Source: Acidobacteriota bacterium (lineage in GTDB: Bacteria > Acidobacteriota > Thermoanaerobaculia > Multivoradales > JAGPDF01). From it: DNA of 63,534 nt. The notes below the pieces were generated by a model. It was not told the DNA's origin, made no database searches, and worked only from the letters and a program-made list of their open reading frames with translations. Positions 1 to 63,534 of the stretch are shown one piece after another. How positions within the stretch are numbered: the first letter of the stretch is position 1; each line of letters begins with the position of its first letter. The position numbers and the translations under genes were made by a program. The stretch is from the NCBI GenBank assembly GCA_014584695.1, contig JACTMI010000005.1, positions 1 to 63,534 of the forward strand, written 5' to 3'.

Positions 1-336
1 CGTGTTGGTCGCCGCGGTGCGCGGCAGCAGGCCGTTGCGGATGATCAGGCCCATGCCGATCGTCTGCACGTCGTAGCCGGTCAGGTAGACGTTGAAGTCG
101 AGCGCCTCGACCGACATGTCGGTCCAGACGATGACGTGGGTCAGCACCGAAGCGGCCGACGCATTGTTGATCGAGAAGAACGTGTCGACCCCGTTCGGGT
201 TCGCGATGTCCACCTCGAAGTACGGCAGCAGGAGCGTCGCGGCCGGAGTCGCCTCGATGGTGCAGAGGTCGGCGATCGCCGAGCTCCCCAGCACCAGCAG
301 GCTCGCCACCGCGATGCAGCTAACGAGCTTCTTCAT
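1..336 (-). CDS. secreted protein of unknown function, 3' end outside window
   Basis: The first 112 residues are visible and the reading frame runs off the left edge. The ATG at 334-336 follows a good ribosome site (AAAGGAG). Residues 1-22 form a signal peptide (KK, then a hydrophobic run ending SSAIA). The mature part starts DLCTIEATPAATLLLPYF and continues with beta-rich sequence, including FFSINNASA and LTGYDVQT. I do not recognise a named domain. The ATLLLPYFEVD segment resembles exported proteins I associate with Acidobacteriota genomes, but that is memory, not a search. The 220 bases upstream to the next gene hold only the leader of this gene and the 3' flank of its neighbour. Confidence 0.75.
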   Translation of the reverse strand, partial: MKKLVSCIAVASLLVLGSSAIADLCTIEATPAATLLLPYFEVDIANPNGVDTFFSINNASAASVLTHVIVWTDMSVEALDFNVYLTGYDVQTIGMGLIIRNGLLPRTAATNT

Positions 337-504
337 TTGGAACAATCTCCTTTCGGTTTTCCCATTTCCTAGCAAGTCTTGCATCGATACCACCGAGGTC
401 GATTCTGTGCCGCGCACGGCGAGGACATCACCTCCCGCTCAAGGATTCGAGTTCGGGGGCATGGTACCACACCATCTCGAAGGCGTGCTAGGGGTGGCCG
501 AGGT

Positions 505-528
505 CTCCCGGCCGGGGTCGCCCGGGAG
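505..528 (-). terminator. possible stem-loop after the FG-GAP gene
   Basis: A 7-bp perfect stem (CTCCCGG / CCGGGAG) with a 10-base loop lies about 29 bases past the stop of the FG-GAP gene. There is no T-run, so this is at best a weak or Rho-assisted end. Confidence 0.25.
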
Positions 529-556
529 CCCTTCGGTCCGCTCGCGGAGGGCCGGA

Positions 557-2251
557 TCAGCGCCCGGCGGGCAGGGAGCGCCAGGCCGCCAGGCGCCCGC
601 CCTCGGGGCACTCCTCGCCGGCGAAGGCCGCCACCAGATCGGCGCGCCCGTCGCGGTCGAAGTCCGCCAGGCCGAGGTCGTAGACCCGGCAGGTCGGCTC
701 GGCCTCGAGATCCGCGGTGTCCTCGCGCGCGAATCCCCCCTTGCCGTCGCCCAGGAAGGCGAAGATGCGGCCGTCGCCGGCACCCGCCACGAAGTCGAGG
801 TGGCCGTCGCCGTCGATGTCGCCCGCAGCGAGCGAGAAGATCCCCTTGGCGCCGGGCTCGTTGTAGACCGTGCGCCGCTCGAAAGTCCCCTCTGGCCGGG
901 CGAGCAGGAGGTCGACGCCGGTGCGCCAGACGCCCAGCTCGACACTCTGGTAGCCGACCAGCAGGTCGGCGCGGCCGTCGCCGTCGAAGTCGCCCGCGCC
1001 GACGGCCCGCGCGAACGAGCGCGGCCGCACCCCCTCGACCCAGAGGTAGGCCCAGCCCCCCTCCGGCGACTGCAGGTGGGCGATGGCGGCATTGCCGCGG
1101 GCGTTCGAGCCGGCGGCGAAGTCCGGCCGGCCGTCGCCGTCGAAATCGGCTGTCACCACCGAATCCCCGAACAGCTGGGGATGCGTCTTGCCCCCCTCGA
1201 GCTGGCCCCAGGTGCCGTCCGCGCCGCGCTTGTGGATCGCGACGCCGTAGGACTGCTGAATCCGGCTCGGACCCCCCTTGGCGCCGAAGCTGCCCACCGG
1301 CCCCTCGGCCAGCACCAGCAGCTCGTCGGCGCCGTCGCCGTCCCAGTCGACCGCGGTGAGAGCGCGCGACGAGAAGCGATGCGCTTGGCCGGGCCGCAGC
1401 GGGCCGGCCTCGAAGCCGAGTCCCTTGGCGTCGTGAACGAAGCCGCCCTTGCCGTCGCCCAGCAGGACGATCAGGCCGCGCAAGTGGATCGCCAGGCCCA
1501 GGTCGGGCTTGCCGTCCTTGTTGAAATCGCCGACGGCGATGTCGCCGTAGTCGTAGGGCAGATTGGGGTAGGAGGCCTTCTCCCAGAGCTTGAAATCCCC
1601 TTTGCCGTCACCCAGGAAGATGTGCGGCTTGCCGCCCAGCTCCCGGCGGATGCCGCCGTGAACGATGTCGAGGCGGCCGTCCAGGTTGACGTCGGCGATG
1701 TCGAAGCCGTTGCGCCACTGCCCCGAGGTCGGCAGGCCGGGGGCCATCGGCGCGAAGCGCACCCTATCGGTCTCCGGGGTGTCGAAGCGGTACTGGGCCG
1801 CGACCGCCGCGAGCTCCTCCTCGGTCGGCGGCGCCGGCTTTTGCGAGAAGCGGGTGGTGATGTGGTCGGTGCGGTAGACCTTGCCCATGAACCACTCGGC
1901 ATCCTCGCCGACGATGTCGATGGTGAAACCGCCCGGCAGCCGTACGCGGTTGCCCTCCTTGCGCAGGAACGCGCCCTCCGCCGGCTTGGCGAACTTGCGG
2001 ACGAAGTACTCGCGGCCCAGTTCGTCGACCAGCCACTTGCCGTCCGGGGGCTGCAGCTCGCTCGCGAAATCGGGCGCCGTACCCGGCGTGACGGCGACGC
2101 CCGGCGCCGACCCGGCGGGCGGGCTCGGAACCGGCGGAGGCGGCGTAGCCGACGGAGCCTGGGCCAGGAGCGGCGTGGCGGCCAGGACGACGAGGGTCGC
2201 GCAGAGCGTCGGCGCGAGGCGGGCGAGGGGGTTCGAGATCGAGCGAGACAT
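557..2251 (-). CDS. exported FG-GAP/VCBS-repeat protein
   Basis: 564 residues. The ATG was chosen because AAAGGA lies six bases upstream and a signal peptide follows directly (residues 1-31, ending LLAQA); a Pro-rich linker comes next. From about residue 170 to the end there are at least six calcium-binding type repeats of form DxDxDG or DxNxDG (DVNLDGRLD, DFNKDGKPD, DWDGDGADE, DFDGDGRPD, DFDGDGRAD, DIDGDGHLD, DFDRDGRAD), each about 60-70 residues apart as in integrin-like beta-propellers. It probably acts outside the inner membrane in binding or adhesion. No catalytic domain is visible. The gene follows the ABC-2 permease by 86 bases on the same strand and may share its transcript. Confidence 0.85.
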   Translation of the reverse strand: MSRSISNPLARLAPTLCATLVVLAATPLLAQAPSATPPPPVPSPPAGSAPGVAVTPGTAPDFASELQPPDGKWLVDELGREYFVRKFAKPAEGAFLRKEGNRVRLPGGFTIDIVGEDAEWFMGKVYRTDHITTRFSQKPAPPTEEELAAVAAQYRFDTPETDRVRFAPMAPGLPTSGQWRNGFDIADVNLDGRLDIVHGGIRRELGGKPHIFLGDGKGDFKLWEKASYPNLPYDYGDIAVGDFNKDGKPDLGLAIHLRGLIVLLGDGKGGFVHDAKGLGFEAGPLRPGQAHRFSSRALTAVDWDGDGADELLVLAEGPVGSFGAKGGPSRIQQSYGVAIHKRGADGTWGQLEGGKTHPQLFGDSVVTADFDGDGRPDFAAGSNARGNAAIAHLQSPEGGWAYLWVEGVRPRSFARAVGAGDFDGDGRADLLVGYQSVELGVWRTGVDLLLARPEGTFERRTVYNEPGAKGIFSLAAGDIDGDGHLDFVAGAGDGRIFAFLGDGKGGFAREDTADLEAEPTCRVYDLGLADFDRDGRADLVAAFAGEECPEGGRLAAWRSLPAGR

Positions 2252-2337
2252 CGGGATCCTTTCTGCGGCGGTGGGCCGATCTGACACGGCCCGCGGGCAG
2301 GGAAGCAAGAGAGATACCGCCAGCTGCGCCGCCCGGA

Positions 2338-3108
2338 TCAGAGCTCGTCGGGGAAGCCCGGGCTGAGGTGGCGGAACAGCGCGTAGCCGACGCCCAAGAG
2401 CCCCAGCGCGCCGCCGGCGAGCGCCCAGAGGGCTCCGGCCGGGGGCGGGCTCCCCCCGAGGAGCGCGGTTCGGTACAGCCCGACCAGGGCGGCGAGGGGA
2501 TTGTAGACCAGCAGGGCGCGGAATCGCTCGGGCACCAGAGCCAGCGGATAGACGATCGGGGTCAGGTAGAACCAGGCCGACAGCGCGATGCCGACCAGCT
2601 GTCCGACGTCGCGGAAGTAGACCTGGAGGGACGAACAGAGGAGACCGAGGCCGCCGGTCAGCGCCAGCTGGGCGAGGGCCGCCGGGATCAGCCAGAGGAG
2701 CGCCGCCGGCACGAGCTCGCCACGCAACCCGAGGATGCCGGCGAAGACGGCGAGCGCGATGCCCTGGTGGACCAGGGCCGAGAGGACCGTCGAGGCGACC
2801 AGCAACTGGCTCGGGAAGCGCAGCTTCTTGACCAGGCTGGCGTTGTCGCTGACCGCGGAAGTGGCGCGCGCGACCCCTTCCTGGACGCCGAGCCAGGGCA
2901 GCAACCCGGCGAAGAGGAAGATCGGGAAGCTCGCCGTCGCCTCGCCGGCGAGCGGCACCCGCAAGACGAAGGAAAAGACGAAGCTGAACAGCGCCAGCTG
3001 CCAAAGCGGGTGCACGAAGGCCCAGAGCAACCCGAGCAGGGAGCCGGTATAGCGGCTCTGCAGGTCGCGAACCACCAGCTCGCGGAGCAGGAACGGGAAA
3101 CGGGCCAT
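2338..3108 (-). CDS. ABC-2 type polysaccharide export permease (Wzm-like)
   Basis: 256 residues from the ATG at 3108; a start at 3153 is also open but adds an Arg/Pro-rich stretch unlike the family. The product begins FPFLLRELVVRDLQSRYTGS and has about six membrane segments, with LLGLLWAFVHPLWQLALF early and LSAWFYLTPIVYPL late. This is the pattern of O-antigen, teichoic acid or capsule exporter permeases. Such permeases need an ATPase subunit (Wzt/TagH type), but none lies beside it in this window. The promoter side faces the XRE operon in a short divergent region. Family assignment is firm; substrate is unknown. Confidence 0.85.
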   Translation of the reverse strand: MARFPFLLRELVVRDLQSRYTGSLLGLLWAFVHPLWQLALFSFVFSFVLRVPLAGEATASFPIFLFAGLLPWLGVQEGVARATSAVSDNASLVKKLRFPSQLLVASTVLSALVHQGIALAVFAGILGLRGELVPAALLWLIPAALAQLALTGGLGLLCSSLQVYFRDVGQLVGIALSAWFYLTPIVYPLALVPERFRALLVYNPLAALVGLYRTALLGGSPPPAGALWALAGGALGLLGVGYALFRHLSPGFPDEL

Positions 3109-3154
3109 GGTGGGCCGGGTCGGGCGAGCTCGAGCCGCGGGCCGGAATGGCATC

Positions 3155-3184
3155 TTGACATGGAATCGCCGTGCCGCCTAACAT
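3155..3184 (+). promoter_or_regulatory. sigma-70-type promoter of the XRE operon
   Basis: TTGACA at 3155-3160, an 18-base spacer, and TAACAT at 3179-3184. Transcription would begin near 3191, which supports the ATG at 3213 over earlier in-frame starts at 3171 and 3183. It lies in the divergent region with the permease gene. Confidence 0.6.
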
Positions 3185-3212
3185 GCAAGCGGTAGGCTCT
3201 GTCCCCAAAGTC

Positions 3213-3596
3213 ATGGCGACCCCACCGGAATTCCGTCAAGTGCAACTGGTCGGCCGCAAGATCCGGCAGTTGCGCAAGGACCGCCGGCTCACGCAGACGG
3301 AGCTCGCCTCGCGGCTGGGGGTGCAGCAGTCGGACCTGTCGCGCATGGAGAAGGGCGAGTACCGCGTCTCGCTCGACACGCTGTTCAAGATCCTCGCCGA
3401 GTTCCGGCTCGGCATCGGTGAATTCTTCGAGGAAATTGCCCGGGACTCCCTGACCCCCCACGACCTGCGTCTGGTCAAGCGCTTCCACGCGCTCGACCAG
3501 CGCACGCAGCAAGAGGTCGAGACCTTGCTGGTCGAGCGCGGATCGCTCGGCGGCGGCTTGGCCCATCGCTCCCGGGCGCAGCGGGGGCTGTCGTGA
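3213..3596 (+). CDS. XRE-family helix-turn-helix regulator
   Basis: 127 residues. An N-terminal HTH (about residues 12-66) reads IRQLRKDRRLTQTELASRLG, then VQQSDLSRMEKGEYRVSLDTL, a classic Cro/C1 fold. A short helical tail follows (LVKRFHALDQRTQQEVETLL), perhaps for dimerisation. The start at 3213 fits the promoter at 3155-3184. The stop overlaps the next start as GTGA, so it is translationally coupled to the TPR protein. It probably regulates its own operon and perhaps the divergent permease; the target is not shown by sequence. Confidence 0.85.
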   Translation: MATPPEFRQVQLVGRKIRQLRKDRRLTQTELASRLGVQQSDLSRMEKGEYRVSLDTLFKILAEFRLGIGEFFEEIARDSLTPHDLRLVKRFHALDQRTQQEVETLLVERGSLGGGLAHRSRAQRGLS

Positions 3597-4495
3597 GCGT
3601 GTCGGTGCGGTCGCGCGAGGAGTTCCAGGCCGCGCGCGCGCGTTGGACGGAAGCGGTCGAGGCGGGCCGGCTCGAAGAGGCTCTGACGCTGGTCGAAGCG
3701 GCCTGCGCCTGGGCCGAAGCCGAGGCCGAGCCCGAGCTCGCCGAACGGACCTGTCTCAACCGCGCCGCGATCGCGCTCGAGCTCGGGCGGGGCGACGAGC
3801 TGGTACCACGGCTGCGTGAGCTGCTGATGCGCACGCGCGACGCCGAGAACGGCTTCCTCGCCGCCTATTCGCTGGCGCGCGCTTACGAGCTGCGAAAGGA
3901 GGCGAAGAAGGCGCTCTTCTACGCCCAGGTGGGCCGGGATCGCGCGGAGGCGCTCGATCGCGGCCGGCGCGCCTCGAGCCGCAACCAGCTCGCCAACCAG
4001 CTGGTCGCCGAGAGCCGCTTCGACGAGGCGATCGAGGTCTATCGTGGCGCGCTCGAGCTGCTCGCGCCCGACGAGGGCTTGCGCCGGGCGGTGATCCACC
4101 ACAATCTCGGCTATTGCGAAGCCCTGGTGGGCCGGCCGGCGGCGGGCTTGACGCTCCTCCACGAATCGCTGCGCGCGTTGCGGCGCCTGGGCGCCGAACG
4201 GCACGAGCTGCTCGCCCGCCTCGACGCCTGCTTCGTTCTGCTCGAGGCGCGGCGCCCGCGGCTGGCCCGTCGCCACGGCCTGCGCGCGCTCGCGCTCGCC
4301 CGCGGCCACGGCGTCGCCGAGGCGGAGAAGAACGCGCTCTATCTGCTGGGCGCGGCCGCGGCCGCGCTCGGAGATCGCTTCGGCGCGCGCCGCTGGTACC
4401 AGATGCTCCAGTCGGGTTTCTACCCCGATGCCGACTACCTTCCCGACGTGTTGCTCCAGGTCGACGTACGCGGCCTGGTGAACCTCAAGGCCTGA
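3593..4495 (+). CDS. TPR-repeat protein
   Basis: 300 residues, starting at GTG within the 4-base overlap with the XRE gene. It is almost wholly helical, with repeated pairs of amphipathic helices rich in Ala, Leu, Glu and Arg: AARARWTEAVEAGRLEEALTL, then CLNRAAIALELGRGDELVPRL, SLARAYELRKEAKKALFYAQV, NQLAESRFDEAIEVYRGALEL-like units and LNLGYCEALVGRPAAGL-like units. This is the TPR pattern, in the size range of peptide- or protein-sensing TPR domains. No signal peptide, so cytoplasmic. Tight coupling to an XRE protein suggests a regulator split over two chains (inference). Confidence 0.75.
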   Translation: MSVSVRSREEFQAARARWTEAVEAGRLEEALTLVEAACAWAEAEAEPELAERTCLNRAAIALELGRGDELVPRLRELLMRTRDAENGFLAAYSLARAYELRKEAKKALFYAQVGRDRAEALDRGRRASSRNQLANQLVAESRFDEAIEVYRGALELLAPDEGLRRAVIHHNLGYCEALVGRPAAGLTLLHESLRALRRLGAERHELLARLDACFVLLEARRPRLARRHGLRALALARGHGVAEAEKNALYLLGAAAAALGDRFGARRWYQMLQSGFYPDADYLPDVLLQVDVRGLVNLKA

Positions 4496-4497
4496 CG

Positions 4498-5895
4498 ATG
4501 CCGCGCCGCCCGCCGCCCTCCCGGATCCTCTCGAGCGCGCTGGTGCTGGCTCTGGCGGCCGGATGGTGCGCGCCCGCGGCGGCGCTCGATCCGGTACCGG
4601 CGGCGGCGGTCGGCGGCGGCGGGACTTTCTACAAGCTGACGGCCGGCGAGTTCTCCCAGCTGTTCGGAGAGAACCCCGCGCTGCCCGCGGACCGCGCGGT
4701 GCTGGCCCTCGACGTCGTGCCGGCGGGGCAGTCCTTGCAGCGCTGGGTGGTGCCGGGCACGGAAGGCGCCGAGGTCGAGAGCTCTCCGGCCCTGCTCTAC
4801 GATCAGGCGACCTCCACGCTCCACCTGGTCTGGAGCAGCCTCAACTCCGGCAACTTGGTCTCCTCGCGGCTCTGGCTGCGCTCCTACGGCGCCGAAGGCT
4901 GGGCCGACGCGATCGATCTTTCGGGCGGCACCCTCGCCGAGAAGCGGGCTCTGCGGCTCGCGGTCACCAGCGACGACTACCTGACGCGGATCGACGGCGT
5001 CGACGTGCGCAGGACGCGCCGCATTCTGCATCTGGTCTGGGTCGAGGACACTGCGGGTGCCGGCGCCCGCACCTTCTACTCGCCGGTGGTCTTCGTCGAC
5101 GGCCAGTACGTGGGCTGGAATCCGGTCGTCGCCCTCGACGACCTGGTGACCGCCGAGACGCCATCGCCGCTGCCGGCCGCGGATTCGCTGCGCGAGGTCC
5201 CGGCGCTCGAGGTGGGCCGCGCCGGCGATCGAGTCGTGATCGGGTTCGTCGATTCGCGCACGCGGCGGATCGCCGCGGTCGAAGTCCGGCTGTTGCCGGG
5301 CGAGATCGGCCAGCTCGCCGACGAAGCGCGCGGTCACATCATCGAGCTGGCCGGCACGATGTTGCCGGGCAGCCCGGGCGAGCTCGCGGACGCCGCCCGG
5401 GGCCACATCATCGAGCTCGCCATGGGATTCCATCCGGCGGTTGCCGGCTACGTGGCGCAGGGCGTTCACGACTACCTCGCGAGCGCGGATCCGGCGACCG
5501 CTCCGCTGCTGCTGGGCGAGGGCGCCCAGCAGACCGTGCTGACGCTCGGGGATCAGGTCGGGAGCTCGGGGCTCGCCAACAGCTGCGCCGGTCAGGGCGC
5601 CTGGCTCGAGCTGCCGCCGCTGGTGCCGCAACCAGGGGCAGATTTTCCGCATTTCTTCGCGCTGCGGCAGATCCGTCACTGGAACGCGCCCGAGATTGCC
5701 GACCATCCGCCGGTGCTCCTGATCTCGCCGGACGGCGAGCGGGCGCTGGTCGGCTGGATCGCCGGCACGCAGCTCTTCTATCGTGAGAGCCTGCCGGAAG
5801 GCGGCTTCTGGAGCGAGCTGCGGATCCTCGATCTGACGCAGGTGCCCTTCGGCGATGCGCTGACCGCGCTCGCCGCCCGCCTCGCCGGCCGCTAG
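4498..5895 (+). CDS. exported protein of unknown function, third gene of XRE/TPR operon
   Basis: 465 residues. The ATG lies two bases after the TPR stop. Residues 1-30 are a signal peptide (basic start, then LVLALAAGWCAPAAA). The mature part is beta-rich, with phrases such as LHLVWSS and LHLVWVEDT that recall propeller or exo-sialidase-like blades, but there are no clear Asp boxes. Two near-identical 14-residue motifs (LADEARGHIIELA and LADAARGHIIELA) lie 23 residues apart at about residues 272 and 295. I recognise no named family. The operon position suggests it is the output or a partner of the XRE/TPR pair. Confidence 0.7.
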   Translation: MPRRPPPSRILSSALVLALAAGWCAPAAALDPVPAAAVGGGGTFYKLTAGEFSQLFGENPALPADRAVLALDVVPAGQSLQRWVVPGTEGAEVESSPALLYDQATSTLHLVWSSLNSGNLVSSRLWLRSYGAEGWADAIDLSGGTLAEKRALRLAVTSDDYLTRIDGVDVRRTRRILHLVWVEDTAGAGARTFYSPVVFVDGQYVGWNPVVALDDLVTAETPSPLPAADSLREVPALEVGRAGDRVVIGFVDSRTRRIAAVEVRLLPGEIGQLADEARGHIIELAGTMLPGSPGELADAARGHIIELAMGFHPAVAGYVAQGVHDYLASADPATAPLLLGEGAQQTVLTLGDQVGSSGLANSCAGQGAWLELPPLVPQPGADFPHFFALRQIRHWNAPEIADHPPVLLISPDGERALVGWIAGTQLFYRESLPEGGFWSELRILDLTQVPFGDALTALAARLAGR

Positions 5896-5938
5896 ACCTG
5901 CCCGCGGCTCCGGCGGCCACGCTCTCGCGATTCGAGCT

Positions 5939-6931
5939 TCACCCGGCCTCGAGCCGCCGCGCCGTCGGCCGGGCGTTTCCGAGCAACTGCCCCCCGAGGT
6001 CGCGCCAGGCGGCGCGGATCGCCTCGCCAGCTGCCGGCGGAGCGAGCACGGCGACGCAGCCGCCGCCCCCGGCGCCGCAGGCCTTGCCCCCCCAGGCTCC
6101 CCGCTCGCGCGCCGCGGCGAGCAGCGCCTCGATCGCCTCGGTCGAGACCTCGCTCGACAGGCCCCGTCGGGCCTGCCACTCGGCGGCGACCGCCGCCCCG
6201 GCGGCGCTCCAGTCCCCCCGCTCGAGCGCGCTGCGCACCGCGCGCGCGGCATCCCGGATGCGCTCCAGCCGCTCGACGATCGCGGGTTCGCCATCCAGCC
6301 GGCCGCGGATCACGCGCCAGTTGGCACCGGCGGAGAAGTGGCTCTGGCCGGTGTAGGCGACGAGTAGGTGCCGGCCGAGCTCGTCGAGGTCGAGCGCCAG
6401 GGGCGTCACCCGCTCACCGCCGATCTCGTGCTCCACGGCGAGCGCACCGCCGAGCTGCGCTGCCAGATGGTCCTGCATGCCGGTCGGCAGCCCCATCAGG
6501 CGCGCCTCCAGGTCGCGCGCGCTGCGCGCCCGCTCGAGCGGGCTCTGGCGCAGCTCGCCCGCGATCGCCAGCTCGGCCGCCGCGAGCAGCGCGACGGTGA
6601 GCGCCGAGCTGGCTCCCAGGCCGGCGCCACGAGGCGAAGCGCTTTCGACCAGGATCTCGCAGGGCGGCAGGCCGATCGACTCGGCCACCACGCCCGCCAG
6701 CGCCCCGTCGTGACTCGCCGCGAGCTCGGCGATCGAGCCGTACTCGGAGGCGGCCGACGGGCTGACGAGCCGGTAGCCGCGAGCGCGGGGCGCGAGCGCC
6801 ACCGAGACCGGCAGGGCGACGGCGACGTTGACCGTGGAGGCTCCTCGGTGAAGGAGCCCGAGCGGCCAGATGTCGAGGGTGCCGCCGGCGAAATCGACCC
6901 GGCACCAGGCGGTGGCCCGGGCCGGCTTCAC
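5939..6931 (-). CDS. GHMP-family sugar kinase (HddA-like)
   Basis: 330 residues. The GHMP ATP-binding motif is PRGAGLGASSALTVALL at about residues 103-119, and the C-terminal motif is GGKACGAGGGGCV near 285. The start WCRVDFAGGTLDIWPLG matches the substrate-binding opening of heptose and fucose kinases of this superfamily. The ATG overlaps the stop of the M23 gene by four bases (ATGA). Given the heptose genes at 11.5-14 kb, D-glycero-D-manno-heptose 7-phosphate is a reasonable substrate guess; a fucokinase or galactokinase-like role cannot be excluded. Confidence 0.75.
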   Translation of the reverse strand: MKPARATAWCRVDFAGGTLDIWPLGLLHRGASTVNVAVALPVSVALAPRARGYRLVSPSAASEYGSIAELAASHDGALAGVVAESIGLPPCEILVESASPRGAGLGASSALTVALLAAAELAIAGELRQSPLERARSARDLEARLMGLPTGMQDHLAAQLGGALAVEHEIGGERVTPLALDLDELGRHLLVAYTGQSHFSAGANWRVIRGRLDGEPAIVERLERIRDAARAVRSALERGDWSAAGAAVAAEWQARRGLSSEVSTEAIEALLAAARERGAWGGKACGAGGGGCVAVLAPPAAGEAIRAAWRDLGGQLLGNARPTARRLEAG

Positions 6932-8286
6932 TTGCGCGCGGCGCGAGGAGATTCGGCGACCGCGGTGGCCGCGGCGAGGCGCTCTCCCACCGGCGGCCCC
7001 GGCGCGACCGGATCCACGTAGGCCGCACCGGTCTCGAGGCTGGCGCGCATGGCCTCCCGCGCGGCCTGGAACTGGGCCAGCTCGAGGCGGGACAAGGGCT
7101 CACCGGGGACGCTCTTGAGCGAGAGCGGATCGATCCAAGCGCCGCGATGCTGCACCCGGTAATCGAGATGTGGGCCCGAGGCGAGCCCCGTGGCGCCGAC
7201 GAAGCCGATCACCTCGCCCTGCTGGACGCGCGCTCCGGGCCGGATCCCGGCGGCGAAGCGCGAGAGGTGCAGGTAGCCCGTGAGGTAGTCGTTGGGATGG
7301 CGGATCTTGACCGTCTTGCCGCCGCCATTGTCCCAGCCGGCGAAGGTCACCGTGCCGGTCGCCGTGGCGCGGACCGGCGTGCCGACGGGCGCGCCATAGT
7401 CGACGCCGTAGTGGGGCCGGAAGGTCTGCAGGACGGGATGAAACCGCTTGCGCGAGAAGCGCGAGGTGATCCTCGAATAGGGAAGCGGCGAGCGCAGGAA
7501 CATTTTCTCGAGCGGTCGTCCCTGGGCATCGTAGAAGCCCTCGCCGAACCGGAACACCTCGAGCCGCCGGTCCCGCTGGGCGTAGGAGGCGGCGAGCACC
7601 CGGCCGAGGCCGTGCCGCTCGCCCTCGAGCCAGACCTCCTCGTAGAGCGCCGAGAACTCGTCGCCGTGGCGCAAGTCGCGGGTGAAGTCGAGGTCCCACT
7701 GCAGCACCTCGGCGAGCGCGTAGGCGAGCTCCGCGGGGCCTCCCGCCTCGACCATCGAAAGCTCGAACCCGCCCGCCACGACACCGCGCACGGCGTGAAC
7801 GCGGACTTGGCGCTCGAACTGTCGGAAGCTCGGCTGCCAGTCCGCCGCTTGGCGGGTCAGCGCCAGCTCCCCCTTGCCCGCCAGCGCCAGCTCGAAGCGC
7901 TCGAGCTCGCCCGTCGAAGCGAAGTAGGCCGAGTAGCGGGAGCCAACGCGCAGCTGGCGTGGATCGACGAAGGCCTTCGCCGCCTGCGCGGCGAGGTGGG
8001 CCTCCTCGGCGGCCAGACCGAGCCCGTGCAGCACGCCGCTCAAGGTCTCGCCGCGGCGCAAGTGGTCGGTGTGATCCGGCGCGGCGGGGACAGGGTCGGC
8101 GGCGACGACGCCGGCGAGCATCCCGGCGGCGGCCCGGGGGTCGAGCGCCGCGGTCTCGAGCAGGGACGGCGAGGGCACCAGCGCCGCGTCGATCGAGCCA
8201 CCGACCATCGCGACGGCGAGCAGACCACTCAAGGGCAGGCCGAGCCTCGACCACGAAACGGCTCTGCCCCCGAAGTACCAGTTCAT
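6928..8286 (-). CDS. M23-family peptidoglycan endopeptidase
   Basis: 452 residues with one N-terminal membrane anchor or signal segment (about residues 15-36). A LysM/OapA-like segment follows (HLRRGETLSGVLHGLGL, about 73-90), then the peptidase domain from about 285 to 400. Zinc and catalytic residues seen: H292 and D296 in RPHYGVDYG, H340 in GYLHL, and H373 in GPHLDYR. The usual C-terminal HxH reads HLD here, so the last ligand would be Asp375. Role: cleavage of peptide cross-links in the periplasm during growth or division. First of a two-gene unit with the GHMP kinase. Confidence 0.88.
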   Translation of the reverse strand: MNWYFGGRAVSWSRLGLPLSGLLAVAMVGGSIDAALVPSPSLLETAALDPRAAAGMLAGVVAADPVPAAPDHTDHLRRGETLSGVLHGLGLAAEEAHLAAQAAKAFVDPRQLRVGSRYSAYFASTGELERFELALAGKGELALTRQAADWQPSFRQFERQVRVHAVRGVVAGGFELSMVEAGGPAELAYALAEVLQWDLDFTRDLRHGDEFSALYEEVWLEGERHGLGRVLAASYAQRDRRLEVFRFGEGFYDAQGRPLEKMFLRSPLPYSRITSRFSRKRFHPVLQTFRPHYGVDYGAPVGTPVRATATGTVTFAGWDNGGGKTVKIRHPNDYLTGYLHLSRFAAGIRPGARVQQGEVIGFVGATGLASGPHLDYRVQHRGAWIDPLSLKSVPGEPLSRLELAQFQAAREAMRASLETGAAYVDPVAPGPPVGERLAAATAVAESPRAARK

Positions 8287-8342
8287 CGTCTGGACCGCCT
8301 CCGCTCGATGGATTGGGTGGGTCGGCGCTGCGCCGAGCCCCG

Positions 8343-8372
8343 ATCCTATGCGGACTTCGCGGCGACTGTCCA
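8343..8372 (-). promoter_or_regulatory. sigma-70-type promoter of the M23 gene
   Basis: On the minus strand: TGGACA (8372-8367), 18-base spacer, TAGGAT (8348-8343). Expected start near 8336 gives a leader of about 50 bases, which includes a short GC-rich inverted repeat near 8320-8340. Confidence 0.5.
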
Positions 8373-8421
8373 GCTCGGAGGGGTTTCGGCGTCGAGGGCG
8401 GAGCCGCGCCCGGCGGCTCGC

Positions 8422-8892
8422 TCAGCGCAGGGCGTCGCTGATCGTGGCCTCGGCGTCCGCCGGGAGCTTGCCCTGGTAGCGGACCTCGCCGTCGCGCAGG
8501 ACGATCAGGCCGGGCAGGGTGGCGATGCCGTAGGCCTTCGAGAACTCGCCGTCCCGGTCGAGGAAGACTTCGACGCGCAGGTTCTTGCCGGCGAGGAAGG
8601 CGTCGACCTCGCGCGGATCCTCCTGAAAGTCGATGGTGACCACCCGCGCGCGGTCGCCGAAGCGGTCGGAGATGGCGTTGGCGCGCTCGGCGATGTCGCG
8701 GCAGCGGGGCGACCAGGAGGCCCAGACGACGAGGACCAGGGCGCCGCGCGACAGGTCGGCGGAGGTCAGCTGGCCGCCTCGCAGCCCGGGCAGCCGCACG
8801 TCCGCCGGCACGCCGGCGGCCGGGCGTGTGGTGAGCAACAGCGCGGGCAGCAGCAACAGCGTCGCGAGACGGCGAAGCGAAGGGGCGGTCAT
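8422..8892 (-). CDS. TlpA-like thioredoxin-fold protein lacking the first active-site Cys
   Basis: 156 residues with a signal peptide (about 1-27). The thioredoxin fold is clear: LVLVVWASWSPRC at 52-64, a typical IDFQEDP strand and the cis-proline loop IATLPGLIV. The usual CxxC is S61-P-R-C64, so it keeps only the second cysteine. It is therefore unlikely to be a simple disulfide reductase; a monothiol, peroxidatic or binding role is possible. It lies 25 bases after the zinc anti-sigma factor on the same strand, so it may be a target of that thiol-stress-type system. Confidence 0.8.
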   Translation of the reverse strand: MTAPSLRRLATLLLLPALLLTTRPAAGVPADVRLPGLRGGQLTSADLSRGALVLVVWASWSPRCRDIAERANAISDRFGDRARVVTIDFQEDPREVDAFLAGKNLRVEVFLDRDGEFSKAYGIATLPGLIVLRDGEVRYQGKLPADAEATISDALR

Positions 8893-8917
8893 GGCGGGCT
8901 CCCGATGCCGGCGCGGC

Positions 8918-9142
8918 TCATTCGCTCTCGATCAGCGACCGGATCCGTTCGCCGAGGCCGTTCGGTGCGCACTGCCGGCGACAGCGGGTGCGAACCAGGA
9001 GGATCATCTGCTCGACGGCCACGGCGCGCTCCCGGCAGTCGGGGCACTCGTCGAGATGGCGGGCGACGGGATCCCGCAGGCGATCCTCACGGTCGCGATC
9101 GACCCACAGGAAGACGAAGCGGCGGACCCGGTTACACGGCAT
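8918..9142 (-). CDS. zinc anti-sigma factor, RsrA-like
   Basis: 74 residues. The ZAS signature is complete: C3, then H29-x3-C33-x2-C36 (HLDECPDC), followed by C54 and C58 in RCRRQC and an RIRSLIE helix. The layout matches RsrA-type redox anti-sigma factors, in which these thiols bind zinc and release the sigma factor on oxidation. It lies 84 bases after the ECF sigma gene, same strand. Function by family and context; redox control is inferred from the Cys pattern. Confidence 0.85.
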   Translation of the reverse strand: MPCNRVRRFVFLWVDRDREDRLRDPVARHLDECPDCRERAVAVEQMILLVRTRCRRQCAPNGLGERIRSLIESE

Positions 9143-9226
9143 GTCGGCTTCGGGCCACGGTCGTCGCCTGCGGCATCGCGGATCCCTTCCCGGTCGTGCA
9201 ACCGGCGAGTCCGCGCCGATATTCCT

Positions 9227-9871
9227 TCACGACGCGCTCTCCGAGCGGCTCTCGGAACGGCCGGGCCGGGTGCGCCGCTTCGCGGGCTCGGCGCCCTCGC
9301 GCAGGTAGCCGTGCTCGCGAGCGTAGCGGAGCATGGTCGCCTCGAGCAGCTTGCGGCCGCGATACAGGCGGCTCATGACGGTGCCGACCGGGATGTCCAG
9401 GATCTCTGCGATCTCCTTGTAGGAGAAACCCTCGATGTCCGCGAGCAGGACGGTCATTCGATAGTCGACCGGCAGCTCCTCGAGGGCGCGCTGGACGTCC
9501 TCGTCGAAGGCGCCGGCGAGCGCCTCCTCCTCGGGGTTGCGCCAGCGCGCCGCGATCTCGGGCGAAATCTGGTCCTCGAAGGCGCCCTCGATCTCGGCGA
9601 AGTCGCTCTCCTGGGGCAGCGCCTGACGACGCCGATACTCGTTGATGAAAGTGTTCTTGAGGATCTTGAACAGCCACGCCTTGAGGTTGGTACCGGGCGT
9701 GAACTGGGCATAGCTGCGGTAGGCCTTGAGGTAGGTCTCCTGGACCAGGTCCTCCGCGTCCTCGGCGTTGCGCGCCATCCGGTAGGCGGTGTTGTAGAGC
9801 GCGTCGAGGTGCGGCATCGCCGCCGCCTCGAACTCTCTGCCTTCGTCGCGCCGCTGCGCCGGTGCGTTCAT
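9227..9871 (-). CDS. ECF sigma factor, SigR/SigH-like
   Basis: About 214 residues from the ATG at 9871; a start at 9895 is also possible. Region 2 reads [19 protein letters not shown] and [21 protein letters not shown]; region 4 reads [40 protein letters not shown] and LYRGRKLL. These are close to the SigR (thiol-stress) branch. Pairing with an RsrA-like protein supports this. A basic tail ([13 protein letters not shown]) follows region 4. It should direct RNA polymerase to redox-stress promoters and possibly its own. Confidence 0.9.
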
Positions 9872-9965
9872 CGGTGTTCCGCCCTGTCGTGCCACGATAC
9901 CTCGATCCGATTGCTACGCACGAACGATGCCAGGACTCGTGGGTTCGTCGTACGCTTGCGCCGCC

Positions 9966-11465
9966 GTGACCCGCCCCGCCCGCCTCGTCGCCGCCGTTCT
10001 CGCGCTCGCCGCCGCGACAATGGCGAGCGGCTTCTGGGGTGTCACCTACGACGACGGCTACATCACCTATCGCTACGCCGATCGCCTGGCCGCCGGACGG
10101 GGTCTGACCTTCGACGATCATGCGCGCGTTCTGGGCACCTCGGCGCCCGGCTACGCGGTGCTGCTGGCGGCGCTCGCGCGGGCGGGCGCGCCGCTCGGTC
10201 TCGACGTGACCGACGCCGGATCGCTGCTCTTCTTCGCCGGAGTCGTGGCGCTCGCGGCGCTGGCGGCCGGAACGGGAGCGGGTGGCGTGGCGATCCCGCT
10301 GCTGTTCGGCTCGCTGGCCCTGGTCTCCCGGTTCCTGCTCGAGCTCTCGGGTTGCGAGACGCTGCTGGCGACGCTCGGCGCGTTGCTCGCCGTCCGTCTC
10401 GGCGCGCTCGATGGCCGTCCGATCGCGGCCGGCCTGGCGGGCGCCGCGGCGGTGTCGATGCGCGCCGATGCCGGGCTCGTCCTGGTCGCGGTCGCGATCG
10501 TGATGTGGCGCCAGAGCGGCGCTTGGCTCGGCCGCGCTCCAGGGGCGGGCGTGCTGCCGCGCCGATTTCTCGCCGCCGCCGCGCTGCCCATCGGCGCCGG
10601 GCTCGCGCTGCTCGCCGCCTACTATGGCGAGATCGTGCCGAACACCCTGGCCGGCAAGCGCTCCGAGCTGGCCCTCGCCACGCTGCCCTACGGCCGAGCC
10701 CAGTGGGAGTGGCTCGAGCGGGCTTACGGCGCCCGCGGGGCGGTCTGGCTCCTGGTGCTCGCCCTGGTCGGCCTCGGACTGGGCCGGCGCCGCCTCGCCC
10801 GAATCGCGCCGGCGGTGGCGGCGGTCGCCCTCTGGCTGGCGTTGCACGAGCTGTTCTACCGCGCGGTCGGGGTCCCCTTTTCCCCCTGGTACCACGTCGG
10901 CACCTTTCTCGCCCTGCTCGCGGCGGCGGCGATCGGCTGCTGGGAGTTGGGGGACCGGCTGCTCGGCCGTCTGCTGCCCGGTGCGGCACCGGCGCCGCGG
11001 GCCGCGGCCGCCGCGCTGCTGGCGCTGCCGTTGGCGCTGCCGTCGATGACCTTCGCGGCGGCGAGCTGGGGCGAGCCGCCGGATCCGAGGGTGCGCATCT
11101 ACCGCGACGTGGCGGTGGCGGCGGATGCGTGCGCGGGCGACGGCGCGATCGTCGCGGTCGAGATCGGCGCGCTCGGCTACCACACGCGGCGCGCGGTGAT
11201 CGACCTAGTCGGTCTGGTCGATCGCGAGCTGCTCGAGGCCAAGGCGCGCGGCGGGCTCGCCGAGGCGGCACTCGCCAGGAGACCGGCTTTCGTGGTCGAC
11301 CATCCGGTCTTCCGCGCGCCCTATCTCGACCCGCTGTTCGAGCACCAGGAGATGCGCCGCGAATTCCGGCTGCTCGGCGTGTTCCATCGCCCGGAGTACC
11401 CGACCGCCGTCCGCCTGTGGGCTCGCGCCGGGGTCTGCGAGACCGCGCCGCCGCTCCCGCCGTGA
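9966..11465 (+). CDS. multi-pass membrane glycosyltransferase (GT-C, AftB-like)
   Basis: 499 residues from the GTG at 9966; an ATG at 9927 is in frame but precedes the likely -10 (TACGCT, 9951-9956). An N-terminal membrane helix is followed by the catalytic Asp pair in TYDDGYITYRYADRLAAGRG, typical of GT-C enzymes related to arabinofuranosyltransferases. About nine more membrane helices follow, then a C-terminal extracytoplasmic domain (IVAVEIGALGYHTRRAVIDL, GLVDREL). It probably transfers a lipid-linked sugar outside the inner membrane. First gene of a plus-strand run with heptose and pilus genes. Confidence 0.8.
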   Translation: MTRPARLVAAVLALAAATMASGFWGVTYDDGYITYRYADRLAAGRGLTFDDHARVLGTSAPGYAVLLAALARAGAPLGLDVTDAGSLLFFAGVVALAALAAGTGAGGVAIPLLFGSLALVSRFLLELSGCETLLATLGALLAVRLGALDGRPIAAGLAGAAAVSMRADAGLVLVAVAIVMWRQSGAWLGRAPGAGVLPRRFLAAAALPIGAGLALLAAYYGEIVPNTLAGKRSELALATLPYGRAQWEWLERAYGARGAVWLLVLALVGLGLGRRRLARIAPAVAAVALWLALHELFYRAVGVPFSPWYHVGTFLALLAAAAIGCWELGDRLLGRLLPGAAPAPRAAAAALLALPLALPSMTFAAASWGEPPDPRVRIYRDVAVAADACAGDGAIVAVEIGALGYHTRRAVIDLVGLVDRELLEAKARGGLAEAALARRPAFVVDHPVFRAPYLDPLFEHQEMRREFRLLGVFHRPEYPTAVRLWARAGVCETAPPLPP

Positions 11466-11490
11466 GACAATCCGGCGCGGCGAGACGACC

Positions 11491-12540
11491 GTGACCGACG
11501 CCCCGACTCCGCCCACCGCCGAGCGCCTGATCGAGCTGGTCCACGCATTCGCGGGCCGGCCGGTGCTGATGCTGGCCGACCTCGTCGCCGACCGGTTCCT
11601 GACCGGCCACCCGAAGCGGATCAGCCGCGAAGCACCGGTGCTGATCCTGCGCCTGGCGGGCGAATCGCTGGCTCCGGGCGGCGGCGCCAACGCCGCCGCC
11701 AATGTCCGCGCCCTGGGCGGCCGGCCCCTGGTGGTCGGCTGCGTCGGCGACGACGCGGAAGGCCGGGCCTTGCGGGCGGAGCTCGAACGGCAAGGCGTGG
11801 AGGGTGACGGCATCGTCACCCTGCCGGGGGGCACGACCCCCACCAAGACGCGGGTCCTCGCCGGCTTCCCGAGCGGCATCAAGCAGCAGGTGGTCCGCTT
11901 CGACCGGGAGCCGGAGGCGACCCTGGACGACGCGACCCGGCGGCGCCTGGCCGAGCGGCTCGCCGGCTACGCCGGGCGGGCCGCGGTGGCGGTGCTCTCC
12001 GACTACGGCTACGGTGCGGTGGTTCCGGAGCTGGTGCCGGCGGTTCGCGCCGCGGTCGGCAGCGACGGCTACGTGCTCGCTGACAGCCGCTTCCGGCTGG
12101 CCGAGTTCCGCGGCTTGGACGGCGCGACGCCGAATCAGGAGGAGGCCGAGGCGCTGGCGGGCGAGTCCTTGGACGAGAGCACCGGCGGGCTGGGCCGCGG
12201 CGGCCGCGCGCTGCGGACGCGGCTGGGCAGCCGCTTCGTGCTGGTGACGCGCGGCAGCCGCGGCATGTCGCTGTTCGAGCACGAGGGGGCCGCGCACGTG
12301 CCGGTCCACGGCACCGACCAGGTCGCCGACGTGACCGGCGCCGGAGACACGGTGATCGGCGCCTTCGCGCTCGGCCTGGCCGCCGGGGCGACGCCGCTCG
12401 AGGCGACGCTGCTCGCCAACTACGCGGGCGGCGTCGTGGTGATGAAGATGGGAACCGCGACGCTGGCGCCCGACGAGCTGATCCAGGCGATCCGGTCCGA
12501 CCCGCGGCCGCTCGAGGAGGTGAGATGGGCGAGGTCGTGA
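11491..12540 (+). CDS. hldA: PfkB-family D-glycero-beta-D-manno-heptose-7-phosphate kinase
   Basis: 349 residues, GTG start. The ribokinase fold has the substrate-side glycines (APGGGANAAANVRALGG, near 57-73) and the PfkB signature with catalytic Asp (DVTGAGDTVIGAFAL, near 279-293). It corresponds to the N-terminal kinase half of bifunctional HldE (RfaE). The next gene encodes the other half and overlaps it by 16 bases, so the pair makes ADP-heptose precursor for LPS core. Residues such as GKDVL of other PfkB kinases differ, but context makes the heptose role likely. Confidence 0.85.
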   Translation: MTDAPTPPTAERLIELVHAFAGRPVLMLADLVADRFLTGHPKRISREAPVLILRLAGESLAPGGGANAAANVRALGGRPLVVGCVGDDAEGRALRAELERQGVEGDGIVTLPGGTTPTKTRVLAGFPSGIKQQVVRFDREPEATLDDATRRRLAERLAGYAGRAAVAVLSDYGYGAVVPELVPAVRAAVGSDGYVLADSRFRLAEFRGLDGATPNQEEAEALAGESLDESTGGLGRGGRALRTRLGSRFVLVTRGSRGMSLFEHEGAAHVPVHGTDQVADVTGAGDTVIGAFALGLAAGATPLEATLLANYAGGVVVMKMGTATLAPDELIQAIRSDPRPLEEVRWARS

Positions 12541-13007
12541 GCGTCGAGGAGCTGCTCGAACGCGCCGGAGCCGCCCGCCGGGCGGGGTTGCGGATCGCCC
12601 TCGCCAACGGCCATTTCGACCTGCTGCACGTCGGCCACCTGCGCTACCTGCGGGCGGCACGGGCCGAAGGCGACTTTCTGGTGGTGGCGATCAACGACGA
12701 CGCCTCGGTCGAGAGCTTGAAGGGCGCCGGCCGGCCCGTGGTGCCGGCCGCCGAGCGCGCCGAGCTCGTCGCGGCGCTCGAGCCGGTGGATCTGGTGACG
12801 ATCTTCCCCGGCGACTCGCCCGCCCCGCTCCTGGCGCGGCTGCGCCCCGACGTGCACTGCAAGGGTCCCGACTACGGCGCGCCCGAGCGCGTGCCGGAAT
12901 ACGAAGTGGTCCGACGATACGGCGGCCGCACGGCGCTGGTCGGCGATCCCAAGGACCACGCCACCAGCGACATCATCGCGCGCGTGCGGGCGCTGCCCGA
13001 ACACTAG
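12525..13007 (+). CDS. hldC: heptose 1-phosphate adenylyltransferase
   Basis: 160 residues. The cytidylyltransferase-like motif NGHFDLLHVGHLRYLRAA (HxGH: HVGH) and the later ATSDIIARVR match the C-terminal half of HldE (RfaE domain II). The usual NGCFD reads NGHFD here. It transfers AMP from ATP to heptose 1-phosphate to give ADP-heptose in the cytoplasm. Its start lies inside hldA and its stop shares one base with the heptosyltransferase start, so expression is coupled. Confidence 0.9.
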   Translation: MGEVVSVEELLERAGAARRAGLRIALANGHFDLLHVGHLRYLRAARAEGDFLVVAINDDASVESLKGAGRPVVPAAERAELVAALEPVDLVTIFPGDSPAPLLARLRPDVHCKGPDYGAPERVPEYEVVRRYGGRTALVGDPKDHATSDIIARVRALPEH

Positions 13008-14002
13008 TGCGCGTCCTGCTCGTCCGCACCAGCGCGCTCGGCGACGTGGTGCACGCGCTGCCGGTGGCCTCGGCTCTGGCCCGCCATCGCCCCGAGCTCC
13101 GCCTCGGCTGGGTCGTCGACGAGGCCTTCGCGCCGCTGCTCGCCGGCCACGGCCTGGTGAGCGAGCTCCTGGTGGCGCCGCTGCGGCGGGCGCGCCGGCG
13201 CGGCGAGCGCGTCGCCGGTCTGCGCGACCTGTTTCGATTCCTCGCGCGCCTGCGGGCCTTTCGGGCCGACGTGGCGCTCGATCTCATGGGCAACCACAAG
13301 GGGGCCCTCTTGGCCCGCCTCTCCGGCGCGCGGCGGCGTCTCGGGTGGGCGCGCGTGGATCGCCGTGAGCGCTCGAGCGCGCTCTGGATCAACGAGCCGG
13401 TGAGCGGACCCGCCGGACACGCGGTCGACCGCGGCCTGGCGCTCGTGCGCGCGCTCGGCCTGCCCGACGAGCCCGCCGACTTCGCGCCCGAGCGACTGGC
13501 ATGTGGCCGCGACCGCGTGCCGCGCGGCGACTACGTCTTCGTCCATCCCGGTGCCGCCTGGGGCAACAAGCGCTACCCACCGGAAGCCTGGGGCCGCGCG
13601 GTGGCCGGCATCGCGGCGCGAACCACGATCGCCGTGCGGATCGGCGCCGCGCCCGGGGAGGAAGCCCTCGCCGACGCCGTGGTCGCGGCGGCCGGCGGCG
13701 CGGCGCAACGGCTCGAGGCGCCGACCCTCGACGATCTCGCCGGCGCCCTGCGCGGGGCGCGCCTCGTGCTGGCGGGCGACACCGGCGCCGCGCATCTGGC
13801 GAGGGCGCTCGGCCGTCCGGTCCTGGCGCTCCACGGCCCGACCGACCCCGGTCTCCACGGTCCCTACGGCGCGCCCACGGCGGCCCTCTGCGTGCGGCTG
13901 CCCTGCAGCTTCTGTCACCGGCGCATGGACGGCGCCAAGCCGTGCCTGCTCGCGATCTCGCCGGAGGCGGTCGCGGCGCGCGCGCTCGAGCTGCTCGGCT
14001 GA
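13007..14002 (+). CDS. ADP-heptose:LPS heptosyltransferase (GT9)
   Basis: 331 residues, GTG start overlapping the hldC stop by one base. The GT9 opening VLLVRTSALGDVVHALPVA and the C-terminal ADP-heptose site (LVLAGDTGAAHLARALGRPV, LHGPTDPGLHGPYG) are clear. It resembles WaaC/RfaC more than WaaF because of the GDVVHALP start. It adds heptose to the lipid A-Kdo acceptor at the inner membrane's cytoplasmic face. It completes an ADP-heptose synthesis and transfer unit with the two genes before it. Confidence 0.87.
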   Translation: MRVLLVRTSALGDVVHALPVASALARHRPELRLGWVVDEAFAPLLAGHGLVSELLVAPLRRARRRGERVAGLRDLFRFLARLRAFRADVALDLMGNHKGALLARLSGARRRLGWARVDRRERSSALWINEPVSGPAGHAVDRGLALVRALGLPDEPADFAPERLACGRDRVPRGDYVFVHPGAAWGNKRYPPEAWGRAVAGIAARTTIAVRIGAAPGEEALADAVVAAAGGAAQRLEAPTLDDLAGALRGARLVLAGDTGAAHLARALGRPVLALHGPTDPGLHGPYGAPTAALCVRLPCSFCHRRMDGAKPCLLAISPEAVAARALELLG

Positions 14003-14013
14003 CCAGCATCCGA

Positions 14014-14043
14014 TTGACCCTGTTTCGAAGCCGCTGCTACACT
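14014..14043 (+). promoter_or_regulatory. sigma-70-type promoter of pilB
   Basis: TTGACC (14014-14019), 18-base spacer, TACACT (14038-14043). It starts 12 bases after the heptosyltransferase stop and predicts an 80-base leader ahead of the pilB ATG. Confidence 0.55.
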
Positions 14044-14129
14044 GGCAGGCGCTTCCTGCGCCCATCCGGAGCTTCGGCGGCCGCGTTCGAGCGGCACCGG
14101 GCCGGTTTCCCGCAGCGAGCCATGCGACC

Positions 14130-15848
<1,719 letters not shown>

Positions 15849-15895
15849 GCGCGCCGCCGCCCCGCTTCCGGCCCGGCACCACCAGCCCTCCAGCC

Positions 15896-16630
15896 GTGCG
15901 TTCTCTCGTCGTCTTCTTGTTTCTCAGCGCGCTGCGGCTGATCGCGAAGCTGTTGTGGCGGCTCGAGCGGACGTGGGTGGGCGGCCAGCCGCCCCCAGGC
16001 GACCCGTTCGGAGGCCTCCGGATCGTCGCGCTGCTCAACCACACCAGTCTCTTCGAGTGGCTGTTCATCGCCGCGGTGCCGCACCGCTTCCTGTGGCGCG
16101 TGGCGATCCACGGCGTGATTCCGGCCGCCGAGAAGACGCTGCGCCGGCCGGTCGCCGGCTGGTTCTTCCGCATGCTGGGCAAGCACGTGGTGTCGATCAC
16201 GCGCGAGCGCGACCACACCTGGCGCGAGGTGCTGACCCGGATCGATCCGGACTCGATGGTGATCATCCTGCCGGAGGGCAGGATGAAGCGCGCCAACGGT
16301 CTCGACGCGGCCGGTCAGCCGATGACGGTCCGCGGCGGCATCGCGGACATCCTGGAGGTCGTTCCCGAGGGCCCGATGCTGATCGCGTACTCCGGCGGCC
16401 TGCACCACGTGCAGGCCCCCGGCGAGCGCCTGCCGCGCCCCTTCCGGCGCATCCGGCTGGCGCTCGAGGTGGTCGACGTCGGCGAGTACCGCCTGGCGCG
16501 CCGGGCCGAGAATGGCGGTTCGGACGCCGGCTTCAAGCGCGCCGTGGTGCGGGATCTGGAACGGCGGCGCGACGCGCACTGCCCGGCCTCGGAGCCGCCG
16601 CGCGCGCGCCGCCGTCGAGCGGTCACTTGA
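15896..16630 (+). CDS. 1-acylglycerol-phosphate acyltransferase family protein (PlsC-like)
   Basis: 244 residues, GTG start. An N-terminal membrane helix precedes the acyltransferase block I, NHTSLFEW, in which the usual Asp is Glu (HX4E); block III appears as ILPEGRMKR. It probably acylates lysophosphatidic acid or a related lipid at the membrane. The Arg-rich C-terminus and unusual blocks make the exact acceptor uncertain. It ends head-to-head with the cupredoxin gene, overlapping it by eight bases. Confidence 0.75.
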   Translation: MRSLVVFLFLSALRLIAKLLWRLERTWVGGQPPPGDPFGGLRIVALLNHTSLFEWLFIAAVPHRFLWRVAIHGVIPAAEKTLRRPVAGWFFRMLGKHVVSITRERDHTWREVLTRIDPDSMVIILPEGRMKRANGLDAAGQPMTVRGGIADILEVVPEGPMLIAYSGGLHHVQAPGERLPRPFRRIRLALEVVDVGEYRLARRAENGGSDAGFKRAVVRDLERRRDAHCPASEPPRARRRRAVT

Positions 16631-17096
16631 CGACCAGCGTCCCCTTCATGCCCGCCATGTAGTGCCCCGGGAAGGTGCACACGTAGAGGTACTCACCGGG
16701 CTCCTTGGGCGCTTCGAAAACGACCTCGACCGTCTCGCCGCCGCCGGCCATGCCGGTCATCGCCAGGATCGACTTCTTGCCCGAGTCCGGGATGTAGCCC
16801 TTGTCGCGGGCCATCGCGGCCTCCATGATGAACATGTCGACGTTGGCGCCCTTGGCGAGCAGGACGAAGTTGTGCGCCATCTGATCCTTGGGCATCGAGC
16901 TGACCGTGGTGAGCACCACCTTGAGCTTCTCGCCCGGCTTGGCGTTGATGGTCTTGATGTCGTACTGCATCGCGTCGGTACCCTTGAGCTTGACCACTCT
17001 CGGGGCGGCGTCGGCGGCGGGCAGCGTGGAGGCCCCGAATAGCGCGAGCAGCGCGGCGGCGGCGAGGGGGAGGCGGAGGCGGAGCTTCTGGATCAT
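16623..17096 (-). CDS. auracyanin/azurin-like blue copper protein
   Basis: 157 residues; ATG preceded by GAGGAGAA. Signal peptide about 1-28. The type 1 copper ligands are visible: H75 in AHNFVLL, C140 and H145 in CTFPGHYMAGM, and M150. Spacing C-x4-H as in azurin with Met at H+5 is the auracyanin arrangement. The internal helix-like insert AMARDKGYIPDS also fits azurins. It is likely a periplasmic electron carrier. It lies directly downstream of the NirK-like gene, so it is a candidate electron donor for it. Confidence 0.88.
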   Translation of the reverse strand: MIQKLRLRLPLAAAALLALFGASTLPAADAAPRVVKLKGTDAMQYDIKTINAKPGEKLKVVLTTVSSMPKDQMAHNFVLLAKGANVDMFIMEAAMARDKGYIPDSGKKSILAMTGMAGGGETVEVVFEAPKEPGEYLYVCTFPGHYMAGMKGTLVVK

Positions 17097-17251
17097 CGGA
17101 CGTTCTCCTCGTGGCAAAGCGATGAAATCGGTCGGGTCGGTGCGGCGATCGCGCAAAACTAGCGCGCGAGGTGCCCGGGCGCCCCACTCCGCGGGGCGGG
17201 GCCGCGGCCGCCGGTCGAGTCTATGCCCTGCGGCGGCGGCGCGGGGCGGTG

Positions 17252-18457
17252 TCAATGCCCCATGGCTCCGGGCGGGCCGACCGGCCTCCCCGCCCGCAGC
17301 CTGCCGACGGCCCCCTTCTGGGCGTCGGCGAACTCGTGGTCGACGATCACGTAGTCGCCCTCCTCGGGCACCACGAACTCGACAACGGCGCCGTTCGAGG
17401 CGCCGAGCAGGACGGTCTGCATGCCGCGCCAGTCGTTGGCCGGATTGCCCTCGTAGTAGACGCGGTCGAACACCGCGCCGACGACGTGGAAGCTCGACGT
17501 GTCGCTCGGCCCGACGTTGTGGACGTAGAGGCGGACGCGCTCGCCCGGCCGGGCGAGGAGCGGGGTGTCGATCAGCGACCGCTGGTGGCCGTTGAAGACC
17601 ACGAACAGCGGCAGCTTCTTCTGCGCGCCCTCGAAATCCAGCGTGTAGAGCACGGGTCCGGAGACCTCGGTGAACTCCGTCTGGTCGCCCTCGTGCGTGG
17701 GCACCTCGGCCTCGCGCAGGTAGAGCTCCGACTGGACGATCACGTACTCGCGATCCACAGCGGCGTCGGTCGGATAGCCGTCGCGCGGCGAGACCACGAC
17801 GACTCCGTACTGCCCCATCGCCAGGTGCTGGAGAATCGGCGGTGTGCCGCAGTGGTAGAGGAAGACGCCGGGGTAGTTGGCCATCCACTCGAAGCGGATC
17901 GACTCGCCGGGCTCGATGCCGCGCCATTTGTCGCTCGCCGCCACCGTGCCGGCGTGGAAGTCCATGGAGTGGCGGGTGGGCGCCGCGTTGGGGCGCGCCT
18001 TCTGGGGATCGAGCGCCGCCAGGCGTGAAATGTAGGGGGAGGCGCCACGCTCGGGCGCCGTGACCTCGACCACTTCGGCGGAGCGGTTCTTCATCGTGAA
18101 GATCACCTTGTCGCCCTCGCGGACGTGGAGCACCGGGCCCGGAACGCTGCCGCCGAAGGTCCAGGCGCGGAAGCGGATCTCGGGCGCGACTTCGATCTCG
18201 CGGGCGACGATGTCGATGCGCACCTCGTGAGTGCGGTTGCCCGGGGCGAGCGGGGCGAGCTCGGGCGCGAGCGTCAGCGTGTCGCCGACCGCCGGCGGAC
18301 CGGTGTACGCCTCGGTGAAGACCTCGGCGGTGGGCATGCCGTAGACGCGGCCGTCGATCTCGAAACGCAAGGGCTCGATCGTCTCCTGAGCGCCAGCGAG
18401 ATGGGCGACGGTGAAGAGCAAGACGGCGCAGCTCAGGGCGCGTCGGTTGGGAGTCAT
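17252..18457 (-). CDS. nirK: NirK-like two-domain multicopper oxidase (nitrite reductase family)
   Basis: 401 residues; ATG five bases after GGAGG. Signal peptide about 1-23. Domain 1 carries H163-S-M-D166-F-H168, matching the type 1 His, catalytic Asp and type 2 His of copper nitrite reductases, then Y-H202-C203 and H211. Domain 2 gives the last type 2 ligand as H324 in SSFHVVGAVFD. At the axial type 1 position (H211 plus five) the residue is Gln216 instead of Met; a Met sits at 214. Role: probably nitrite to NO in the periplasm. Upstream lies an FNR-type box; downstream, the cupredoxin. Confidence 0.8.
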   Translation of the reverse strand: MTPNRRALSCAVLLFTVAHLAGAQETIEPLRFEIDGRVYGMPTAEVFTEAYTGPPAVGDTLTLAPELAPLAPGNRTHEVRIDIVAREIEVAPEIRFRAWTFGGSVPGPVLHVREGDKVIFTMKNRSAEVVEVTAPERGASPYISRLAALDPQKARPNAAPTRHSMDFHAGTVAASDKWRGIEPGESIRFEWMANYPGVFLYHCGTPPILQHLAMGQYGVVVVSPRDGYPTDAAVDREYVIVQSELYLREAEVPTHEGDQTEFTEVSGPVLYTLDFEGAQKKLPLFVVFNGHQRSLIDTPLLARPGERVRLYVHNVGPSDTSSFHVVGAVFDRVYYEGNPANDWRGMQTVLLGASNGAVVEFVVPEEGDYVIVDHEFADAQKGAVGRLRAGRPVGPPGAMGH

Positions 18458-18507
18458 CGGAACCTCCGGAGCCGCGGGCGTGGCGTCAGGGCCAGCCGGC
18501 GTCGAAG

Positions 18508-18513
18508 AGATTA
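18508..18513 (-). promoter_or_regulatory. candidate -10 box of the nirK promoter
   Basis: TAATCT on the minus strand, about 50 bases before the nirK ATG. No good -35 is present at the usual distance, which fits an activator-dependent promoter using the palindrome at 18536-18555. Confidence 0.45.
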
Positions 18514-18535
18514 GAGCAAGCGCCGACGCCTCCCG

Positions 18536-18555
18536 TCCTTGCCGGGGCGCAAGGA
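18536..18555. promoter_or_regulatory. FNR/DNR-type palindromic operator upstream of nirK
   Basis: Perfect inverted repeat TCCTTGC-N6-GCAAGGA. The inner TTG-N8-CAA spacing is that of Crp/FNR-family sites (TTGAT-N4-ATCAA). Its centre lies 35 bases upstream of the centre of the nirK -10, near class II activator geometry. The adjacent upstream gene encodes a Crp/FNR-family regulator. A role as a terminator of that regulator gene is less likely because no T-run follows. Confidence 0.6.
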
Positions 18556-18564
18556 GAGAGCCAG

Positions 18565-19290
18565 TCAGCCCGAGGCGTCGCCGTCGCCGCCCGCGGCGAT
18601 GCGGCGCAGCCGTGCCGGCTCGGCCAGCGTCACGCGCTCCCGTCCGACCGCCACCCAGCCCTCCCGGGCCCAGGCGGCCAGCAGGCGGCTCACGGTATAG
18701 AGGCTGGTGCCGGTCATCTCGGCGAGGATCTGGCGCGACAGCGGCCGCGGCAGCTCGATCCCGCCCGGTGCCTGCCGCCCCGCGCGCTGGGCGATGCGCA
18801 GCAACTCGGCGGCCAGCCGCTGCGGCGCGGGCGCGCCGGCCATCTCCCGCAGGCGCGAGAGCGAGTCCTGCATCCGGTCGGCGATGGTGGCGAGCGCGTT
18901 GTCGCGCAGCCGGGGATGGCGGGCGCAGAGCTCGGCCAGCAGCTCCCGGCCCCAGCCGCGCACCACCGTGGCCTCGGTCGCCAGCGCGGTGACCGGGTAG
19001 GGTCGCGGGCCGAGCACGGCGACCCCGGAGAGCATCTCGCCGGGCCCCAGCCACTTCATCACCATCTCGTCGCCCTCGGGCCCGACTTGGGAGAGCTTGA
19101 GGCGACCGCGCGCCACCAGGAACATGTTCTCGACCCGATCCCCTTGACGGAACAGGGTTGCACCCGCGGCGAGCGCCCGTCCGTCCGAGGCGAGGAGGAT
19201 CTCGTCGCGCGCCGCGGCATCGAGCCCGGCGAAGAGCGAGCTCGCGGCCAGCCGTTCGAGATCGGCCGGTGAGAGCGGCCGGCCGCTCAT
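18565..19290 (-). CDS. Crp/FNR-family transcription regulator
   Basis: 241 residues. N-terminal cyclic-nucleotide-type beta barrel ([20 protein letters not shown], near 47-66), a long dimer helix, and a C-terminal winged HTH ([20 protein letters not shown]). It has no N-terminal FNR cysteine cluster, so it is more like the DNR/NnrR NO-responsive or Crp-like members. It sits just upstream of nirK, with the palindrome between them, and overlaps the cobalamin adenosyltransferase stop by four bases (ATGA). Probable activator of the nirK/cupredoxin genes. Confidence 0.87.
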
Positions 19291-19859
19291 GCGCGCGAGT
19301 CCCAGAGCACGTCCGCGTGGCCGGCGAGCCGATTGGCCGACCGCGCCAGGACGAACAGCAGATCGGAGAGCCGGTTCAGATAGGGCAGGACCGAAGCGCC
19401 GATCGGCTCGGTGCGGGTGAGCTGGACGACCAGCCGCTCGGCCCGGCGGCAGACCGTGCGCGCCAGGTGCAGGGCCGAGGCGGCGGGCGTGCCGCCCGGC
19501 AGCACGAAGTTCTCGAGCGGCGGGAGCTCCTGGTTCCACTGGTCGATCGCCGCCTCGAGCGCGTCAACGTGTCGCGGCTCGATCCGTGGTACCGGGTGCT
19601 TCGCCTTGTCCGACTCGTGCACGCACAGGTCGGCGCCGAGGTGAAACAGCTCGTTCTGGATCCGCGCCAGGTCGCCATCGAGCGCACCGGGCAAGTCCGC
19701 CGCCCGGGCCATCCCGATCAGCGAGTTCAACTCGTCGACCGTGCCGTAGCACTCGACCCTCAGAGCGTCCTTGGCGACGCGGCCGCCGAAGCCGAGCGCG
19801 GTCGTGCCGTCATCGCCGGTGCGGGTGTAGATGCGGGTCAGGCGGGGCACGACCGCCAT
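19287..19859 (-). CDS. cob(I)alamin adenosyltransferase, PduO type
   Basis: 190 residues from the ATG at 19859. Family motifs are present: [21 protein letters not shown] at the start (ATP-binding loop), [15 protein letters not shown], and [10 protein letters not shown] with [14 protein letters not shown] near the end. It forms adenosylcobalamin from cob(I)alamin and ATP in the cytoplasm. It is translationally coupled to the Crp/FNR gene after it, an unusual pairing with no obvious pathway link. Confidence 0.92.
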
Positions 19860-19890
19860 TCTAGAACCCTCCTGTGCCAAGATCTCCGCC

Positions 19891-20793
19891 ATGCGAAGGT
19901 CTCGGGCGCTGATCGCGACGGTCCTGGCGCTCCTGCTGGCGGCCTGCACCTCGATCCGCCACGTGGGCAACCGGCCCTTCGAGGGCGAAGGCGGCGCGGT
20001 CCGGGTGCGCGTGTTCGCGGACGACGCGGCGCGTCGGGCGGGGCGGCCGCTGGGGCAGCGCATCGTCGGCGAGCTCGAGCTCGCCGAGGGGCGCCAGTGG
20101 CGACCGGTGTTTCGCTCGCTGGAGCCCACCTGGACCGTCGCCGGGCTCGCGCCCGGCCGTTACCGGGTTGCCTTCTCGGCTCGTCTGGATGCCAACGGCG
20201 AGGTCGAAGGGCTGGAGCGCTCGGTGGCGCGCGCGGTGCAGGTCCGTGCCGGCGAAGTGGCCGAGGTCGAGGTCGTGCTCGACCACGTCTCGCCGGCGAT
20301 GGTGGCCGCCGGCGCGGCCGCGATCGTGGTCGCGGCGGTGCTGCTCCACGAGTGGCTCGACGACCTCGACCTGCCGCGCCCGCCGGTGCCGCCGGCCTGG
20401 GTGCTGGACACCGTTTTCTACGTCACGCTGGACCTGGCGAGTGAGCCGCGAAGCTGGGTGAGCCGCGCCACCGGGCCGCAGGTGACCTCCCACTTCCCGG
20501 CCGCGGAGGCGCGCGTCGACGGCACCCGGCCGCGGGTGATCTTCGCGCTGTCGGAGCCGCTCGCCGGCGCAGCGGTCGGGGCGGACATCGTCGAGGTGAT
20601 CGGACCGGACGGGGAACCGCTGCCGGGGCGCGCGAGCTACGACGCGGAGCACTGGTGGATCGTCTGGGAGCCGGACGGCGATCTGCCCGCGGGGGCTCGC
20701 CTCGAAGCGCGGCTCGACCCGGATCGACTCCTCGAGGATACCGACGCCCACGTCGCGGGGCCCGTGGGTTTCGCGTTCTCCATCGCCCCCTGA
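19891..20793 (+). CDS. lipoprotein with Ig-like C-terminal domain
   Basis: 300 residues. The ATG at 19891 is chosen because a lipoprotein signal follows (LALLLAAC, Cys at about 19). The N-terminal half contains a carboxypeptidase-regulatory-like beta domain ([20 protein letters not shown]), then a hydrophobic segment [11 protein letters not shown] near residues 150-160. The C-terminal part ([37 protein letters not shown]) looks like a bacterial Ig-like (SbsA) domain. Envelope protein; role unknown. Confidence 0.75.
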
Positions 20794-20812
20794 GGCAGGT
20801 CTCAAGCGCCCC

Positions 20813-21220
20813 TCAAGGCGCCGCCGGACCGATCGGCTGGGGCTCCCAGCTCTCGATCCACAGGCCGTGCGGAAGACGAATCACCTCGAGCACCAGCCGC
20901 CGCTCGGCACCGGCGTAGCTGGCTCGCGCCTGCACGAGATAGCGGTTCCCACCCACCAGCTCGACGCGGCTCTCGATCTCGCCGCCCCCCAGGGGAGCCG
21001 GCGGCAGCCCTCCGGGATCTCCGGCGGCGAGCTGGGCGAGCGCGGCGTCGGCGGCCGAGTCCGCGAGCACGTCGAGCCGGAACCGGCGCGCCTCTTCGCG
21101 CTGGCCCCGGAACTGCGCGACGAGCGCGAAGGAGAGCAGCAGCAGGGCGCTCTCGACCACCACCAAGAGCACCAGCGCCAGCATCAGCGCCATGCCCCGC
21201 TCGCCGGAGCGCGCGGTCAT
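20813..21220 (-). CDS. PilX/GspK-like minor pseudopilin
   Basis: 135 residues. The short leader SGERG precedes MALMLALVLLVVVESALLLL, a type IV prepilin-like N-terminus with Glu in the hydrophobic stretch. The remainder (QREEARRFRLDVLADSAADAAL) fits PilX-type minor pilins. Its start overlaps the PilW-like stop by four bases. It is the last of three pseudopilin genes, probably forming a pilus tip or initiation complex. Confidence 0.72.
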   Translation of the reverse strand: MTARSGERGMALMLALVLLVVVESALLLLSFALVAQFRGQREEARRFRLDVLADSAADAALAQLAAGDPGGLPPAPLGGGEIESRVELVGGNRYLVQARASYAGAERRLVLEVIRLPHGLWIESWEPQPIGPAAP

Positions 21221-21777
21221 CGCCAGCCGCTCCTCCGGGCCGCGCCGACCCGGGTGGCTTCCAGGGTCTCGCCCCGGCGCTGCCACTGCGCGGAGGCGAG
21301 TCGCACGGCGGGGGCGTGGGTGGGGACCCGCCGGACGATCTCGACTTCGACCCAGGCTGGCGGCTCGACGCGCCAGCGAAAGGCCACCACCTCGCGCAGG
21401 AGGCGGCTCGAGACCCCGACATCTGCTCCGCCGTGCGGACCCGCGGCGCTGACTTCGGCCCGCACCAGGTGCTCGCCCTCGAGCGCCCAGGCCACGGCGC
21501 GCTCCTCCTCGAGCAGGACCAGGGGTCCGCTCTCCCAGCCGAGCGTCGCCGGCACGGCCGGCGCCAGCCCGCGCAGATCCGATCTCAGGCGATGCAGCGC
21601 GCCGGCGTCGTCGCCCTCGCGCAGCGTCCGCCCCGCGGCGGCGATCTGGCGCAGGCTCTCGATCAGCAGACCGGCGCCGAGGGCCAGGGCGAGCAGCAGC
21701 AGCGTCGTCGCGACGACCAGCTCGAGCAGCGAGAAGCCGCGCTCGGAGTCGCGTCGAGGACCACTCAGGGGCGCCAC
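21217..21777 (-). CDS. PilW-like minor pseudopilin
   Basis: 186 residues from a GTG at 21777. Prepilin motif: DSERG then FSLLELVVATTLLLLALALG, with the conserved Glu at +5. The C-terminal part is a beta-rich globular region (REVVAFRWRVEPPAWVEVEI). Start overlaps the upstream PilV-like gene by 13 bases. Processed by a PilD-type peptidase that is not in this window. Confidence 0.78.
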   Translation of the reverse strand: MAPLSGPRRDSERGFSLLELVVATTLLLLALALGAGLLIESLRQIAAAGRTLREGDDAGALHRLRSDLRGLAPAVPATLGWESGPLVLLEEERAVAWALEGEHLVRAEVSAAGPHGGADVGVSSRLLREVVAFRWRVEPPAWVEVEIVRRVPTHAPAVRLASAQWQRRGETLEATRVGAARRSGWR

Positions 21778-22139
21778 AGGAGCCCTTCGAGCGAACGGGA
21801 GAAACTCCGACCGGTGGCGCGGTAGCTGGCGACGAGACGGAGCCGGTAGAGGTCGGCGGTCGCCGTGCCGTAGACCTCGAGCGCGAGGGCGGCGTCGTCG
21901 GCCTCGAAGGTCTCCTCGATCGCGCCGGTCGCTAGCGGCATCCGCCCGGCGCGCAGCTCCTCCCAGGCGCGCACGAGAGCGCTCTCGGCGGCGGCGTGTG
22001 CCGCCACCCGGCGCCGGGCGCCCCCCTCGAGCGCGAACAGGGCCAGACCGGAGAGCAGCAGAGCGCCGACGATCGCCAGCGCCACCAGCGCCTCGACCAG
22101 GGTGAAGCCGCGCTGAGCTGCGCCGCCGGTGGGGCTCAG
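21765..22139 (-). CDS. PilV/GspI-like minor pseudopilin, possible CTG start
   Basis: About 124 residues if translation starts at the CTG at 22139, which forms a CTGA overlap with the stop of the nuclease gene. This gives a normal short leader (SPTGGAAQRG) before the cleavage site and FTLVEALVALAIVGALLLSG. The only ATG is at 22298 and would give a 64-residue leader inside the nuclease gene. No ATG, GTG or TTG lies at a sensible distance. The prepilin identity is firm; the start is uncertain. Confidence 0.75.
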   Translation of the reverse strand: MSPTGGAAQRGFTLVEALVALAIVGALLLSGLALFALEGGARRRVAAHAAAESALVRAWEELRAGRMPLATGAIEETFEADDAALALEVYGTATADLYRLRLVASYRATGRSFSRSLEGLLWRP

Positions 22140-22735
22140 TTGGGGTTGAAGGTGAAGACGAAAACGGTTGACAGTGGGCCGACCACTTCGACCGCGTAGG
22201 TGATCGGCGGAATGTCGGCCGCCGGCCCGAAGTCGCGCGGCGAAGTCTCCCACTCGAGCTGATACCGGCGATACGCCTCGAAGTTGCCGTGGTCCCACAT
22301 CCCCCTCTTCTCGCGCTTCGCCTGCCGCTCGATCTGGCGCAGCTCCTCGAAGCGGTACGAGTTGCCCGAGACGGCCGCATAGCCGCCCCGCAGCAGCTCG
22401 AGGGTGAGGTCCTTGCCGTCCGGCAGCCGGGCGTTGCGCACCAGGATGCCACGGTCGCTGTCGGGCGCCTTCGGATCGACCACGAGCTCGACCACGGGCG
22501 AGCCCTTGACCAGCTCGGCGGCGAAGAGCAGCGCCTCCTGGCCGTAGAACTCGGCCACTTTCAGTGGCCGCTCGGGGTCGGGCGCATCGATGCCCGCCAG
22601 GCGGACGATCTCCTTGCGGCCGCCGATGTCGACGCGGAACGTGTCGGCGTCGATGATGCCGACGATCCTGCCGCGCTCGGCGGCGAGGGGATGGGCGATC
22701 AGGGCGAGGGCGACGATCCAGGTCCTGGCCTTCAC
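22136..22735 (-). CDS. exported staphylococcal-nuclease-like protein
   Basis: 199 residues; GTG at 22735 preceded by AAGGAGG. Signal peptide ends near HPLAAE. The SNase fold is shown by GIIDADTFRVD (metal Asp), IVRLAGIDAPD (Arg35 and Asp40 equivalents), SDRGILV (Arg87 equivalent) and LELLRGGYAAV. At the position of catalytic Glu43 the sequence appears to have Asp (DAPDPE). It heads the three pseudopilin genes, so it may act on DNA in the periplasm together with a pilus-like machine. Confidence 0.8.
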   Translation of the reverse strand: MKARTWIVALALIAHPLAAERGRIVGIIDADTFRVDIGGRKEIVRLAGIDAPDPERPLKVAEFYGQEALLFAAELVKGSPVVELVVDPKAPDSDRGILVRNARLPDGKDLTLELLRGGYAAVSGNSYRFEELRQIERQAKREKRGMWDHGNFEAYRRYQLEWETSPRDFGPAADIPPITYAVEVVGPLSTVFVFTFNPN

Positions 22736-22781
22736 GAGACCTCCTTCACGGGGCGAGCGCGCCACGCCCCGCACGCGTTGT

Positions 22782-23336
22782 TCAGCCGCCGGTGTCCAGC
22801 CCCAGCTGCTCGAGCAGCGGCTGGACCCGCGGCCAGTCCTGCTTCCAGCGCTCGGCCGGCGTCCGGAAGACGATCAGGTAGACAGTGCCGGTCGCCGGGT
22901 TGGCGATCGCCAGCTGATAGAGCCGGAGCTTGCCGCCGTTCGGCTGGTCGGCCTCGACCTCGGCGCGAAACGCCTCGAAGGGCGGCTGGCGGGAGGAAGA
23001 GCGCCGGCGCACGCGGTAGCGCTCGGCGAGCTCGTCGAGAAACCGCTCGGCGAAGGCCGAGGGGCTGAGCCCGGTGCGCTCGGGGACGTGGCGCAGGCGC
23101 GACAGCGCGACGCCGGTCACGAAGGAGCCGTCCTCGCCCGGGGGCTCGGCGGAAACCGAGCAGCCGTCCGCTTGGTCGCCGGGGCTCGAGCGCAGGTGCC
23201 AGCCGTCCGGTACCAGCAGGCGCGCCGCCATCGGCTCGCAGTCGGCCCAGTGGTAACCCGCCGGCGCCGGCGCCTCCGCGGCGAGGGGCGCCGCCGCGGC
23301 GATCAACAGGGCGACAACGGCGCGCCGGCTGGTCAT
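22782..23336 (-). CDS. exported protein of unknown function
   Basis: 184 residues with a signal peptide (1-20, ending PLAAEA). Mature region has two Cys (WADCEPM and DGCSVSAEP), a FAERFLDELAERYRVRR helix and a beta-rich end (LRLYQLAIANPATGTVYLIVFRTP). It resembles small PsbP-like or DUF1795-like periplasmic domains in outline, but I cannot name the family. Its ATG overlaps the ankyrin lipoprotein stop by four bases, so the two are coupled. Confidence 0.6.
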   Translation of the reverse strand: MTSRRAVVALLIAAAAPLAAEAPAPAGYHWADCEPMAARLLVPDGWHLRSSPGDQADGCSVSAEPPGEDGSFVTGVALSRLRHVPERTGLSPSAFAERFLDELAERYRVRRRSSSRQPPFEAFRAEVEADQPNGGKLRLYQLAIANPATGTVYLIVFRTPAERWKQDWPRVQPLLEQLGLDTGG

Positions 23337-24184
23337 GCCGCGGCCTCCGGCGGCGGTGGCGAGACGTGCAGCCGTAGGTCCGGCGGCGGGGGATAGCGTT
23401 GCTCGGGCGGCAGCTCGTCGTCCGGCGACACCTCCTCCTCGAACGGCCCCGAATCCTCCGGTGCCCGCGGGTCGTAGCCGATCGACTCGGCGAGCAATTG
23501 GATCATCTCGGCGTCTTGGCGTTCGACGGCGATCTCGACCGGCGTGCGGCCCGCGCTCGGCTGCAGGGGGCTCGCGCCCTGGGCGAGCAGGGCGACCACG
23601 ACGGCCGATCGGCCGGTCGAGACGGCGAGCCCGAGCGGCGTCCGCCCGTCGCGATCGACGGCATCCACGGGCGCGCCGGCGTCGATCAGGTCGAGCGCGA
23701 GCACGTCGAATCCGTTTCGGATGGCGTGGTGGAGCGGTGTGGCGCCGAGAAAGGGCGCCGCGGGATCGAAGCGCCGCGCGAGCAGCCGGGCGGTGATCTC
23801 CCGGTTGCCGCTCATCGCGGCGGCGCCCAGCGGGTTGCGCGCGTCGGACTGGAAGACCTGGATCCCGGCGTCGAGCAGCGCCTCGACGATGGCGAGGCAA
23901 CCCGATTCCGCGGCGCGGTCGAGCGCGCTGCGTCCGCCGGCGTCGAGCGCGTCGAGCGCCACGCCCTGGGCCAGGCAGTCCTGGGCGAGGGGAGAGCGGC
24001 AGCGCCGCGCGGCGTCGAGCAGGTCTTCCTCCCCGCGGGGGCAAGCGCGGGTCGAGCGGTCCGGCGCGGGCTCGGCCCGGCCCGCGGGCGGGCTGCTCCG
24101 GTCGCCGCCGCAGCCGGAGGAGAGCCAGCCCGCCAGGCCGAGCGCGAACAGGGCTCGGGCCGACGGGATTGCAGTGAAACGCAT
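23333..24184 (-). CDS. ankyrin-repeat lipoprotein
   Basis: 283 residues. Lipoprotein signal with lipobox WLSSGC (Cys25). From about 70 to 225 there are five ankyrin repeats, for example GRSALDRAAESGCLAIVEALL, GATPLHHAIRNGFDVLALDLI and GRTPLGLAVSTGRSAVVVALL. An acidic, Pro-rich tail follows. It is anchored in the envelope and probably binds a protein partner; the gene after it may be that partner. Confidence 0.85.
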   Translation of the reverse strand: MRFTAIPSARALFALGLAGWLSSGCGGDRSSPPAGRAEPAPDRSTRACPRGEEDLLDAARRCRSPLAQDCLAQGVALDALDAGGRSALDRAAESGCLAIVEALLDAGIQVFQSDARNPLGAAAMSGNREITARLLARRFDPAAPFLGATPLHHAIRNGFDVLALDLIDAGAPVDAVDRDGRTPLGLAVSTGRSAVVVALLAQGASPLQPSAGRTPVEIAVERQDAEMIQLLAESIGYDPRAPEDSGPFEEEVSPDDELPPEQRYPPPPDLRLHVSPPPPEAAA

Positions 24185-24257
24185 GAGCTCGCCCCGAGTC
24201 TAGCCGATCTGCGATCCGGGGGTGGTGCCGGTAGACTCCCGCGCGGGAGGTCTCCGA

Positions 24258-25103
24258 ATGCGCCCTGCTCGACTCGTCACCCCGGCGGTGCTCCTGCTCA
24301 TCCTGCTGACCGCCTGCCGCTCGGCGGCGCCGCCGGGCGGGGCTGCGAGCACCGGCGCGGCCGGCGCGCCGACCCTCGACGCGCTGGTCTGGCTCCAAAC
24401 CTCGGCCGAGGCGCGAGCGCTGGCGCTCGCCACCTTCGCGGCGGCCACCCGCGAGCTCGAGGCGGCGGTCGCGGATCCCTCCCGGAGCGCCCTCGGGCAG
24501 GGCGAAGAGGCGGCCGTCCTGCCGCTCGCCGTGATCGCCGATCTCGACGAGACGCTGATCGACAACTCCGCCTTCGAGGGGCGGATGGTTCTCACCGGCG
24601 GCAGCTTCGATCGGGCCGTCTGGGCCGAGTGGGTCGAGCGCGAAGAGGCGGAGCTGATTCCCGGCGCGGTCGAGTTCGCCCGCCGCGCCAGCGAGCTCGG
24701 AGTGACCCTCTTCTACATCTCGAACCGGGACGCCGAGGGCAAGGCGGCGACGCGCCGCAATCTGGAGCGGATCGGCCTGCCGGTCCCGGATTCCCCCGAC
24801 ACTCTCTTGTTGCGCGGCGGGCGGCCGGATTGGACCAGCGACAAGACGAGCCGGCGCGCCGAGGTGGCGCGCGCCTACCGCGTTCTCTTGCTGCTCGGTG
24901 ACGATCTCAACGACTTCGTCGCCGGAGCTCGCACCGGCACGGCCGAGCGGCGGGCGCTGGTCGAAGCCCACGACGCCCGCTGGGGTCGCGACTGGTTCGT
25001 CCTGCCGAATCCGCTCTACGGCTCCTGGGAGAGCGCGGTGACGGGGGGCGAGGCCGAGCCCGAGGCCACCCGGCGCAAGCTCGGGGCGATCCGGGCCTTC
25101 TAG
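24258..25103 (+). CDS. class C acid phosphatase / 5'-nucleotidase lipoprotein (e(P4) family)
   Basis: 281 residues; ATG preceded by GGGAGG. Lipobox LILLTAC (Cys at about 20). HAD-fold motifs: VIADLDETLIDNSAF (nucleophile DxD), FYISNRD (motif II), and LLLGDDLNDF (motif IV acidic pair). These are typical of outer-membrane acid phosphatases that remove phosphate from nucleotides. A -10-like TAGACT lies at 24232-24237. The stop is followed two bases later by the DUF218 gene. Confidence 0.88.
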   Translation: MRPARLVTPAVLLLILLTACRSAAPPGGAASTGAAGAPTLDALVWLQTSAEARALALATFAAATRELEAAVADPSRSALGQGEEAAVLPLAVIADLDETLIDNSAFEGRMVLTGGSFDRAVWAEWVEREEAELIPGAVEFARRASELGVTLFYISNRDAEGKAATRRNLERIGLPVPDSPDTLLLRGGRPDWTSDKTSRRAEVARAYRVLLLLGDDLNDFVAGARTGTAERRALVEAHDARWGRDWFVLPNPLYGSWESAVTGGEAEPEATRRKLGAIRAF

Positions 25104-25105
25104 CG

Positions 25106-25810
25106 ATGCCGGCATCCCTGCGCTCCCTGCCGCGGAGGGGCATCGCGCGCTTTTTCGGCGAGCTCGGCCCGGGCGGGATCTCGTCGTTCGCGCTGGCGTT
25201 CGGCACCGGATTGCTCGGGCTCTCGCTGCCGGTGCTCTGGCGGGCGCGGCAGGTGGCGCGCGAGGCGGCTAGCGACGAGCGTCACCCGGCCGATCTGGTC
25301 GTCGTCCTCGGCAGAATGCTCGAAGGGGATCTGCCGAGCGCGGTCTTTCGCGCCCGGCTCGAACATGGCGCCCACCTCTGGCGCGAGGGCTGGGCGCCAT
25401 GGCTGCTGGTTTCGGGCGGTCGAACGGGGACCGCGAGTCGGTCCGAAGCGGCGGCGGGACGCGAGCTCCTGCTGGCCTCCGGCGTTCCGGCGGAAGTGAT
25501 CCTGACCGAGGAAGGGAGCCGTCACACGCTCGAGAACCTGGTCAACGTCCGCGCGGCGATGCGCGGGCGGGGCTGGCGGCGCCTGATCCTGGTCAGCGAT
25601 CCTCTCCACGTGGCGCGAGTCCGCGCGCTGGCGCGCGGGCTCGGCCTCGACGTCAGCTGCTCTCCCGCCCCGGGCTGCCCGCCCCGGCGCGGCTCGCTCG
25701 CCTGGTGGCGGCGCGCCGGCCGCGAAGGCTTCCTGCTCCACTGGTACCACGTCGGCATCGCCTACAGCCGGGCGATCCGCTCGGAGCGGCTGCTGCGCCG
25801 CGTCACCTGA
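25106..25810 (+). CDS. YdcF/SanA-like DUF218 protein
   Basis: 234 residues with one N-terminal membrane helix (ISSFALAFGTGLLGLSLPVL). DUF218 motifs are present: ADLVVVLG, WLLVSGGRTG, EEGSRHTLENLVNVRA and RLILVSDPLHVARV. Members of this family act in envelope or cell-wall processes; the reaction is not defined for this one. Co-transcribed with the acid phosphatase. Confidence 0.85.
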   Translation: MPASLRSLPRRGIARFFGELGPGGISSFALAFGTGLLGLSLPVLWRARQVAREAASDERHPADLVVVLGRMLEGDLPSAVFRARLEHGAHLWREGWAPWLLVSGGRTGTASRSEAAAGRELLLASGVPAEVILTEEGSRHTLENLVNVRAAMRGRGWRRLILVSDPLHVARVRALARGLGLDVSCSPAPGCPPRRGSLAWWRRAGREGFLLHWYHVGIAYSRAIRSERLLRRVT

Positions 25811-25842
25811 CCCGCCGGAGCGGACGCGTAAGGGTTCTCGGC

Positions 25843-25848
25843 TAGGAT
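25843..25848 (+). promoter_or_regulatory. -10 box for selC
   Basis: TAGGAT seven bases before the tRNA 5' end, so transcription would begin at or very near the mature first base. No convincing -35 hexamer. Confidence 0.4.
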
Positions 25849-25854
25849 CGGCGC

Positions 25855-25954
25855 GGAAGCGCGCGGGGGCTGGTGCCCTCCACGGTCTTCAAAACCGTCG
25901 TCCGGCGCCCCCGAGGGCGGCGGAGGTGGGTTCGATTCCCATGCGCTTCCGCCA
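25855..25954 (+). tRNA. selC: selenocysteine tRNA, anticodon TCA, CCA encoded
   Basis: The 100-base gene folds as a bacterial tRNA-Sec. The 8-bp acceptor stem (GGAAGCGC / GCGCTTCC) is followed by discriminator G and encoded CCA. The D stem is 6 bp (GGGGGC / GCCCTC). The anticodon stem ACGGT/ACCGT closes loop CTTCAAA, giving anticodon TCA at 25889-25891. A long variable arm pairs in 9 of 10 positions, and the T arm is TGGG-TTCGATT-CCCA. The 8-bp acceptor, 6-bp D stem and long variable arm separate it from ordinary suppressor or Ser tRNAs. It implies UGA decoding as selenocysteine in this organism. selA, selB and selD are not in the window. Confidence 0.95.
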
Positions 25955-25976
25955 CCCGCCGCTCACGGCTCAAGGC

Positions 25977-27179
25977 TCACGGCAGCGCGATCGCCTCGGC
26001 CAGCTGCCCGCGCGCGCGCGGAGGGGCGCCGGCGGGGACCCGCAGCAGCAGCTCCGCGCCCGCGAAGGCGACCAGGTCGTGCGAGCCTCGCGCCGCGAGC
26101 GGCAGGGCGGAGCGCGCGGCCCCGGGGCCCCCTCGCCGCGCCGGCACGAAGCGGTCGCGGTCCTTGGCGCCGGGCAGGGCGGCGGCGAGCTCGACCTCGA
26201 AGGCGTCACCCCAGAAACGAGCGTCGCCGCCGCGCAGGCGCTCGAGCGCCGGGGCGACGAAGAGCGCGAAAGTGACCATCGCCGAGGTCGGGTTCCCCGG
26301 CAGGCCGAACAAGAGGCCGCGCGGGCCGCGCGCGGCGACCATCGGTTTGCCGGGCTGGATCGCCACGGCATCGAACAGCGGCTGGCAGCCGAGGCGGGCG
26401 AAGACCGGCTCGGCGAGGTCGAAGTCCCCGGCGGAGACCCCGCCGGTGGTGATCAGGACGTCCGCTTCGAGCCCGCGCGCCACCGCCCTTTCCAGGCGTT
26501 CCGGATCGTCCGGCGCGATTCCCAGGCTCTCGAACTCGATCCCCAAGCGGCGGCCCGCCGCGAGCAGGAAATCGGTGTGGGAGTCGCGCAGCCCGCCGGG
26601 AGGGGGCTCGCGGTCGGGCGCGACCACCTCGTCACCGGTGGCGAGCACCGCGACGCGCGGCGTCCCGACCACGAGGATCTGGTCGATGCCCTGGCTCGCG
26701 AGCAGGGCGAGCGCCGCCGGTCCCAACCGGGTGCCGGCTTCGAGCAGCGGGCCGCCGCGCGTCACGACCTCGCCCCGCCGTCGGATCGCCGCGCCGGCCG
26801 CAGGCCCCGCAGCGAGCAGCAGCACCTGGTCGACGGCTCCGGCGACCCGCTCCGTGGCCTCGACCGCGATCACCCGGTCGGCCCCGGCGGGCAGCGGCGC
26901 GCCGGTCATGATCCGCGCCGCGGTTCCGGGCGGCAGCGCCGCTCCCGGGGCGTCTCCGGCCGCCAGCGTCAGGGCGACCGGCAGGGTGGTGCCCGCCGGC
27001 GCATCGGTCGCGAGGGCGTAGCCGTCGAGCGCCGACACATCCATCGGCGGCAGGTCGCCGCGCGCCGCGATCGGCTCGGCGAGCCGGGCGCCGAGTGCCG
27101 CGCGCCGGCTCGAACGCACCGCCGGGAGCGGCGGCAACCAGGGTTCCAGTCGGCTCCAGGCCTCTTCGGGGGCGAGCAT
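25977..27179 (-). CDS. moeA: molybdopterin molybdenumtransferase
   Basis: 400 residues. MoeA landmarks are in order: PPMDVSALDGYALA, RIMTGAPLPAGADRVI, VLATGDEVV, TTGGVSAGDFDL, and QPGKPMVAA with GLPGNPTSAMVTF. It inserts molybdate into adenylated molybdopterin in the cytoplasm. It converges on selC with 22 bases between them. This is suggestive because formate dehydrogenases often need both Mo cofactor and selenocysteine, but no such enzyme is encoded here. Confidence 0.95.
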   Translation of the reverse strand: MLAPEEAWSRLEPWLPPLPAVRSSRRAALGARLAEPIAARGDLPPMDVSALDGYALATDAPAGTTLPVALTLAAGDAPGAALPPGTAARIMTGAPLPAGADRVIAVEATERVAGAVDQVLLLAAGPAAGAAIRRRGEVVTRGGPLLEAGTRLGPAALALLASQGIDQILVVGTPRVAVLATGDEVVAPDREPPPGGLRDSHTDFLLAAGRRLGIEFESLGIAPDDPERLERAVARGLEADVLITTGGVSAGDFDLAEPVFARLGCQPLFDAVAIQPGKPMVAARGPRGLLFGLPGNPTSAMVTFALFVAPALERLRGGDARFWGDAFEVELAAALPGAKDRDRFVPARRGGPGAARSALPLAARGSHDLVAFAGAELLLRVPAGAPPRARGQLAEAIALP

Positions 27180-27323
27180 GCCGCGCTCTTATCACCGCGC
27201 GCTGGGGGCCGCAACTCCGGGGCGCCAGACCGACCCCGGTCACGGCGGCCGCCCGCGGCGCGAGAGCGCGGCGAGAATGGATTGCCGGTGAGATAGCATT
27301 CGCCCTTCAGGAGCCGAACCCTG

Positions 27324-28106
27324 GTGGAGCGCCCGTACCACTATCGAGGAGATCTGCGTCAGACGGCGCTGCCGGAGATGCTGACGCTGATCCAGCGCAC
27401 CCGCGTCGCCGGCGTGATCGAGGCGCGGATGGGGGAGTTCACCAAGAAGGTCTGGCTCGAGAACGGCTACGTCGTGCACGCGGCGTCGAGTGATCTCGCC
27501 GACAGCCTGGGCGGCTTCCTGCGCCAGTCGGGGCGCCTGTCGGACGGTCAGTTCCAGGCCGCCATGGAGCGCCGCGGCCAGGATTCGAACCGGCGCCTCG
27601 GCGAGATCCTGATCGAAATGGGCGCGCTCTCGCCGGCGCAGATCTACCAGGCGATTCGCGAGCACGCCGAGGGGATCGTCTGGAGCCTGTTCTCGTGGGA
27701 AGCGGGTACGGTGACCTTCCGCATGGGAGACCTCGAGCTCGCCGACACCGTCCGGATCCAGATCCCGCTGCGCCAGGTGATCGTGCAAGGAGTCAAGCGC
27801 GCCGCCAACGCGAAGTCGCTGGTGGCGAAGCTCGGGGGCCGCGAAGTCGTGTTCGAGGCGGCCTATCGCTTCGAGGACCTGATCGAGGTGGCGCTCGACG
27901 CCGAGGAGTACTCGCTGCTCGCGCAGGTCGACGGCAAGCGGACGCTCTACGAGCTGTGCACGACGGGACCGATGTCGGCCGCCGACAACGCGCGGCTCCT
28001 CTACGCCTACTCGGTGCTCGGCCTGATCCGCAAGAGCGCGACGAGCGAGAGCGCGGCGGCGCCCAGCTCCTCCGGCATCAAGATCAAGCTCAAGACCGAC
28101 TCCTGA
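27324..28106 (+). CDS. DUF4388 (PATAN-type) domain protein
   Basis: 260 residues, GTG start behind CAGGAG; -10-like TAGCAT at 27294-27299. The opening [20 protein letters not shown] and [14 protein letters not shown] is the DUF4388/PATAN domain, common in signalling proteins of Acidobacteriota and Myxococcota. A middle helical part ([26 protein letters not shown]) resembles a GspE N-terminal-like fold. The C-terminal tail ends in a Lys-rich stretch. Probably a signalling or scaffold protein. Confidence 0.8.
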
Positions 28107-28117
28107 CGGAGCCCGAC

Positions 28118-28447
28118 ATGCCCCTCTACGAATACCTCTGCGAGTCCTGCGGAGAACGCACCGAAGCGCTCCAGAAGATCGGCGATCCGCCGCTCACGAC
28201 CTGTCCGAGCTGCGGCGGCGCCGTCAAGCGCCTCCTCTCCGCGCCCGCCTTCCAGTTCAAGGGCAGCGGCTGGTACGTCACCGACTACGCCCGCTCCGCC
28301 GGCGGTGCCGACGCCGCCAAGGGCGGCGCCGAGACGCCGGCCAAGCCCGCGGCCGGCGACGGAGCGGCGGCGCCCGCGGCGAGCGCCCCGGCCAAGAGCG
28401 GCGAAGCGCCCGCGGCGCCGAAAGCCAACCCCTCCGAGAAGGGCTAG
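28118..28447 (+). CDS. FmdB-type zinc-ribbon protein
   Basis: 109 residues. [20 protein letters not shown] and [19 protein letters not shown] give the two CxxC knuckles of the FmdB putative regulatory family. After [13 protein letters not shown] comes an Ala/Lys/Pro-rich low-complexity tail. Small protein of uncertain role; the family is sometimes called regulatory, without firm proof. 11 bases after the DUF4388 gene, so likely the same transcript. Confidence 0.9.
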
Positions 28448-30816
28448 CTCGCCGCGCGGCGCGGACGCCGCAAGGCGCGCCGCGCAACGTCGAGCGCGAC
28501 GCCGAGCCAGGCGAGCACCGAGAGCGCCAAGCCGAGCTCGAAGGAGCGCGGGCGGAAGAAGACCTCGAGGTCGGTCTCGCCGGCGGGAGCGCGGATCGCG
28601 ACGAAGGCGTGTTGGGCGATGCCGAGCGGCACCTCCTCGCCCCCCGCGCGGGCGCGCCAGCCGCGCCAGGCCGGGGTCGTGAGGACGACCCAGGCGGGTG
28701 CCGCCAGCGAGGTGTGCAGGCGGTAGCCGCCGCCCCGGCGGGCGATCTCGGTGACGTGGCCCGCGCCGTTGGCGACCATTTCGGCCGGCCGCGGCGACTC
28801 GCCCGCCGGCTCGATCCAGGCGCGCCGCCAGAACTCCCAGGTCTTGGCGAGATCGTCCAGGCGCTCCTGCGGCGTGCCGCCGTGGATCACCTGGCGGGGG
28901 ACGTAGGCGCGGGGCATCGCGCGCTCGTTCTCGAGCAGCGTCCAGTGCGCCGTGCGCTCGAGCGCCTTCCAGCCCGCCCCCTCCGGCCAGTCGGGCGGCG
29001 CCAGCGCGAAGCGGACGTTGAGCATCGACAGAAACGGTTTGAGCTCATCGACCCGGTTGAACCAGTACTCGGCCTGCGAGGCCCAGACCGGCATCGTCTG
29101 CGCCAGCCGCGCCAGCGTCATCGCGTTGTAGCCGCGGACGTCCTCGAGCTCCCACATCGTCGCCGAGTTGGGCAGCAGGACGTAGTGGATGCCGACGATC
29201 CGGTAGGGATCCCCGGCGCGCGGCAAGCGGTCGAGGGGGGCGACCGCCGGGTAGAAGATCCGCTCCGGAAACGCGCGGTAGAGGTGGGCCATCTCGCCGC
29301 GGCGCTGGATCAGGACCAGCGCCAGCAGGATCAGCGCGGCGGCGCGACGGTGCGGCGCCAGCCGGACGGCGACGGCACCGAACGCGAGCGGGACGAGCAG
29401 CCACACCGACTCCGCGACGACGAAGGCGGTGCCGAGCCCGCGCGCCGCCATGCCGGGGCGCAGCAGCAGCACGGCCAAGCCGAGTGCGGTCGCCGCCATG
29501 GCGAGCGTCGCCGCGAAGCGGCCGCGTTCCCGCCGCTCGAGCCCCCGCTCAAGCCCCAGCGCGGCGAGCAGGAGGACGGCCGGCGCCGCCCAGAGATAGC
29601 CATACTCGGGCAGCGAGATGCCGAACAGCGGCAGGCGCCGCACCAGGTCGACCCAGATCGGCAGCTTGACCGCCATCGCGAGCCCGGCCGCGGCGAGGCC
29701 CGCGAGCGCGAAGCGGAAGCGCCCCTTGGCGCGCGCGAGGCCGTAGAGCGCCGCCATCGCGAGCAGGCTCCCGGCGTAGGTCGTCGCGGCCGGGGCGTGG
29801 AGGCGCCGCCGGGGCTCCGCCAGCTGGCGCCCTTCGACACCGTGAACGAACGGGACCCAGTTGGGGCGCAGGTTCTCGAGCGCGGTCGGTAGCGGCTCCG
29901 CCCAGCGCATGGCGGCGAAGATCTGCGAGCGCTCCGCGTGCTGCTGCGTCTGGCCGAGGGCGTCGAGGAAGGGGAGCAGGTCGACCGCCACCAGCGCGAG
30001 CGCGAGAGCGCCACCGGCGAGCGCGGCGCCGAGGCTCGCGCCGAGGCGGCGGGGACGGGTCCGCGCGAGCTCGGCGAGAAAGAGAACGCCGGCGCCGACG
30101 ACGGCGAAAAAGGCGGACTCCGGATGCCCCGACAGCAGCAGCAGCGCCCCCGCCGCGGCGAACAGGCCGACGCTGCCGCGACCGGGAGAGCGCGCCAGGC
30201 GCCGCGCCGCGAGCCAGACCAGCGGAGTGATCGCCGCCGCGGGCCCCTGCGGCCAGCCCAGCCAGAAACCGACGTAGGAAGAGTAGGCCCAGCCGGCGGC
30301 GGCGACGAGCGCCACCCGCTCGCGGCAGCCGGCGTCGCGGGCGAGCAGGAACATCGCCAGCGCGGCGGTGAGCAGCGTCGCGGCGGCGGCGAAGGTGTAG
30401 GACTGCGGCAGCGGCAGCAGCAGGGCGAGCAGGTTCACCGGGTGCCAGGCGGCCGGCACCGCCGAGGGGGCCAGCGGATCGCCGCCGAGCACGAACGGGT
30501 TCGCGAGCGGCCACTCCCGCTCCCGGAAGGACCAGCGCACCGCCTTGCGCCACGGGATCATCTGCGTGTGGACGTCGTGCAGCTCTCTGGGCGAGCTCAG
30601 CTCGACCCCGTGCTCGGCGCGCGCCGAAGCGAGCGGCTCGCTCGCCCAGGCGAGATCGATCGGCGCCAGGACGTCCCCCCGCGCGAGCGGCGCTCCAGCG
30701 GCCACCAGCGGCAGCAGCGCTAGGGCGAGCCGGGTGGCGCCGCGGATCGGCAGCACCCAGCGCGCGGCGGCCGCGGTCGCCGCCCAGGCCAGCAGCGCGT
30801 AGAGCGCGAGGCTCAT
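28444..30816 (-). CDS. YfhO-type multi-pass membrane protein
   Basis: 790 residues from the ATG at 30816, which overlaps the stop of the upstream paralogue as ATGA. About 12 membrane helices are interspersed with a large loop containing [14 protein letters not shown] and [20 protein letters not shown]. The C-terminal third has the typical YfhO end: [21 protein letters not shown] and [20 protein letters not shown], then a last helix. YfhO-type proteins are GT-C-like enzymes linked to glycosylation of wall polymers or lipids. Substrate unknown. Overlaps the convergent FmdB-type gene by four bases. Confidence 0.82.
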
Positions 30817-33215
30817 CGCCGCCGTCTCCGCACCAGACGGGCCGTCGGGGGCACGAGCAGCGCGGCCGCCGCGGTGCCGGCGAGCGCCAGCCCCGCGGTC
30901 AAGCCCGGCGGGCGGTAGACGATCTCGATGGTCGCCTCCCCGGCGGGGGCGAGCAGGCCGAGGAAGGCGCCGAAGAGCGGCACGACCGGGAGCCGGCGGC
31001 CGCGCGCCGTCACCCGCCACCCCTCGGGCTCGAGCAGCGAGGTGGCGACCAGCCGGGGCTCCGCCAACCGGGTGTGGAGAACCAGGCGGCCGTCCCGGTG
31101 CTCTCGCAGCGCGACTTCGTCACCGACGGAGGCGGCCGGCAGCGTCGCGAGCCAGGCCGGCGCCTGGTCCGCGGCGACGATCACCGCGCGGGGATCGGCG
31201 AGCGCCGCGGCGTGCCGCCCGAGCTCGGCCGCCGGAGCTGGCGCCAGCGCGACCGGCAGAAAGGCGCGCGGCGCCGGATCGGGGCTCTCGTAGGCCACCC
31301 AGCCCGGCTCCGCGGGATGGGTGATCCGCGCCCAGTCGGCGACCGGCTCGTCGTCGTCGCGCGCGAGCACGAAGCGCAGGCCCAGGAAACCGGCGAACGG
31401 ATGCTCGGGGCGTTCGACCGTCGAGAAGTACCTTTCGGTGTCCGGAGCGAAGCCGAGCGCCGGTCCGGTCAGGTCGAGATAGCGCTGGTCGGCGAGCGGG
31501 TCGTGGACCCGGATGTCCTCGAAACCGAGCGGTGCGAGCGCGGCCGGGTAGCCGCGCACGCCTCGTCCGGTGATCCGGAAGGGCGCGGTGCCGCCGCGCC
31601 GGCCGAGCTCTTCGAGCAGCGGCGAAGCGGGGTAGAGCTGCGAGCGGAATCCCGCCGGCAGCACGTCGCGCGCGGTGGGAGCGAAATCGACCGTCACCGC
31701 GGCGGCGAGCGCCGCGGCCGCGAGCGCCCGGCGGTGGCGGGCGAGCGCGACGGCGAGTGCGAGCAGCACCCAGATCGCGATCGTTCGCGGCGTCGCCGTG
31801 GCGGCGAGGCTCGCCGCGAGCGCGGCGGCGGCGGCCGCCAGGGCCGCGAGCGTGGGCGCGCGTGCCAGCCGGTCGGCACCCAGCGCCCCGGCGACGGCGA
31901 GCGCCAGAGTCGCCGGCAGGAGCAGCCGCTCGAGCGCCAGGGTGCGCAGACCCGGGAGCGCCTCGACCAGCAGGACGAGTGGCTCGAAGCGCGCCGCGGC
32001 GGCGAGCGCGATGAGCGCGAAGAGGGCGAGCGGCCAGGCGCGCCTCCGGCTGCGGGCGCTGGCGAGCGCGGCCGCCGTGCCGGCGAGGGCGGCCAGGCCG
32101 GCGTAGCCGGTGGTCGCGGCGACCCAGTTGAACGGTCCTCGGAAGTCACCGAAATAGGGGCGGCCGAAGACCTCGGGTCCGAGCGGAGAGCGCAGGTAGG
32201 CCAGGTAGGCGCCGGGAAACCAGCCGGCGAGCCGGTGCCGCTCGAGCTCGGGGCGGGGCAGGCGCTGCGCCGCGAGCTCCGCGAAGCGCTGGGATTCGCG
32301 CACCTCGAAGGCGACGGGGATCAGGTGGGGCGCGGCGAGCGCCGCGCCGAGCGCCGCGGCGAGCGCCAGGCGCCCGAGCGCGGGCGCCAGCGGCCGCCGC
32401 CGATGCCGATAGGCGAGCGCCGCCAGGACGGCGAGCAGGCCGCCGCCGGCGGCGATCTCGGGATGGCCGCCGACGGCGAGCGTCGCGGCGGCGAGCGTGG
32501 CCGCGACGCGAAAGCGCCGGTCGCGGCGCCGGGAGAGGCGGACCGCGGCGACGACCAGCCAGGGCACCAGGGCGAGAGCGGAGCTCTGCGGAAAGACCGC
32601 CCAGGCCAGCATGCCGCCGCCGAGCGCGAAGCTCGTCGCCGCCAGCGCACGGAAGGGCGGCCGAGCGCCGAGCAGCGCCGCGAGCGCCCACGCGCCGTCG
32701 AAGGCGACCAGCAGCTTGATCGCGAGCGCGGCGAGCAGGAAATGCTCGAGCGGAAAGAGCCGCGCCAGCGCCGCGAGCGGGGAGAGCGGCTGCGCCTGAG
32801 GGTTCGACCACGGGGAGCTTTGCAACCGGTCCGACCAGAGCGGCAGCCGCCCTTCGGCGTAGGAGCGCCGGACCTCGCTCTCCCAGGGGAGAAACTGGAA
32901 GACGGCGTCGTTGAGCAGGTCCCAGGGGCCGAGTCCGAGGTCGGGCACGCCCGGGGCGGCCCGCGCGGGCTGCGTGGTCGGCACCAGCAGCTCCGGGCCC
33001 TCGAGCCGGGGCGCCACCACCGCGAGCGGCAGCGCCAGCGCCAACGCGGGACGCAGCCGGCGCCACCGGCCGCGGCCGGCGAGCCCGAGCGACGTGAGCG
33101 CCAACGAGGCGAGCGCCTCGAGGGCGGCGAGCACCAGGCACACACCGAGCGCCAGACCGAGCTTGACCTCGATCGGTCCGACCGAGACGTTGGCGAGGGC
33201 GAGCAGCGTCGGCAC
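30813..33215 (-). CDS. YfhO-type multi-pass membrane protein, paralogue
   Basis: 800 residues, GTG start. Same architecture as the gene after it: early helix set, loop DAVFQFLPWESEVRRSYAEG then LPLWSDRLQSSPWSNPQAQPL (matching the Asp/Trp loop of YfhO), many helices of Ala/Leu, and a C-terminal extracytoplasmic beta domain ending ATSLLEPEGWRVTARGRRLPV and APAGEATIEIVYRPPGL. Coupled to its neighbour by a 4-base overlap. The two probably act on the same polymer or lipid. Confidence 0.82.
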   Translation of the reverse strand: MPTLLALANVSVGPIEVKLGLALGVCLVLAALEALASLALTSLGLAGRGRWRRLRPALALALPLAVVAPRLEGPELLVPTTQPARAAPGVPDLGLGPWDLLNDAVFQFLPWESEVRRSYAEGRLPLWSDRLQSSPWSNPQAQPLSPLAALARLFPLEHFLLAALAIKLLVAFDGAWALAALLGARPPFRALAATSFALGGGMLAWAVFPQSSALALVPWLVVAAVRLSRRRDRRFRVAATLAAATLAVGGHPEIAAGGGLLAVLAALAYRHRRRPLAPALGRLALAAALGAALAAPHLIPVAFEVRESQRFAELAAQRLPRPELERHRLAGWFPGAYLAYLRSPLGPEVFGRPYFGDFRGPFNWVAATTGYAGLAALAGTAAALASARSRRRAWPLALFALIALAAAARFEPLVLLVEALPGLRTLALERLLLPATLALAVAGALGADRLARAPTLAALAAAAAALAASLAATATPRTIAIWVLLALAVALARHRRALAAAALAAAVTVDFAPTARDVLPAGFRSQLYPASPLLEELGRRGGTAPFRITGRGVRGYPAALAPLGFEDIRVHDPLADQRYLDLTGPALGFAPDTERYFSTVERPEHPFAGFLGLRFVLARDDDEPVADWARITHPAEPGWVAYESPDPAPRAFLPVALAPAPAAELGRHAAALADPRAVIVAADQAPAWLATLPAASVGDEVALREHRDGRLVLHTRLAEPRLVATSLLEPEGWRVTARGRRLPVVPLFGAFLGLLAPAGEATIEIVYRPPGLTAGLALAGTAAAALLVPPTARLVRRRRR

Positions 33216-33286
33216 GGGGTCTCCGGGAGCTGGGCGGGATGCTATCGGAGGCGCGCGGGGCCCCGGGGCTTGTACGATCTGGCGCG

Positions 33287-33712
33287 GTGGATCGTCGTCG
33301 GCTCGTCACGCTCGTCTTCCTGGTCTGGACCGCCATGGCCTTCGGGCGCGCGGCGGTGACGTTGCCGGACCGCCTCGAGCGGACCGCTCTCGCCAACGCG
33401 GAGCCTCTGCTCTGGCGGCGCTCGAGCCCGGAGGTGGCGGCTCTCGAGCGCTTCGTCGCGGCTCGGGAGGAGCTCGCACGCCTCGGCGTCTCGGTGCGCG
33501 TCGTCGCCGTGGCCGGCTCCGGATTCGACGCCTCGTACGTCTGGCACTGGGCCCAGTACCTGGCGCCGCGTGCCAACTTCCTCTGGAGCGGCGACGTCGA
33601 CCCGGACTACCCGACCGACCTCGCGCTGGCGTGGGGAAGTGTCGAGCCGGCGCCGGGCTGGGAGCTGATCGCGCGCGACCGCGCGCTGGCGCTCTACCGG
33701 GTGCCGCGATGA
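33287..33712 (+). CDS. small membrane-anchored protein
   Basis: 141 residues from the GTG at 33287, nine bases after a -10-like TACGAT (33273-33278), so possibly leaderless. One N-terminal membrane helix (LVTLVFLVWTAMAFG), then an extracytoplasmic part with SYVWHWAQYLAPRANFLWSGD. It resembles a detached C-terminal domain of GT-C glycosyltransferases. It overlaps the glycosyltransferase gene by ATGA, so it is likely an accessory subunit. No family recognised. Confidence 0.6.
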   Translation: MDRRRLVTLVFLVWTAMAFGRAAVTLPDRLERTALANAEPLLWRRSSPEVAALERFVAAREELARLGVSVRVVAVAGSGFDASYVWHWAQYLAPRANFLWSGDVDPDYPTDLALAWGSVEPAPGWELIARDRALALYRVPR

Positions 33713-35028
33713 GCGGCCTCGCGGCGGCGATCGTGGCCACCCTCGTGGTCCTGATGGCCGGCGGCTGGCCCTTCCGCGGCGCGACCTCGGCGCGCGGCTG
33801 GGCCGCGCTGCCGGGCGCCTACGCGGCGGGTGCGGTCTCGCTCCATCTGGCGCTGGCGGTGGCGACGCTCGCCGGCTTTGCCTGGACGCCGGAGCTGATC
33901 GTCGCGGCCGCGCTGCTGACCGGCGCCGGTTGGGCGGCGCGCGGCGGCTTCCGGCGCGACCCCATGGGTGGACCTCCGGTCGGCCCGGCGAGCTGGGCGC
34001 TGCTCGTGCTCGCCGGTCTGCTGGTCGCGGTGGCGGCGGCGGGCTGGCTGACGCAGCCCGACTTCTACTACCACTGGGGCTTGAAGGCGGCCCGCTTCCT
34101 CGAGATCCGGGGCGTCGACTACCTGTTCTTCCAAGGGCCGTCGGCCTGGCGACTCCACCCGGACTATCCCCTGCTCGCGCCCCAGCTCCTGATGCTGCCG
34201 TCGGTCACCGCCGGCCGGTTCGACGAGGCGGCGGCGCTCGCGACCGGTGGGCTCTGGTGCGTGCTGGTCGGGCTCGCGCTGCGGCGCGCGCTGGCGGCGG
34301 GTGGGCTCGGCCGCGCGCGGCTCGACGCCGCCTGCGTCGTACTGGCGCTCGGCCTCGCCGCTTTCGTCGTCGCCTTCGGCCTGGTCGGCGCCGCCGACCC
34401 GCTGATGGCGCTGGCGCTCCTGCTGGCGCTGCCGCCGCTCCTGGCGCGCGAGGCGAGCCCGGAGCGGGCGTGGGAGCTGGGTCTCGCCGCCGCGCTGGCG
34501 GCGACGTCGAAGCTCGAGGGGCTGCCGCTCGCGCTGCTGCTGATCGCCGCGGGGGCTCTGCGGTGGAGCGCCGGCCCGTGGCGCTGGCCGGGTGTGGCGA
34601 CGTGCGCCCGCCTGGTGCTGCCGGCGGCGCTGGCGAGCGCGCCCGGATGGGGGCTCGCACAGGTCTACGGACTCTTCGTCGCCACCAACACGGGGGCGTT
34701 CGAAGCCGGCCGGTCGGGCGCGATCTGGGAGGGGATCTTCGCCACCGCGCTGCATCCCGACTGGGCGCTGCTGCCGCTCGTGCTGCTGGCGCTGCCGTGG
34801 CTCGCTCGCTCGCGGCAGCTGGTCGCGGCGGCCGCGGTCGTCGCCGCGCAGCTCGTCGTCTATCTCTTCGTCTACTACACCGGCCCGGTCGACACCCGCT
34901 TCTACGTCCTGGCGAGTTTCCCGCGGCTCCTGTTCCACCTCGTCCCCGCCGCGCTCGCCCTGGCCGCGTTGCGGCTGGACGGGATTCTCGGCCGGGACAG
35001 TTTCGGTCGAGAATCGCCCACCGCATGA
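33709..35028 (+). CDS. multi-pass membrane protein, probable GT-C glycosyltransferase
   Basis: 439 residues with about 11 membrane helices. The segment QPDFYYHWGLKAARFLEIRG holds an Asp and His in the first large loop, as GT-C enzymes do; a second loop reads WRLHPDYPLLAPQLL. Positive residues end several helices and SKLEGLPLALL lies mid-protein. Coupled on both sides by ATGA overlaps. Likely adds a sugar to an exported molecule. Confidence 0.65.
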   Translation: MSGLAAAIVATLVVLMAGGWPFRGATSARGWAALPGAYAAGAVSLHLALAVATLAGFAWTPELIVAAALLTGAGWAARGGFRRDPMGGPPVGPASWALLVLAGLLVAVAAAGWLTQPDFYYHWGLKAARFLEIRGVDYLFFQGPSAWRLHPDYPLLAPQLLMLPSVTAGRFDEAAALATGGLWCVLVGLALRRALAAGGLGRARLDAACVVLALGLAAFVVAFGLVGAADPLMALALLLALPPLLAREASPERAWELGLAAALAATSKLEGLPLALLLIAAGALRWSAGPWRWPGVATCARLVLPAALASAPGWGLAQVYGLFVATNTGAFEAGRSGAIWEGIFATALHPDWALLPLVLLALPWLARSRQLVAAAAVVAAQLVVYLFVYYTGPVDTRFYVLASFPRLLFHLVPAALALAALRLDGILGRDSFGRESPTA

Positions 35029-36335
35029 GCGAGCTCACCCTCTCGGTCGTCGACGCTTTTCTGGGCAGCCGGTTCGCGCGTGGCGTGCGGCCGGAGCTCG
35101 AGGTCCACCCGGACGACGAGATGCTCGAGTTCGCCCTCGACGCGCGCGCCGGGGAGCGCGACTCGGCGCTGGCCGAGTACCTCTGGAACGGCCGGTGGAT
35201 CGCCGATACCCTGCTCGCGCAGCTCGAGGCGCGCTTCGGGTCGCGGCGCGGCGACGGCCGCGTGCTCGACTTCGCGTGCGGCTACGGCCGCCTGTCGCGC
35301 TGGCTGGTGGCGGAGCTGGGCCGCGACCGGCTGGCGGCCTCGGACATCTTGGCGCCGGCGGTGGAGTTCCAGCGCCGCCGCTTCGGCATCGAGGCCTTCG
35401 CTTCCTCGTCGCGGCCCGAAGCGCTGCGCTGCCCGGAGCGATTCGACCTCGTCTGGGTGGGTTCGCTCTTCACCCACCTGCCGGCGCCGGCTTTCCACGC
35501 CTGGCTCGGCCGGCTGACGCAGCTGCTGACCGAGCGCGGGATGCTCGCTTTCACGACGCTCGACATGGTGCTCTCGCCCGAAGGGCGCGACGTCGGAGGC
35601 GAGGGGCACCGCTTCGCGCCGGTGTCGGAGAGCCGCACGCTCGACCCCGCCGAATACGGTACCGCCTGGGTGACCGAGCGCTTCGTGGCGGCGGCGGTCG
35701 AAGGGCTCGGCGGAGGGTGGCGGTTTCGGCGGCTGCCGCGAGGGGTCTGCGACTACCAGGACCTGGTGCTCGTCGCCACCGCGGCGAGCGAGTCGCTGGA
35801 CCGCCAGCCGTTCGATCCGGGTCCGGTCGGGTTCGTCGACAGCGCGCAGGTCGAGCCGGGCCGCCGCCTGGTCGTCCGCGGCTGGGCCTGGGATGCGGCG
35901 CACGGCCGCCCGGTCGCCGCGGTCGAGCTCGCGGTCAGCGGCGTCGTGGCGACGGCCGAGCGGCTGACCCCGCGCGGGGCCGACGATCTGGCGTCGTTCG
36001 CGCCGCCGGCGGCGCCGGTCGCCTTTCGCCTCGAGCTCGGGCTCGAGGCGTGGCGGCGGCCCGGGTTGCAGCCGGCCTGGATCGCGGTGCGCGGCCAGGG
36101 CGGCGGCGAGAAGCTGCTCTTCCTGGGCACGGTCGCCGAGCTCCTGCGCGCCGGCGTCGCCCGCGAGCGCGACGCGTGGCGACAGCGCGCCGAGCGGGCC
36201 GAAGCGCGGGCAGAGCTGTTCGCGGCGAGCGGTTTCGGCCGCGGGCACCGTGCCTGGCTGCGCGCGAAGCGCGCCCTGGGTCGGTTGCCGGCCGATTTTC
36301 CGGAGCAGCTGCTCGATCCGCCCGCCCGCGGGTAG
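35025..36335 (+). CDS. SAM-dependent methyltransferase with C-terminal beta domain
   Basis: 436 residues. The class I methyltransferase core lies at about 75-190: RVLDFACGYGRLSRWLV (motif I, SAM binding), LAASDILAPAVEF, FDLVWVGSLFTHLP. From about 280 to 360 a separate beta domain reads GRRLVVRGWAWDAAHGRPVAA and VELAVSGVVA, a GWAWD-type Ig-like module seen at the ends of some glycan-modifying enzymes. A helical, Arg-rich C-terminus follows. Probably methylates a glycan or glycan precursor made by the neighbouring glycosyltransferase. Confidence 0.75.
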   Translation: MSELTLSVVDAFLGSRFARGVRPELEVHPDDEMLEFALDARAGERDSALAEYLWNGRWIADTLLAQLEARFGSRRGDGRVLDFACGYGRLSRWLVAELGRDRLAASDILAPAVEFQRRRFGIEAFASSSRPEALRCPERFDLVWVGSLFTHLPAPAFHAWLGRLTQLLTERGMLAFTTLDMVLSPEGRDVGGEGHRFAPVSESRTLDPAEYGTAWVTERFVAAAVEGLGGGWRFRRLPRGVCDYQDLVLVATAASESLDRQPFDPGPVGFVDSAQVEPGRRLVVRGWAWDAAHGRPVAAVELAVSGVVATAERLTPRGADDLASFAPPAAPVAFRLELGLEAWRRPGLQPAWIAVRGQGGGEKLLFLGTVAELLRAGVARERDAWRQRAERAEARAELFAASGFGRGHRAWLRAKRALGRLPADFPEQLLDPPARG

Positions 36336-36349
36336 GATCGCCCGTCCCG

Positions 36350-38146
36350 ATGACGCGCCGACTCTTCCTGCTCGCCCCACTCCTCGCCCTGCTCGCCGCG
36401 GCCGCAGCCGCGGCCGGCTTCCGGCCGGCCCCGCTCTTCGGCGCCGACGTCCGCAGTCTGGTCTTCGATCCGAGCGAGCCCGACCGGGCCTTCGCCGGGA
36501 CTTCGGCCGGTCACGTCTATCGCAGCGACGACGGCGGCGAGAGCTGGCGCAACGCCGGCATCGAGGTTCCGTTCCCCGGTTGGGTGGTGGGTTCGCTGCT
36601 GTTCGATCCCAACCGCCCGGAGCGGCTCTGGGCGGGGATGTGGGGGATCTGGGGCGGAGGCCTGGTGGCTTTCTCCGACGACCGGGGCGCCAGCTGGACG
36701 GTCCGCACCGCCGGGCTGGCCGACGGCGACCAGGTCTACGCTTTGGCGCCGGTTCCGGGCGCGCCGGACCGGCTCTATGCCGGCACCCGGAGCGGGGTCT
36801 GGGGGAGCGACGACGCCGGGGCGAGCTGGCGCCTGCTGAGCGGCGGCGTCGCCGATCTCGTCCACGTGTCGAGCCTGCTGGTCGACAGCTCGGATCCGAG
36901 CCGGGTGATCGCCGGCACGTGGCGGCGCGCTTACCGCAGCGACGACGGCGGCGCGACCTGGCGCGGGATCTTCGAGGGGATGGTGCTCGACACCGAGCTG
37001 TTCGCCATGCGGCCGATCCCGGGGCGCGCCGGGGAGCTCTGGGCGGCGACCTGCGGCTGGGTCTATCGGGGCGAACGGCTGGGCGAGAAGTGGACGCGCT
37101 CGACGACCGGTTTCGAGGAGCGGCGGGTGCCGAGCTTCGACGTGCTGTCGCCCGAGCGGTTGCTCGCCGGCACGGTCGCCGGCCTCCACCTCTCGACCGA
37201 CGGTGGCGCCAGCTTCCGCCGGGTCGGGCCGAGAGAGCTCGCGGTGCTCGCGCTGGCGCACCATCCCGCGCGGCCGGAGCGGGTGCTCGTCGGCACCGAG
37301 GGCGCCGGCGTCTGGCTCTCGCGCGACGGCGGCGAGACGCTCTCGGCGCGTCCGGTGGCGAAAGTCAACGTGCGCGTGCCGGCGCTCGCCGCGGCTGGCG
37401 ATGCCGTCTTCGCGGCGATCGCTCACGCGGGGCCCCTCTCCGGCGTCTATCGCTCGCCCGACGGCGGCGTTTCGTTCGAGCCCCAGCCGGCGCGCCTGCC
37501 GACCGTGCTCGACCTCGCCACCCACGAGGGCCGGCTGTTCGCAGCGACGGAGAAGGGGCTGTTCGAGAGCAGCGGCGGCGAGTGGCGGCAAGTCGCCGAG
37601 CTGGGTGAGAGTCGAGTCGAGCAGCTGGTCGCCGGCGACGGGCGGCTGGTGGCGCGCGCCCGCGACGGCATCGCCGAGTGGGTGGCGGGCCGCTTCGTCC
37701 GCCGCGCCGAGCGGGGCACTGGCGCGAGCTCGGTGGCGCTCGCGCGCGGGGCGCTCTGGCTGCTCGGCGGCGACGGGCTGCGGCGCATCGGCGCCGACGG
37801 CTCGACGTCAGCTTCCAGCGTACCGTTCCCGGGGGGCGGGTTCGCCGCCGCGGGCGAGACCCTGGTCTACGCCGGGGCCGGCGGCCTCTACCTGCACGAT
37901 CCCTCGCACGGCTGGGTGGAGTTGGCGCGCGAGCGCTCGCGCGCGGTCACCACCGGGCACCGGCGCTTCCCGGCGGTGGCGCAGATGGGCGGAGGGCTCT
38001 TCCTGGTCGACCGCGAGCGGGCGCGGCTGGTTCCCCTGGCGCCCCCCTTCGCCGCCGTCGAGCTGCTGTCGGCGCTCGCGGTCGGCGACCGCCTGCTCCT
38101 CGGCTCCTCCGGCTACGGCCTCTGGGAGACGGCGCTGCCCGACTGA
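36350..38146 (+). CDS. exported BNR/Asp-box beta-propeller protein
   Basis: 598 residues with a signal peptide (1-22). At least seven Asp boxes of the form SxDxGxxW occur about 45-60 residues apart: SDDGGESW, SDDRGASW, SDDAGASW, SDDGGATW, STDGGASF, SRDGGETL, SPDGGVSF. The fold matches sortilin/YCF48-like propellers. The last two blades are degenerate, and its 3' end contains a 30-base stretch repeated at 39286. No catalytic residues visible. Likely binding or assembly outside the inner membrane. Confidence 0.85.
   Translation: MTRRLFLLAPLLALLAAAAAAAGFRPAPLFGADVRSLVFDPSEPDRAFAGTSAGHVYRSDDGGESWRNAGIEVPFPGWVVGSLLFDPNRPERLWAGMWGIWGGGLVAFSDDRGASWTVRTAGLADGDQVYALAPVPGAPDRLYAGTRSGVWGSDDAGASWRLLSGGVADLVHVSSLLVDSSDPSRVIAGTWRRAYRSDDGGATWRGIFEGMVLDTELFAMRPIPGRAGELWAATCGWVYRGERLGEKWTRSTTGFEERRVPSFDVLSPERLLAGTVAGLHLSTDGGASFRRVGPRELAVLALAHHPARPERVLVGTEGAGVWLSRDGGETLSARPVAKVNVRVPALAAAGDAVFAAIAHAGPLSGVYRSPDGGVSFEPQPARLPTVLDLATHEGRLFAATEKGLFESSGGEWRQVAELGESRVEQLVAGDGRLVARARDGIAEWVAGRFVRRAERGTGASSVALARGALWLLGGDGLRRIGADGSTSASSVPFPGGGFAAAGETLVYAGAGGLYLHDPSHGWVELARERSRAVTTGHRRFPAVAQMGGGLFLVDRERARLVPLAPPFAAVELLSALAVGDRLLLGSSGYGLWETALPD
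38077..38106 (+). repeat. 30-base exact direct repeat, copy 1
   Basis: Inside the BNR gene near its 3' end, encoding VGDRLLLGS. An identical 30 bases occur at 39286-39315 in the same orientation, 1209 bases downstream. Flanking bases differ at both ends. Confidence 0.9.
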
Positions 38147-38332
38147 CGGCGCGTCGACGCTCGCCGGCAGCGCCGCCGCACGCGGCTCGGTCTCGACTCT
38201 CAGGGGCGCTGTGCCGCCCGCCGAGTGGCGAGTCACGGCTCCCCTCCGAGAGACCGGCGACGACGCCGGCAAGTCCACGCTCGGCTCCCGCCGGGCGCCC
38301 GCAACGTGAGATGCTCGCCCACCGGAGGGCTC

Positions 38333-39094
38333 ATGCGACACCTCGGCATTCTCGCGCACAGCATCGAGGGAGCGATGCTGTGTTTCCGCACGTTCTGCCA
38401 CGAGGGGTTCCAGACGCTGGGGCCCCACGATCACCCGGACGTGACGTTGGACTGCATCGCCATGGCGAAGTGCATGGCCGGCTGGGAGGCCGGCGATCAG
38501 GTGGTGGTCCGCGCGGTGCACGCGACGAGCGTGGAGCGCCTGGCGGGAGCGGGCGCCGACTACTTCGTCTGTCCGGACAACACGTCGCATCTCGCGCTCG
38601 AGGCGCCGGGCCCCGACCTCGCGCTCCCTGGCCTGCACATCGCCGAGGAGGTCGCCGCGCAGGCGGCCGCGCAGGGGCGTCGCCGGGTCGGCGTGCTAGG
38701 AACGAAGTACACGATGACGGGTCCGGTCTACCCGCGCGCCCTCGGCGGCCGCGGCATCGAGGCGGTCGTCCCCGACGCCGCCGAGCGCGAGGCGCTGAAC
38801 CGCATTATTTTCGACGAGCTGGTCGCCGGCGTCTTCACCGCCGCGTCGCGCACCATCTTCGTACGCGCGATCGACTCCTTGGCCGCCCGCGGATGCGACG
38901 CGGTCGCCCTGGTCTGCACCGAGATCCCGATCCTGATCGCTCCCGAAGACTCGCCGCTCCCCACCCTCGACTCCACCCGTCTCCTCGCCCGCGCCGCGTT
39001 CCGCGTCGCCGTGGGTGACCGGCCACTGCCCACTTGGCGCGGCGGGCCGATGGCCGGCGAAGTTGGCTCGGCGCCGACCGCGCACCTGCGATAG
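38333..39094 (+). CDS. aspartate/glutamate racemase family protein
   Basis: 253 residues; ATG behind GGAGGG. Both catalytic cysteines are visible: C80 in FVCPDNTSH and C195 in LVCTEIP. The opening LGILAHSIEGAMLCFRTFC is unusual for the family, which often starts with IGIIGGMG. It may racemise Asp or Glu, or act on a related substrate. It stands alone between the BNR gene and the RHS island; the segment carrying it lies between the two 30-base direct repeats. Confidence 0.82.
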   Translation: MRHLGILAHSIEGAMLCFRTFCHEGFQTLGPHDHPDVTLDCIAMAKCMAGWEAGDQVVVRAVHATSVERLAGAGADYFVCPDNTSHLALEAPGPDLALPGLHIAEEVAAQAAAQGRRRVGVLGTKYTMTGPVYPRALGGRGIEAVVPDAAEREALNRIIFDELVAGVFTAASRTIFVRAIDSLAARGCDAVALVCTEIPILIAPEDSPLPTLDSTRLLARAAFRVAVGDRPLPTWRGGPMAGEVGSAPTAHLR

Positions 39095-39424
39095 ACAGCC
39101 CACCCCGCGACGGCCGGTGTTTTCTCGAGGGGACGGCCGAGGACCGGCGCCGGCACCAGCGGTCTAGCCGAGCTCGCCCTTCACTCCGCCGACGGGAAGC
39201 ACGGGAAGCTGGCGTGGTCGGTGACAGGCTCGAACGGCCGGCCGAGGGCGTTGGAGTAGGCACCGCGTGGTGCCCAGCCAGAGACCGCGGTCGGCGACCG
39301 CCTGCTCCTCGGCTCTTTCGAGAGGTCGACCGAGTGGAGTTACAGCTCCGGTTTCCCGGCCTTCCCGACACTCATCACTCGCCCCTCCTCGGTCGCGGGG
39401 TGCCCGATCTCGCGCGAGACGGCA
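39095..39424 (+). other. 330-base stretch without an intact gene; 5' breakpoint of the RHS gene
   Basis: The RHS reading frame is open upstream of its first ATG, back to a stop at 39257-39259. Its RHS-like character (STEWSYSSGFPAFPTLITRPS) is visible only from about 39330. Just before this lies the 30-base repeat copy (39286-39315). The first 190 bases hold no recognisable gene. Confidence 0.6.
39286..39315 (+). repeat. 30-base exact direct repeat, copy 2
   Basis: Identical to 38077-38106. It sits exactly where RHS-like sequence begins, so it probably marks a rearrangement join (or an assembly join). Confidence 0.9.
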
Positions 39425-42328
39425 ATGGACTACGACCCCACCTCGGGCAACCTGCTCTCTCGTACCGAGAGCGGCTGCGAGTCGAACGGAGGCACGGTCA
39501 CGACCTTCGCTCTCACGACCCTCTATGACTACTCTCAGACCACAGCGGCCAGCCCCAGCGCCGTCGATCCGCCAGGATACGTCTCCACCGGCGAGGACGT
39601 GACGAGCTTCGACTACGACCCGAGTCGAGGCGACCTCGTCGAGACGGCCCGGCACCACCCGCTGCTCGGCACCGAGACTTACGCGCACGACGGATTCAAC
39701 CGGCGAACCGCCGTAACGGACGCCAACGGCGTGCAGACCACGACCACTTACGATGCCCTCGGTCGCGTGACCTCCTCGACCCGCAAGGGAGCCACTGCCC
39801 AGGCGGACGAGCGCACCGAGTACTTCTACACGCAGCTCGGAGACCTGTTCTGCGTCCGTCTTCCCGAAGGCAACGGCATCCTCTACGAGTACGAGACCGC
39901 CACGGGCCGCCTGCATACGATCACCCGCGGGACCGCCATAGCAGGCACCCCCTCGCCGCCTTCGACCTGCCTCAACGCGAGCCTGCCGCGGGAGCGCCAG
40001 GTCATGACGTTCGAGCCGTACGGTCGCGTCGCGACCGAACGGCGCGAGCGCTGCTCCGGCTCCGGGTGCAGCTGGGTCGTGGATGCGCAGACCGAGCATC
40101 AATACTCTTCCCGCTGCAATCGAGATCGCACGATCGACGCCCCCGGTAGCCCCGCGGAAGCGATCACGGAGCTCGAGTACACCTGCGACGGCGCTCTCGC
40201 GCGAGTCTGGGATCTCCTGCGCCCACGGGGGACCTTTCCGTCGTCGCCGTCGCTGCACTACCAGTACGATCTTCTCGACCGCCTGGTGACGACGACTCAA
40301 CCCTGGGCCGGGGCCGGCGGAGGGGTCGCGGTCACGGCCTACGCGTACGACGCTCACGACCGGCTCGCCGCCGTCGTGGACGCCGTCGGCAACGAGACCC
40401 TGTACGAGTTCTCCGATCGGGACCTACTGACCCGCCAGCTCTCGCCGGTTGCCGGGGAGACACGGTACTCCTACAATGAGCACGGAGAGCTCGTCGAACA
40501 GATCGACGCCCGCGGCATCGTGACTACGCGCACCGTTGACGGCGCAGATCGGGTGCTGGCCATCGACCACGATGGGGAACCCCAGCTGCTGACCACCTTC
40601 AGCTACGGCACGAATCCGGCCGCTTTCGATTTCGGGCGGCTCACCGGGATCACGCGAACCGGCGCGACGGTGGGCTACGCTTACGATCGTTTCGGCCGGG
40701 TGATCCAGGACGGCGCGCTCGGCTTCGACTACGACAAGAACGGCCGCAGGAAGACGGTGGTTTACCCGGGCGGGGATGTCGCCAGCTACAGCTTCGATTT
40801 CGCCGACCGTGAGTCGGGAGTGGCGCTCGACTCCGGCTCTGGGCCGGCCACGCTCGCGAGCGCCTCGCTCTACACCGCGTTCGGGCCGCTGAGGCAGTTG
40901 ACCTTCGGCTCGACCCCGGCGCGCACGGAGACGAGAACGTTCGATTTGCGCCTCGCCCCGGCCTCGATCTCGGTCTCCGGCGGTCTGTTCTCCTGGGGCT
41001 ACACGCTCGACAAGGTGGGCAACGTCCTCGCGATCGACGACGGCTCGCCCCAGGACCTCGACCGGTTCTTCAGCTACCAGGACGTCCACTACTTCCTGAC
41101 CGCCGAGAACAGTGCCTTCGCTCGGCGCACCTGGACCTACGACAAGGTCGGCAATCGTCTCGAGTTCACGGACGGCATCGAGGCCGGCCGCTACGTTTAC
41201 GCCACGGGCCCCACCGGCGGAAACACCCGACTCGAGCAGATCTGGAGCGCCCACGGCCACGGCCCCGATGCGCTGCAGCGGCGCTACGAACACGACGCGG
41301 CTGGCAACGTCATCCTGACCGAGAACCCGTTCCTCAAGGACGCGCAGTTCGTCGACTACAGCGTAGATGCCACGGGCTCGCTGGCGTCGCTCTCGGCGCT
41401 GCAAGGCGAGCGGCTCGACTTCTTCTACGACGGCCGCGGGTTCCTGCGCGAGGGTCAAGTCATCCAGCGGCCTTATGTCGAGACTTCGTACGACTCGTCC
41501 GGGCGGCTCTTCTCGCTGAGCTTCGGCGCCGCGCCCGGCAGCGGCGCACCCTCGAGTCACGTGGTCTACCTGGCCGGTCGGCCGGTGGCCCAGATCGACC
41601 GCGACTCGCAGCAGATCCCGCGGGCCACGTTCCTGGTCACCGACCACCTCGGCACCCCGGCTCTCGCCTTCGACGCGAGCGGCAGCGCGACCTGGTCCGG
41701 AGGCTTCACCGCCTTCGGCTCCGACTGGCAGGCCGGCACGCCCGCCGGCGCCCTCGAGAACGGCATCTACCTCCGCCTTCCCGGGCAATGGGACCACCTC
41801 TTCTGGCGCCGCGAGCTCTCCCAAGGCGAAGGAGATGACCTCTACTACAACGTCCACCGCTGGTATGAGACGCAGACGGGACGCTTCACGACCCCGGACC
41901 CCGAATGGGATGGCGACTACATTGGGATTAACCACTTCACGTACGCTGTCAGCAATCCCATGCGCTTCATAGATGTAACGGGGCGAAGGTACTGGCCGCC
42001 CGGAATCGGTGGTTTTGTCCAGAACAACTCGAGCTGTGGCTTGCTCGCTTTCGGGGACCCCGGCCCGTTCTCACCGTCTGGTCCGATTGGCGTGCCACCG
42101 CGCAGGGCGAGTCTGTTTGGCCTGACTGTCATCGCCGGAACAACACCGACCTTCGGAGATGTCGATTTCATCTGTGTCGGTGGCGAGTGGAGGAAGATCC
42201 GTGGCCCGGTCATGATCACTCGTCAGCGCCAACTTCGTACGATTCTTCCAGCTCGGCCGGCCACTCCAGACGAGCTGAAAGGCCTTCCTCCGTGCCAGGA
42301 CCCGCCTTGCGACTGCGTGGAACCGTGA
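39425..42328 (+). CDS. RHS/YD-repeat protein with variable C-terminal tip, 5'-truncated
   Basis: 967 residues from the first ATG, which lacks a good ribosome site. Many YD repeats are present (YDALGRVTSSTRKG, YDAHDRLAAVVDAVGNETLYE, YDRFGRVIQDG, YDKVGNRLEFTDG). The conserved RHS core end is clear: TDHLGTPALAFDASG, then YYNVHRWYETQTGRFTTPDP and FTYAVSNPMRFIDVTGR. The last ~113 residues (from about 853) are a separate tip of unknown fold with six Cys near its end. There is no signal peptide, PAAR or other N-terminal delivery domain. Related proteins are polymorphic toxins delivered between cells; here the N-terminus is lost, so it may be a remnant or silent reservoir. Confidence 0.85.
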   Translation: MDYDPTSGNLLSRTESGCESNGGTVTTFALTTLYDYSQTTAASPSAVDPPGYVSTGEDVTSFDYDPSRGDLVETARHHPLLGTETYAHDGFNRRTAVTDANGVQTTTTYDALGRVTSSTRKGATAQADERTEYFYTQLGDLFCVRLPEGNGILYEYETATGRLHTITRGTAIAGTPSPPSTCLNASLPRERQVMTFEPYGRVATERRERCSGSGCSWVVDAQTEHQYSSRCNRDRTIDAPGSPAEAITELEYTCDGALARVWDLLRPRGTFPSSPSLHYQYDLLDRLVTTTQPWAGAGGGVAVTAYAYDAHDRLAAVVDAVGNETLYEFSDRDLLTRQLSPVAGETRYSYNEHGELVEQIDARGIVTTRTVDGADRVLAIDHDGEPQLLTTFSYGTNPAAFDFGRLTGITRTGATVGYAYDRFGRVIQDGALGFDYDKNGRRKTVVYPGGDVASYSFDFADRESGVALDSGSGPATLASASLYTAFGPLRQLTFGSTPARTETRTFDLRLAPASISVSGGLFSWGYTLDKVGNVLAIDDGSPQDLDRFFSYQDVHYFLTAENSAFARRTWTYDKVGNRLEFTDGIEAGRYVYATGPTGGNTRLEQIWSAHGHGPDALQRRYEHDAAGNVILTENPFLKDAQFVDYSVDATGSLASLSALQGERLDFFYDGRGFLREGQVIQRPYVETSYDSSGRLFSLSFGAAPGSGAPSSHVVYLAGRPVAQIDRDSQQIPRATFLVTDHLGTPALAFDASGSATWSGGFTAFGSDWQAGTPAGALENGIYLRLPGQWDHLFWRRELSQGEGDDLYYNVHRWYETQTGRFTTPDPEWDGDYIGINHFTYAVSNPMRFIDVTGRRYWPPGIGGFVQNNSSCGLLAFGDPGPFSPSGPIGVPPRRASLFGLTVIAGTTPTFGDVDFICVGGEWRKIRGPVMITRQRQLRTILPARPATPDELKGLPPCQDPPCDCVEP

Positions 42329-42648
42329 CCGCGCTACGTCGCTGGCTGTATTGCGCGCTTGCCCTGGGCGTCGCGCTCTACGCAAGTTGCGGAGCGAGGT
42401 ACTTCCTCATCGACCGTGACTATGAGCGCTTGGTCAAGTCGAATCCGAGCGACCGCAAGGCAGTCGAGAGCGTGCTCGCCAACTACTCCGCTAGAGAGAT
42501 CACTGACCCGCGGGATATGCAGCAAAATCTGAGAACTCAGACACTCGGGGGCAGGCACTACTGGCGGTACACCCGCTTGGGCCTCTCAATCGACGTCATT
42601 CTCGAGGAGAACCAGCACGTCTACGCTATCTGGCCCGACTACGAGTAG
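42325..42648 (+). CDS. small membrane or lipoprotein, candidate immunity protein for RHS tip 1
   Basis: 107 residues. GTG overlaps the RHS stop (GTGA). N-terminal hydrophobic segment LYCALALGVALYASC, a possible but imperfect lipobox, then a polar region SNPSDRKAVESVLANYSARE, then LSIDVILEENQHVYAIWPDY. No family recognised. A small gene overlapping the 3' end of an RHS gene is the standard place for its immunity gene, so the call rests on position. Confidence 0.6.
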   Translation: MTALRRWLYCALALGVALYASCGARYFLIDRDYERLVKSNPSDRKAVESVLANYSAREITDPRDMQQNLRTQTLGGRHYWRYTRLGLSIDVILEENQHVYAIWPDYE

Positions 42649-42673
42649 ATGGGAATGCCAGCCTCATGGTGTC

Positions 42674-43249
42674 CACCGGTGGTATGAACCGCAGACGGGA
42701 AGGTACGCGAGCGCCGACCCGGCGCTGCTCGACCCCCCGGCTCAGGCTGGTGCGGGCGGCGGCGGCTATCTCTTCGGGCTAGTGGGGGGAACCGGGGATG
42801 CGAGTCAGACCACCGCCCTCTCACACCTCTACCTGTATGCAGCCGCGAATCCTCTGCTGTGGGTCGATCGCTATGGACTCGCCCCCTGCCCGCCCCCTGC
42901 GGACACATCCTGCCTGGAGCCGAGCTCCGGCTGTTGTGTTCAAGCGTGCATAGCAAACGCGAGATTCGCCCTCTGTGAGGGGCGCAAGATCGCTTTCCGA
43001 AAGGACCTCGGCGTGGCAGTGGGGTCTGGCCTTCTCGCTGGGTACCTGAGCGGCGGAGTGGTCGTCGCTTGCCTTGTGGCGCCCGTCGCCTACCTGGCGT
43101 CGAAGGCTGTGAGCACAGAGGAAGTCGCCGTGGTGAGCGGGAACAAGGCTTTCTTCATGAGCTGCTACAGTCGATGTCGACCCTTTTGCCCCAGCGGCGG
43201 GTGCTCACCCGACGCACTCTGGGGCCGGCTCGTCAATGAGGACATCTAG
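42674..43249 (+). pseudogene. orphan RHS C-terminal cassette with second toxin-like tip
   Basis: In one frame this encodes VHRWYEPQTGRYASADP, then HLYLYAAANPLLWVDRYGL, the end of an RHS core, followed by a different ~120-residue tip. The DNA at 42672-42703 matches the equivalent part of the upstream RHS gene (41857-41888) at about 29 of 32 bases. There is no proper start; the first GTG in frame is at 42782, within the core remnant. The tip carries about 11 Cys and a long hydrophobic stretch (GVAVGSGLLAGYLSGGVVVA). It looks like a displaced cassette that could recombine onto the full RHS gene. Confidence 0.75.
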
Positions 43250-43602
43250 TGAGCCCTGAGAGTAGGTCGGTTGGAAGACGGCTCCTGTGGTACATGCTCT
43301 GCGCAATTGTCGGCGTCGGCGCATTGGCCGGGCTCGACTTCCTCGATCGGGAAGACCAGAAGAGCCTTCAGGCTCTGCGGCGGATGCATGCCGAGGGCCT
43401 AGGCCCTGACCCGGACTCGATATTCGACACTCCGAGTGCCCGCACGCGTAGGCGAGCCGTGGGCCTCGGAGCGCTGTTGTTGGCGCTTATCGCCCGAGAT
43501 GAATGGGTGGCTAGGCGCTCAAAGGGAAAGCGAGATGGAAACGGGGGCTCCAGCGAGGCTGGGGTGCGGGCGGAGAGCGATAGCCTGGTTCAGCGGGAAT
43601 GA
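43249..43602 (+). CDS. small two-helix membrane protein, candidate immunity protein (copy A)
   Basis: 117 residues; GTG shares one base with the stop of the orphan cassette. Hydrophobic segment YMLCAIVGVGALAGLDF, then LDREDQKSLQALRRMHAEGL, then SIFDTPSARTRRRAV and a second hydrophobic segment GLGALLLALIARDEW. It is about half identical over some 64 residues to the protein at 43842-44171. Position right after the tip cassette suggests immunity to that tip. Confidence 0.65.
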   Translation: MSPESRSVGRRLLWYMLCAIVGVGALAGLDFLDREDQKSLQALRRMHAEGLGPDPDSIFDTPSARTRRRAVGLGALLLALIARDEWVARRSKGKRDGNGGSSEAGVRAESDSLVQRE

Positions 43603-43841
43603 GCGCGGATTGTCATCTCCGAGCCAGGCCGCCGCTGTTTCCAGAACGGAATAATGCTCGAAACAGCGACACCTCGCAGATCGACACCTCTGGAATCGCC
43701 GTTGGACTAGGGAGTGGGCCATCTTCGACGGTCCGATCCCTCGAACAAAGCGTCGCGCCGTCCCCGACATGGTGCCATCCGATTCGCAGCGAGCTGTTCT
43801 CCCGATGGCCTCTGGAAGGCCCTCGTGAACGGTGATATCTG
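43603..43841 (+). other. 239-base gap between the two immunity-like genes
   Basis: No convincing gene. Base composition is visibly less GC-rich than the rest of the window. It may be the remains of a lost toxin tip, but no RHS signature is seen. Confidence 0.4.
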
Positions 43842-44171
43842 ATGGTCCGCTCGAAACGCGGACTGCGGCTGCGGGCCCTTTCCTATCTCTTCGCGGCTGC
43901 GATGGCAGCGAGCGCGGTAGTCCTGCTCGACTGGATCGATCGAGAAGAGCGGGACACGTTAGAGGACTTGAGGGAGATGCACGAGAAGGGACTGGCGCCC
44001 GATCCGCGACCCATCTTCGACGACCCGGCTGCCAGAACAAGGCGGCGCGCCATCATGTTCGGAACGATCGTGCTTGCCGTTGTTGCGCGGGGCGAGTGGA
44101 ACGCTTGGAAGGTGCGACGCGACCACGAGGGAGTCGTTGCGCACGGTACCGAAGGAAAGGGCACGGGCTGA
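43842..44171 (+). CDS. small two-helix membrane protein, candidate immunity protein (copy B)
   Basis: 109 residues. It shares with copy A the blocks LDWIDREERDTLEDLREMHE, GLAPDPRPIFDDPAARTRRRA and LAVVARGEW, with a hydrophobic segment on each side (ALSYLFAAAMAASAVVLL and MFGTIVLAVVA). Same order and length as copy A, so they are diverged duplicates. No toxin tip remains directly upstream of it. Confidence 0.65.
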   Translation: MVRSKRGLRLRALSYLFAAAMAASAVVLLDWIDREERDTLEDLREMHEKGLAPDPRPIFDDPAARTRRRAIMFGTIVLAVVARGEWNAWKVRRDHEGVVAHGTEGKGTG

Positions 44172-44446
44172 CTGCCGCCTCCCTGGTCGTTGAAGTTCAA
44201 CGAACCGACGCTCTCGAGACGCCGGGTCGAGCTGCCGTCACGCTCCGCACCGCTCGCCCTTGCCGACCTGGCCGCATCGGCGGCGACCTTCGAGGCGAGC
44301 CGCTCGGGGCACTCGAGGGTGGCGAGGTAGCGACGCACCGGCCAATCGAGCCGGAGTAGCCCTTCCCCCGGATGTCCTCCAAGAGCCGAAAAGCCGAGAG
44401 CGCACACTGTCCGATCCGGCGGGCAGATACGGCTTGAAGGGATCGC
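44172..44446. other. 275-base gap between the RHS island and mazF
   Basis: No gene identified. A 17-base inverted repeat lies at 44187-44203. An open frame on the minus strand (YLATLECPERLASKVAADAA) has no recognisable family and no good start. Confidence 0.4.
44187..44203. repeat. 17-base inverted repeat
   Basis: TCGTTGAA-G-TTCAACGA: 8-base arms, one-base centre, 15 bases past the stop of copy B. Could be an operator or recombination site; no T-run for a terminator. Confidence 0.5.
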
Positions 44447-44788
44447 TCAGCGGCCGAGGAGGAGGTCGATGCCGAAGAGGATGGCTTCCAGCTTGCGCGC
44501 GGGCAGCGCGCCGGTCCGATCGGCGAGGAGCGCTCGGTCGAGCGAGACGATCTGGGAGACGTTGGCGACCGAGTCTTTCGGCAGTCCGGTCACGCTTCGG
44601 TCGAGCACGACGTTGCCGGGCGCCGCGCCCCACTTGAGGTTGCTGGTCAGGGGAACACAGACGACGGTGGCCAGCCGGCTGCGATTGAAGGCGTCGGCCT
44701 GGACGACGACCACCGGCCGGCGCAGGCCCGGGCCGGAGCCGACCGGGTCCGGCATTTCGGCCCACCAGACCTCGCCCTGCCGGATCAC
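44447..44788 (-). CDS. mazF: MazF/PemK-type endoribonuclease toxin
   Basis: 113 residues, GTG in a GTGA overlap with the antitoxin stop. Family features: IRQGEVWWAEMPDPVGSGPG, RRPVVVVQADAFN, TVVCVPLTSN and DSVANVSQIVSLDR (a conserved Ser/Thr-Gln region). It cuts mRNA at specific short sites when not held by the antitoxin. Coupled translation after mazE is typical. It flanks the RHS island. Confidence 0.9.
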   Translation of the reverse strand: MIRQGEVWWAEMPDPVGSGPGLRRPVVVVQADAFNRSRLATVVCVPLTSNLKWGAAPGNVVLDRSVTGLPKDSVANVSQIVSLDRALLADRTGALPARKLEAILFGIDLLLGR

Positions 44789-45036
44789 CACTCCGTCCGC
44801 TCGAGCGCTCGCCGCGCGGCCCGTGCCGAGAAGGTCGACTCGGGAGCCGCCTCGGCGACCTCCGAGATCTGATCCAGCGCCCGGTCGACCGCTTCCGTGA
44901 CCTCGGCCGGCGCGTGGCGCGCGAGGTACTCCGCGAGCGCCCGCTGGTAGAGCTCGCTGCGCGAGGTGCCGAGCCGGCTGGCGAGCCGCTCGGCCTCGGA
45001 GAAGAGATCGTCGGAGATCGAGATCGCGATCTTCAT
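44785..45036 (-). CDS. mazE: MazE-like ribbon-helix-helix antitoxin
   Basis: 83 residues from the ATG at 45036; an ATG at 45042 is also in frame. MKIAISISDDLFSEAERLAS then RLGTSRSELYQRALAEYLAR is an RHH DNA-binding unit; the C-terminal half (EVAEAAPESTFSARAARRAL) would wrap the toxin. The -10-like TATACT is directly upstream, so the transcript may be leaderless and self-repressed by the RHH domain. Confidence 0.87.
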   Translation of the reverse strand: MKIAISISDDLFSEAERLASRLGTSRSELYQRALAEYLARHAPAEVTEAVDRALDQISEVAEAAPESTFSARAARRALERTEW

Positions 45037-45042
45037 ACCCAT

Positions 45043-45048
45043 AGTATA
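45043..45048 (-). promoter_or_regulatory. -10 box of mazEF
   Basis: TATACT on the minus strand, ending six bases before the ATG at 45036, so the start point would fall at about that codon. No clear -35. Confidence 0.4.
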
Positions 45049-45183
45049 ACAGCCCCGCTGCGGCGGCGGAGCGGTGCGCAGCGAGCTCGGAATGGGACAG
45101 AAGAACGCTCTGCGCACCGCGGGCGAGCGCCGAGCCCGCGGGCGATGCCGAGCGGGCGGGCGACGACCCGGCGGAAGGGCTGC

Positions 45184-46416
45184 CTACTCGGAGCGCAGCG
45201 AGGCGAGAATGCGCAGATAGGTCGCGTAGCGCTCGGCCGGGATCTCGCCCGCTTCGGCCGCCGCGCGCACGGCGCAGCGCGGCTCGTGCGAGTGGGTGCA
45301 GTCGGAGAAGTGGCAAGCCGGGGCGATGGCGGTGAGCTCGTCGAAATAGGCGGCGAGCTCGCGTGCATCCAGCTGCCAGAGCCCGAACTCGCGGATCCCC
45401 GGCGTGTCGATGATCCGGGTGCCGTCCCCCAGCCGGTAGATGCGCGCCCGCGTCGTGGTGTGCCGCCCCTTGCGGCTCGCCGTGGAGACCTCGGCGACGC
45501 GGACCTCGACCTCCGGGGCGAGCGCCGCGAGCAGCGAGCTCTTGCCGACGCCGCTGTGGCCGACCAGCACCGCCTTGCGCCCGGCGAGATGGCCGCGCAG
45601 CTCCTCGATCCCCTCCCCGGTCGGGACCGAGCAGAGGACGATCGGTACGTCGAGATCCCGGTAGGGCGCGAGCTGGGTGAGCTCCGGGTCCTCCGCGCGA
45701 GGCTCGGTCGCCAGGTCGGCCTTGTTGATCGCGACCACCGCGGCGACGCCGCCGTGGGCGAGCGCCACCAGGTAGCGGTCGAGCAGACCGGTCGACAGAG
45801 GTGGGCGGCGCAGCGAGCCGACGACCACCGCGAGGTCGATGTTGGCCGCCACCACTCGCTCCCGGTGCGCCAGGAAGGGATCGGGACGCGAGAGGCGGCT
45901 GCTACGGGGCAGGATCTGGGCCGCCACCAGCGCGCCGCCAGGGCGCCGCGCCACGCGCAACAGATCCCCCACCGCGAGGGTGCTCTGCTGGGTCAGCGTG
46001 AGCGCCTTGGGGAGGTGGCAGACGAGCAACTCGCCGCCCACTTCCACCTCGCACTGGCCGCGGGTGATCGCGATCACCAGCCCCGGCTCGGTCAGCAGCT
46101 CGTCCGTGGCCGCCGCTGCGGCGTCGTCCGCGCTCTCGGCGCGCAGTCGCTCGACCAGCTTGTCGAGCGACTCGCCGCGCCGCGGGCCGTGGCGGCCGCG
46201 GGTGGGCAGCGTCGCCAGCTCGTCGCTGTCCCAGTCCTCCGCGGCAAGGCGCGGCCGGCGCGGCGGCCTGCCCGCGGCTTCGACCGGCGGCGCCGGCGAG
46301 GAGCCGGAAGCGGGACCCGCGCCGCCGCCCCCCCCCCGGCGCTGCGCCTTCTTGGCCTGGTCGCGCAGGTAGCGCCGGAGCTGGCGGGCCACGGTCTCGG
46401 GGTCGCGGATCGGCAT
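45184..46416 (-). CDS. rsgA: ribosome small-subunit biogenesis GTPase RsgA
   Basis: 410 residues from the ATG at 46416. Circularly permuted GTPase: G4 NKAD first, then G1 GHSGVGKSSL, then G3 DTPGIREFG. C-terminal zinc site CHFSDCTHSHEPRCAV. N-terminal OB-type domain (GLVIAITRGQCEVEVGGELL). The ~80-residue Arg/Gly/Pro-rich N-terminal extension is longer than usual. Acts in 30S subunit maturation. Confidence 0.93.
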   Translation of the reverse strand: MPIRDPETVARQLRRYLRDQAKKAQRRGGGGGAGPASGSSPAPPVEAAGRPPRRPRLAAEDWDSDELATLPTRGRHGPRRGESLDKLVERLRAESADDAAAAATDELLTEPGLVIAITRGQCEVEVGGELLVCHLPKALTLTQQSTLAVGDLLRVARRPGGALVAAQILPRSSRLSRPDPFLAHRERVVAANIDLAVVVGSLRRPPLSTGLLDRYLVALAHGGVAAVVAINKADLATEPRAEDPELTQLAPYRDLDVPIVLCSVPTGEGIEELRGHLAGRKAVLVGHSGVGKSSLLAALAPEVEVRVAEVSTASRKGRHTTTRARIYRLGDGTRIIDTPGIREFGLWQLDARELAAYFDELTAIAPACHFSDCTHSHEPRCAVRAAAEAGEIPAERYATYLRILASLRSE

Positions 46417-46463
46417 CGTGGGAAGGGGTGGCAGGAGTGGACGAGAGTGGGCCGTCCCGGCCC

Positions 46464-47843
46464 TCAATCGCCGCCGCCGGTCAACCCAGCCTTCTTCGCG
46501 TAGTAGCGGAAGGAGCGGAACGTCATGCGCAACAGCTCGGCCGCCTGGGTCTGCACCCCGGCCGTCCGCTCGAGCGCCTGGCGCATCAGCTCGGCGCGGA
46601 TTCGCTCGAGGTAGGCCTCGAGATCGAGACCGTCGTCGGGCAGCGTGAGGCCGGCGTCGGCTTGCGCGCCGCCCGCGACCAGGGAAGCCGGCAGGTCCGC
46701 GGCGGTGACCACCGCCGAGGTCGACAGCGCGAGAGCGCGTTCGATCAGGTTCTCGAGCTCGCGCACGTTGCCGGGCCAGGAGTAGCTCTCGAGCATCCGC
46801 ATCGCCTCGGCCGAGATCCGCTTCGGCGGCACCCCCATCTGCTCCGAGTACTTCTGCAGAAAGTGCCCGACCAACAGCGGAATGTCCTCGCGTCGTTCGC
46901 GCAGCGGCGGCAGCTCGATCGGGATGACGTTGATGCGGTAGTACAGGTCCTCGCGGAACTCCCCGCGCGCCAGCTTCTCGGCCAGGTTCTGGTTGGTGGC
47001 GGCGATGATGCGCACGTCGAACGGCTCCTCGAGGTTGCCGCCGACCCGCCGTACGACCTTCTCCTGCAGCGCGCGCAGCAGCTTGACCTGCATGCCGACG
47101 CTCGTCTCGCCGATCTCGTCCAGGAACAGCGTGCCCTTGTCGGCCTCCTGGAAGAGCCCTTTCTTGTCGCGCACGGCGCCGGTGAAAGAGCCGCGCTCGT
47201 GCCCGAACAGCTCGCTCTCCAGCAGGTTCTCGGGCAGCGCGCCGCAGTTGATCGACAGGAAGCGCTGCGCCGCGCGCGGGCTCGAGAAGTGAATGGCGCG
47301 CGCGATCAGCTCCTTGCCGGTGCCGCTCTCGCCGTGAATCAGCACCGTGGACGGCGTGCGCGCCACCCGTTCGACGAGCGAGAAGATCGTCCGCATGCTC
47401 GGGCTGCGGCCGATCATGTTGGCGAAGCCGTAGCGCTGCTCGAGCTCGCGCCGGAGGTAGACGTTCTCCTCGTAGAGCCGGCTCTTCTCGAGCGCGCGGT
47501 GGATGACCGCCTTGAGCTCCTCGACGTCGAAGGGCTTCGGCACGTAGTCGTAGGCGCCCAGCTTCATCGCCTCGATGGCGCTCTTGGTCGAGGTGTAGGC
47601 GGTCATCAGCACCACCGAGGCCGGCGAGGAGGACTCCTTGATCTCGCGCAGCAGGTCGAGGCCGTTGCCGTCCGGCATCATCATGTCGCAGAGCACCAGG
47701 TCCGGCGTGGTCTCGGCCAGTCGCTCGCGAGCCTGGCCGACCGAGCGCGCGGTGGCGACCTCCAGGCCCTCGCCGGCGCAGAGCACGGACAGGAACTCGA
47801 CCAGGCTCTGCTCGTCGTCGACGATCAAGACCCGGCCCTCCAT
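46464..47843 (-). CDS. pilR: sigma-54-dependent response regulator PilR
   Basis: 459 residues. Receiver domain with D9, D10, phospho-acceptor D53, and K in PKPFD. AAA+ domain: Walker A GESGTGKE, the sigma-54 contact loop GSFTGA (usual GAFTGA), Walker B GTLFLDEIG. C-terminal Fis-type HTH TQAAELLRMTFRSFRYYAKK. NtrC-family, placed directly after pilS (one base apart), as in other pil clusters. It should activate sigma-54 promoters such as that of the major pilin, which is not in this window. Confidence 0.93.
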   Translation of the reverse strand: MEGRVLIVDDEQSLVEFLSVLCAGEGLEVATARSVGQARERLAETTPDLVLCDMMMPDGNGLDLLREIKESSSPASVVLMTAYTSTKSAIEAMKLGAYDYVPKPFDVEELKAVIHRALEKSRLYEENVYLRRELEQRYGFANMIGRSPSMRTIFSLVERVARTPSTVLIHGESGTGKELIARAIHFSSPRAAQRFLSINCGALPENLLESELFGHERGSFTGAVRDKKGLFQEADKGTLFLDEIGETSVGMQVKLLRALQEKVVRRVGGNLEEPFDVRIIAATNQNLAEKLARGEFREDLYYRINVIPIELPPLRERREDIPLLVGHFLQKYSEQMGVPPKRISAEAMRMLESYSWPGNVRELENLIERALALSTSAVVTAADLPASLVAGGAQADAGLTLPDDGLDLEAYLERIRAELMRQALERTAGVQTQAAELLRMTFRSFRYYAKKAGLTGGGD

Positions 47844-47844
47844 G

Positions 47845-49494
47845 TCAGGCCTCGACTCCGACCGCGACCGCCGCCGGCTGGAGCAGCGGCAGCTCGACGG
47901 CGATGGTCGTGCCGGCGCCGGGCCGGCTGTCCACGGCGAGCCGACCGCCGTGCTCCTGGACGATGCGGTAGACGATCGCCATGCCGATGCCCGTGCCGCC
48001 GTCGAAGAACGACTGGAACGGCTGGAACAGCTTGGTGCGCTGGTCCTCGGTCATGCCGTGACCGGTGTCGCTGACCTCGAGACGGTAGTGCTCGCTCGCG
48101 AGCCGGCCGCGCAGGGTCAACGTGCCGCCATCGGGCATCGCGCGCAGGGCGTTGCGGGCCAGGTTCCAGAAGATCTGGCTGACCTGGTCGGCATCCGCGA
48201 CCAGCGCCGCGGAGGAGGGCTTGAGGTCGATCTCGAAGCGATGGCGGCCGGTCGCCTCCTCGCTGTGGCGCAGCAGGGCCATGTTCTCGGCCAGCAGCGC
48301 CGCGACGTCGAAGCGGGTGACCGCGCGCTCCTTGGGCCGGGCGAAGCGGAGAAAGCCCTTGATCGTCCGGTCCAGGCGCTGGCTCTCCTTGAGGATGATG
48401 TCGAGCAGGCGGCGCTGGGATTCGTTCGCCGGCAGCGCCGAGGACAGCAGCTGCACCGAGCCGGAAATGGCGGCGAGCGGATTGCCGACCTCGTGGGCGA
48501 TGCCGGCGGCCAGCTCACCGGCCGCCGCCATCCGGTCCCGGATCCGCAGCTCCTCCTGCAGTTGCCGCCACTGCGACAGGTCCTGGAAGACCACGATCCA
48601 GCCGGCGGCGGTGCCCGAGGCGTCGGTGAGGCGGGAGACGGTGAAGCCGACCGGCAGGCGCAGATCGCCGCGGTCGATCTCCGTCTCGGTGCGCGCCGAG
48701 CGGCCGTCGGCCAGCAGCTCCGCCTGCTCGCGCCACTCCCCGGGCGCGAACAGGCCGCAGCTGGCGACCGGCCGTCCCAGCAGCGCTGCCTCGGTGGCGC
48801 CGAGGATGTCGAGCGCGGCGCGATTGACGGAGGTGATGCGGCCGGCGAGGTCGGTCGCGATCAAGCCGCTCGAAATCGACTGCACCACGTCGCGGTGGAG
48901 GCTCTCGAGGTTGGCGATGGTGTCGCGCTGCTGCTCGAGCTCACGCTCCGCGCGGGTCACCGTCGCGGCGAGGTAGGAGGTCAGGAAGGCGACCGCGTAG
49001 AAGCCGAAGAAGTGCACCGCGAGGTTGTACGGCAGGCGCCACGCGACTTCGGACTCCGAGAGGGCGACCGGACCCTGGGGGATCCACCCGCGGGCGAGCG
49101 CGAGCAGCAGAGAGGCGTAGAGCAGATAGGCCGCGGTCGCCACCACGAGGCCGGTGCGGTGACGCAGCAGCGCCGCCGCCACCATGATGACGACCAGGTA
49201 GAGCATCGAGAACGGGCTGCCGATGCCGCCGAAGAAGTAGACCAGCCCGGTGACCAGCAGCAGGTCGCCGCCGAACTGCAGGTAGGCGTGCCAGATCGGC
49301 CGATGCCGCCAGACGCTCAGGAAGAAAATGTAGAAGAGGCTGGCGAGGTAGGTGACTCCGGCCAGCAGGAACAGCAGATCGAAAGTCGGCGGCTCGCGCT
49401 CGGCGCTCGAGATCCGGAGCAGGAAGTAGGGCAGGACGACGCTCGAGATCACCACCAAGCGGATGGCGATCAGCCAGCGCAGGTAGGCCGCCAA
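47845..49494 (-). CDS. pilS: sensor histidine kinase PilS
   Basis: 549 residues from a TTG at 49494. An alternative is a CTG at 49617, which overlaps the pilC stop as CTGA but adds an Arg/Pro-rich stretch of 41 residues. Six N-terminal membrane helices (LIAIRLVVISSVVLPYFLL to FYAVAFLTSYLAATVTRA), then a PAS domain (LESLHRDVVQSISSGLIATD), H-box AAGIAHEVGNPLAAISGS, N-box FWNLARNALRAM and G-boxes DTGHGM and GGTGIGMAIV. Partner of PilR. Confidence 0.9.
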   Translation of the reverse strand: MAAYLRWLIAIRLVVISSVVLPYFLLRISSAEREPPTFDLLFLLAGVTYLASLFYIFFLSVWRHRPIWHAYLQFGGDLLLVTGLVYFFGGIGSPFSMLYLVVIMVAAALLRHRTGLVVATAAYLLYASLLLALARGWIPQGPVALSESEVAWRLPYNLAVHFFGFYAVAFLTSYLAATVTRAERELEQQRDTIANLESLHRDVVQSISSGLIATDLAGRITSVNRAALDILGATEAALLGRPVASCGLFAPGEWREQAELLADGRSARTETEIDRGDLRLPVGFTVSRLTDASGTAAGWIVVFQDLSQWRQLQEELRIRDRMAAAGELAAGIAHEVGNPLAAISGSVQLLSSALPANESQRRLLDIILKESQRLDRTIKGFLRFARPKERAVTRFDVAALLAENMALLRHSEEATGRHRFEIDLKPSSAALVADADQVSQIFWNLARNALRAMPDGGTLTLRGRLASEHYRLEVSDTGHGMTEDQRTKLFQPFQSFFDGGTGIGMAIVYRIVQEHGGRLAVDSRPGAGTTIAVELPLLQPAAVAVGVEA

Positions 49495-49613
49495 CCGCTC
49501 CGGCTCGGCGCCGGCCGGGCGGGCGCTGCGCGACCGGCGGGCCGGCGTCCTGCCCGGCCCCCCGTCCGCCGGCGCGCGGCCGAAGGTCGCGTCGCTCGTC
49601 GCCGCCCTCCCGA

Positions 49614-50819
<1,206 letters not shown>

Positions 50820-50823
50820 CGGA

Positions 50824-51951
50824 TCAGCTCCTCGGGGCCGTGGCGGCGCCTTGGCCCTCGACCAGGTTGGGGTTCAGCGAAGTGGGACCGCGCGAGATGA
50901 TCTCCTGCAGCTCGTCCGGGTAGGACGAACGCGCGAGCGCCGTCTGCATGGTGATCATCCGCTTGAAATAGAGCGACGCGAGCGATTGATTGAAAGTCTG
51001 CATCCCGTACTTCGCCTGGCCGGTCTGCATCATGCCGTAGATCTGGTGGACCTTGTCCTCGCGGATCAGGTTCCGGATCGCGGAGTTGGGCACCAGGATC
51101 TCCATCGCCAGCGCCCTGCCCTTGCCGGAGGCGCGGGGCAGCAGCGACTGGCAGAGGATGCCTTCCAGCACGAAGGAGAGCTGGACGCGGATCTGCGACT
51201 GCTGGTGCGCCGGGAAGATGTCGACGATCCGGTTGATCGTCTGGGCGGCGGAGTTGGTGTGCAGCGTCGCGAAGGTCAAGTGGCCGGTCTCGGCGATGCG
51301 CAGCGCCGACTCGACCGTCTCGAAGTCGCGCATCTCGCCGATCAGCACGACGTCGGGATCCTGCCGCAGGCAGGAACGCAGCGCGTTGGCGAAACTGTGG
51401 GTATCGGCGTGGAGCTCGCGCTGGTTGACGATGCACTTCTTGTGGCTGTGCAGATACTCGACCGGGTCCTCGATGGTGACGATGTGCTCGGCCCGCTCGC
51501 GGTTGACCTTGTCGAGCATGGCGGCGAGGGTGGTCGACTTGCCGGACCCGGTCGGGCCGGTAACCAGGACCAGGCCGCGCGGCTTCTCGCAGATCTTCTC
51601 GACCACCGGCGGCAGCCCGAGCTCGCGGAAGCTGCGGATCTCGTACGGAATCGTCCGGAACGCCGCGGCGATGGCGCCGCGCTGGTGGAAAACGTTGGCG
51701 CGGAAGCGCGCGAGACCCTTGATGCCGAACGAGAAGTCGAGCTCGAGGTCCTCCTCGAGCCGGTGCTTCTGGTTGTCGGTGAGGATCGAGTAGGAGAGCT
51801 GTTTGGTCTCGGTCGGCGTCAGCGGCGGGTGGTTGAGCGCCTTGAGCACGCCGTCGACCCGGATCTGGGGCGGCGAGTTGGTCGTCAGGTGAAGATCCGA
51901 TCCCCCCTGCTCGACCATGGTCTTGAGCAGGGCGTTCAAGGTGGGCGGCAT
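50824..51951 (-). CDS. pilT: twitching motility ATPase PilT
   Basis: 375 residues from the ATG at 51951, with AGGAG upstream. Opening LNALLKTMVEQGGSDLHLTT is typical; Walker A GPTGSGKSTTL, Asp box region, Walker B VVLIGEMRDFETVESAL, His box FATLHTNSAAQTI. PilT-type retraction motor, first in the order pilT-pilC-pilS-pilR. The 157-base region to the divergent ABC gene contains a small inverted repeat (TTTTGT/ACAAAA) with GTGTACAC inside; it could be a regulatory site. Confidence 0.95.
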   Translation of the reverse strand: MPPTLNALLKTMVEQGGSDLHLTTNSPPQIRVDGVLKALNHPPLTPTETKQLSYSILTDNQKHRLEEDLELDFSFGIKGLARFRANVFHQRGAIAAAFRTIPYEIRSFRELGLPPVVEKICEKPRGLVLVTGPTGSGKSTTLAAMLDKVNRERAEHIVTIEDPVEYLHSHKKCIVNQRELHADTHSFANALRSCLRQDPDVVLIGEMRDFETVESALRIAETGHLTFATLHTNSAAQTINRIVDIFPAHQQSQIRVQLSFVLEGILCQSLLPRASGKGRALAMEILVPNSAIRNLIREDKVHQIYGMMQTGQAKYGMQTFNQSLASLYFKRMITMQTALARSSYPDELQEIISRGPTSLNPNLVEGQGAATAPRS

Positions 51952-52108
51952 GGCGCTCCTCCGCTGTTCGGACAAGTTTTGTCAGCGGCGAGTGTACACA
52001 AAAGCCCCTGGAGGCGCCAGGAAGCGGGCCGCTCCCGAGCGCGCCCCGCGGCGACTGCGCCGCGCGGTTCCCGCGCGCGGCGGGCTCGGGTACGCTCTGC
52101 GGCGCCTC

Positions 52109-53989
52109 ATGAGCGCCGCCTCCGATCCCCGCGTCGAAGAGCAGCTCGGGCGCGCCTACGACGGCCGCCTGATGCGGCGCCTGCTCGGCTACCTGCGGCC
52201 GCACGCGCTGCTGGCGCTCGCCGCGCTCGGCCTGATGGTGCTGTCGTCGGCCGGCCAGCTCTTTGGCCCGGCCGCCACCGCGGTCGCATTCGACCTCTTC
52301 CTCGCCCCGGCGGTGGAAGTGGCGTCACCGCCGTCGGGGCTGTCGGAGGTCGTGGCGCGCCGGCTGGCCGCCGCCGGGCTCGCGCCCACCGCCAGCGAGG
52401 GACTGGCCTGGATCGGGGCGCTCTGGGCCGGGGTGCTGGCGGTGACTTTCGGGATCCTCTGGCTCCAGGGCTACGTGCTCCAGGCCATGGGCCAGCGGGT
52501 CCTGGCCGATCTGCGGCGCGACCTGTTCGCCCACCTCCAGAAGCTCGATCTGTCCGAGTTCGACGCCACGCCGGTGGGGCGGCTGGTGACGCGCGTCACC
52601 ACCGACGTCGACGCCCTCAACGAATTGTTCACCGCCGGTATCGTGTCGATCGTCGGGGATCTGCTGCTCCTGGGTGGCATCGCCGCGGTGCTGGTGACGC
52701 TCGACTACCGGTTGGCGCTGGCGACCTTCTCGATCCTGCCGCTGCTCGCCGCGCTCACCATCTGGTTCAAGAGCCGGGCGCGCGAGAGTTTTCGCGAGGT
52801 GCGGACGGCGATCGCCAGCCTCAACGCCTTCCTGCAGGAACACCTGTCGGGGATGTCGGTGGTGCAGCTGTTCGGCAGGGAGCGGGCGGCGCTCGCCGAG
52901 TTCGGCGCCATCAACGCCCGGCACCGCGACGCCAACGTGCGCGGCATCTTCTACTACGCGGTCTATTTCCCCGGGGTCGAGATCCTGACCGCGCTGGGCG
53001 TGGCGATCGTGCTCGCCTACGGCGGCGCCCAGGCGGTCGCTGGCGCGGTGTCGATCGGCGCCTTGGTCGCCTTCCTCCAGTACGCGCAGCGCTTTTACCA
53101 GCCGCTCGCCGACCTGTCGGAGAAGTACAACGTGCTGCAGCAGGCGATGGCCTCCTCCGAGCGGATCTTCCTGCTGCTCGACCGCGCGCCCGGCATCACC
53201 AGCCCGGCGCGGGGGCACCGCCCGGAGCGCGTGCGGGGTGAGATCGAGTTCGCTGGCGTCGACTTCTCCTACCGGCCGGGGGTGCCGGTGCTGCGGGGCG
53301 TCTCGTTCCGCGTCGCCCCGGGCGAGACCGTGGCGGTGGTGGGCGCGACCGGCGCCGGCAAGTCGACGCTGGCGAACCTGATCCTGCGCTTCTACGACGT
53401 CGAAGCGGGCGAAGTGCGCGTGGACGGCGTCGATGTCCGGCGCTGGGACCTGCCGGCGCTGCGCGCGGCGACCGGTCTGGTCCTCCAGGACGTCTTCCTG
53501 TTCGCCGGCGACGTCGCCTCGAACCTCCGGCTCGGCGAGGCCGCGATCACCGACGAGCAGCTGCGGCGGGCCGCCGAGGACGCGCAGGCGCTCGAGTTCG
53601 TCGAGCGCCTGCCCGGCGGCTTCGCGGCGCGCATCGAGGAGCGCGGCGCCGGCCTCTCGGTAGGACAGAAGCAGCTGCTCGCCTTCGCCCGTGCGCTCGC
53701 CTACGACCCGCCGATCCTGGTGCTCGACGAGGCCACCGCGTCGGTCGACACCGAGACCGAGCGGCGGATCCAGGCGGCGCTCGACCGCCTGCTCGAGGGG
53801 CGGACCAACCTGGTCATCGCCCACCGCCTGTCGACCGTCCAGCGCGCCGACCGGATCCTGGTCCTGCACAAGGGGCGGCTGGCCGAGCAGGGCACCCACC
53901 GCGAGTTGCTCGCTCTAGGTGGCCTCTACCGCAAGCTCCACGACCTGCAGTTCCGTGACCGCGCGCCGGAGCGGGCGGCGAGCTTCTGA
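52109..53989 (+). CDS. ABC exporter, MsbA-like (fused membrane and ATPase domains)
   Basis: 626 residues from the ATG at 52109. N-terminal six-helix exporter domain with a coupling-region phrase FDATPVGRLVTRVTTDVDAL; C-terminal ATPase with Walker A VVGATGAGKSTL, signature GLSVGQKQLLAFARAL (SVGQK instead of SGGQ), Walker B ILVLDEATASVD and His-loop IAHRLSTV. Type IV ABC exporter; lipid or polysaccharide substrate plausible given other envelope genes. Confidence 0.92.
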   Translation: MSAASDPRVEEQLGRAYDGRLMRRLLGYLRPHALLALAALGLMVLSSAGQLFGPAATAVAFDLFLAPAVEVASPPSGLSEVVARRLAAAGLAPTASEGLAWIGALWAGVLAVTFGILWLQGYVLQAMGQRVLADLRRDLFAHLQKLDLSEFDATPVGRLVTRVTTDVDALNELFTAGIVSIVGDLLLLGGIAAVLVTLDYRLALATFSILPLLAALTIWFKSRARESFREVRTAIASLNAFLQEHLSGMSVVQLFGRERAALAEFGAINARHRDANVRGIFYYAVYFPGVEILTALGVAIVLAYGGAQAVAGAVSIGALVAFLQYAQRFYQPLADLSEKYNVLQQAMASSERIFLLLDRAPGITSPARGHRPERVRGEIEFAGVDFSYRPGVPVLRGVSFRVAPGETVAVVGATGAGKSTLANLILRFYDVEAGEVRVDGVDVRRWDLPALRAATGLVLQDVFLFAGDVASNLRLGEAAITDEQLRRAAEDAQALEFVERLPGGFAARIEERGAGLSVGQKQLLAFARALAYDPPILVLDEATASVDTETERRIQAALDRLLEGRTNLVIAHRLSTVQRADRILVLHKGRLAEQGTHRELLALGGLYRKLHDLQFRDRAPERAASF

Positions 53990-54037
53990 CCGATTCCTGA
54001 CACGGGGCGGCGCGGCGGCGGGCGAGAATGGGGGCTC

Positions 54038-55180
54038 GTGAGTCGCCCGGTGAACAGCCCGATGAGCCCATCGTCGCCCCGCACGGTCATCGCCGCCAGC
54101 GCCAGCTACCTGCCGACGCGGGTGGTGCCGAACGCGGCCTTTCTCGACGGGCAGCTGCTCGATGGCGCCGGCCGGCCGTTCGCGAAGTCGAACCAGGAGA
54201 TCGTGGCGCAGCTCGAGGCGATCACGGGCATTCGCGAGCGCCGCTACGTCGAGGACGACCAGGTCACTTCGGATATCGCGCTCGCCGCCGCGCGCGCGGC
54301 GCTCGAGCGCGCGGGCACCGACCCCGAGAGCCTCGACCTGCTGATCGTCGCCCACAACTTCGGCGACGTCGCGGCCGACAACCGCCGCTCCGACTTCGTG
54401 CCCAGCCTGGCGGCACGCGTCAAGCACGGGCTCGCCATCGAGAACCCCTGGTCGGTGGCCTTCGACCTCGCTTTCGGCTGCCCGGGCTGGCTGCAGGGAG
54501 TGCTGCTCGCCCACGACGCGATCCGTCTCGGCGAGGCGCGGCGCGCGCTGGTGATCGGTGCCGAGACGCTCTCCCGCATCTCCGACCCGCACGACCGCGA
54601 CGGCATGATCTACGCCGACGGCGCGGGCGCGACGCTGCTCGAGGCGCGCGCCGGCAACGGCGCCGCGCCAGTCGGGATCCTCGCCTCGGCGACGCGTTCG
54701 GACACCCGCCACCATGCGCGGCTGCTCTGGATGGGCGAGTCGCACGATCGCGGGCGCGCCGGGCGCGAGCTGTTCCTCAAGATGGAGGGGCGCAAGCTCT
54801 ACAAGTACGCCTGCCAAGTGGTGCCCGAGGTGGTCCTGCGCGCCCTGGAGCGCGCCGGCGCGACCCTCGCCGACGTCAGCAAGATCCTCATTCACCAGGC
54901 CAACGCGAAGATGGACGAGGCGATCGTCCGCCGGCTCTTCGAGCTGAGCGGCCGCGGCGGGGTCACCGCGGCGGAGATCGAGCGGCTGGTGCCGATGAGC
55001 ATCTCCTGGCTCGGCAACAGCTCGGTCGCGACGATTCCGACGCTGCTCGATCTGCTCGAGCGCGGCGAGATCGAGGGCCACGCGGTCGCTCCGGGCGACC
55101 TGCTCGTCTTCGCCTCGGTGGGCGCCGGCATGAACGCCAACGCCATGGTCTACCGGGTGCCGCCCGCGGCCGGCGAGTGA
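54038..55180 (+). CDS. 3-oxoacyl-ACP synthase III-like protein
   Basis: 380 residues, GTG start (ATG at 54062 also possible). KAS III catalytic triad: C148 in AFGCPGWLQG, H286 in LIHQANAKMD, N327 in WLGNSSVATIP. It differs from housekeeping FabH in the long N-terminal stretch (NAAFLDGQLLDGAGRPFAKS). It may start a special fatty acid, alkene or secondary product rather than bulk fatty acid synthesis. 48 bases after the ABC exporter. Confidence 0.85.
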   Translation: MSRPVNSPMSPSSPRTVIAASASYLPTRVVPNAAFLDGQLLDGAGRPFAKSNQEIVAQLEAITGIRERRYVEDDQVTSDIALAAARAALERAGTDPESLDLLIVAHNFGDVAADNRRSDFVPSLAARVKHGLAIENPWSVAFDLAFGCPGWLQGVLLAHDAIRLGEARRALVIGAETLSRISDPHDRDGMIYADGAGATLLEARAGNGAAPVGILASATRSDTRHHARLLWMGESHDRGRAGRELFLKMEGRKLYKYACQVVPEVVLRALERAGATLADVSKILIHQANAKMDEAIVRRLFELSGRGGVTAAEIERLVPMSISWLGNSSVATIPTLLDLLERGEIEGHAVAPGDLLVFASVGAGMNANAMVYRVPPAAGE

Positions 55181-55188
55181 GTCTCCCG

Positions 55189-55205
55189 GGCCCGAAGATC
55201 GGGCC
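55189..55205. terminator. stem-loop between convergent genes
   Basis: GGCCCGA-AGA-TCGGGCC between the KAS III-like stop (55180) and the lipoprotein stop (55215). 7-bp perfect stem, no T-run; possible bidirectional weak terminator. Confidence 0.35.
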
Positions 55206-55214
55206 GCAAGGTGG

Positions 55215-55775
55215 TCACCGCGGAGCCATCGGCTCCAGGTTCGCGACCAGCTCGAGCAGCTGTTGGAGGCGGGCGCGGGCGACTTCGCCGCCACCCGCCG
55301 GGTAGCGGACGGCAATCGTGAGCAGACGGTCGGGATCGCCGGGGTGGAGCATCAGGATCCGCCGCTCCTCGGCGGCACCGCCGTCGGCGCTGGCGCGAAC
55401 GGCGTAGGCCGAACCGTAGGGGGTGACCAGCTCGTTGCCGCCGAAGAAGGTCTCGCCGGCCGCCAGCGCCTCGTTCTGGAACGTCTTGGCTTGCTCGACC
55501 AGGTTGATCGACGAGCTCTGGCGCGGACCGGCGGCGACGGTCACCGGCGCCTCGATCCGGTTCGAGGTCGCTTCGAGCTCGAGCTCTTCACCTTCGTTGC
55601 GGACGAGACGGAACCCCTCGGGCAGGTCGGTGAACACGACCCCCAGCCCGGGGCTCTCGACCCGGACCGGGGTGACGATCTCGGGGGCCGGTGCCGGCGC
55701 GGGCTGGCAGCCGGTGAGCAACGCGGCGATGAGCAGCGGGGCGGCGAGCGACAGGGCGCGAGTGGGCGGGCGCAT
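55215..55775 (-). CDS. lipoprotein of unknown function
   Basis: 186 residues. Lipobox LLTGC (Cys at about 23), then a Pro/Ala linker. Beta-rich body with GLGVVFTDLPEGFRLVRNEG and LLTIAVRYPAGGGEVARARL. No family recognised. Envelope-anchored; its role is not indicated by neighbours. Confidence 0.7.
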   Translation of the reverse strand: MRPPTRALSLAAPLLIAALLTGCQPAPAPAPEIVTPVRVESPGLGVVFTDLPEGFRLVRNEGEELELEATSNRIEAPVTVAAGPRQSSSINLVEQAKTFQNEALAAGETFFGGNELVTPYGSAYAVRASADGGAAEERRILMLHPGDPDRLLTIAVRYPAGGGEVARARLQQLLELVANLEPMAPR

Positions 55776-55806
55776 GGCGAGGTCCTCCGGAGTCGAGGGC
55801 GGAATG

Positions 55807-57558
55807 CTACCGCGAGCCGTCGGCGGGACCCGGGGGCCGGAGTGGAGACACGAGCACGGCGCCGGCTTCCGGACCGCGCGGATCGGCGCCGAGGTCGAAG
55901 GTGCCGTCGGCGCGGCGCGCCACCAGGCTGATTCGCGCGAAGCTCCGGGGCTCGACCACCGTGTGCCCGCGCCGCGCCAGCTCGGCGAGATCCGACGCCG
56001 AGAGCGCCCCGGGCTCGGCCTCGAGCCGGTCGGGCAGCCACTGGTGGTGGAGGCGCGGCCGCGTCACCGCCGCCTGCGCGCGGTCGCCCTCCCAGAAGCT
56101 CAGCAGCGCCTGCAGCACGCCGGTCGGGATCCGGCTGCCGCCGCGCCCGCCGATCGCGAGCGCTTCGGCGCCGCGCCACGCCAGCAGCGGCGCCATCGAA
56201 GAGAGCGGCCGCCTGCCGGGCGCCACCGCGTTCGCCGCGCCCTGTACCAGGCCGAAGCTGTTGGGCCGCCCCGGCGCGGTCGCGAAATCGTCCATCTCGT
56301 CGTTGAGGAAGAACCCGGCTTCGGCAACCCAGAAGGCGCCGCCGAAGATCTCGTTGAGCGTGGTCGAGAGCGCCACCAGGTTGCCTTCGCCGTCGATCAC
56401 CGAGAGGTGCGTGGTCTCGGCCGGCTCCGAGGACGGCGGCTCGGCGGGATGGGGTGAGACGCCCGCCGAGGGGCTCGCGTGAGCGCGCGAGATCTCCCCG
56501 GCGCGCCGGGCCAGCCAGGCAGCGGCGAGCAGCTCCTCCGCCGTCACCTCGGTGGTCGCGGGATCAGCCAGCCGGAAGCGATCGGCGTAAGCCCGCCGCG
56601 CCGCCTCGGCGAGCAGGTGGGCGCGTTCGGCGCCGCCGCGTGGCAGCTCGCGCCAGCCCAGCCGGTCCAGCAGGTGACTCATCTGGCCGACCAGCACGCC
56701 GCCCGAGGAGGGGAGCGGCATGGTGGCGACCTGCCAGCCGCGGCGCTCGAAGCGCAAGGGCGTCCGCCAGACTGGCCGGTAGGCGGCGAGGTCGGCTGCC
56801 GTCAGGACGCCGCCATGGCGCCGGCTGGCGGCCTCGATCGCCGCGGCGACCGGCCCGGACGTAATGCCGGTGGGACCCTGGTCGCGGTAAGCGGTGAGGG
56901 TCCGCGCCAGCGCGGGCAGGACGAGCCGCTCACCAGCGCCGCGCGGCAGCCCGTCGGGCAGCCAGAGCGCCGCCGAATCGGGAAAGCGGGCCAGACGGTC
57001 CCGCTCGAGCGCGAGCTGGCGCGCGGTGCGAATCGAGACCTCGAAACCGTCGCGAGCGAGCGCGAGCGCCGGCTCGACCACGCGCGCCCAGGGGAGGCGG
57101 CCGAAGCGCCGGTGCAGCTCGTGGAGGCCCGCCGGCGAGCCCGGCACCGCCGCGGCGAGCGGCCCGTCGAGCGAGGCCCGTGGCACCGGCTCGCCCCCCG
57201 CGTCGAGGTACATGTCCGGCCTCGCCGCCGCCGGCGCGCACTCCCGGAAATCGAGCGCGGCGAGCTCGTCGTTCACCCGCACCACCGCGAAGCCGCCGCC
57301 GCCCAGGTTGCCCGCTTCCGGGTGGACCACCGCCAGCACGAGCGCGGTCGCCACGGCGGCGTCGACGGCGTTGCCGCCGCCGGCGAGGATGGCCAGCCCG
57401 GCGGCGGTCGCTGCCGCTTCGCCCGAGACGATGGCGCCCGTGGGGGGAGCGGTCGCCGCGGCAGGCATCGCGCCGTGGAGCCCGAGCAGCGCCGCTGCCA
57501 GCGCCAGCGCGGGGCGAAGCCGACGGCGTGCGGAGCGAGGTGGGGGAGGGAGAGCCAT
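55807..57558 (-). CDS. ggt: gamma-glutamyltransferase
   Basis: 583 residues with a signal peptide (about 1-35). Ntn-hydrolase precursor: nucleophile T382 in ETTHLSVIDGEGN (self-cleavage before it), downstream binding residues FFLNDEMDDF and GRRPLSSMAP with GGRGGSRIPTGVLQ. The large-subunit start AIVSGEAAATAAGLAIL then AGGGNAVDAAVATAL is also typical. Periplasmic glutathione or gamma-glutamyl peptide breakdown. Confidence 0.93.
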   Translation of the reverse strand: MALPPPPRSARRRLRPALALAAALLGLHGAMPAAATAPPTGAIVSGEAAATAAGLAILAGGGNAVDAAVATALVLAVVHPEAGNLGGGGFAVVRVNDELAALDFRECAPAAARPDMYLDAGGEPVPRASLDGPLAAAVPGSPAGLHELHRRFGRLPWARVVEPALALARDGFEVSIRTARQLALERDRLARFPDSAALWLPDGLPRGAGERLVLPALARTLTAYRDQGPTGITSGPVAAAIEAASRRHGGVLTAADLAAYRPVWRTPLRFERRGWQVATMPLPSSGGVLVGQMSHLLDRLGWRELPRGGAERAHLLAEAARRAYADRFRLADPATTEVTAEELLAAAWLARRAGEISRAHASPSAGVSPHPAEPPSSEPAETTHLSVIDGEGNLVALSTTLNEIFGGAFWVAEAGFFLNDEMDDFATAPGRPNSFGLVQGAANAVAPGRRPLSSMAPLLAWRGAEALAIGGRGGSRIPTGVLQALLSFWEGDRAQAAVTRPRLHHQWLPDRLEAEPGALSASDLAELARRGHTVVEPRSFARISLVARRADGTFDLGADPRGPEAGAVLVSPLRPPGPADGSR

Positions 57559-57615
57559 CGGTCGAATCCGGGGTGCCGCGCGACTCTACCCGAGCCTCGC
57601 CGTCGGCCGGCGAGC

Positions 57616-57648
57616 AAGAAAAAGCCCCCGGGGGCGCGCCCCGGGGGC
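57616..57648 (-). terminator. intrinsic terminator of the gluzincin protease gene
   Basis: On the minus strand a 10-bp perfect GC stem (arms 57648-57639 and 57633-57624) with a five-base loop is followed by five T and further T-rich bases. It lies 39 bases past the protease stop. Strongest terminator in the window. Confidence 0.9.
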
Positions 57649-57686
57649 CAACGGATCACCGAGCCCCGAAGGAGCCCGGCGGAAAG

Positions 57687-60600
57687 TCAGTAGCTGACCT
57701 TCAACTGGTAGGTCGTCTTGGTGGTCGAGTACTGGTAGACGCGGACGTAGACCGTCACCGCGCTCGCGCCCGAGTTCGTCCACGACGCCTGATCGGCCGT
57801 GGTGCCGCCGTTGGTCGACTGCGCGACCGCCGAGCCCGACACCGAGTTGTAGAGATAGAGGTCGTAGTCGACCGAGAGGCCGTTCAGCAGTCCGGTCACC
57901 GTCCGTCCGGCCGGGACGCTGACGGCGAAGTAGTCGTCACGGGTGCTCGCGTCGTTGGTGAAGGTGCCCGCGATCTGATTGCAGGCGCCGCTGATCGACT
58001 GCGGCGCCGAGCGGGTGTTGTTCGGCTCGACGTCGGAGATGTTGTTGCACGCCGGTGCGGTCGAGTAGCTGCCGACCAGCGTCACGCCCGAGTAGGCGCT
58101 GTAGCCACGCAGCATGACGTGGTAGGTGCCGACCGAGGGTGAGGCGAAGGTGCAGGTCTCGTTGTTGCCGGACAGGTAGGGCCGGCAGTTGTACGTCGTC
58201 GTCGTCGGCGGCGAGCCGAAGCGGACGTACAGGTCGGCGTCGCCGGTGCCGCCCGAGATCTGGAAGACCAGGTTGGAGGCGCCCGAGGGGACGTCCATGG
58301 TCCAGAACTGCTGGCTCGCGGCGGCGCCCGAGATGCCGGTCACCGGCACACCATTGGCGAGCACGCTGCCGCCGCCCGAGCAGGCCTGGGTGACGGCGGA
58401 GGCCTGCGCCGAGTTGCCCGAATCGCAGCTGCCGTTCGAGGAGCGGACGACGTAGTAGTAGGTGGTGTTGCAGGTGAGCCCGCTGTCGGCGAACGAGGTC
58501 GTCGTCGAGGTGCCGACTTGGGTGTAGCCGCTGCCGCTGGTGGTCGAGCGGAAGATCTTGTACGAAGTCGCCCCGGCGGCGGCGCTCCACGAGACGTTGA
58601 TCGCGGTCTGTGAGGCGGCCGAAGCCGAAACGCCGGTCGGCGCCGCGGGCGGCGTGCAACCGCTGCCGGCCGTCGGCGTCACCGAGCGGCAGGTCGACGG
58701 CGCCGAGGCCGCGGCCTCGTTGCCCGACGGCTGCGCCACGACCTGGTAGTAGTAGGTGACGCCGTTGGCGACGGCGGCGTCGGTGTAGGAGGTCGTCGTC
58801 CGGTCGTTGACCACCTTGGTGAAGCCGGCATTGCAGCCCATTTCGTTGCGGTAGACGTCGTAGACGCCCGAGGAGCCGCTCCACGACAGGGCGACCGAGT
58901 TGTCGCCCGCGGTGGCGGTGAGGCTGGGGACGGCCGGCGGCGTGACCGCGGCGAAGGTGGTGTTCCAGCCGGCGTCGGTGGTGCAGGCGATGCCGTGGCG
59001 GTTGAATGCCGCCGCGATGGCGCCGCCGTGCGGCGTGCCGTCGGCCAGGTTGCCGTTGTCGTCGTCGACGGTGCGGAAGACCCGGAAGAGGCTGCCGGTG
59101 GCGCAGCCGCTCGAGGTCCAGGTCGTGCCCGAGACGTTGCAGCTGAAGGCCGCCGTGGCGGTCGAGCGCGACAGGTACCAGAGGCGGTCGGCGACCGTCC
59201 AGGCGGCGCCGGAACCGGGGTTGGCGAGATCCCGGGCGACCAGGTCCCAGAGCGCCTCCGAGGAGACGTAGGACTCGCAGTGCCCCTCGCGCTTCTTGGC
59301 CGTCTGGCTGCGCGCGATCGCGTCCTTGCCGCACGGGCCGACGTAGTTCGGGTTGTTCGCCGAGGGCTGCGGACAGGTCGTCTGGGTGAAGTTCGCGACC
59401 GTCGAGGGCGTGTTGCGGCTGTGCTTGGCCCAGTCGATGTCGCGCACGCCGGTGCAACTCGTGCAGGCGTTGCCGTAGCCGCCGCAGTTCGAAGACAGGA
59501 AGCCGTTGCCGACGCAGCTGTTGTGGGTCGCCAGCGCCGCCGTCCAGTCGCCGTAGGTCTCGCCGGTGCCGTTGTCGGGCGAGGAGCCGGAGCCGTCGTT
59601 CGAGTCGAGGCCGTGGCCGTACTCGTGGAGCGAGACCCCCGGCAGCTCGCCGGTGTTGGCGCAGCCGCTGCCCGAGCGGAAGAAGTTCACCGTCGAGCCG
59701 TTCCAATAGGCGTTGCAGACCTGGTTCAGGTTGGTGTTGGCGCGCAGCTGGGCGTTGATCCAGCTGTTGGACGGCAACCAGCCTCGCGCCGCCTCCTTGG
59801 CCCGGTTGAGGGCGTAGTACTGGGTGCGCGCGGCGTGGGTGTTGCCGGCGCCGCCGGTGCCCGGGGTGGTGCAGTCGGTGCCGCCGGAGGTGCCCATGGC
59901 GATCACGCCCGCGCCGTCGGCGGCCTTCGAGATCGAGCCACAGCTGTCGACCACGCGGATGTATTGGCCGGTGAGCGTCGTGGTGCCGGTGGTGCCCGAG
60001 AAGATGCCGGCGGAGTTCGCGTAGACGCCGGTGGCGACGTTGGCGAAGGGCAGCGGGCGGACGATTTCGGCCGCTGGCCGGTCGCCCGCGTAGACGCCGC
60101 CGGTGACCGAGCCGTACTCGTTCAGGTCCAGGAAGTCGTGCAGCTCGCCGGTCTCGACGTCGACCCGCGCGCGGAAGGTGCCGAGCTCGCCGGGGCGATG
60201 GAAGACGAACTGCCAGACGCCGGCGACGTCGCGGCCGCGGCCCGGCTCGAAGCCACCGTCGTGCCGCAGATCGATCCGGTTGGCGGGCAGCAGGTGATAG
60301 GAGCCGGCGTCGATCCACTGGTCGCCCGGCAGCAGGCCGCCGACGTGGTCGCTCACCACCTTGCGCGCCGCGAAGAGATCGACGCGGACACGCGGCGAGC
60401 GGGTGCCCGCCGCCGGCAGGTTCTCGCTGCCGACCGCGACCAGATTGCCGTTGTTGACCGTGAAGACGACGCGCGCCCCTTCGATCGGCACGCCGTCGAG
60501 CAGCACGTCGTAGTCGACGAACCAGACGTGTGGGGCCGGGCTGCCGGAGCGGCCGGCGTTCAAACGCAGGGCGGCGGCGTCGACGCCGAACATCGGCGCC

Positions 60601-61025
60601 GTGACCCGCGCGAGCTCCAGCGCGTTGCGATCGAGGACCGCGAGATCGACTCCGGGCGCGGCGCCGGGGGAGGTGACGAGAGCATCGACGGGCAGCTCGT
60701 TGCCCTGGCCGGGAACCCAGGCGAGCCCGGAGCCCTCGAAGTACTCGACCAGGCCGGTGCGGCGGTCGACGTACGCCGTCCAATTGCCGCCCTGCGTCCG
60801 CGCGAAGTCGAGGAACGCCAGGTCGGCCTCGAGCGCGACCATGTCTCGGGCCTCGTCGAGCGGGACGATGTCGGGGGCGGTGGTCAGCCGCGAGCTCTCG
60901 AAAGTCAGCGCGTGGAGATCGCTGCCGCGCTCGAGGGCGACTTGGGCGCCGGCGGGGCCCACCAGCCCCAGACCGGCGAGCGCTAAGCTCAGCTTGAGCG
61001 CCGCTTTCACGAACGGGTTCCTCAT
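57687..61025 (-). CDS. secreted gluzincin metalloprotease with FN3 and PPC domains
   Basis: 1112 residues. Signal peptide 1-27. Propeptide (FTP-like, about 60-330: VWFVDYDVLLDGVPIEGARV). Zinc motif H467-E468-x2-H471 in SLHEYGHGLDSND, with downstream TGETYGDW as likely third ligand. HEYGH resembles M36 fungalysin-type enzymes more than classic M4. After about 690 come two fibronectin type III domains (PAVPSLTATAGDNSVALSWS; PAAPTGVSASAASQTAINVSW), then two pre-peptidase C-terminal (PPC) domains, the last ending in YQLKVSY. Good ribosome site GAGGAGG. Confidence 0.9.
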   Translation of the reverse strand: MRNPFVKAALKLSLALAGLGLVGPAGAQVALERGSDLHALTFESSRLTTAPDIVPLDEARDMVALEADLAFLDFARTQGGNWTAYVDRRTGLVEYFEGSGLAWVPGQGNELPVDALVTSPGAAPGVDLAVLDRNALELARVTAPMFGVDAAALRLNAGRSGSPAPHVWFVDYDVLLDGVPIEGARVVFTVNNGNLVAVGSENLPAAGTRSPRVRVDLFAARKVVSDHVGGLLPGDQWIDAGSYHLLPANRIDLRHDGGFEPGRGRDVAGVWQFVFHRPGELGTFRARVDVETGELHDFLDLNEYGSVTGGVYAGDRPAAEIVRPLPFANVATGVYANSAGIFSGTTGTTTLTGQYIRVVDSCGSISKAADGAGVIAMGTSGGTDCTTPGTGGAGNTHAARTQYYALNRAKEAARGWLPSNSWINAQLRANTNLNQVCNAYWNGSTVNFFRSGSGCANTGELPGVSLHEYGHGLDSNDGSGSSPDNGTGETYGDWTAALATHNSCVGNGFLSSNCGGYGNACTSCTGVRDIDWAKHSRNTPSTVANFTQTTCPQPSANNPNYVGPCGKDAIARSQTAKKREGHCESYVSSEALWDLVARDLANPGSGAAWTVADRLWYLSRSTATAAFSCNVSGTTWTSSGCATGSLFRVFRTVDDDNGNLADGTPHGGAIAAAFNRHGIACTTDAGWNTTFAAVTPPAVPSLTATAGDNSVALSWSGSSGVYDVYRNEMGCNAGFTKVVNDRTTTSYTDAAVANGVTYYYQVVAQPSGNEAAASAPSTCRSVTPTAGSGCTPPAAPTGVSASAASQTAINVSWSAAAGATSYKIFRSTTSGSGYTQVGTSTTTSFADSGLTCNTTYYYVVRSSNGSCDSGNSAQASAVTQACSGGGSVLANGVPVTGISGAAASQQFWTMDVPSGASNLVFQISGGTGDADLYVRFGSPPTTTTYNCRPYLSGNNETCTFASPSVGTYHVMLRGYSAYSGVTLVGSYSTAPACNNISDVEPNNTRSAPQSISGACNQIAGTFTNDASTRDDYFAVSVPAGRTVTGLLNGLSVDYDLYLYNSVSGSAVAQSTNGGTTADQASWTNSGASAVTVYVRVYQYSTTKTTYQLKVSY

Positions 61026-61193
61026 GGTCTCTGCCTCCTCTGGGTATCTCGCGGATCGGTCCGCGGAAAAGCGCAAGCGGGCTCGGCTTTTCGTCTGGCC
61101 ACACCGCGGCTCGCTACACCCGGGAAGCGTGCGGGAGTCGGAAGGCAGGTCCGGCCGAGACGGCTGGAGTGAGGCTCTGGGAGAAGCTGGTGG

Positions 61194-61223
61194 ACGATAG
61201 GCACGACCCGGAATCCCTGTCAA
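61194..61223 (-). promoter_or_regulatory. sigma-70-type promoter of the protease gene
   Basis: On the minus strand: TTGACA (61223-61218), 18-base spacer, TATCGT (61199-61194). Start near 61187 gives a leader of about 160 bases. It lies in the divergent region with the sulfatase-like gene. Confidence 0.55.
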
Positions 61224-61290
61224 GGGGTGACTCGGTCTTTTCGAGGGGTGAATGGATGCTCCATTGGGACGAACGGTAGACTCCTCCGTC

Positions 61291-63387
61291 GTGACCCCCC
61301 CGCCAGCGCCGCGCTGGATCGCCCTCGTCCCGCTCGCGCTGGCGCTGGCGGCGAGCCCGGTCGCCGGGTCCGTCGGGAGCCCTCCGGCCGAAGCGCGGCC
61401 GAACCTGGTCCTGGTCACCCTGGACACCACGCGCGCCGACCGGCTCGGCTCTTACGGCTACGGGGCGGCGCGGACCCCCCATCTCGACGCGTTGGCGCGG
61501 CGCGGGACCCGCTTTGCCCGCTGCGACACCTCGGCGCCGGTGACCCTGCCGGCACACGCCACGATCCTGACCGGGCTCTTCCCGCCCCGGCACGGCGTGC
61601 GCGACAACGGCATCTTCCGCCTGGCCGACCGGTTCGAGACGCTGGCCGAGAGCCTCGGCGCGGCGGGCTACGACACTGCCGCGGTGGTCTCGGCGATCGT
61701 GCTGGCGCGCCGGCACGGCCTGGATCAGGGGTTCCGCCGCTACGACGACGACCTCGGCGCGGGCTACGCGCAGGGGACGATGGTGGCGGAGCGGACGGCG
61801 GATGCGGCGACGGCCGCGGCGCTCGCCACTCTCGAGGGCCTCACCGAGCCCTTTTTCCTCTGGGTGCACTACTACGACCCGCACGAGGAGTATCGCCCGC
61901 CGACCCGCTTCGCGGCGAGCGGCGGGGGCGTGGATCGCCTCTACGACGGCGAGATCGCCTTCGTCGACGAGCAGGTGGGGGAGCTGCTCTCCCGGTTGCC
62001 CGAGCGGACCGTGATCGCGGTGGTCGGCGATCACGGCGAGATGCTGGGCGAGCATGGCGAGGCGACCCATGGTCTTCTGCTCCACGAGGCGGCGCGCCGG
62101 GTGCCGCTGATCCTCGCCGGGCCGGGTGTGCCCGCGGGCGCGGTCGAGCGCTGCCTGACGCGGACGGCCGATCTGGCGCCGACGCTGCTCGCGCTCGCCG
62201 GCGCGCCGATTCCGGCGGACCTCGACGGGCGGCCGCTGCTGCCGCTCGGCGGCGCCTGCGATCGCGTGGCCTACGCGGAGAGCTTCCTCCCCTTCTACGC
62301 CTACAAGTGGTACCCGCTGCGCGCTCTGTCGGACGGCCGCGCGCTGCTGCTCGACGCGCCGCGGCCGTCGCTCTACCGGATCGATCTGCCGGGGGGCGAG
62401 TCGCGGGACCTGGCCGGGGAGGAGCCGGCGCTCCTGCGGCTCTGGTCCGAGCGGCTGCGCCGGCTGCTGGCGGCTGCCGGCGAGGCGCCTGAGCGCGCGG
62501 CGCCGCCCGCCGATCCGCTGGACCCGGAGCAGCGGCGACAGCTGGCGAGCCTCGGCTACCTCGGCGGCGGCGGCGGGGGCGCGATCGACGCGAGCCTGCC
62601 CGACCCGCGGGAGCGGCTGGAGATCGCGCGCGACCTGCAGGCGGCGGCGGGGCGCGTGCAGCGGGGCGACTGCGTGGGTGCGCTGCGCGACCTGCAGCGG
62701 ATCGTCGCCGCCGATCCGCGCAACTTTCCGGCGCTGACCTTGGCCGGCGAGTGCCTGCGCGACGCCGGACGCTTCGGCGAAGCGCTGCCGCTGTTCGAGC
62801 GCGCCAGCCGAGAGAACGAGCTCTCTGCCGTGCCGCCGGTCAACCTCGGCGTCTGCCTCGCGGAGCTCGGCCGATTCGAGGCGGCCGAACGGGAGTTGCG
62901 CCGCGCGCTGGTGCTCGACCCGAGCCTGGGCGAGGCGGCGGCGCGGCTGGCTCGACTGCTGCGCGGGCGGGGCCGCGGTGGAGAGGCGATGGCTGTGCTC
63001 GACGCCGCGATCGGCGCGGGGGCCCACACCCCGGAGGCCTACCTCGAGCGCGGCGTGGCGCTCGCCGAGGCCGGCCGGCTGGAGGGCGCGCTCGGCGATT
63101 TCCGCCAGGCCGCGCGCCGTGCGCCGACCGACCCGGTACCGCTCGAAAACGCTGCCCGCGCGAGCTTTGCCCTGGGCCGCGCCGCCGAGGCGGCGATCTT
63201 CTACGAGAGCCTGCTGCGCCTGGCCCCGGAGCGGGGCGACCTGTGGAAGACCTTGGGGGCGATCTACCTCGAGGCCCTCGACGACACTGGCGGCGCCGCG
63301 CGCGCCTTCCGCGAAGCCCACCGCCGCGAGGCCGACCCGGCCGAGCGCGCCCGCCTCGAAGCCGTGCTCGCCGCGCTCGCGCGCTGA
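61291..63387 (+). CDS. sulfatase-superfamily protein with C-terminal TPR repeats
   Basis: 698 residues from the GTG at 61291, nine bases after a -10-like TAGACT; an ATG at 61252 is also in frame. Signal or anchor helix at the start. Alkaline-phosphatase fold: LVLVTLDTTRADRLGSYGYG (metal Asp), LWVHYYDPHEEYRPP, VIAVVGDHGEMLGEHGE. The sulfatase CxPxR site is replaced by SAPVTLPAHATILTG, so no formylglycine; a phospho- or phosphoglycerol-transfer role is as likely. From about 430 there are six or so TPR units (GECLRDAGRFGEALPLFERA, PPVNLGVCLAELGRFEAAERE). Common architecture in Acidobacteriota. Confidence 0.85.
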   Translation: MTPPPAPRWIALVPLALALAASPVAGSVGSPPAEARPNLVLVTLDTTRADRLGSYGYGAARTPHLDALARRGTRFARCDTSAPVTLPAHATILTGLFPPRHGVRDNGIFRLADRFETLAESLGAAGYDTAAVVSAIVLARRHGLDQGFRRYDDDLGAGYAQGTMVAERTADAATAAALATLEGLTEPFFLWVHYYDPHEEYRPPTRFAASGGGVDRLYDGEIAFVDEQVGELLSRLPERTVIAVVGDHGEMLGEHGEATHGLLLHEAARRVPLILAGPGVPAGAVERCLTRTADLAPTLLALAGAPIPADLDGRPLLPLGGACDRVAYAESFLPFYAYKWYPLRALSDGRALLLDAPRPSLYRIDLPGGESRDLAGEEPALLRLWSERLRRLLAAAGEAPERAAPPADPLDPEQRRQLASLGYLGGGGGGAIDASLPDPRERLEIARDLQAAAGRVQRGDCVGALRDLQRIVAADPRNFPALTLAGECLRDAGRFGEALPLFERASRENELSAVPPVNLGVCLAELGRFEAAERELRRALVLDPSLGEAAARLARLLRGRGRGGEAMAVLDAAIGAGAHTPEAYLERGVALAEAGRLEGALGDFRQAARRAPTDPVPLENAARASFALGRAAEAAIFYESLLRLAPERGDLWKTLGAIYLEALDDTGGAARAFREAHRREADPAERARLEAVLAALAR

Positions 63388-63534
63388 GCCGCCTCGAAGT
63401 GCCGAATCGAAGTGCTGTCCGGTCCGAAGTGCCACCCGATTCGCAGGAGATTTCCTGGATCGGGGTGCGAGCTGGGAGCTTGCTTTGGCGTCTCTGGGCA
63501 GCATGGGCCGTCGACTCCGCTTCATCCCCGCCGG
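63388..63534 (+). other. 147-base end of window, no gene seen
   Basis: Three copies of a 9-mer CGAAGTGC(C/T) at 63395-63403, 63408-63416 and 63425-63433; otherwise nothing recognised. Confidence 0.5.

Follow-up and report, generated by a model that had tools for sequence, protein, structure and literature searches.

A selenocysteine tRNA gene beside moeA in an Acidobacteriota genome and the UGA-decoding system to which it very probably belongs

Given a tRNA gene with a UCA anticodon lying next to moeA on an Acidobacteriota contig, we questioned whether it is an intact selenocysteine (Sec) tRNA gene, and whether the genome that carries it reads UGA as Sec. ARAGORN called only one tRNA in the window (the whole stretch of 63,534 nucleotides analysed), a tRNA-SeC (tca) on the forward strand (selC, Table 1). 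The Rfam tRNA-Sec model (RF01852) matched positions 25855-25950 from end to end (model positions 1-91 of 91) with 72.9 bits (E = 5e-13), exceeding the gathering cut-off of 47 bits. Read from the sequence, the cloverleaf comprises an 8-bp acceptor stem (GGAAGCGC/GCGCTTCC), a D stem closed by the loop TGGT, a 5-bp anticodon stem with the loop CTTCAAA, and a 5-bp T stem, giving the 8+5 acceptor/T organisation; the 3' end carries discriminator G73 and an encoded CCA. These features were shared with Escherichia coli selC (b3658), which likewise starts with GGAAG and has an 8-bp acceptor stem, a 6-bp D stem, the UCA anticodon in a CTTCAAA loop, a long variable arm and G73-CCA. The two genes differ in length (100 nt here, 95 nt in E. 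coli), in variable-arm sequence and in location, the E. coli gene lying between yicJ and setC and the present one convergent to moeA.

The fold was also borne out by comparison with relatives. In an alignment of the source gene with 18 orthologues of the same order (19 sequences, 33 pairs), 96.6% of cells were paired, and 14 pairs had changed on both sides, most of this covariation being located in the variable arm. Shuffled alignments averaged 4.8 such pairs, with 0 of 500 reaching the observed count and none matching the observed values for pairing and covariation together, and pairing collapsed to 46-61% when partners were slid by 1-3 columns. Two independent programs, ARAGORN and Rfam, thus identify a tRNA-Sec whose stems covary. 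The hallmarks listed in the first-pass annotation (acceptor of 8 bp, D stem of 6 bp, long variable arm, TCA anticodon and encoded CCA) are all there, and selC is an ordinary, intact bacterial tRNA-Sec gene of an already well-known kind.

Table 1. Positions of selC, its main elements and the flanking genes within the window
Feature	Position	Strand	Basis
YdcF/ElyC-like (DUF218-type) gene upstream of selC	25106..25810	+	Weak NCBIfam match (PRK10494, E 5e-5); synteny in G003 and G004
Candidate -10 box (TAGGAT) just 5' of selC	25843..25848	+	Similar box at nearly all 19 loci, by eye
selC, tRNA-Sec(UCA) gene with encoded G73-CCA	25855..25954	+	ARAGORN; Rfam RF01852; covariation, 19 sequences
D arm, 6 bp with 4-nt loop	25865..25880	+	Sequence; 100% of cells paired; both-side changes in 4/6 pairs
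Anticodon TCA (reads UGA)	25889..25891	+	ARAGORN; invariant in 19-sequence alignment
Long variable arm, 9 bp with one internal G.G mismatch	25901..25924	+	Both-side changes in 8/9 pairs
moeA/glp-type molybdopterin molybdotransferase, convergent, 22 bp from selC	25977..27179	-	NCBIfam; ORF

Upstream of the tRNA, a TAnnnT-like hexamer starting approximately 9-18 nt before the 5' end was recognised by eye at nearly all 19 loci, and this similar placement suggests that selC has its own promoter just upstream. The YdcF/ElyC-like gene on that side is outside the Sec system. On the other side, moeA matched the NCBIfam MoeA/Glp models at E ~1e-73, with scores under their curated equivalog cut-offs. 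Among the 19 relatives examined, 10, from six families, have moeA no more than 10 kb away from tRNA-Sec, so the adjacency that had been taken as a hint of a Mo/Sec enzyme is more than a hint. In four others of the 19, sel genes were found near tRNA-Sec instead of moeA, and in one relative (G026, contig C342; L201 6964-11814) selD, selB, tRNA-Sec and selA were clustered within 5 kb. The order shows two arrangements, selC beside moeA, which recurs, and selC in a sel cluster. Judged from these sequences, the selC-moeA linkage is a recurrent neighbourhood correlation, short of proof of functional coupling; a few literature searches, judged by title and abstract, returned no paper evidently on this linkage, which does not itself prove novelty.

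A search of 59 genomes of the order recovered tRNA-Sec from 55, and the remaining four are all drafts. Given this distribution, and the recurrence of either moeA or sel genes as neighbours, selC was probably already present in the ancestor of the order. This documents Sec decoding as almost universal in an order that has been little studied, with apparently vertical inheritance.

We assessed whether the source genome (4.35 Mb, a draft of 48 contigs, 97.8% complete) encodes the partners of tRNA-Sec. A selA gene (C7:62926-64236) scored 443 bits against a curated cut-off of 268, selB (C6, from 107880) scored 337.5 bits in all against 242, and selD (C6:68982-69905) scored 330.8 bits against 125; a SelD domain was also found in a second gene, a fusion on C23 described below. 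Matches to SelD included Acidobacteriota/Thermoanaerobaculia MAGs at ~47% identity, with other phyla scoring similarly. Given the presence of selA, selB and selD, each over its curated cut-off, and of three selenoprotein genes, the genome lacks neither of the things whose joint absence the first-pass annotation had said would overturn its reading. It is conceivable that selC is a relic, the tRNA remaining intact after Sec decoding was lost from this genome, and selC does lie apart from selA, selB and selD here while being adjacent to sel genes in some relatives. However, the partner genes all score over their cut-offs and are free of internal stops apart from the TGA at the Sec site, and in three selenoproteins the Sec codon has been retained instead of giving way to Cys, making such a loss highly improbable.

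In-frame TGA codons were found in three genes, selD, fdhA (the catalytic subunit of formate dehydrogenase) and a gene for a SelW-like CxxU protein, a list that is a lower bound as it derives from family searches. In SelD, the TGA occupies the active-site Cys position (...TSGG-U-AAKVGPGDL...) at 25 loci including the source genome (24 further), with Cys in two family members. In FdhA (...NNVDSCNRT-U-HAPSV..., TGA at L117:9367), nearly all close homologues from relatives that cover the site have one TGA, and in the SelW-like protein (...EYCLV-U-NYGPRAAGL..., TGA at C13:49667) the codon is kept in 21 of 21 genomes. The prediction of a Mo/Sec formate dehydrogenase elsewhere in the genome was thus realised, and an fdhD gene, named by reading the sequence, lies divergently upstream of fdhA. 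Because the source genome is a draft of many contigs, the in-frame TGAs might be sequencing or assembly errors and the selenoproteins illusory; this is refuted by comparison, since tens of relatives, each with its own assembly, have TGA at the corresponding codon across three unrelated protein families, and we give the possibility almost no weight.

As anticipated for genes interrupted by UGA, mechanical ORF calling truncated these selenoprotein genes, with the listed fdhA ORF beginning only downstream of its TGA. Across the order, fdhA, selD and selW are cut short by standard gene calling, so that annotation would overlook both formate oxidation and the use of selenium. No in-frame TGA was found in the peroxiredoxin (PF00578) or AhpD-like (PF02627) families. 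The window itself held no convincing selenoprotein gene; two short TGA candidates there (47335 and 57976) look like chance.

Hairpins resembling SECIS elements, which the first-pass annotation had proposed seeking after in-frame UGAs, were clear in fdhA and selW. Both have an uninterrupted 7-bp stem (CGTCGCC/GGCGACG in fdhA, GGCCGCG/CGCGGCC in selW) and a GGUCU apical loop, which starts 21 nt (fdhA) or 24 nt (selW) after the first base of the UGA. A GGTCT loop at such a distance, closed by 6 bp or more, occurred at 48 of 320,312 positions of sampled sequence (1.5e-4). Distant FdhA homologues (~44% identity) keep the hairpin, with a compensatory change from CGTCGCC/GGCGACG to GGTCGCC/GGTGACC. 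The loop position in fdhA is the same as in the E. coli fdhF SECIS (21 nt in both), whereas the upper stem is longer and uninterrupted in the source gene; the enzyme also differs from E. coli FDH-H in being of the NAD-linked, NuoEF-associated type. The selD hairpin of the source genome has no GGUCU loop. Among 24 distinct selD UGA regions, the hairpins fold but differ in kind; with three or more distinct hairpin sequences among them, the alifold consensus was weak (~-3 kcal/mol). A further GGUCU hairpin lies behind a TGA within moeA, near 26455 on the minus strand; it does not share the moeA frame and was rejected as a false positive.

Together, comparative sequence evidence indicates, with a probability of roughly 97%, that selC belongs to a complete, apparently vertically inherited system for decoding UGA as Sec. 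Transcribed from its own promoter, the tRNA would be charged with serine by SerRS. SelA, with selenophosphate supplied by SelD, would then turn it into Sec-tRNA, and SelB would bring it to UGA codons that precede a SECIS hairpin, those of selD, fdhA and selW at the least. The neighbouring moeA would contribute the Mo cofactor needed by the Sec formate dehydrogenase. Counting against this reading, UGA also serves as a normal stop in this genome. As a rival, selC could be an opal suppressor or a tRNA-Ser/Leu-like gene inserting an ordinary residue, given that a UCA anticodon reads any UGA. Other long-armed tRNAs also match RF01852 weakly, as they presumably do here in the next best matches of the source genome (48.7 and 47.4 bits, far weaker than selC). 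Yet the 8-bp acceptor and 6-bp D stems, the score of 72.9 bits against 47, the presence of SelA, SelB and SelD, and UGAs at known Sec sites all weigh strongly against an ordinary residue at UGA, and we regard it as very remote. The assignment to Sec decoding fits published descriptions from 2006 (PMC1794560) and from Zhang et al. 2008 (PMC2398784), the latter having described SelW-like proteins and Ndh-SelD fusions with a CxxC motif.

Across the order, selenium seems to be used as Sec. A search of 58 genomes of the order, source included, for MnmH (mnmH/ybbB, 2-selenouridine synthase) gave no match at E <= 1e-20, while the E. coli control was positive; selenouridine is thus unlikely to explain the retention of SelD. 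Within the order, then, selenocysteine is the selenium trait that was detected, and the selenouridine enzyme was not.

Among close relatives, SelD appears to have undergone a recent exchange between Sec and Cys. Cys-SelD was found at G001:C179:9558-10478 (L145) and G004:C18:11168-12115 (L144), and in G001 it coexists with a second, Sec-containing copy (C447).

The alpha chain of the source formate dehydrogenase (contig C18; L117:9118-13836) is split and permuted: its catalytic Sec part is encoded first, followed by a NuoE-NuoF fusion and, last, by the N-terminal Fe-S part. Positions 50-672 of TIGR01591 match the Sec protein, and positions 1-49 match the C-terminal end of the 302-aa Fe-S protein, which carries NuoG-like clusters and is encoded after the NuoE-NuoF fusion. 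This order is conserved in two families (f1 and f6); in one genome (G009), the parts are contiguous in the usual order. A few literature searches, by title and abstract, found no paper evidently on a split Sec-FdhA, which again does not prove novelty.

The C23 gene (L121:7234-9453) encodes 740 aa, in which a pyridine-nucleotide oxidoreductase domain (TIGR03169) is followed by a fused SelD domain with a CGGC (CxxC) active site; it scored above the NCBIfam SelD cut-off and below the 'fusion_not_SelD' cut-off. Its domains and motif resemble those of the Ndh-SelD fusions (Zhang et al. 2008, PMC2398784), from which it differs in coexisting with a Sec-SelD. In family f4 (which includes G010, G018 and the one-contig G047), tRNA-Sec is present, and SelW has its TGA in both genomes examined for it (G010 and G018); the only SelD match there at E <= 1e-50 is fusion-sized and has no TGA. 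We lean slightly towards a joint reading in which tRNA-Sec serves a formate dehydrogenase whose split, permuted alpha chain has NuoE-NuoF encoded between its parts in two families, and in which Sec decoding in f4 rests on the NADH-dehydrogenase-SelD fusion as its only SelD. Should f4 also have selA and selB, the fusion would have to function as a selenophosphate synthetase.
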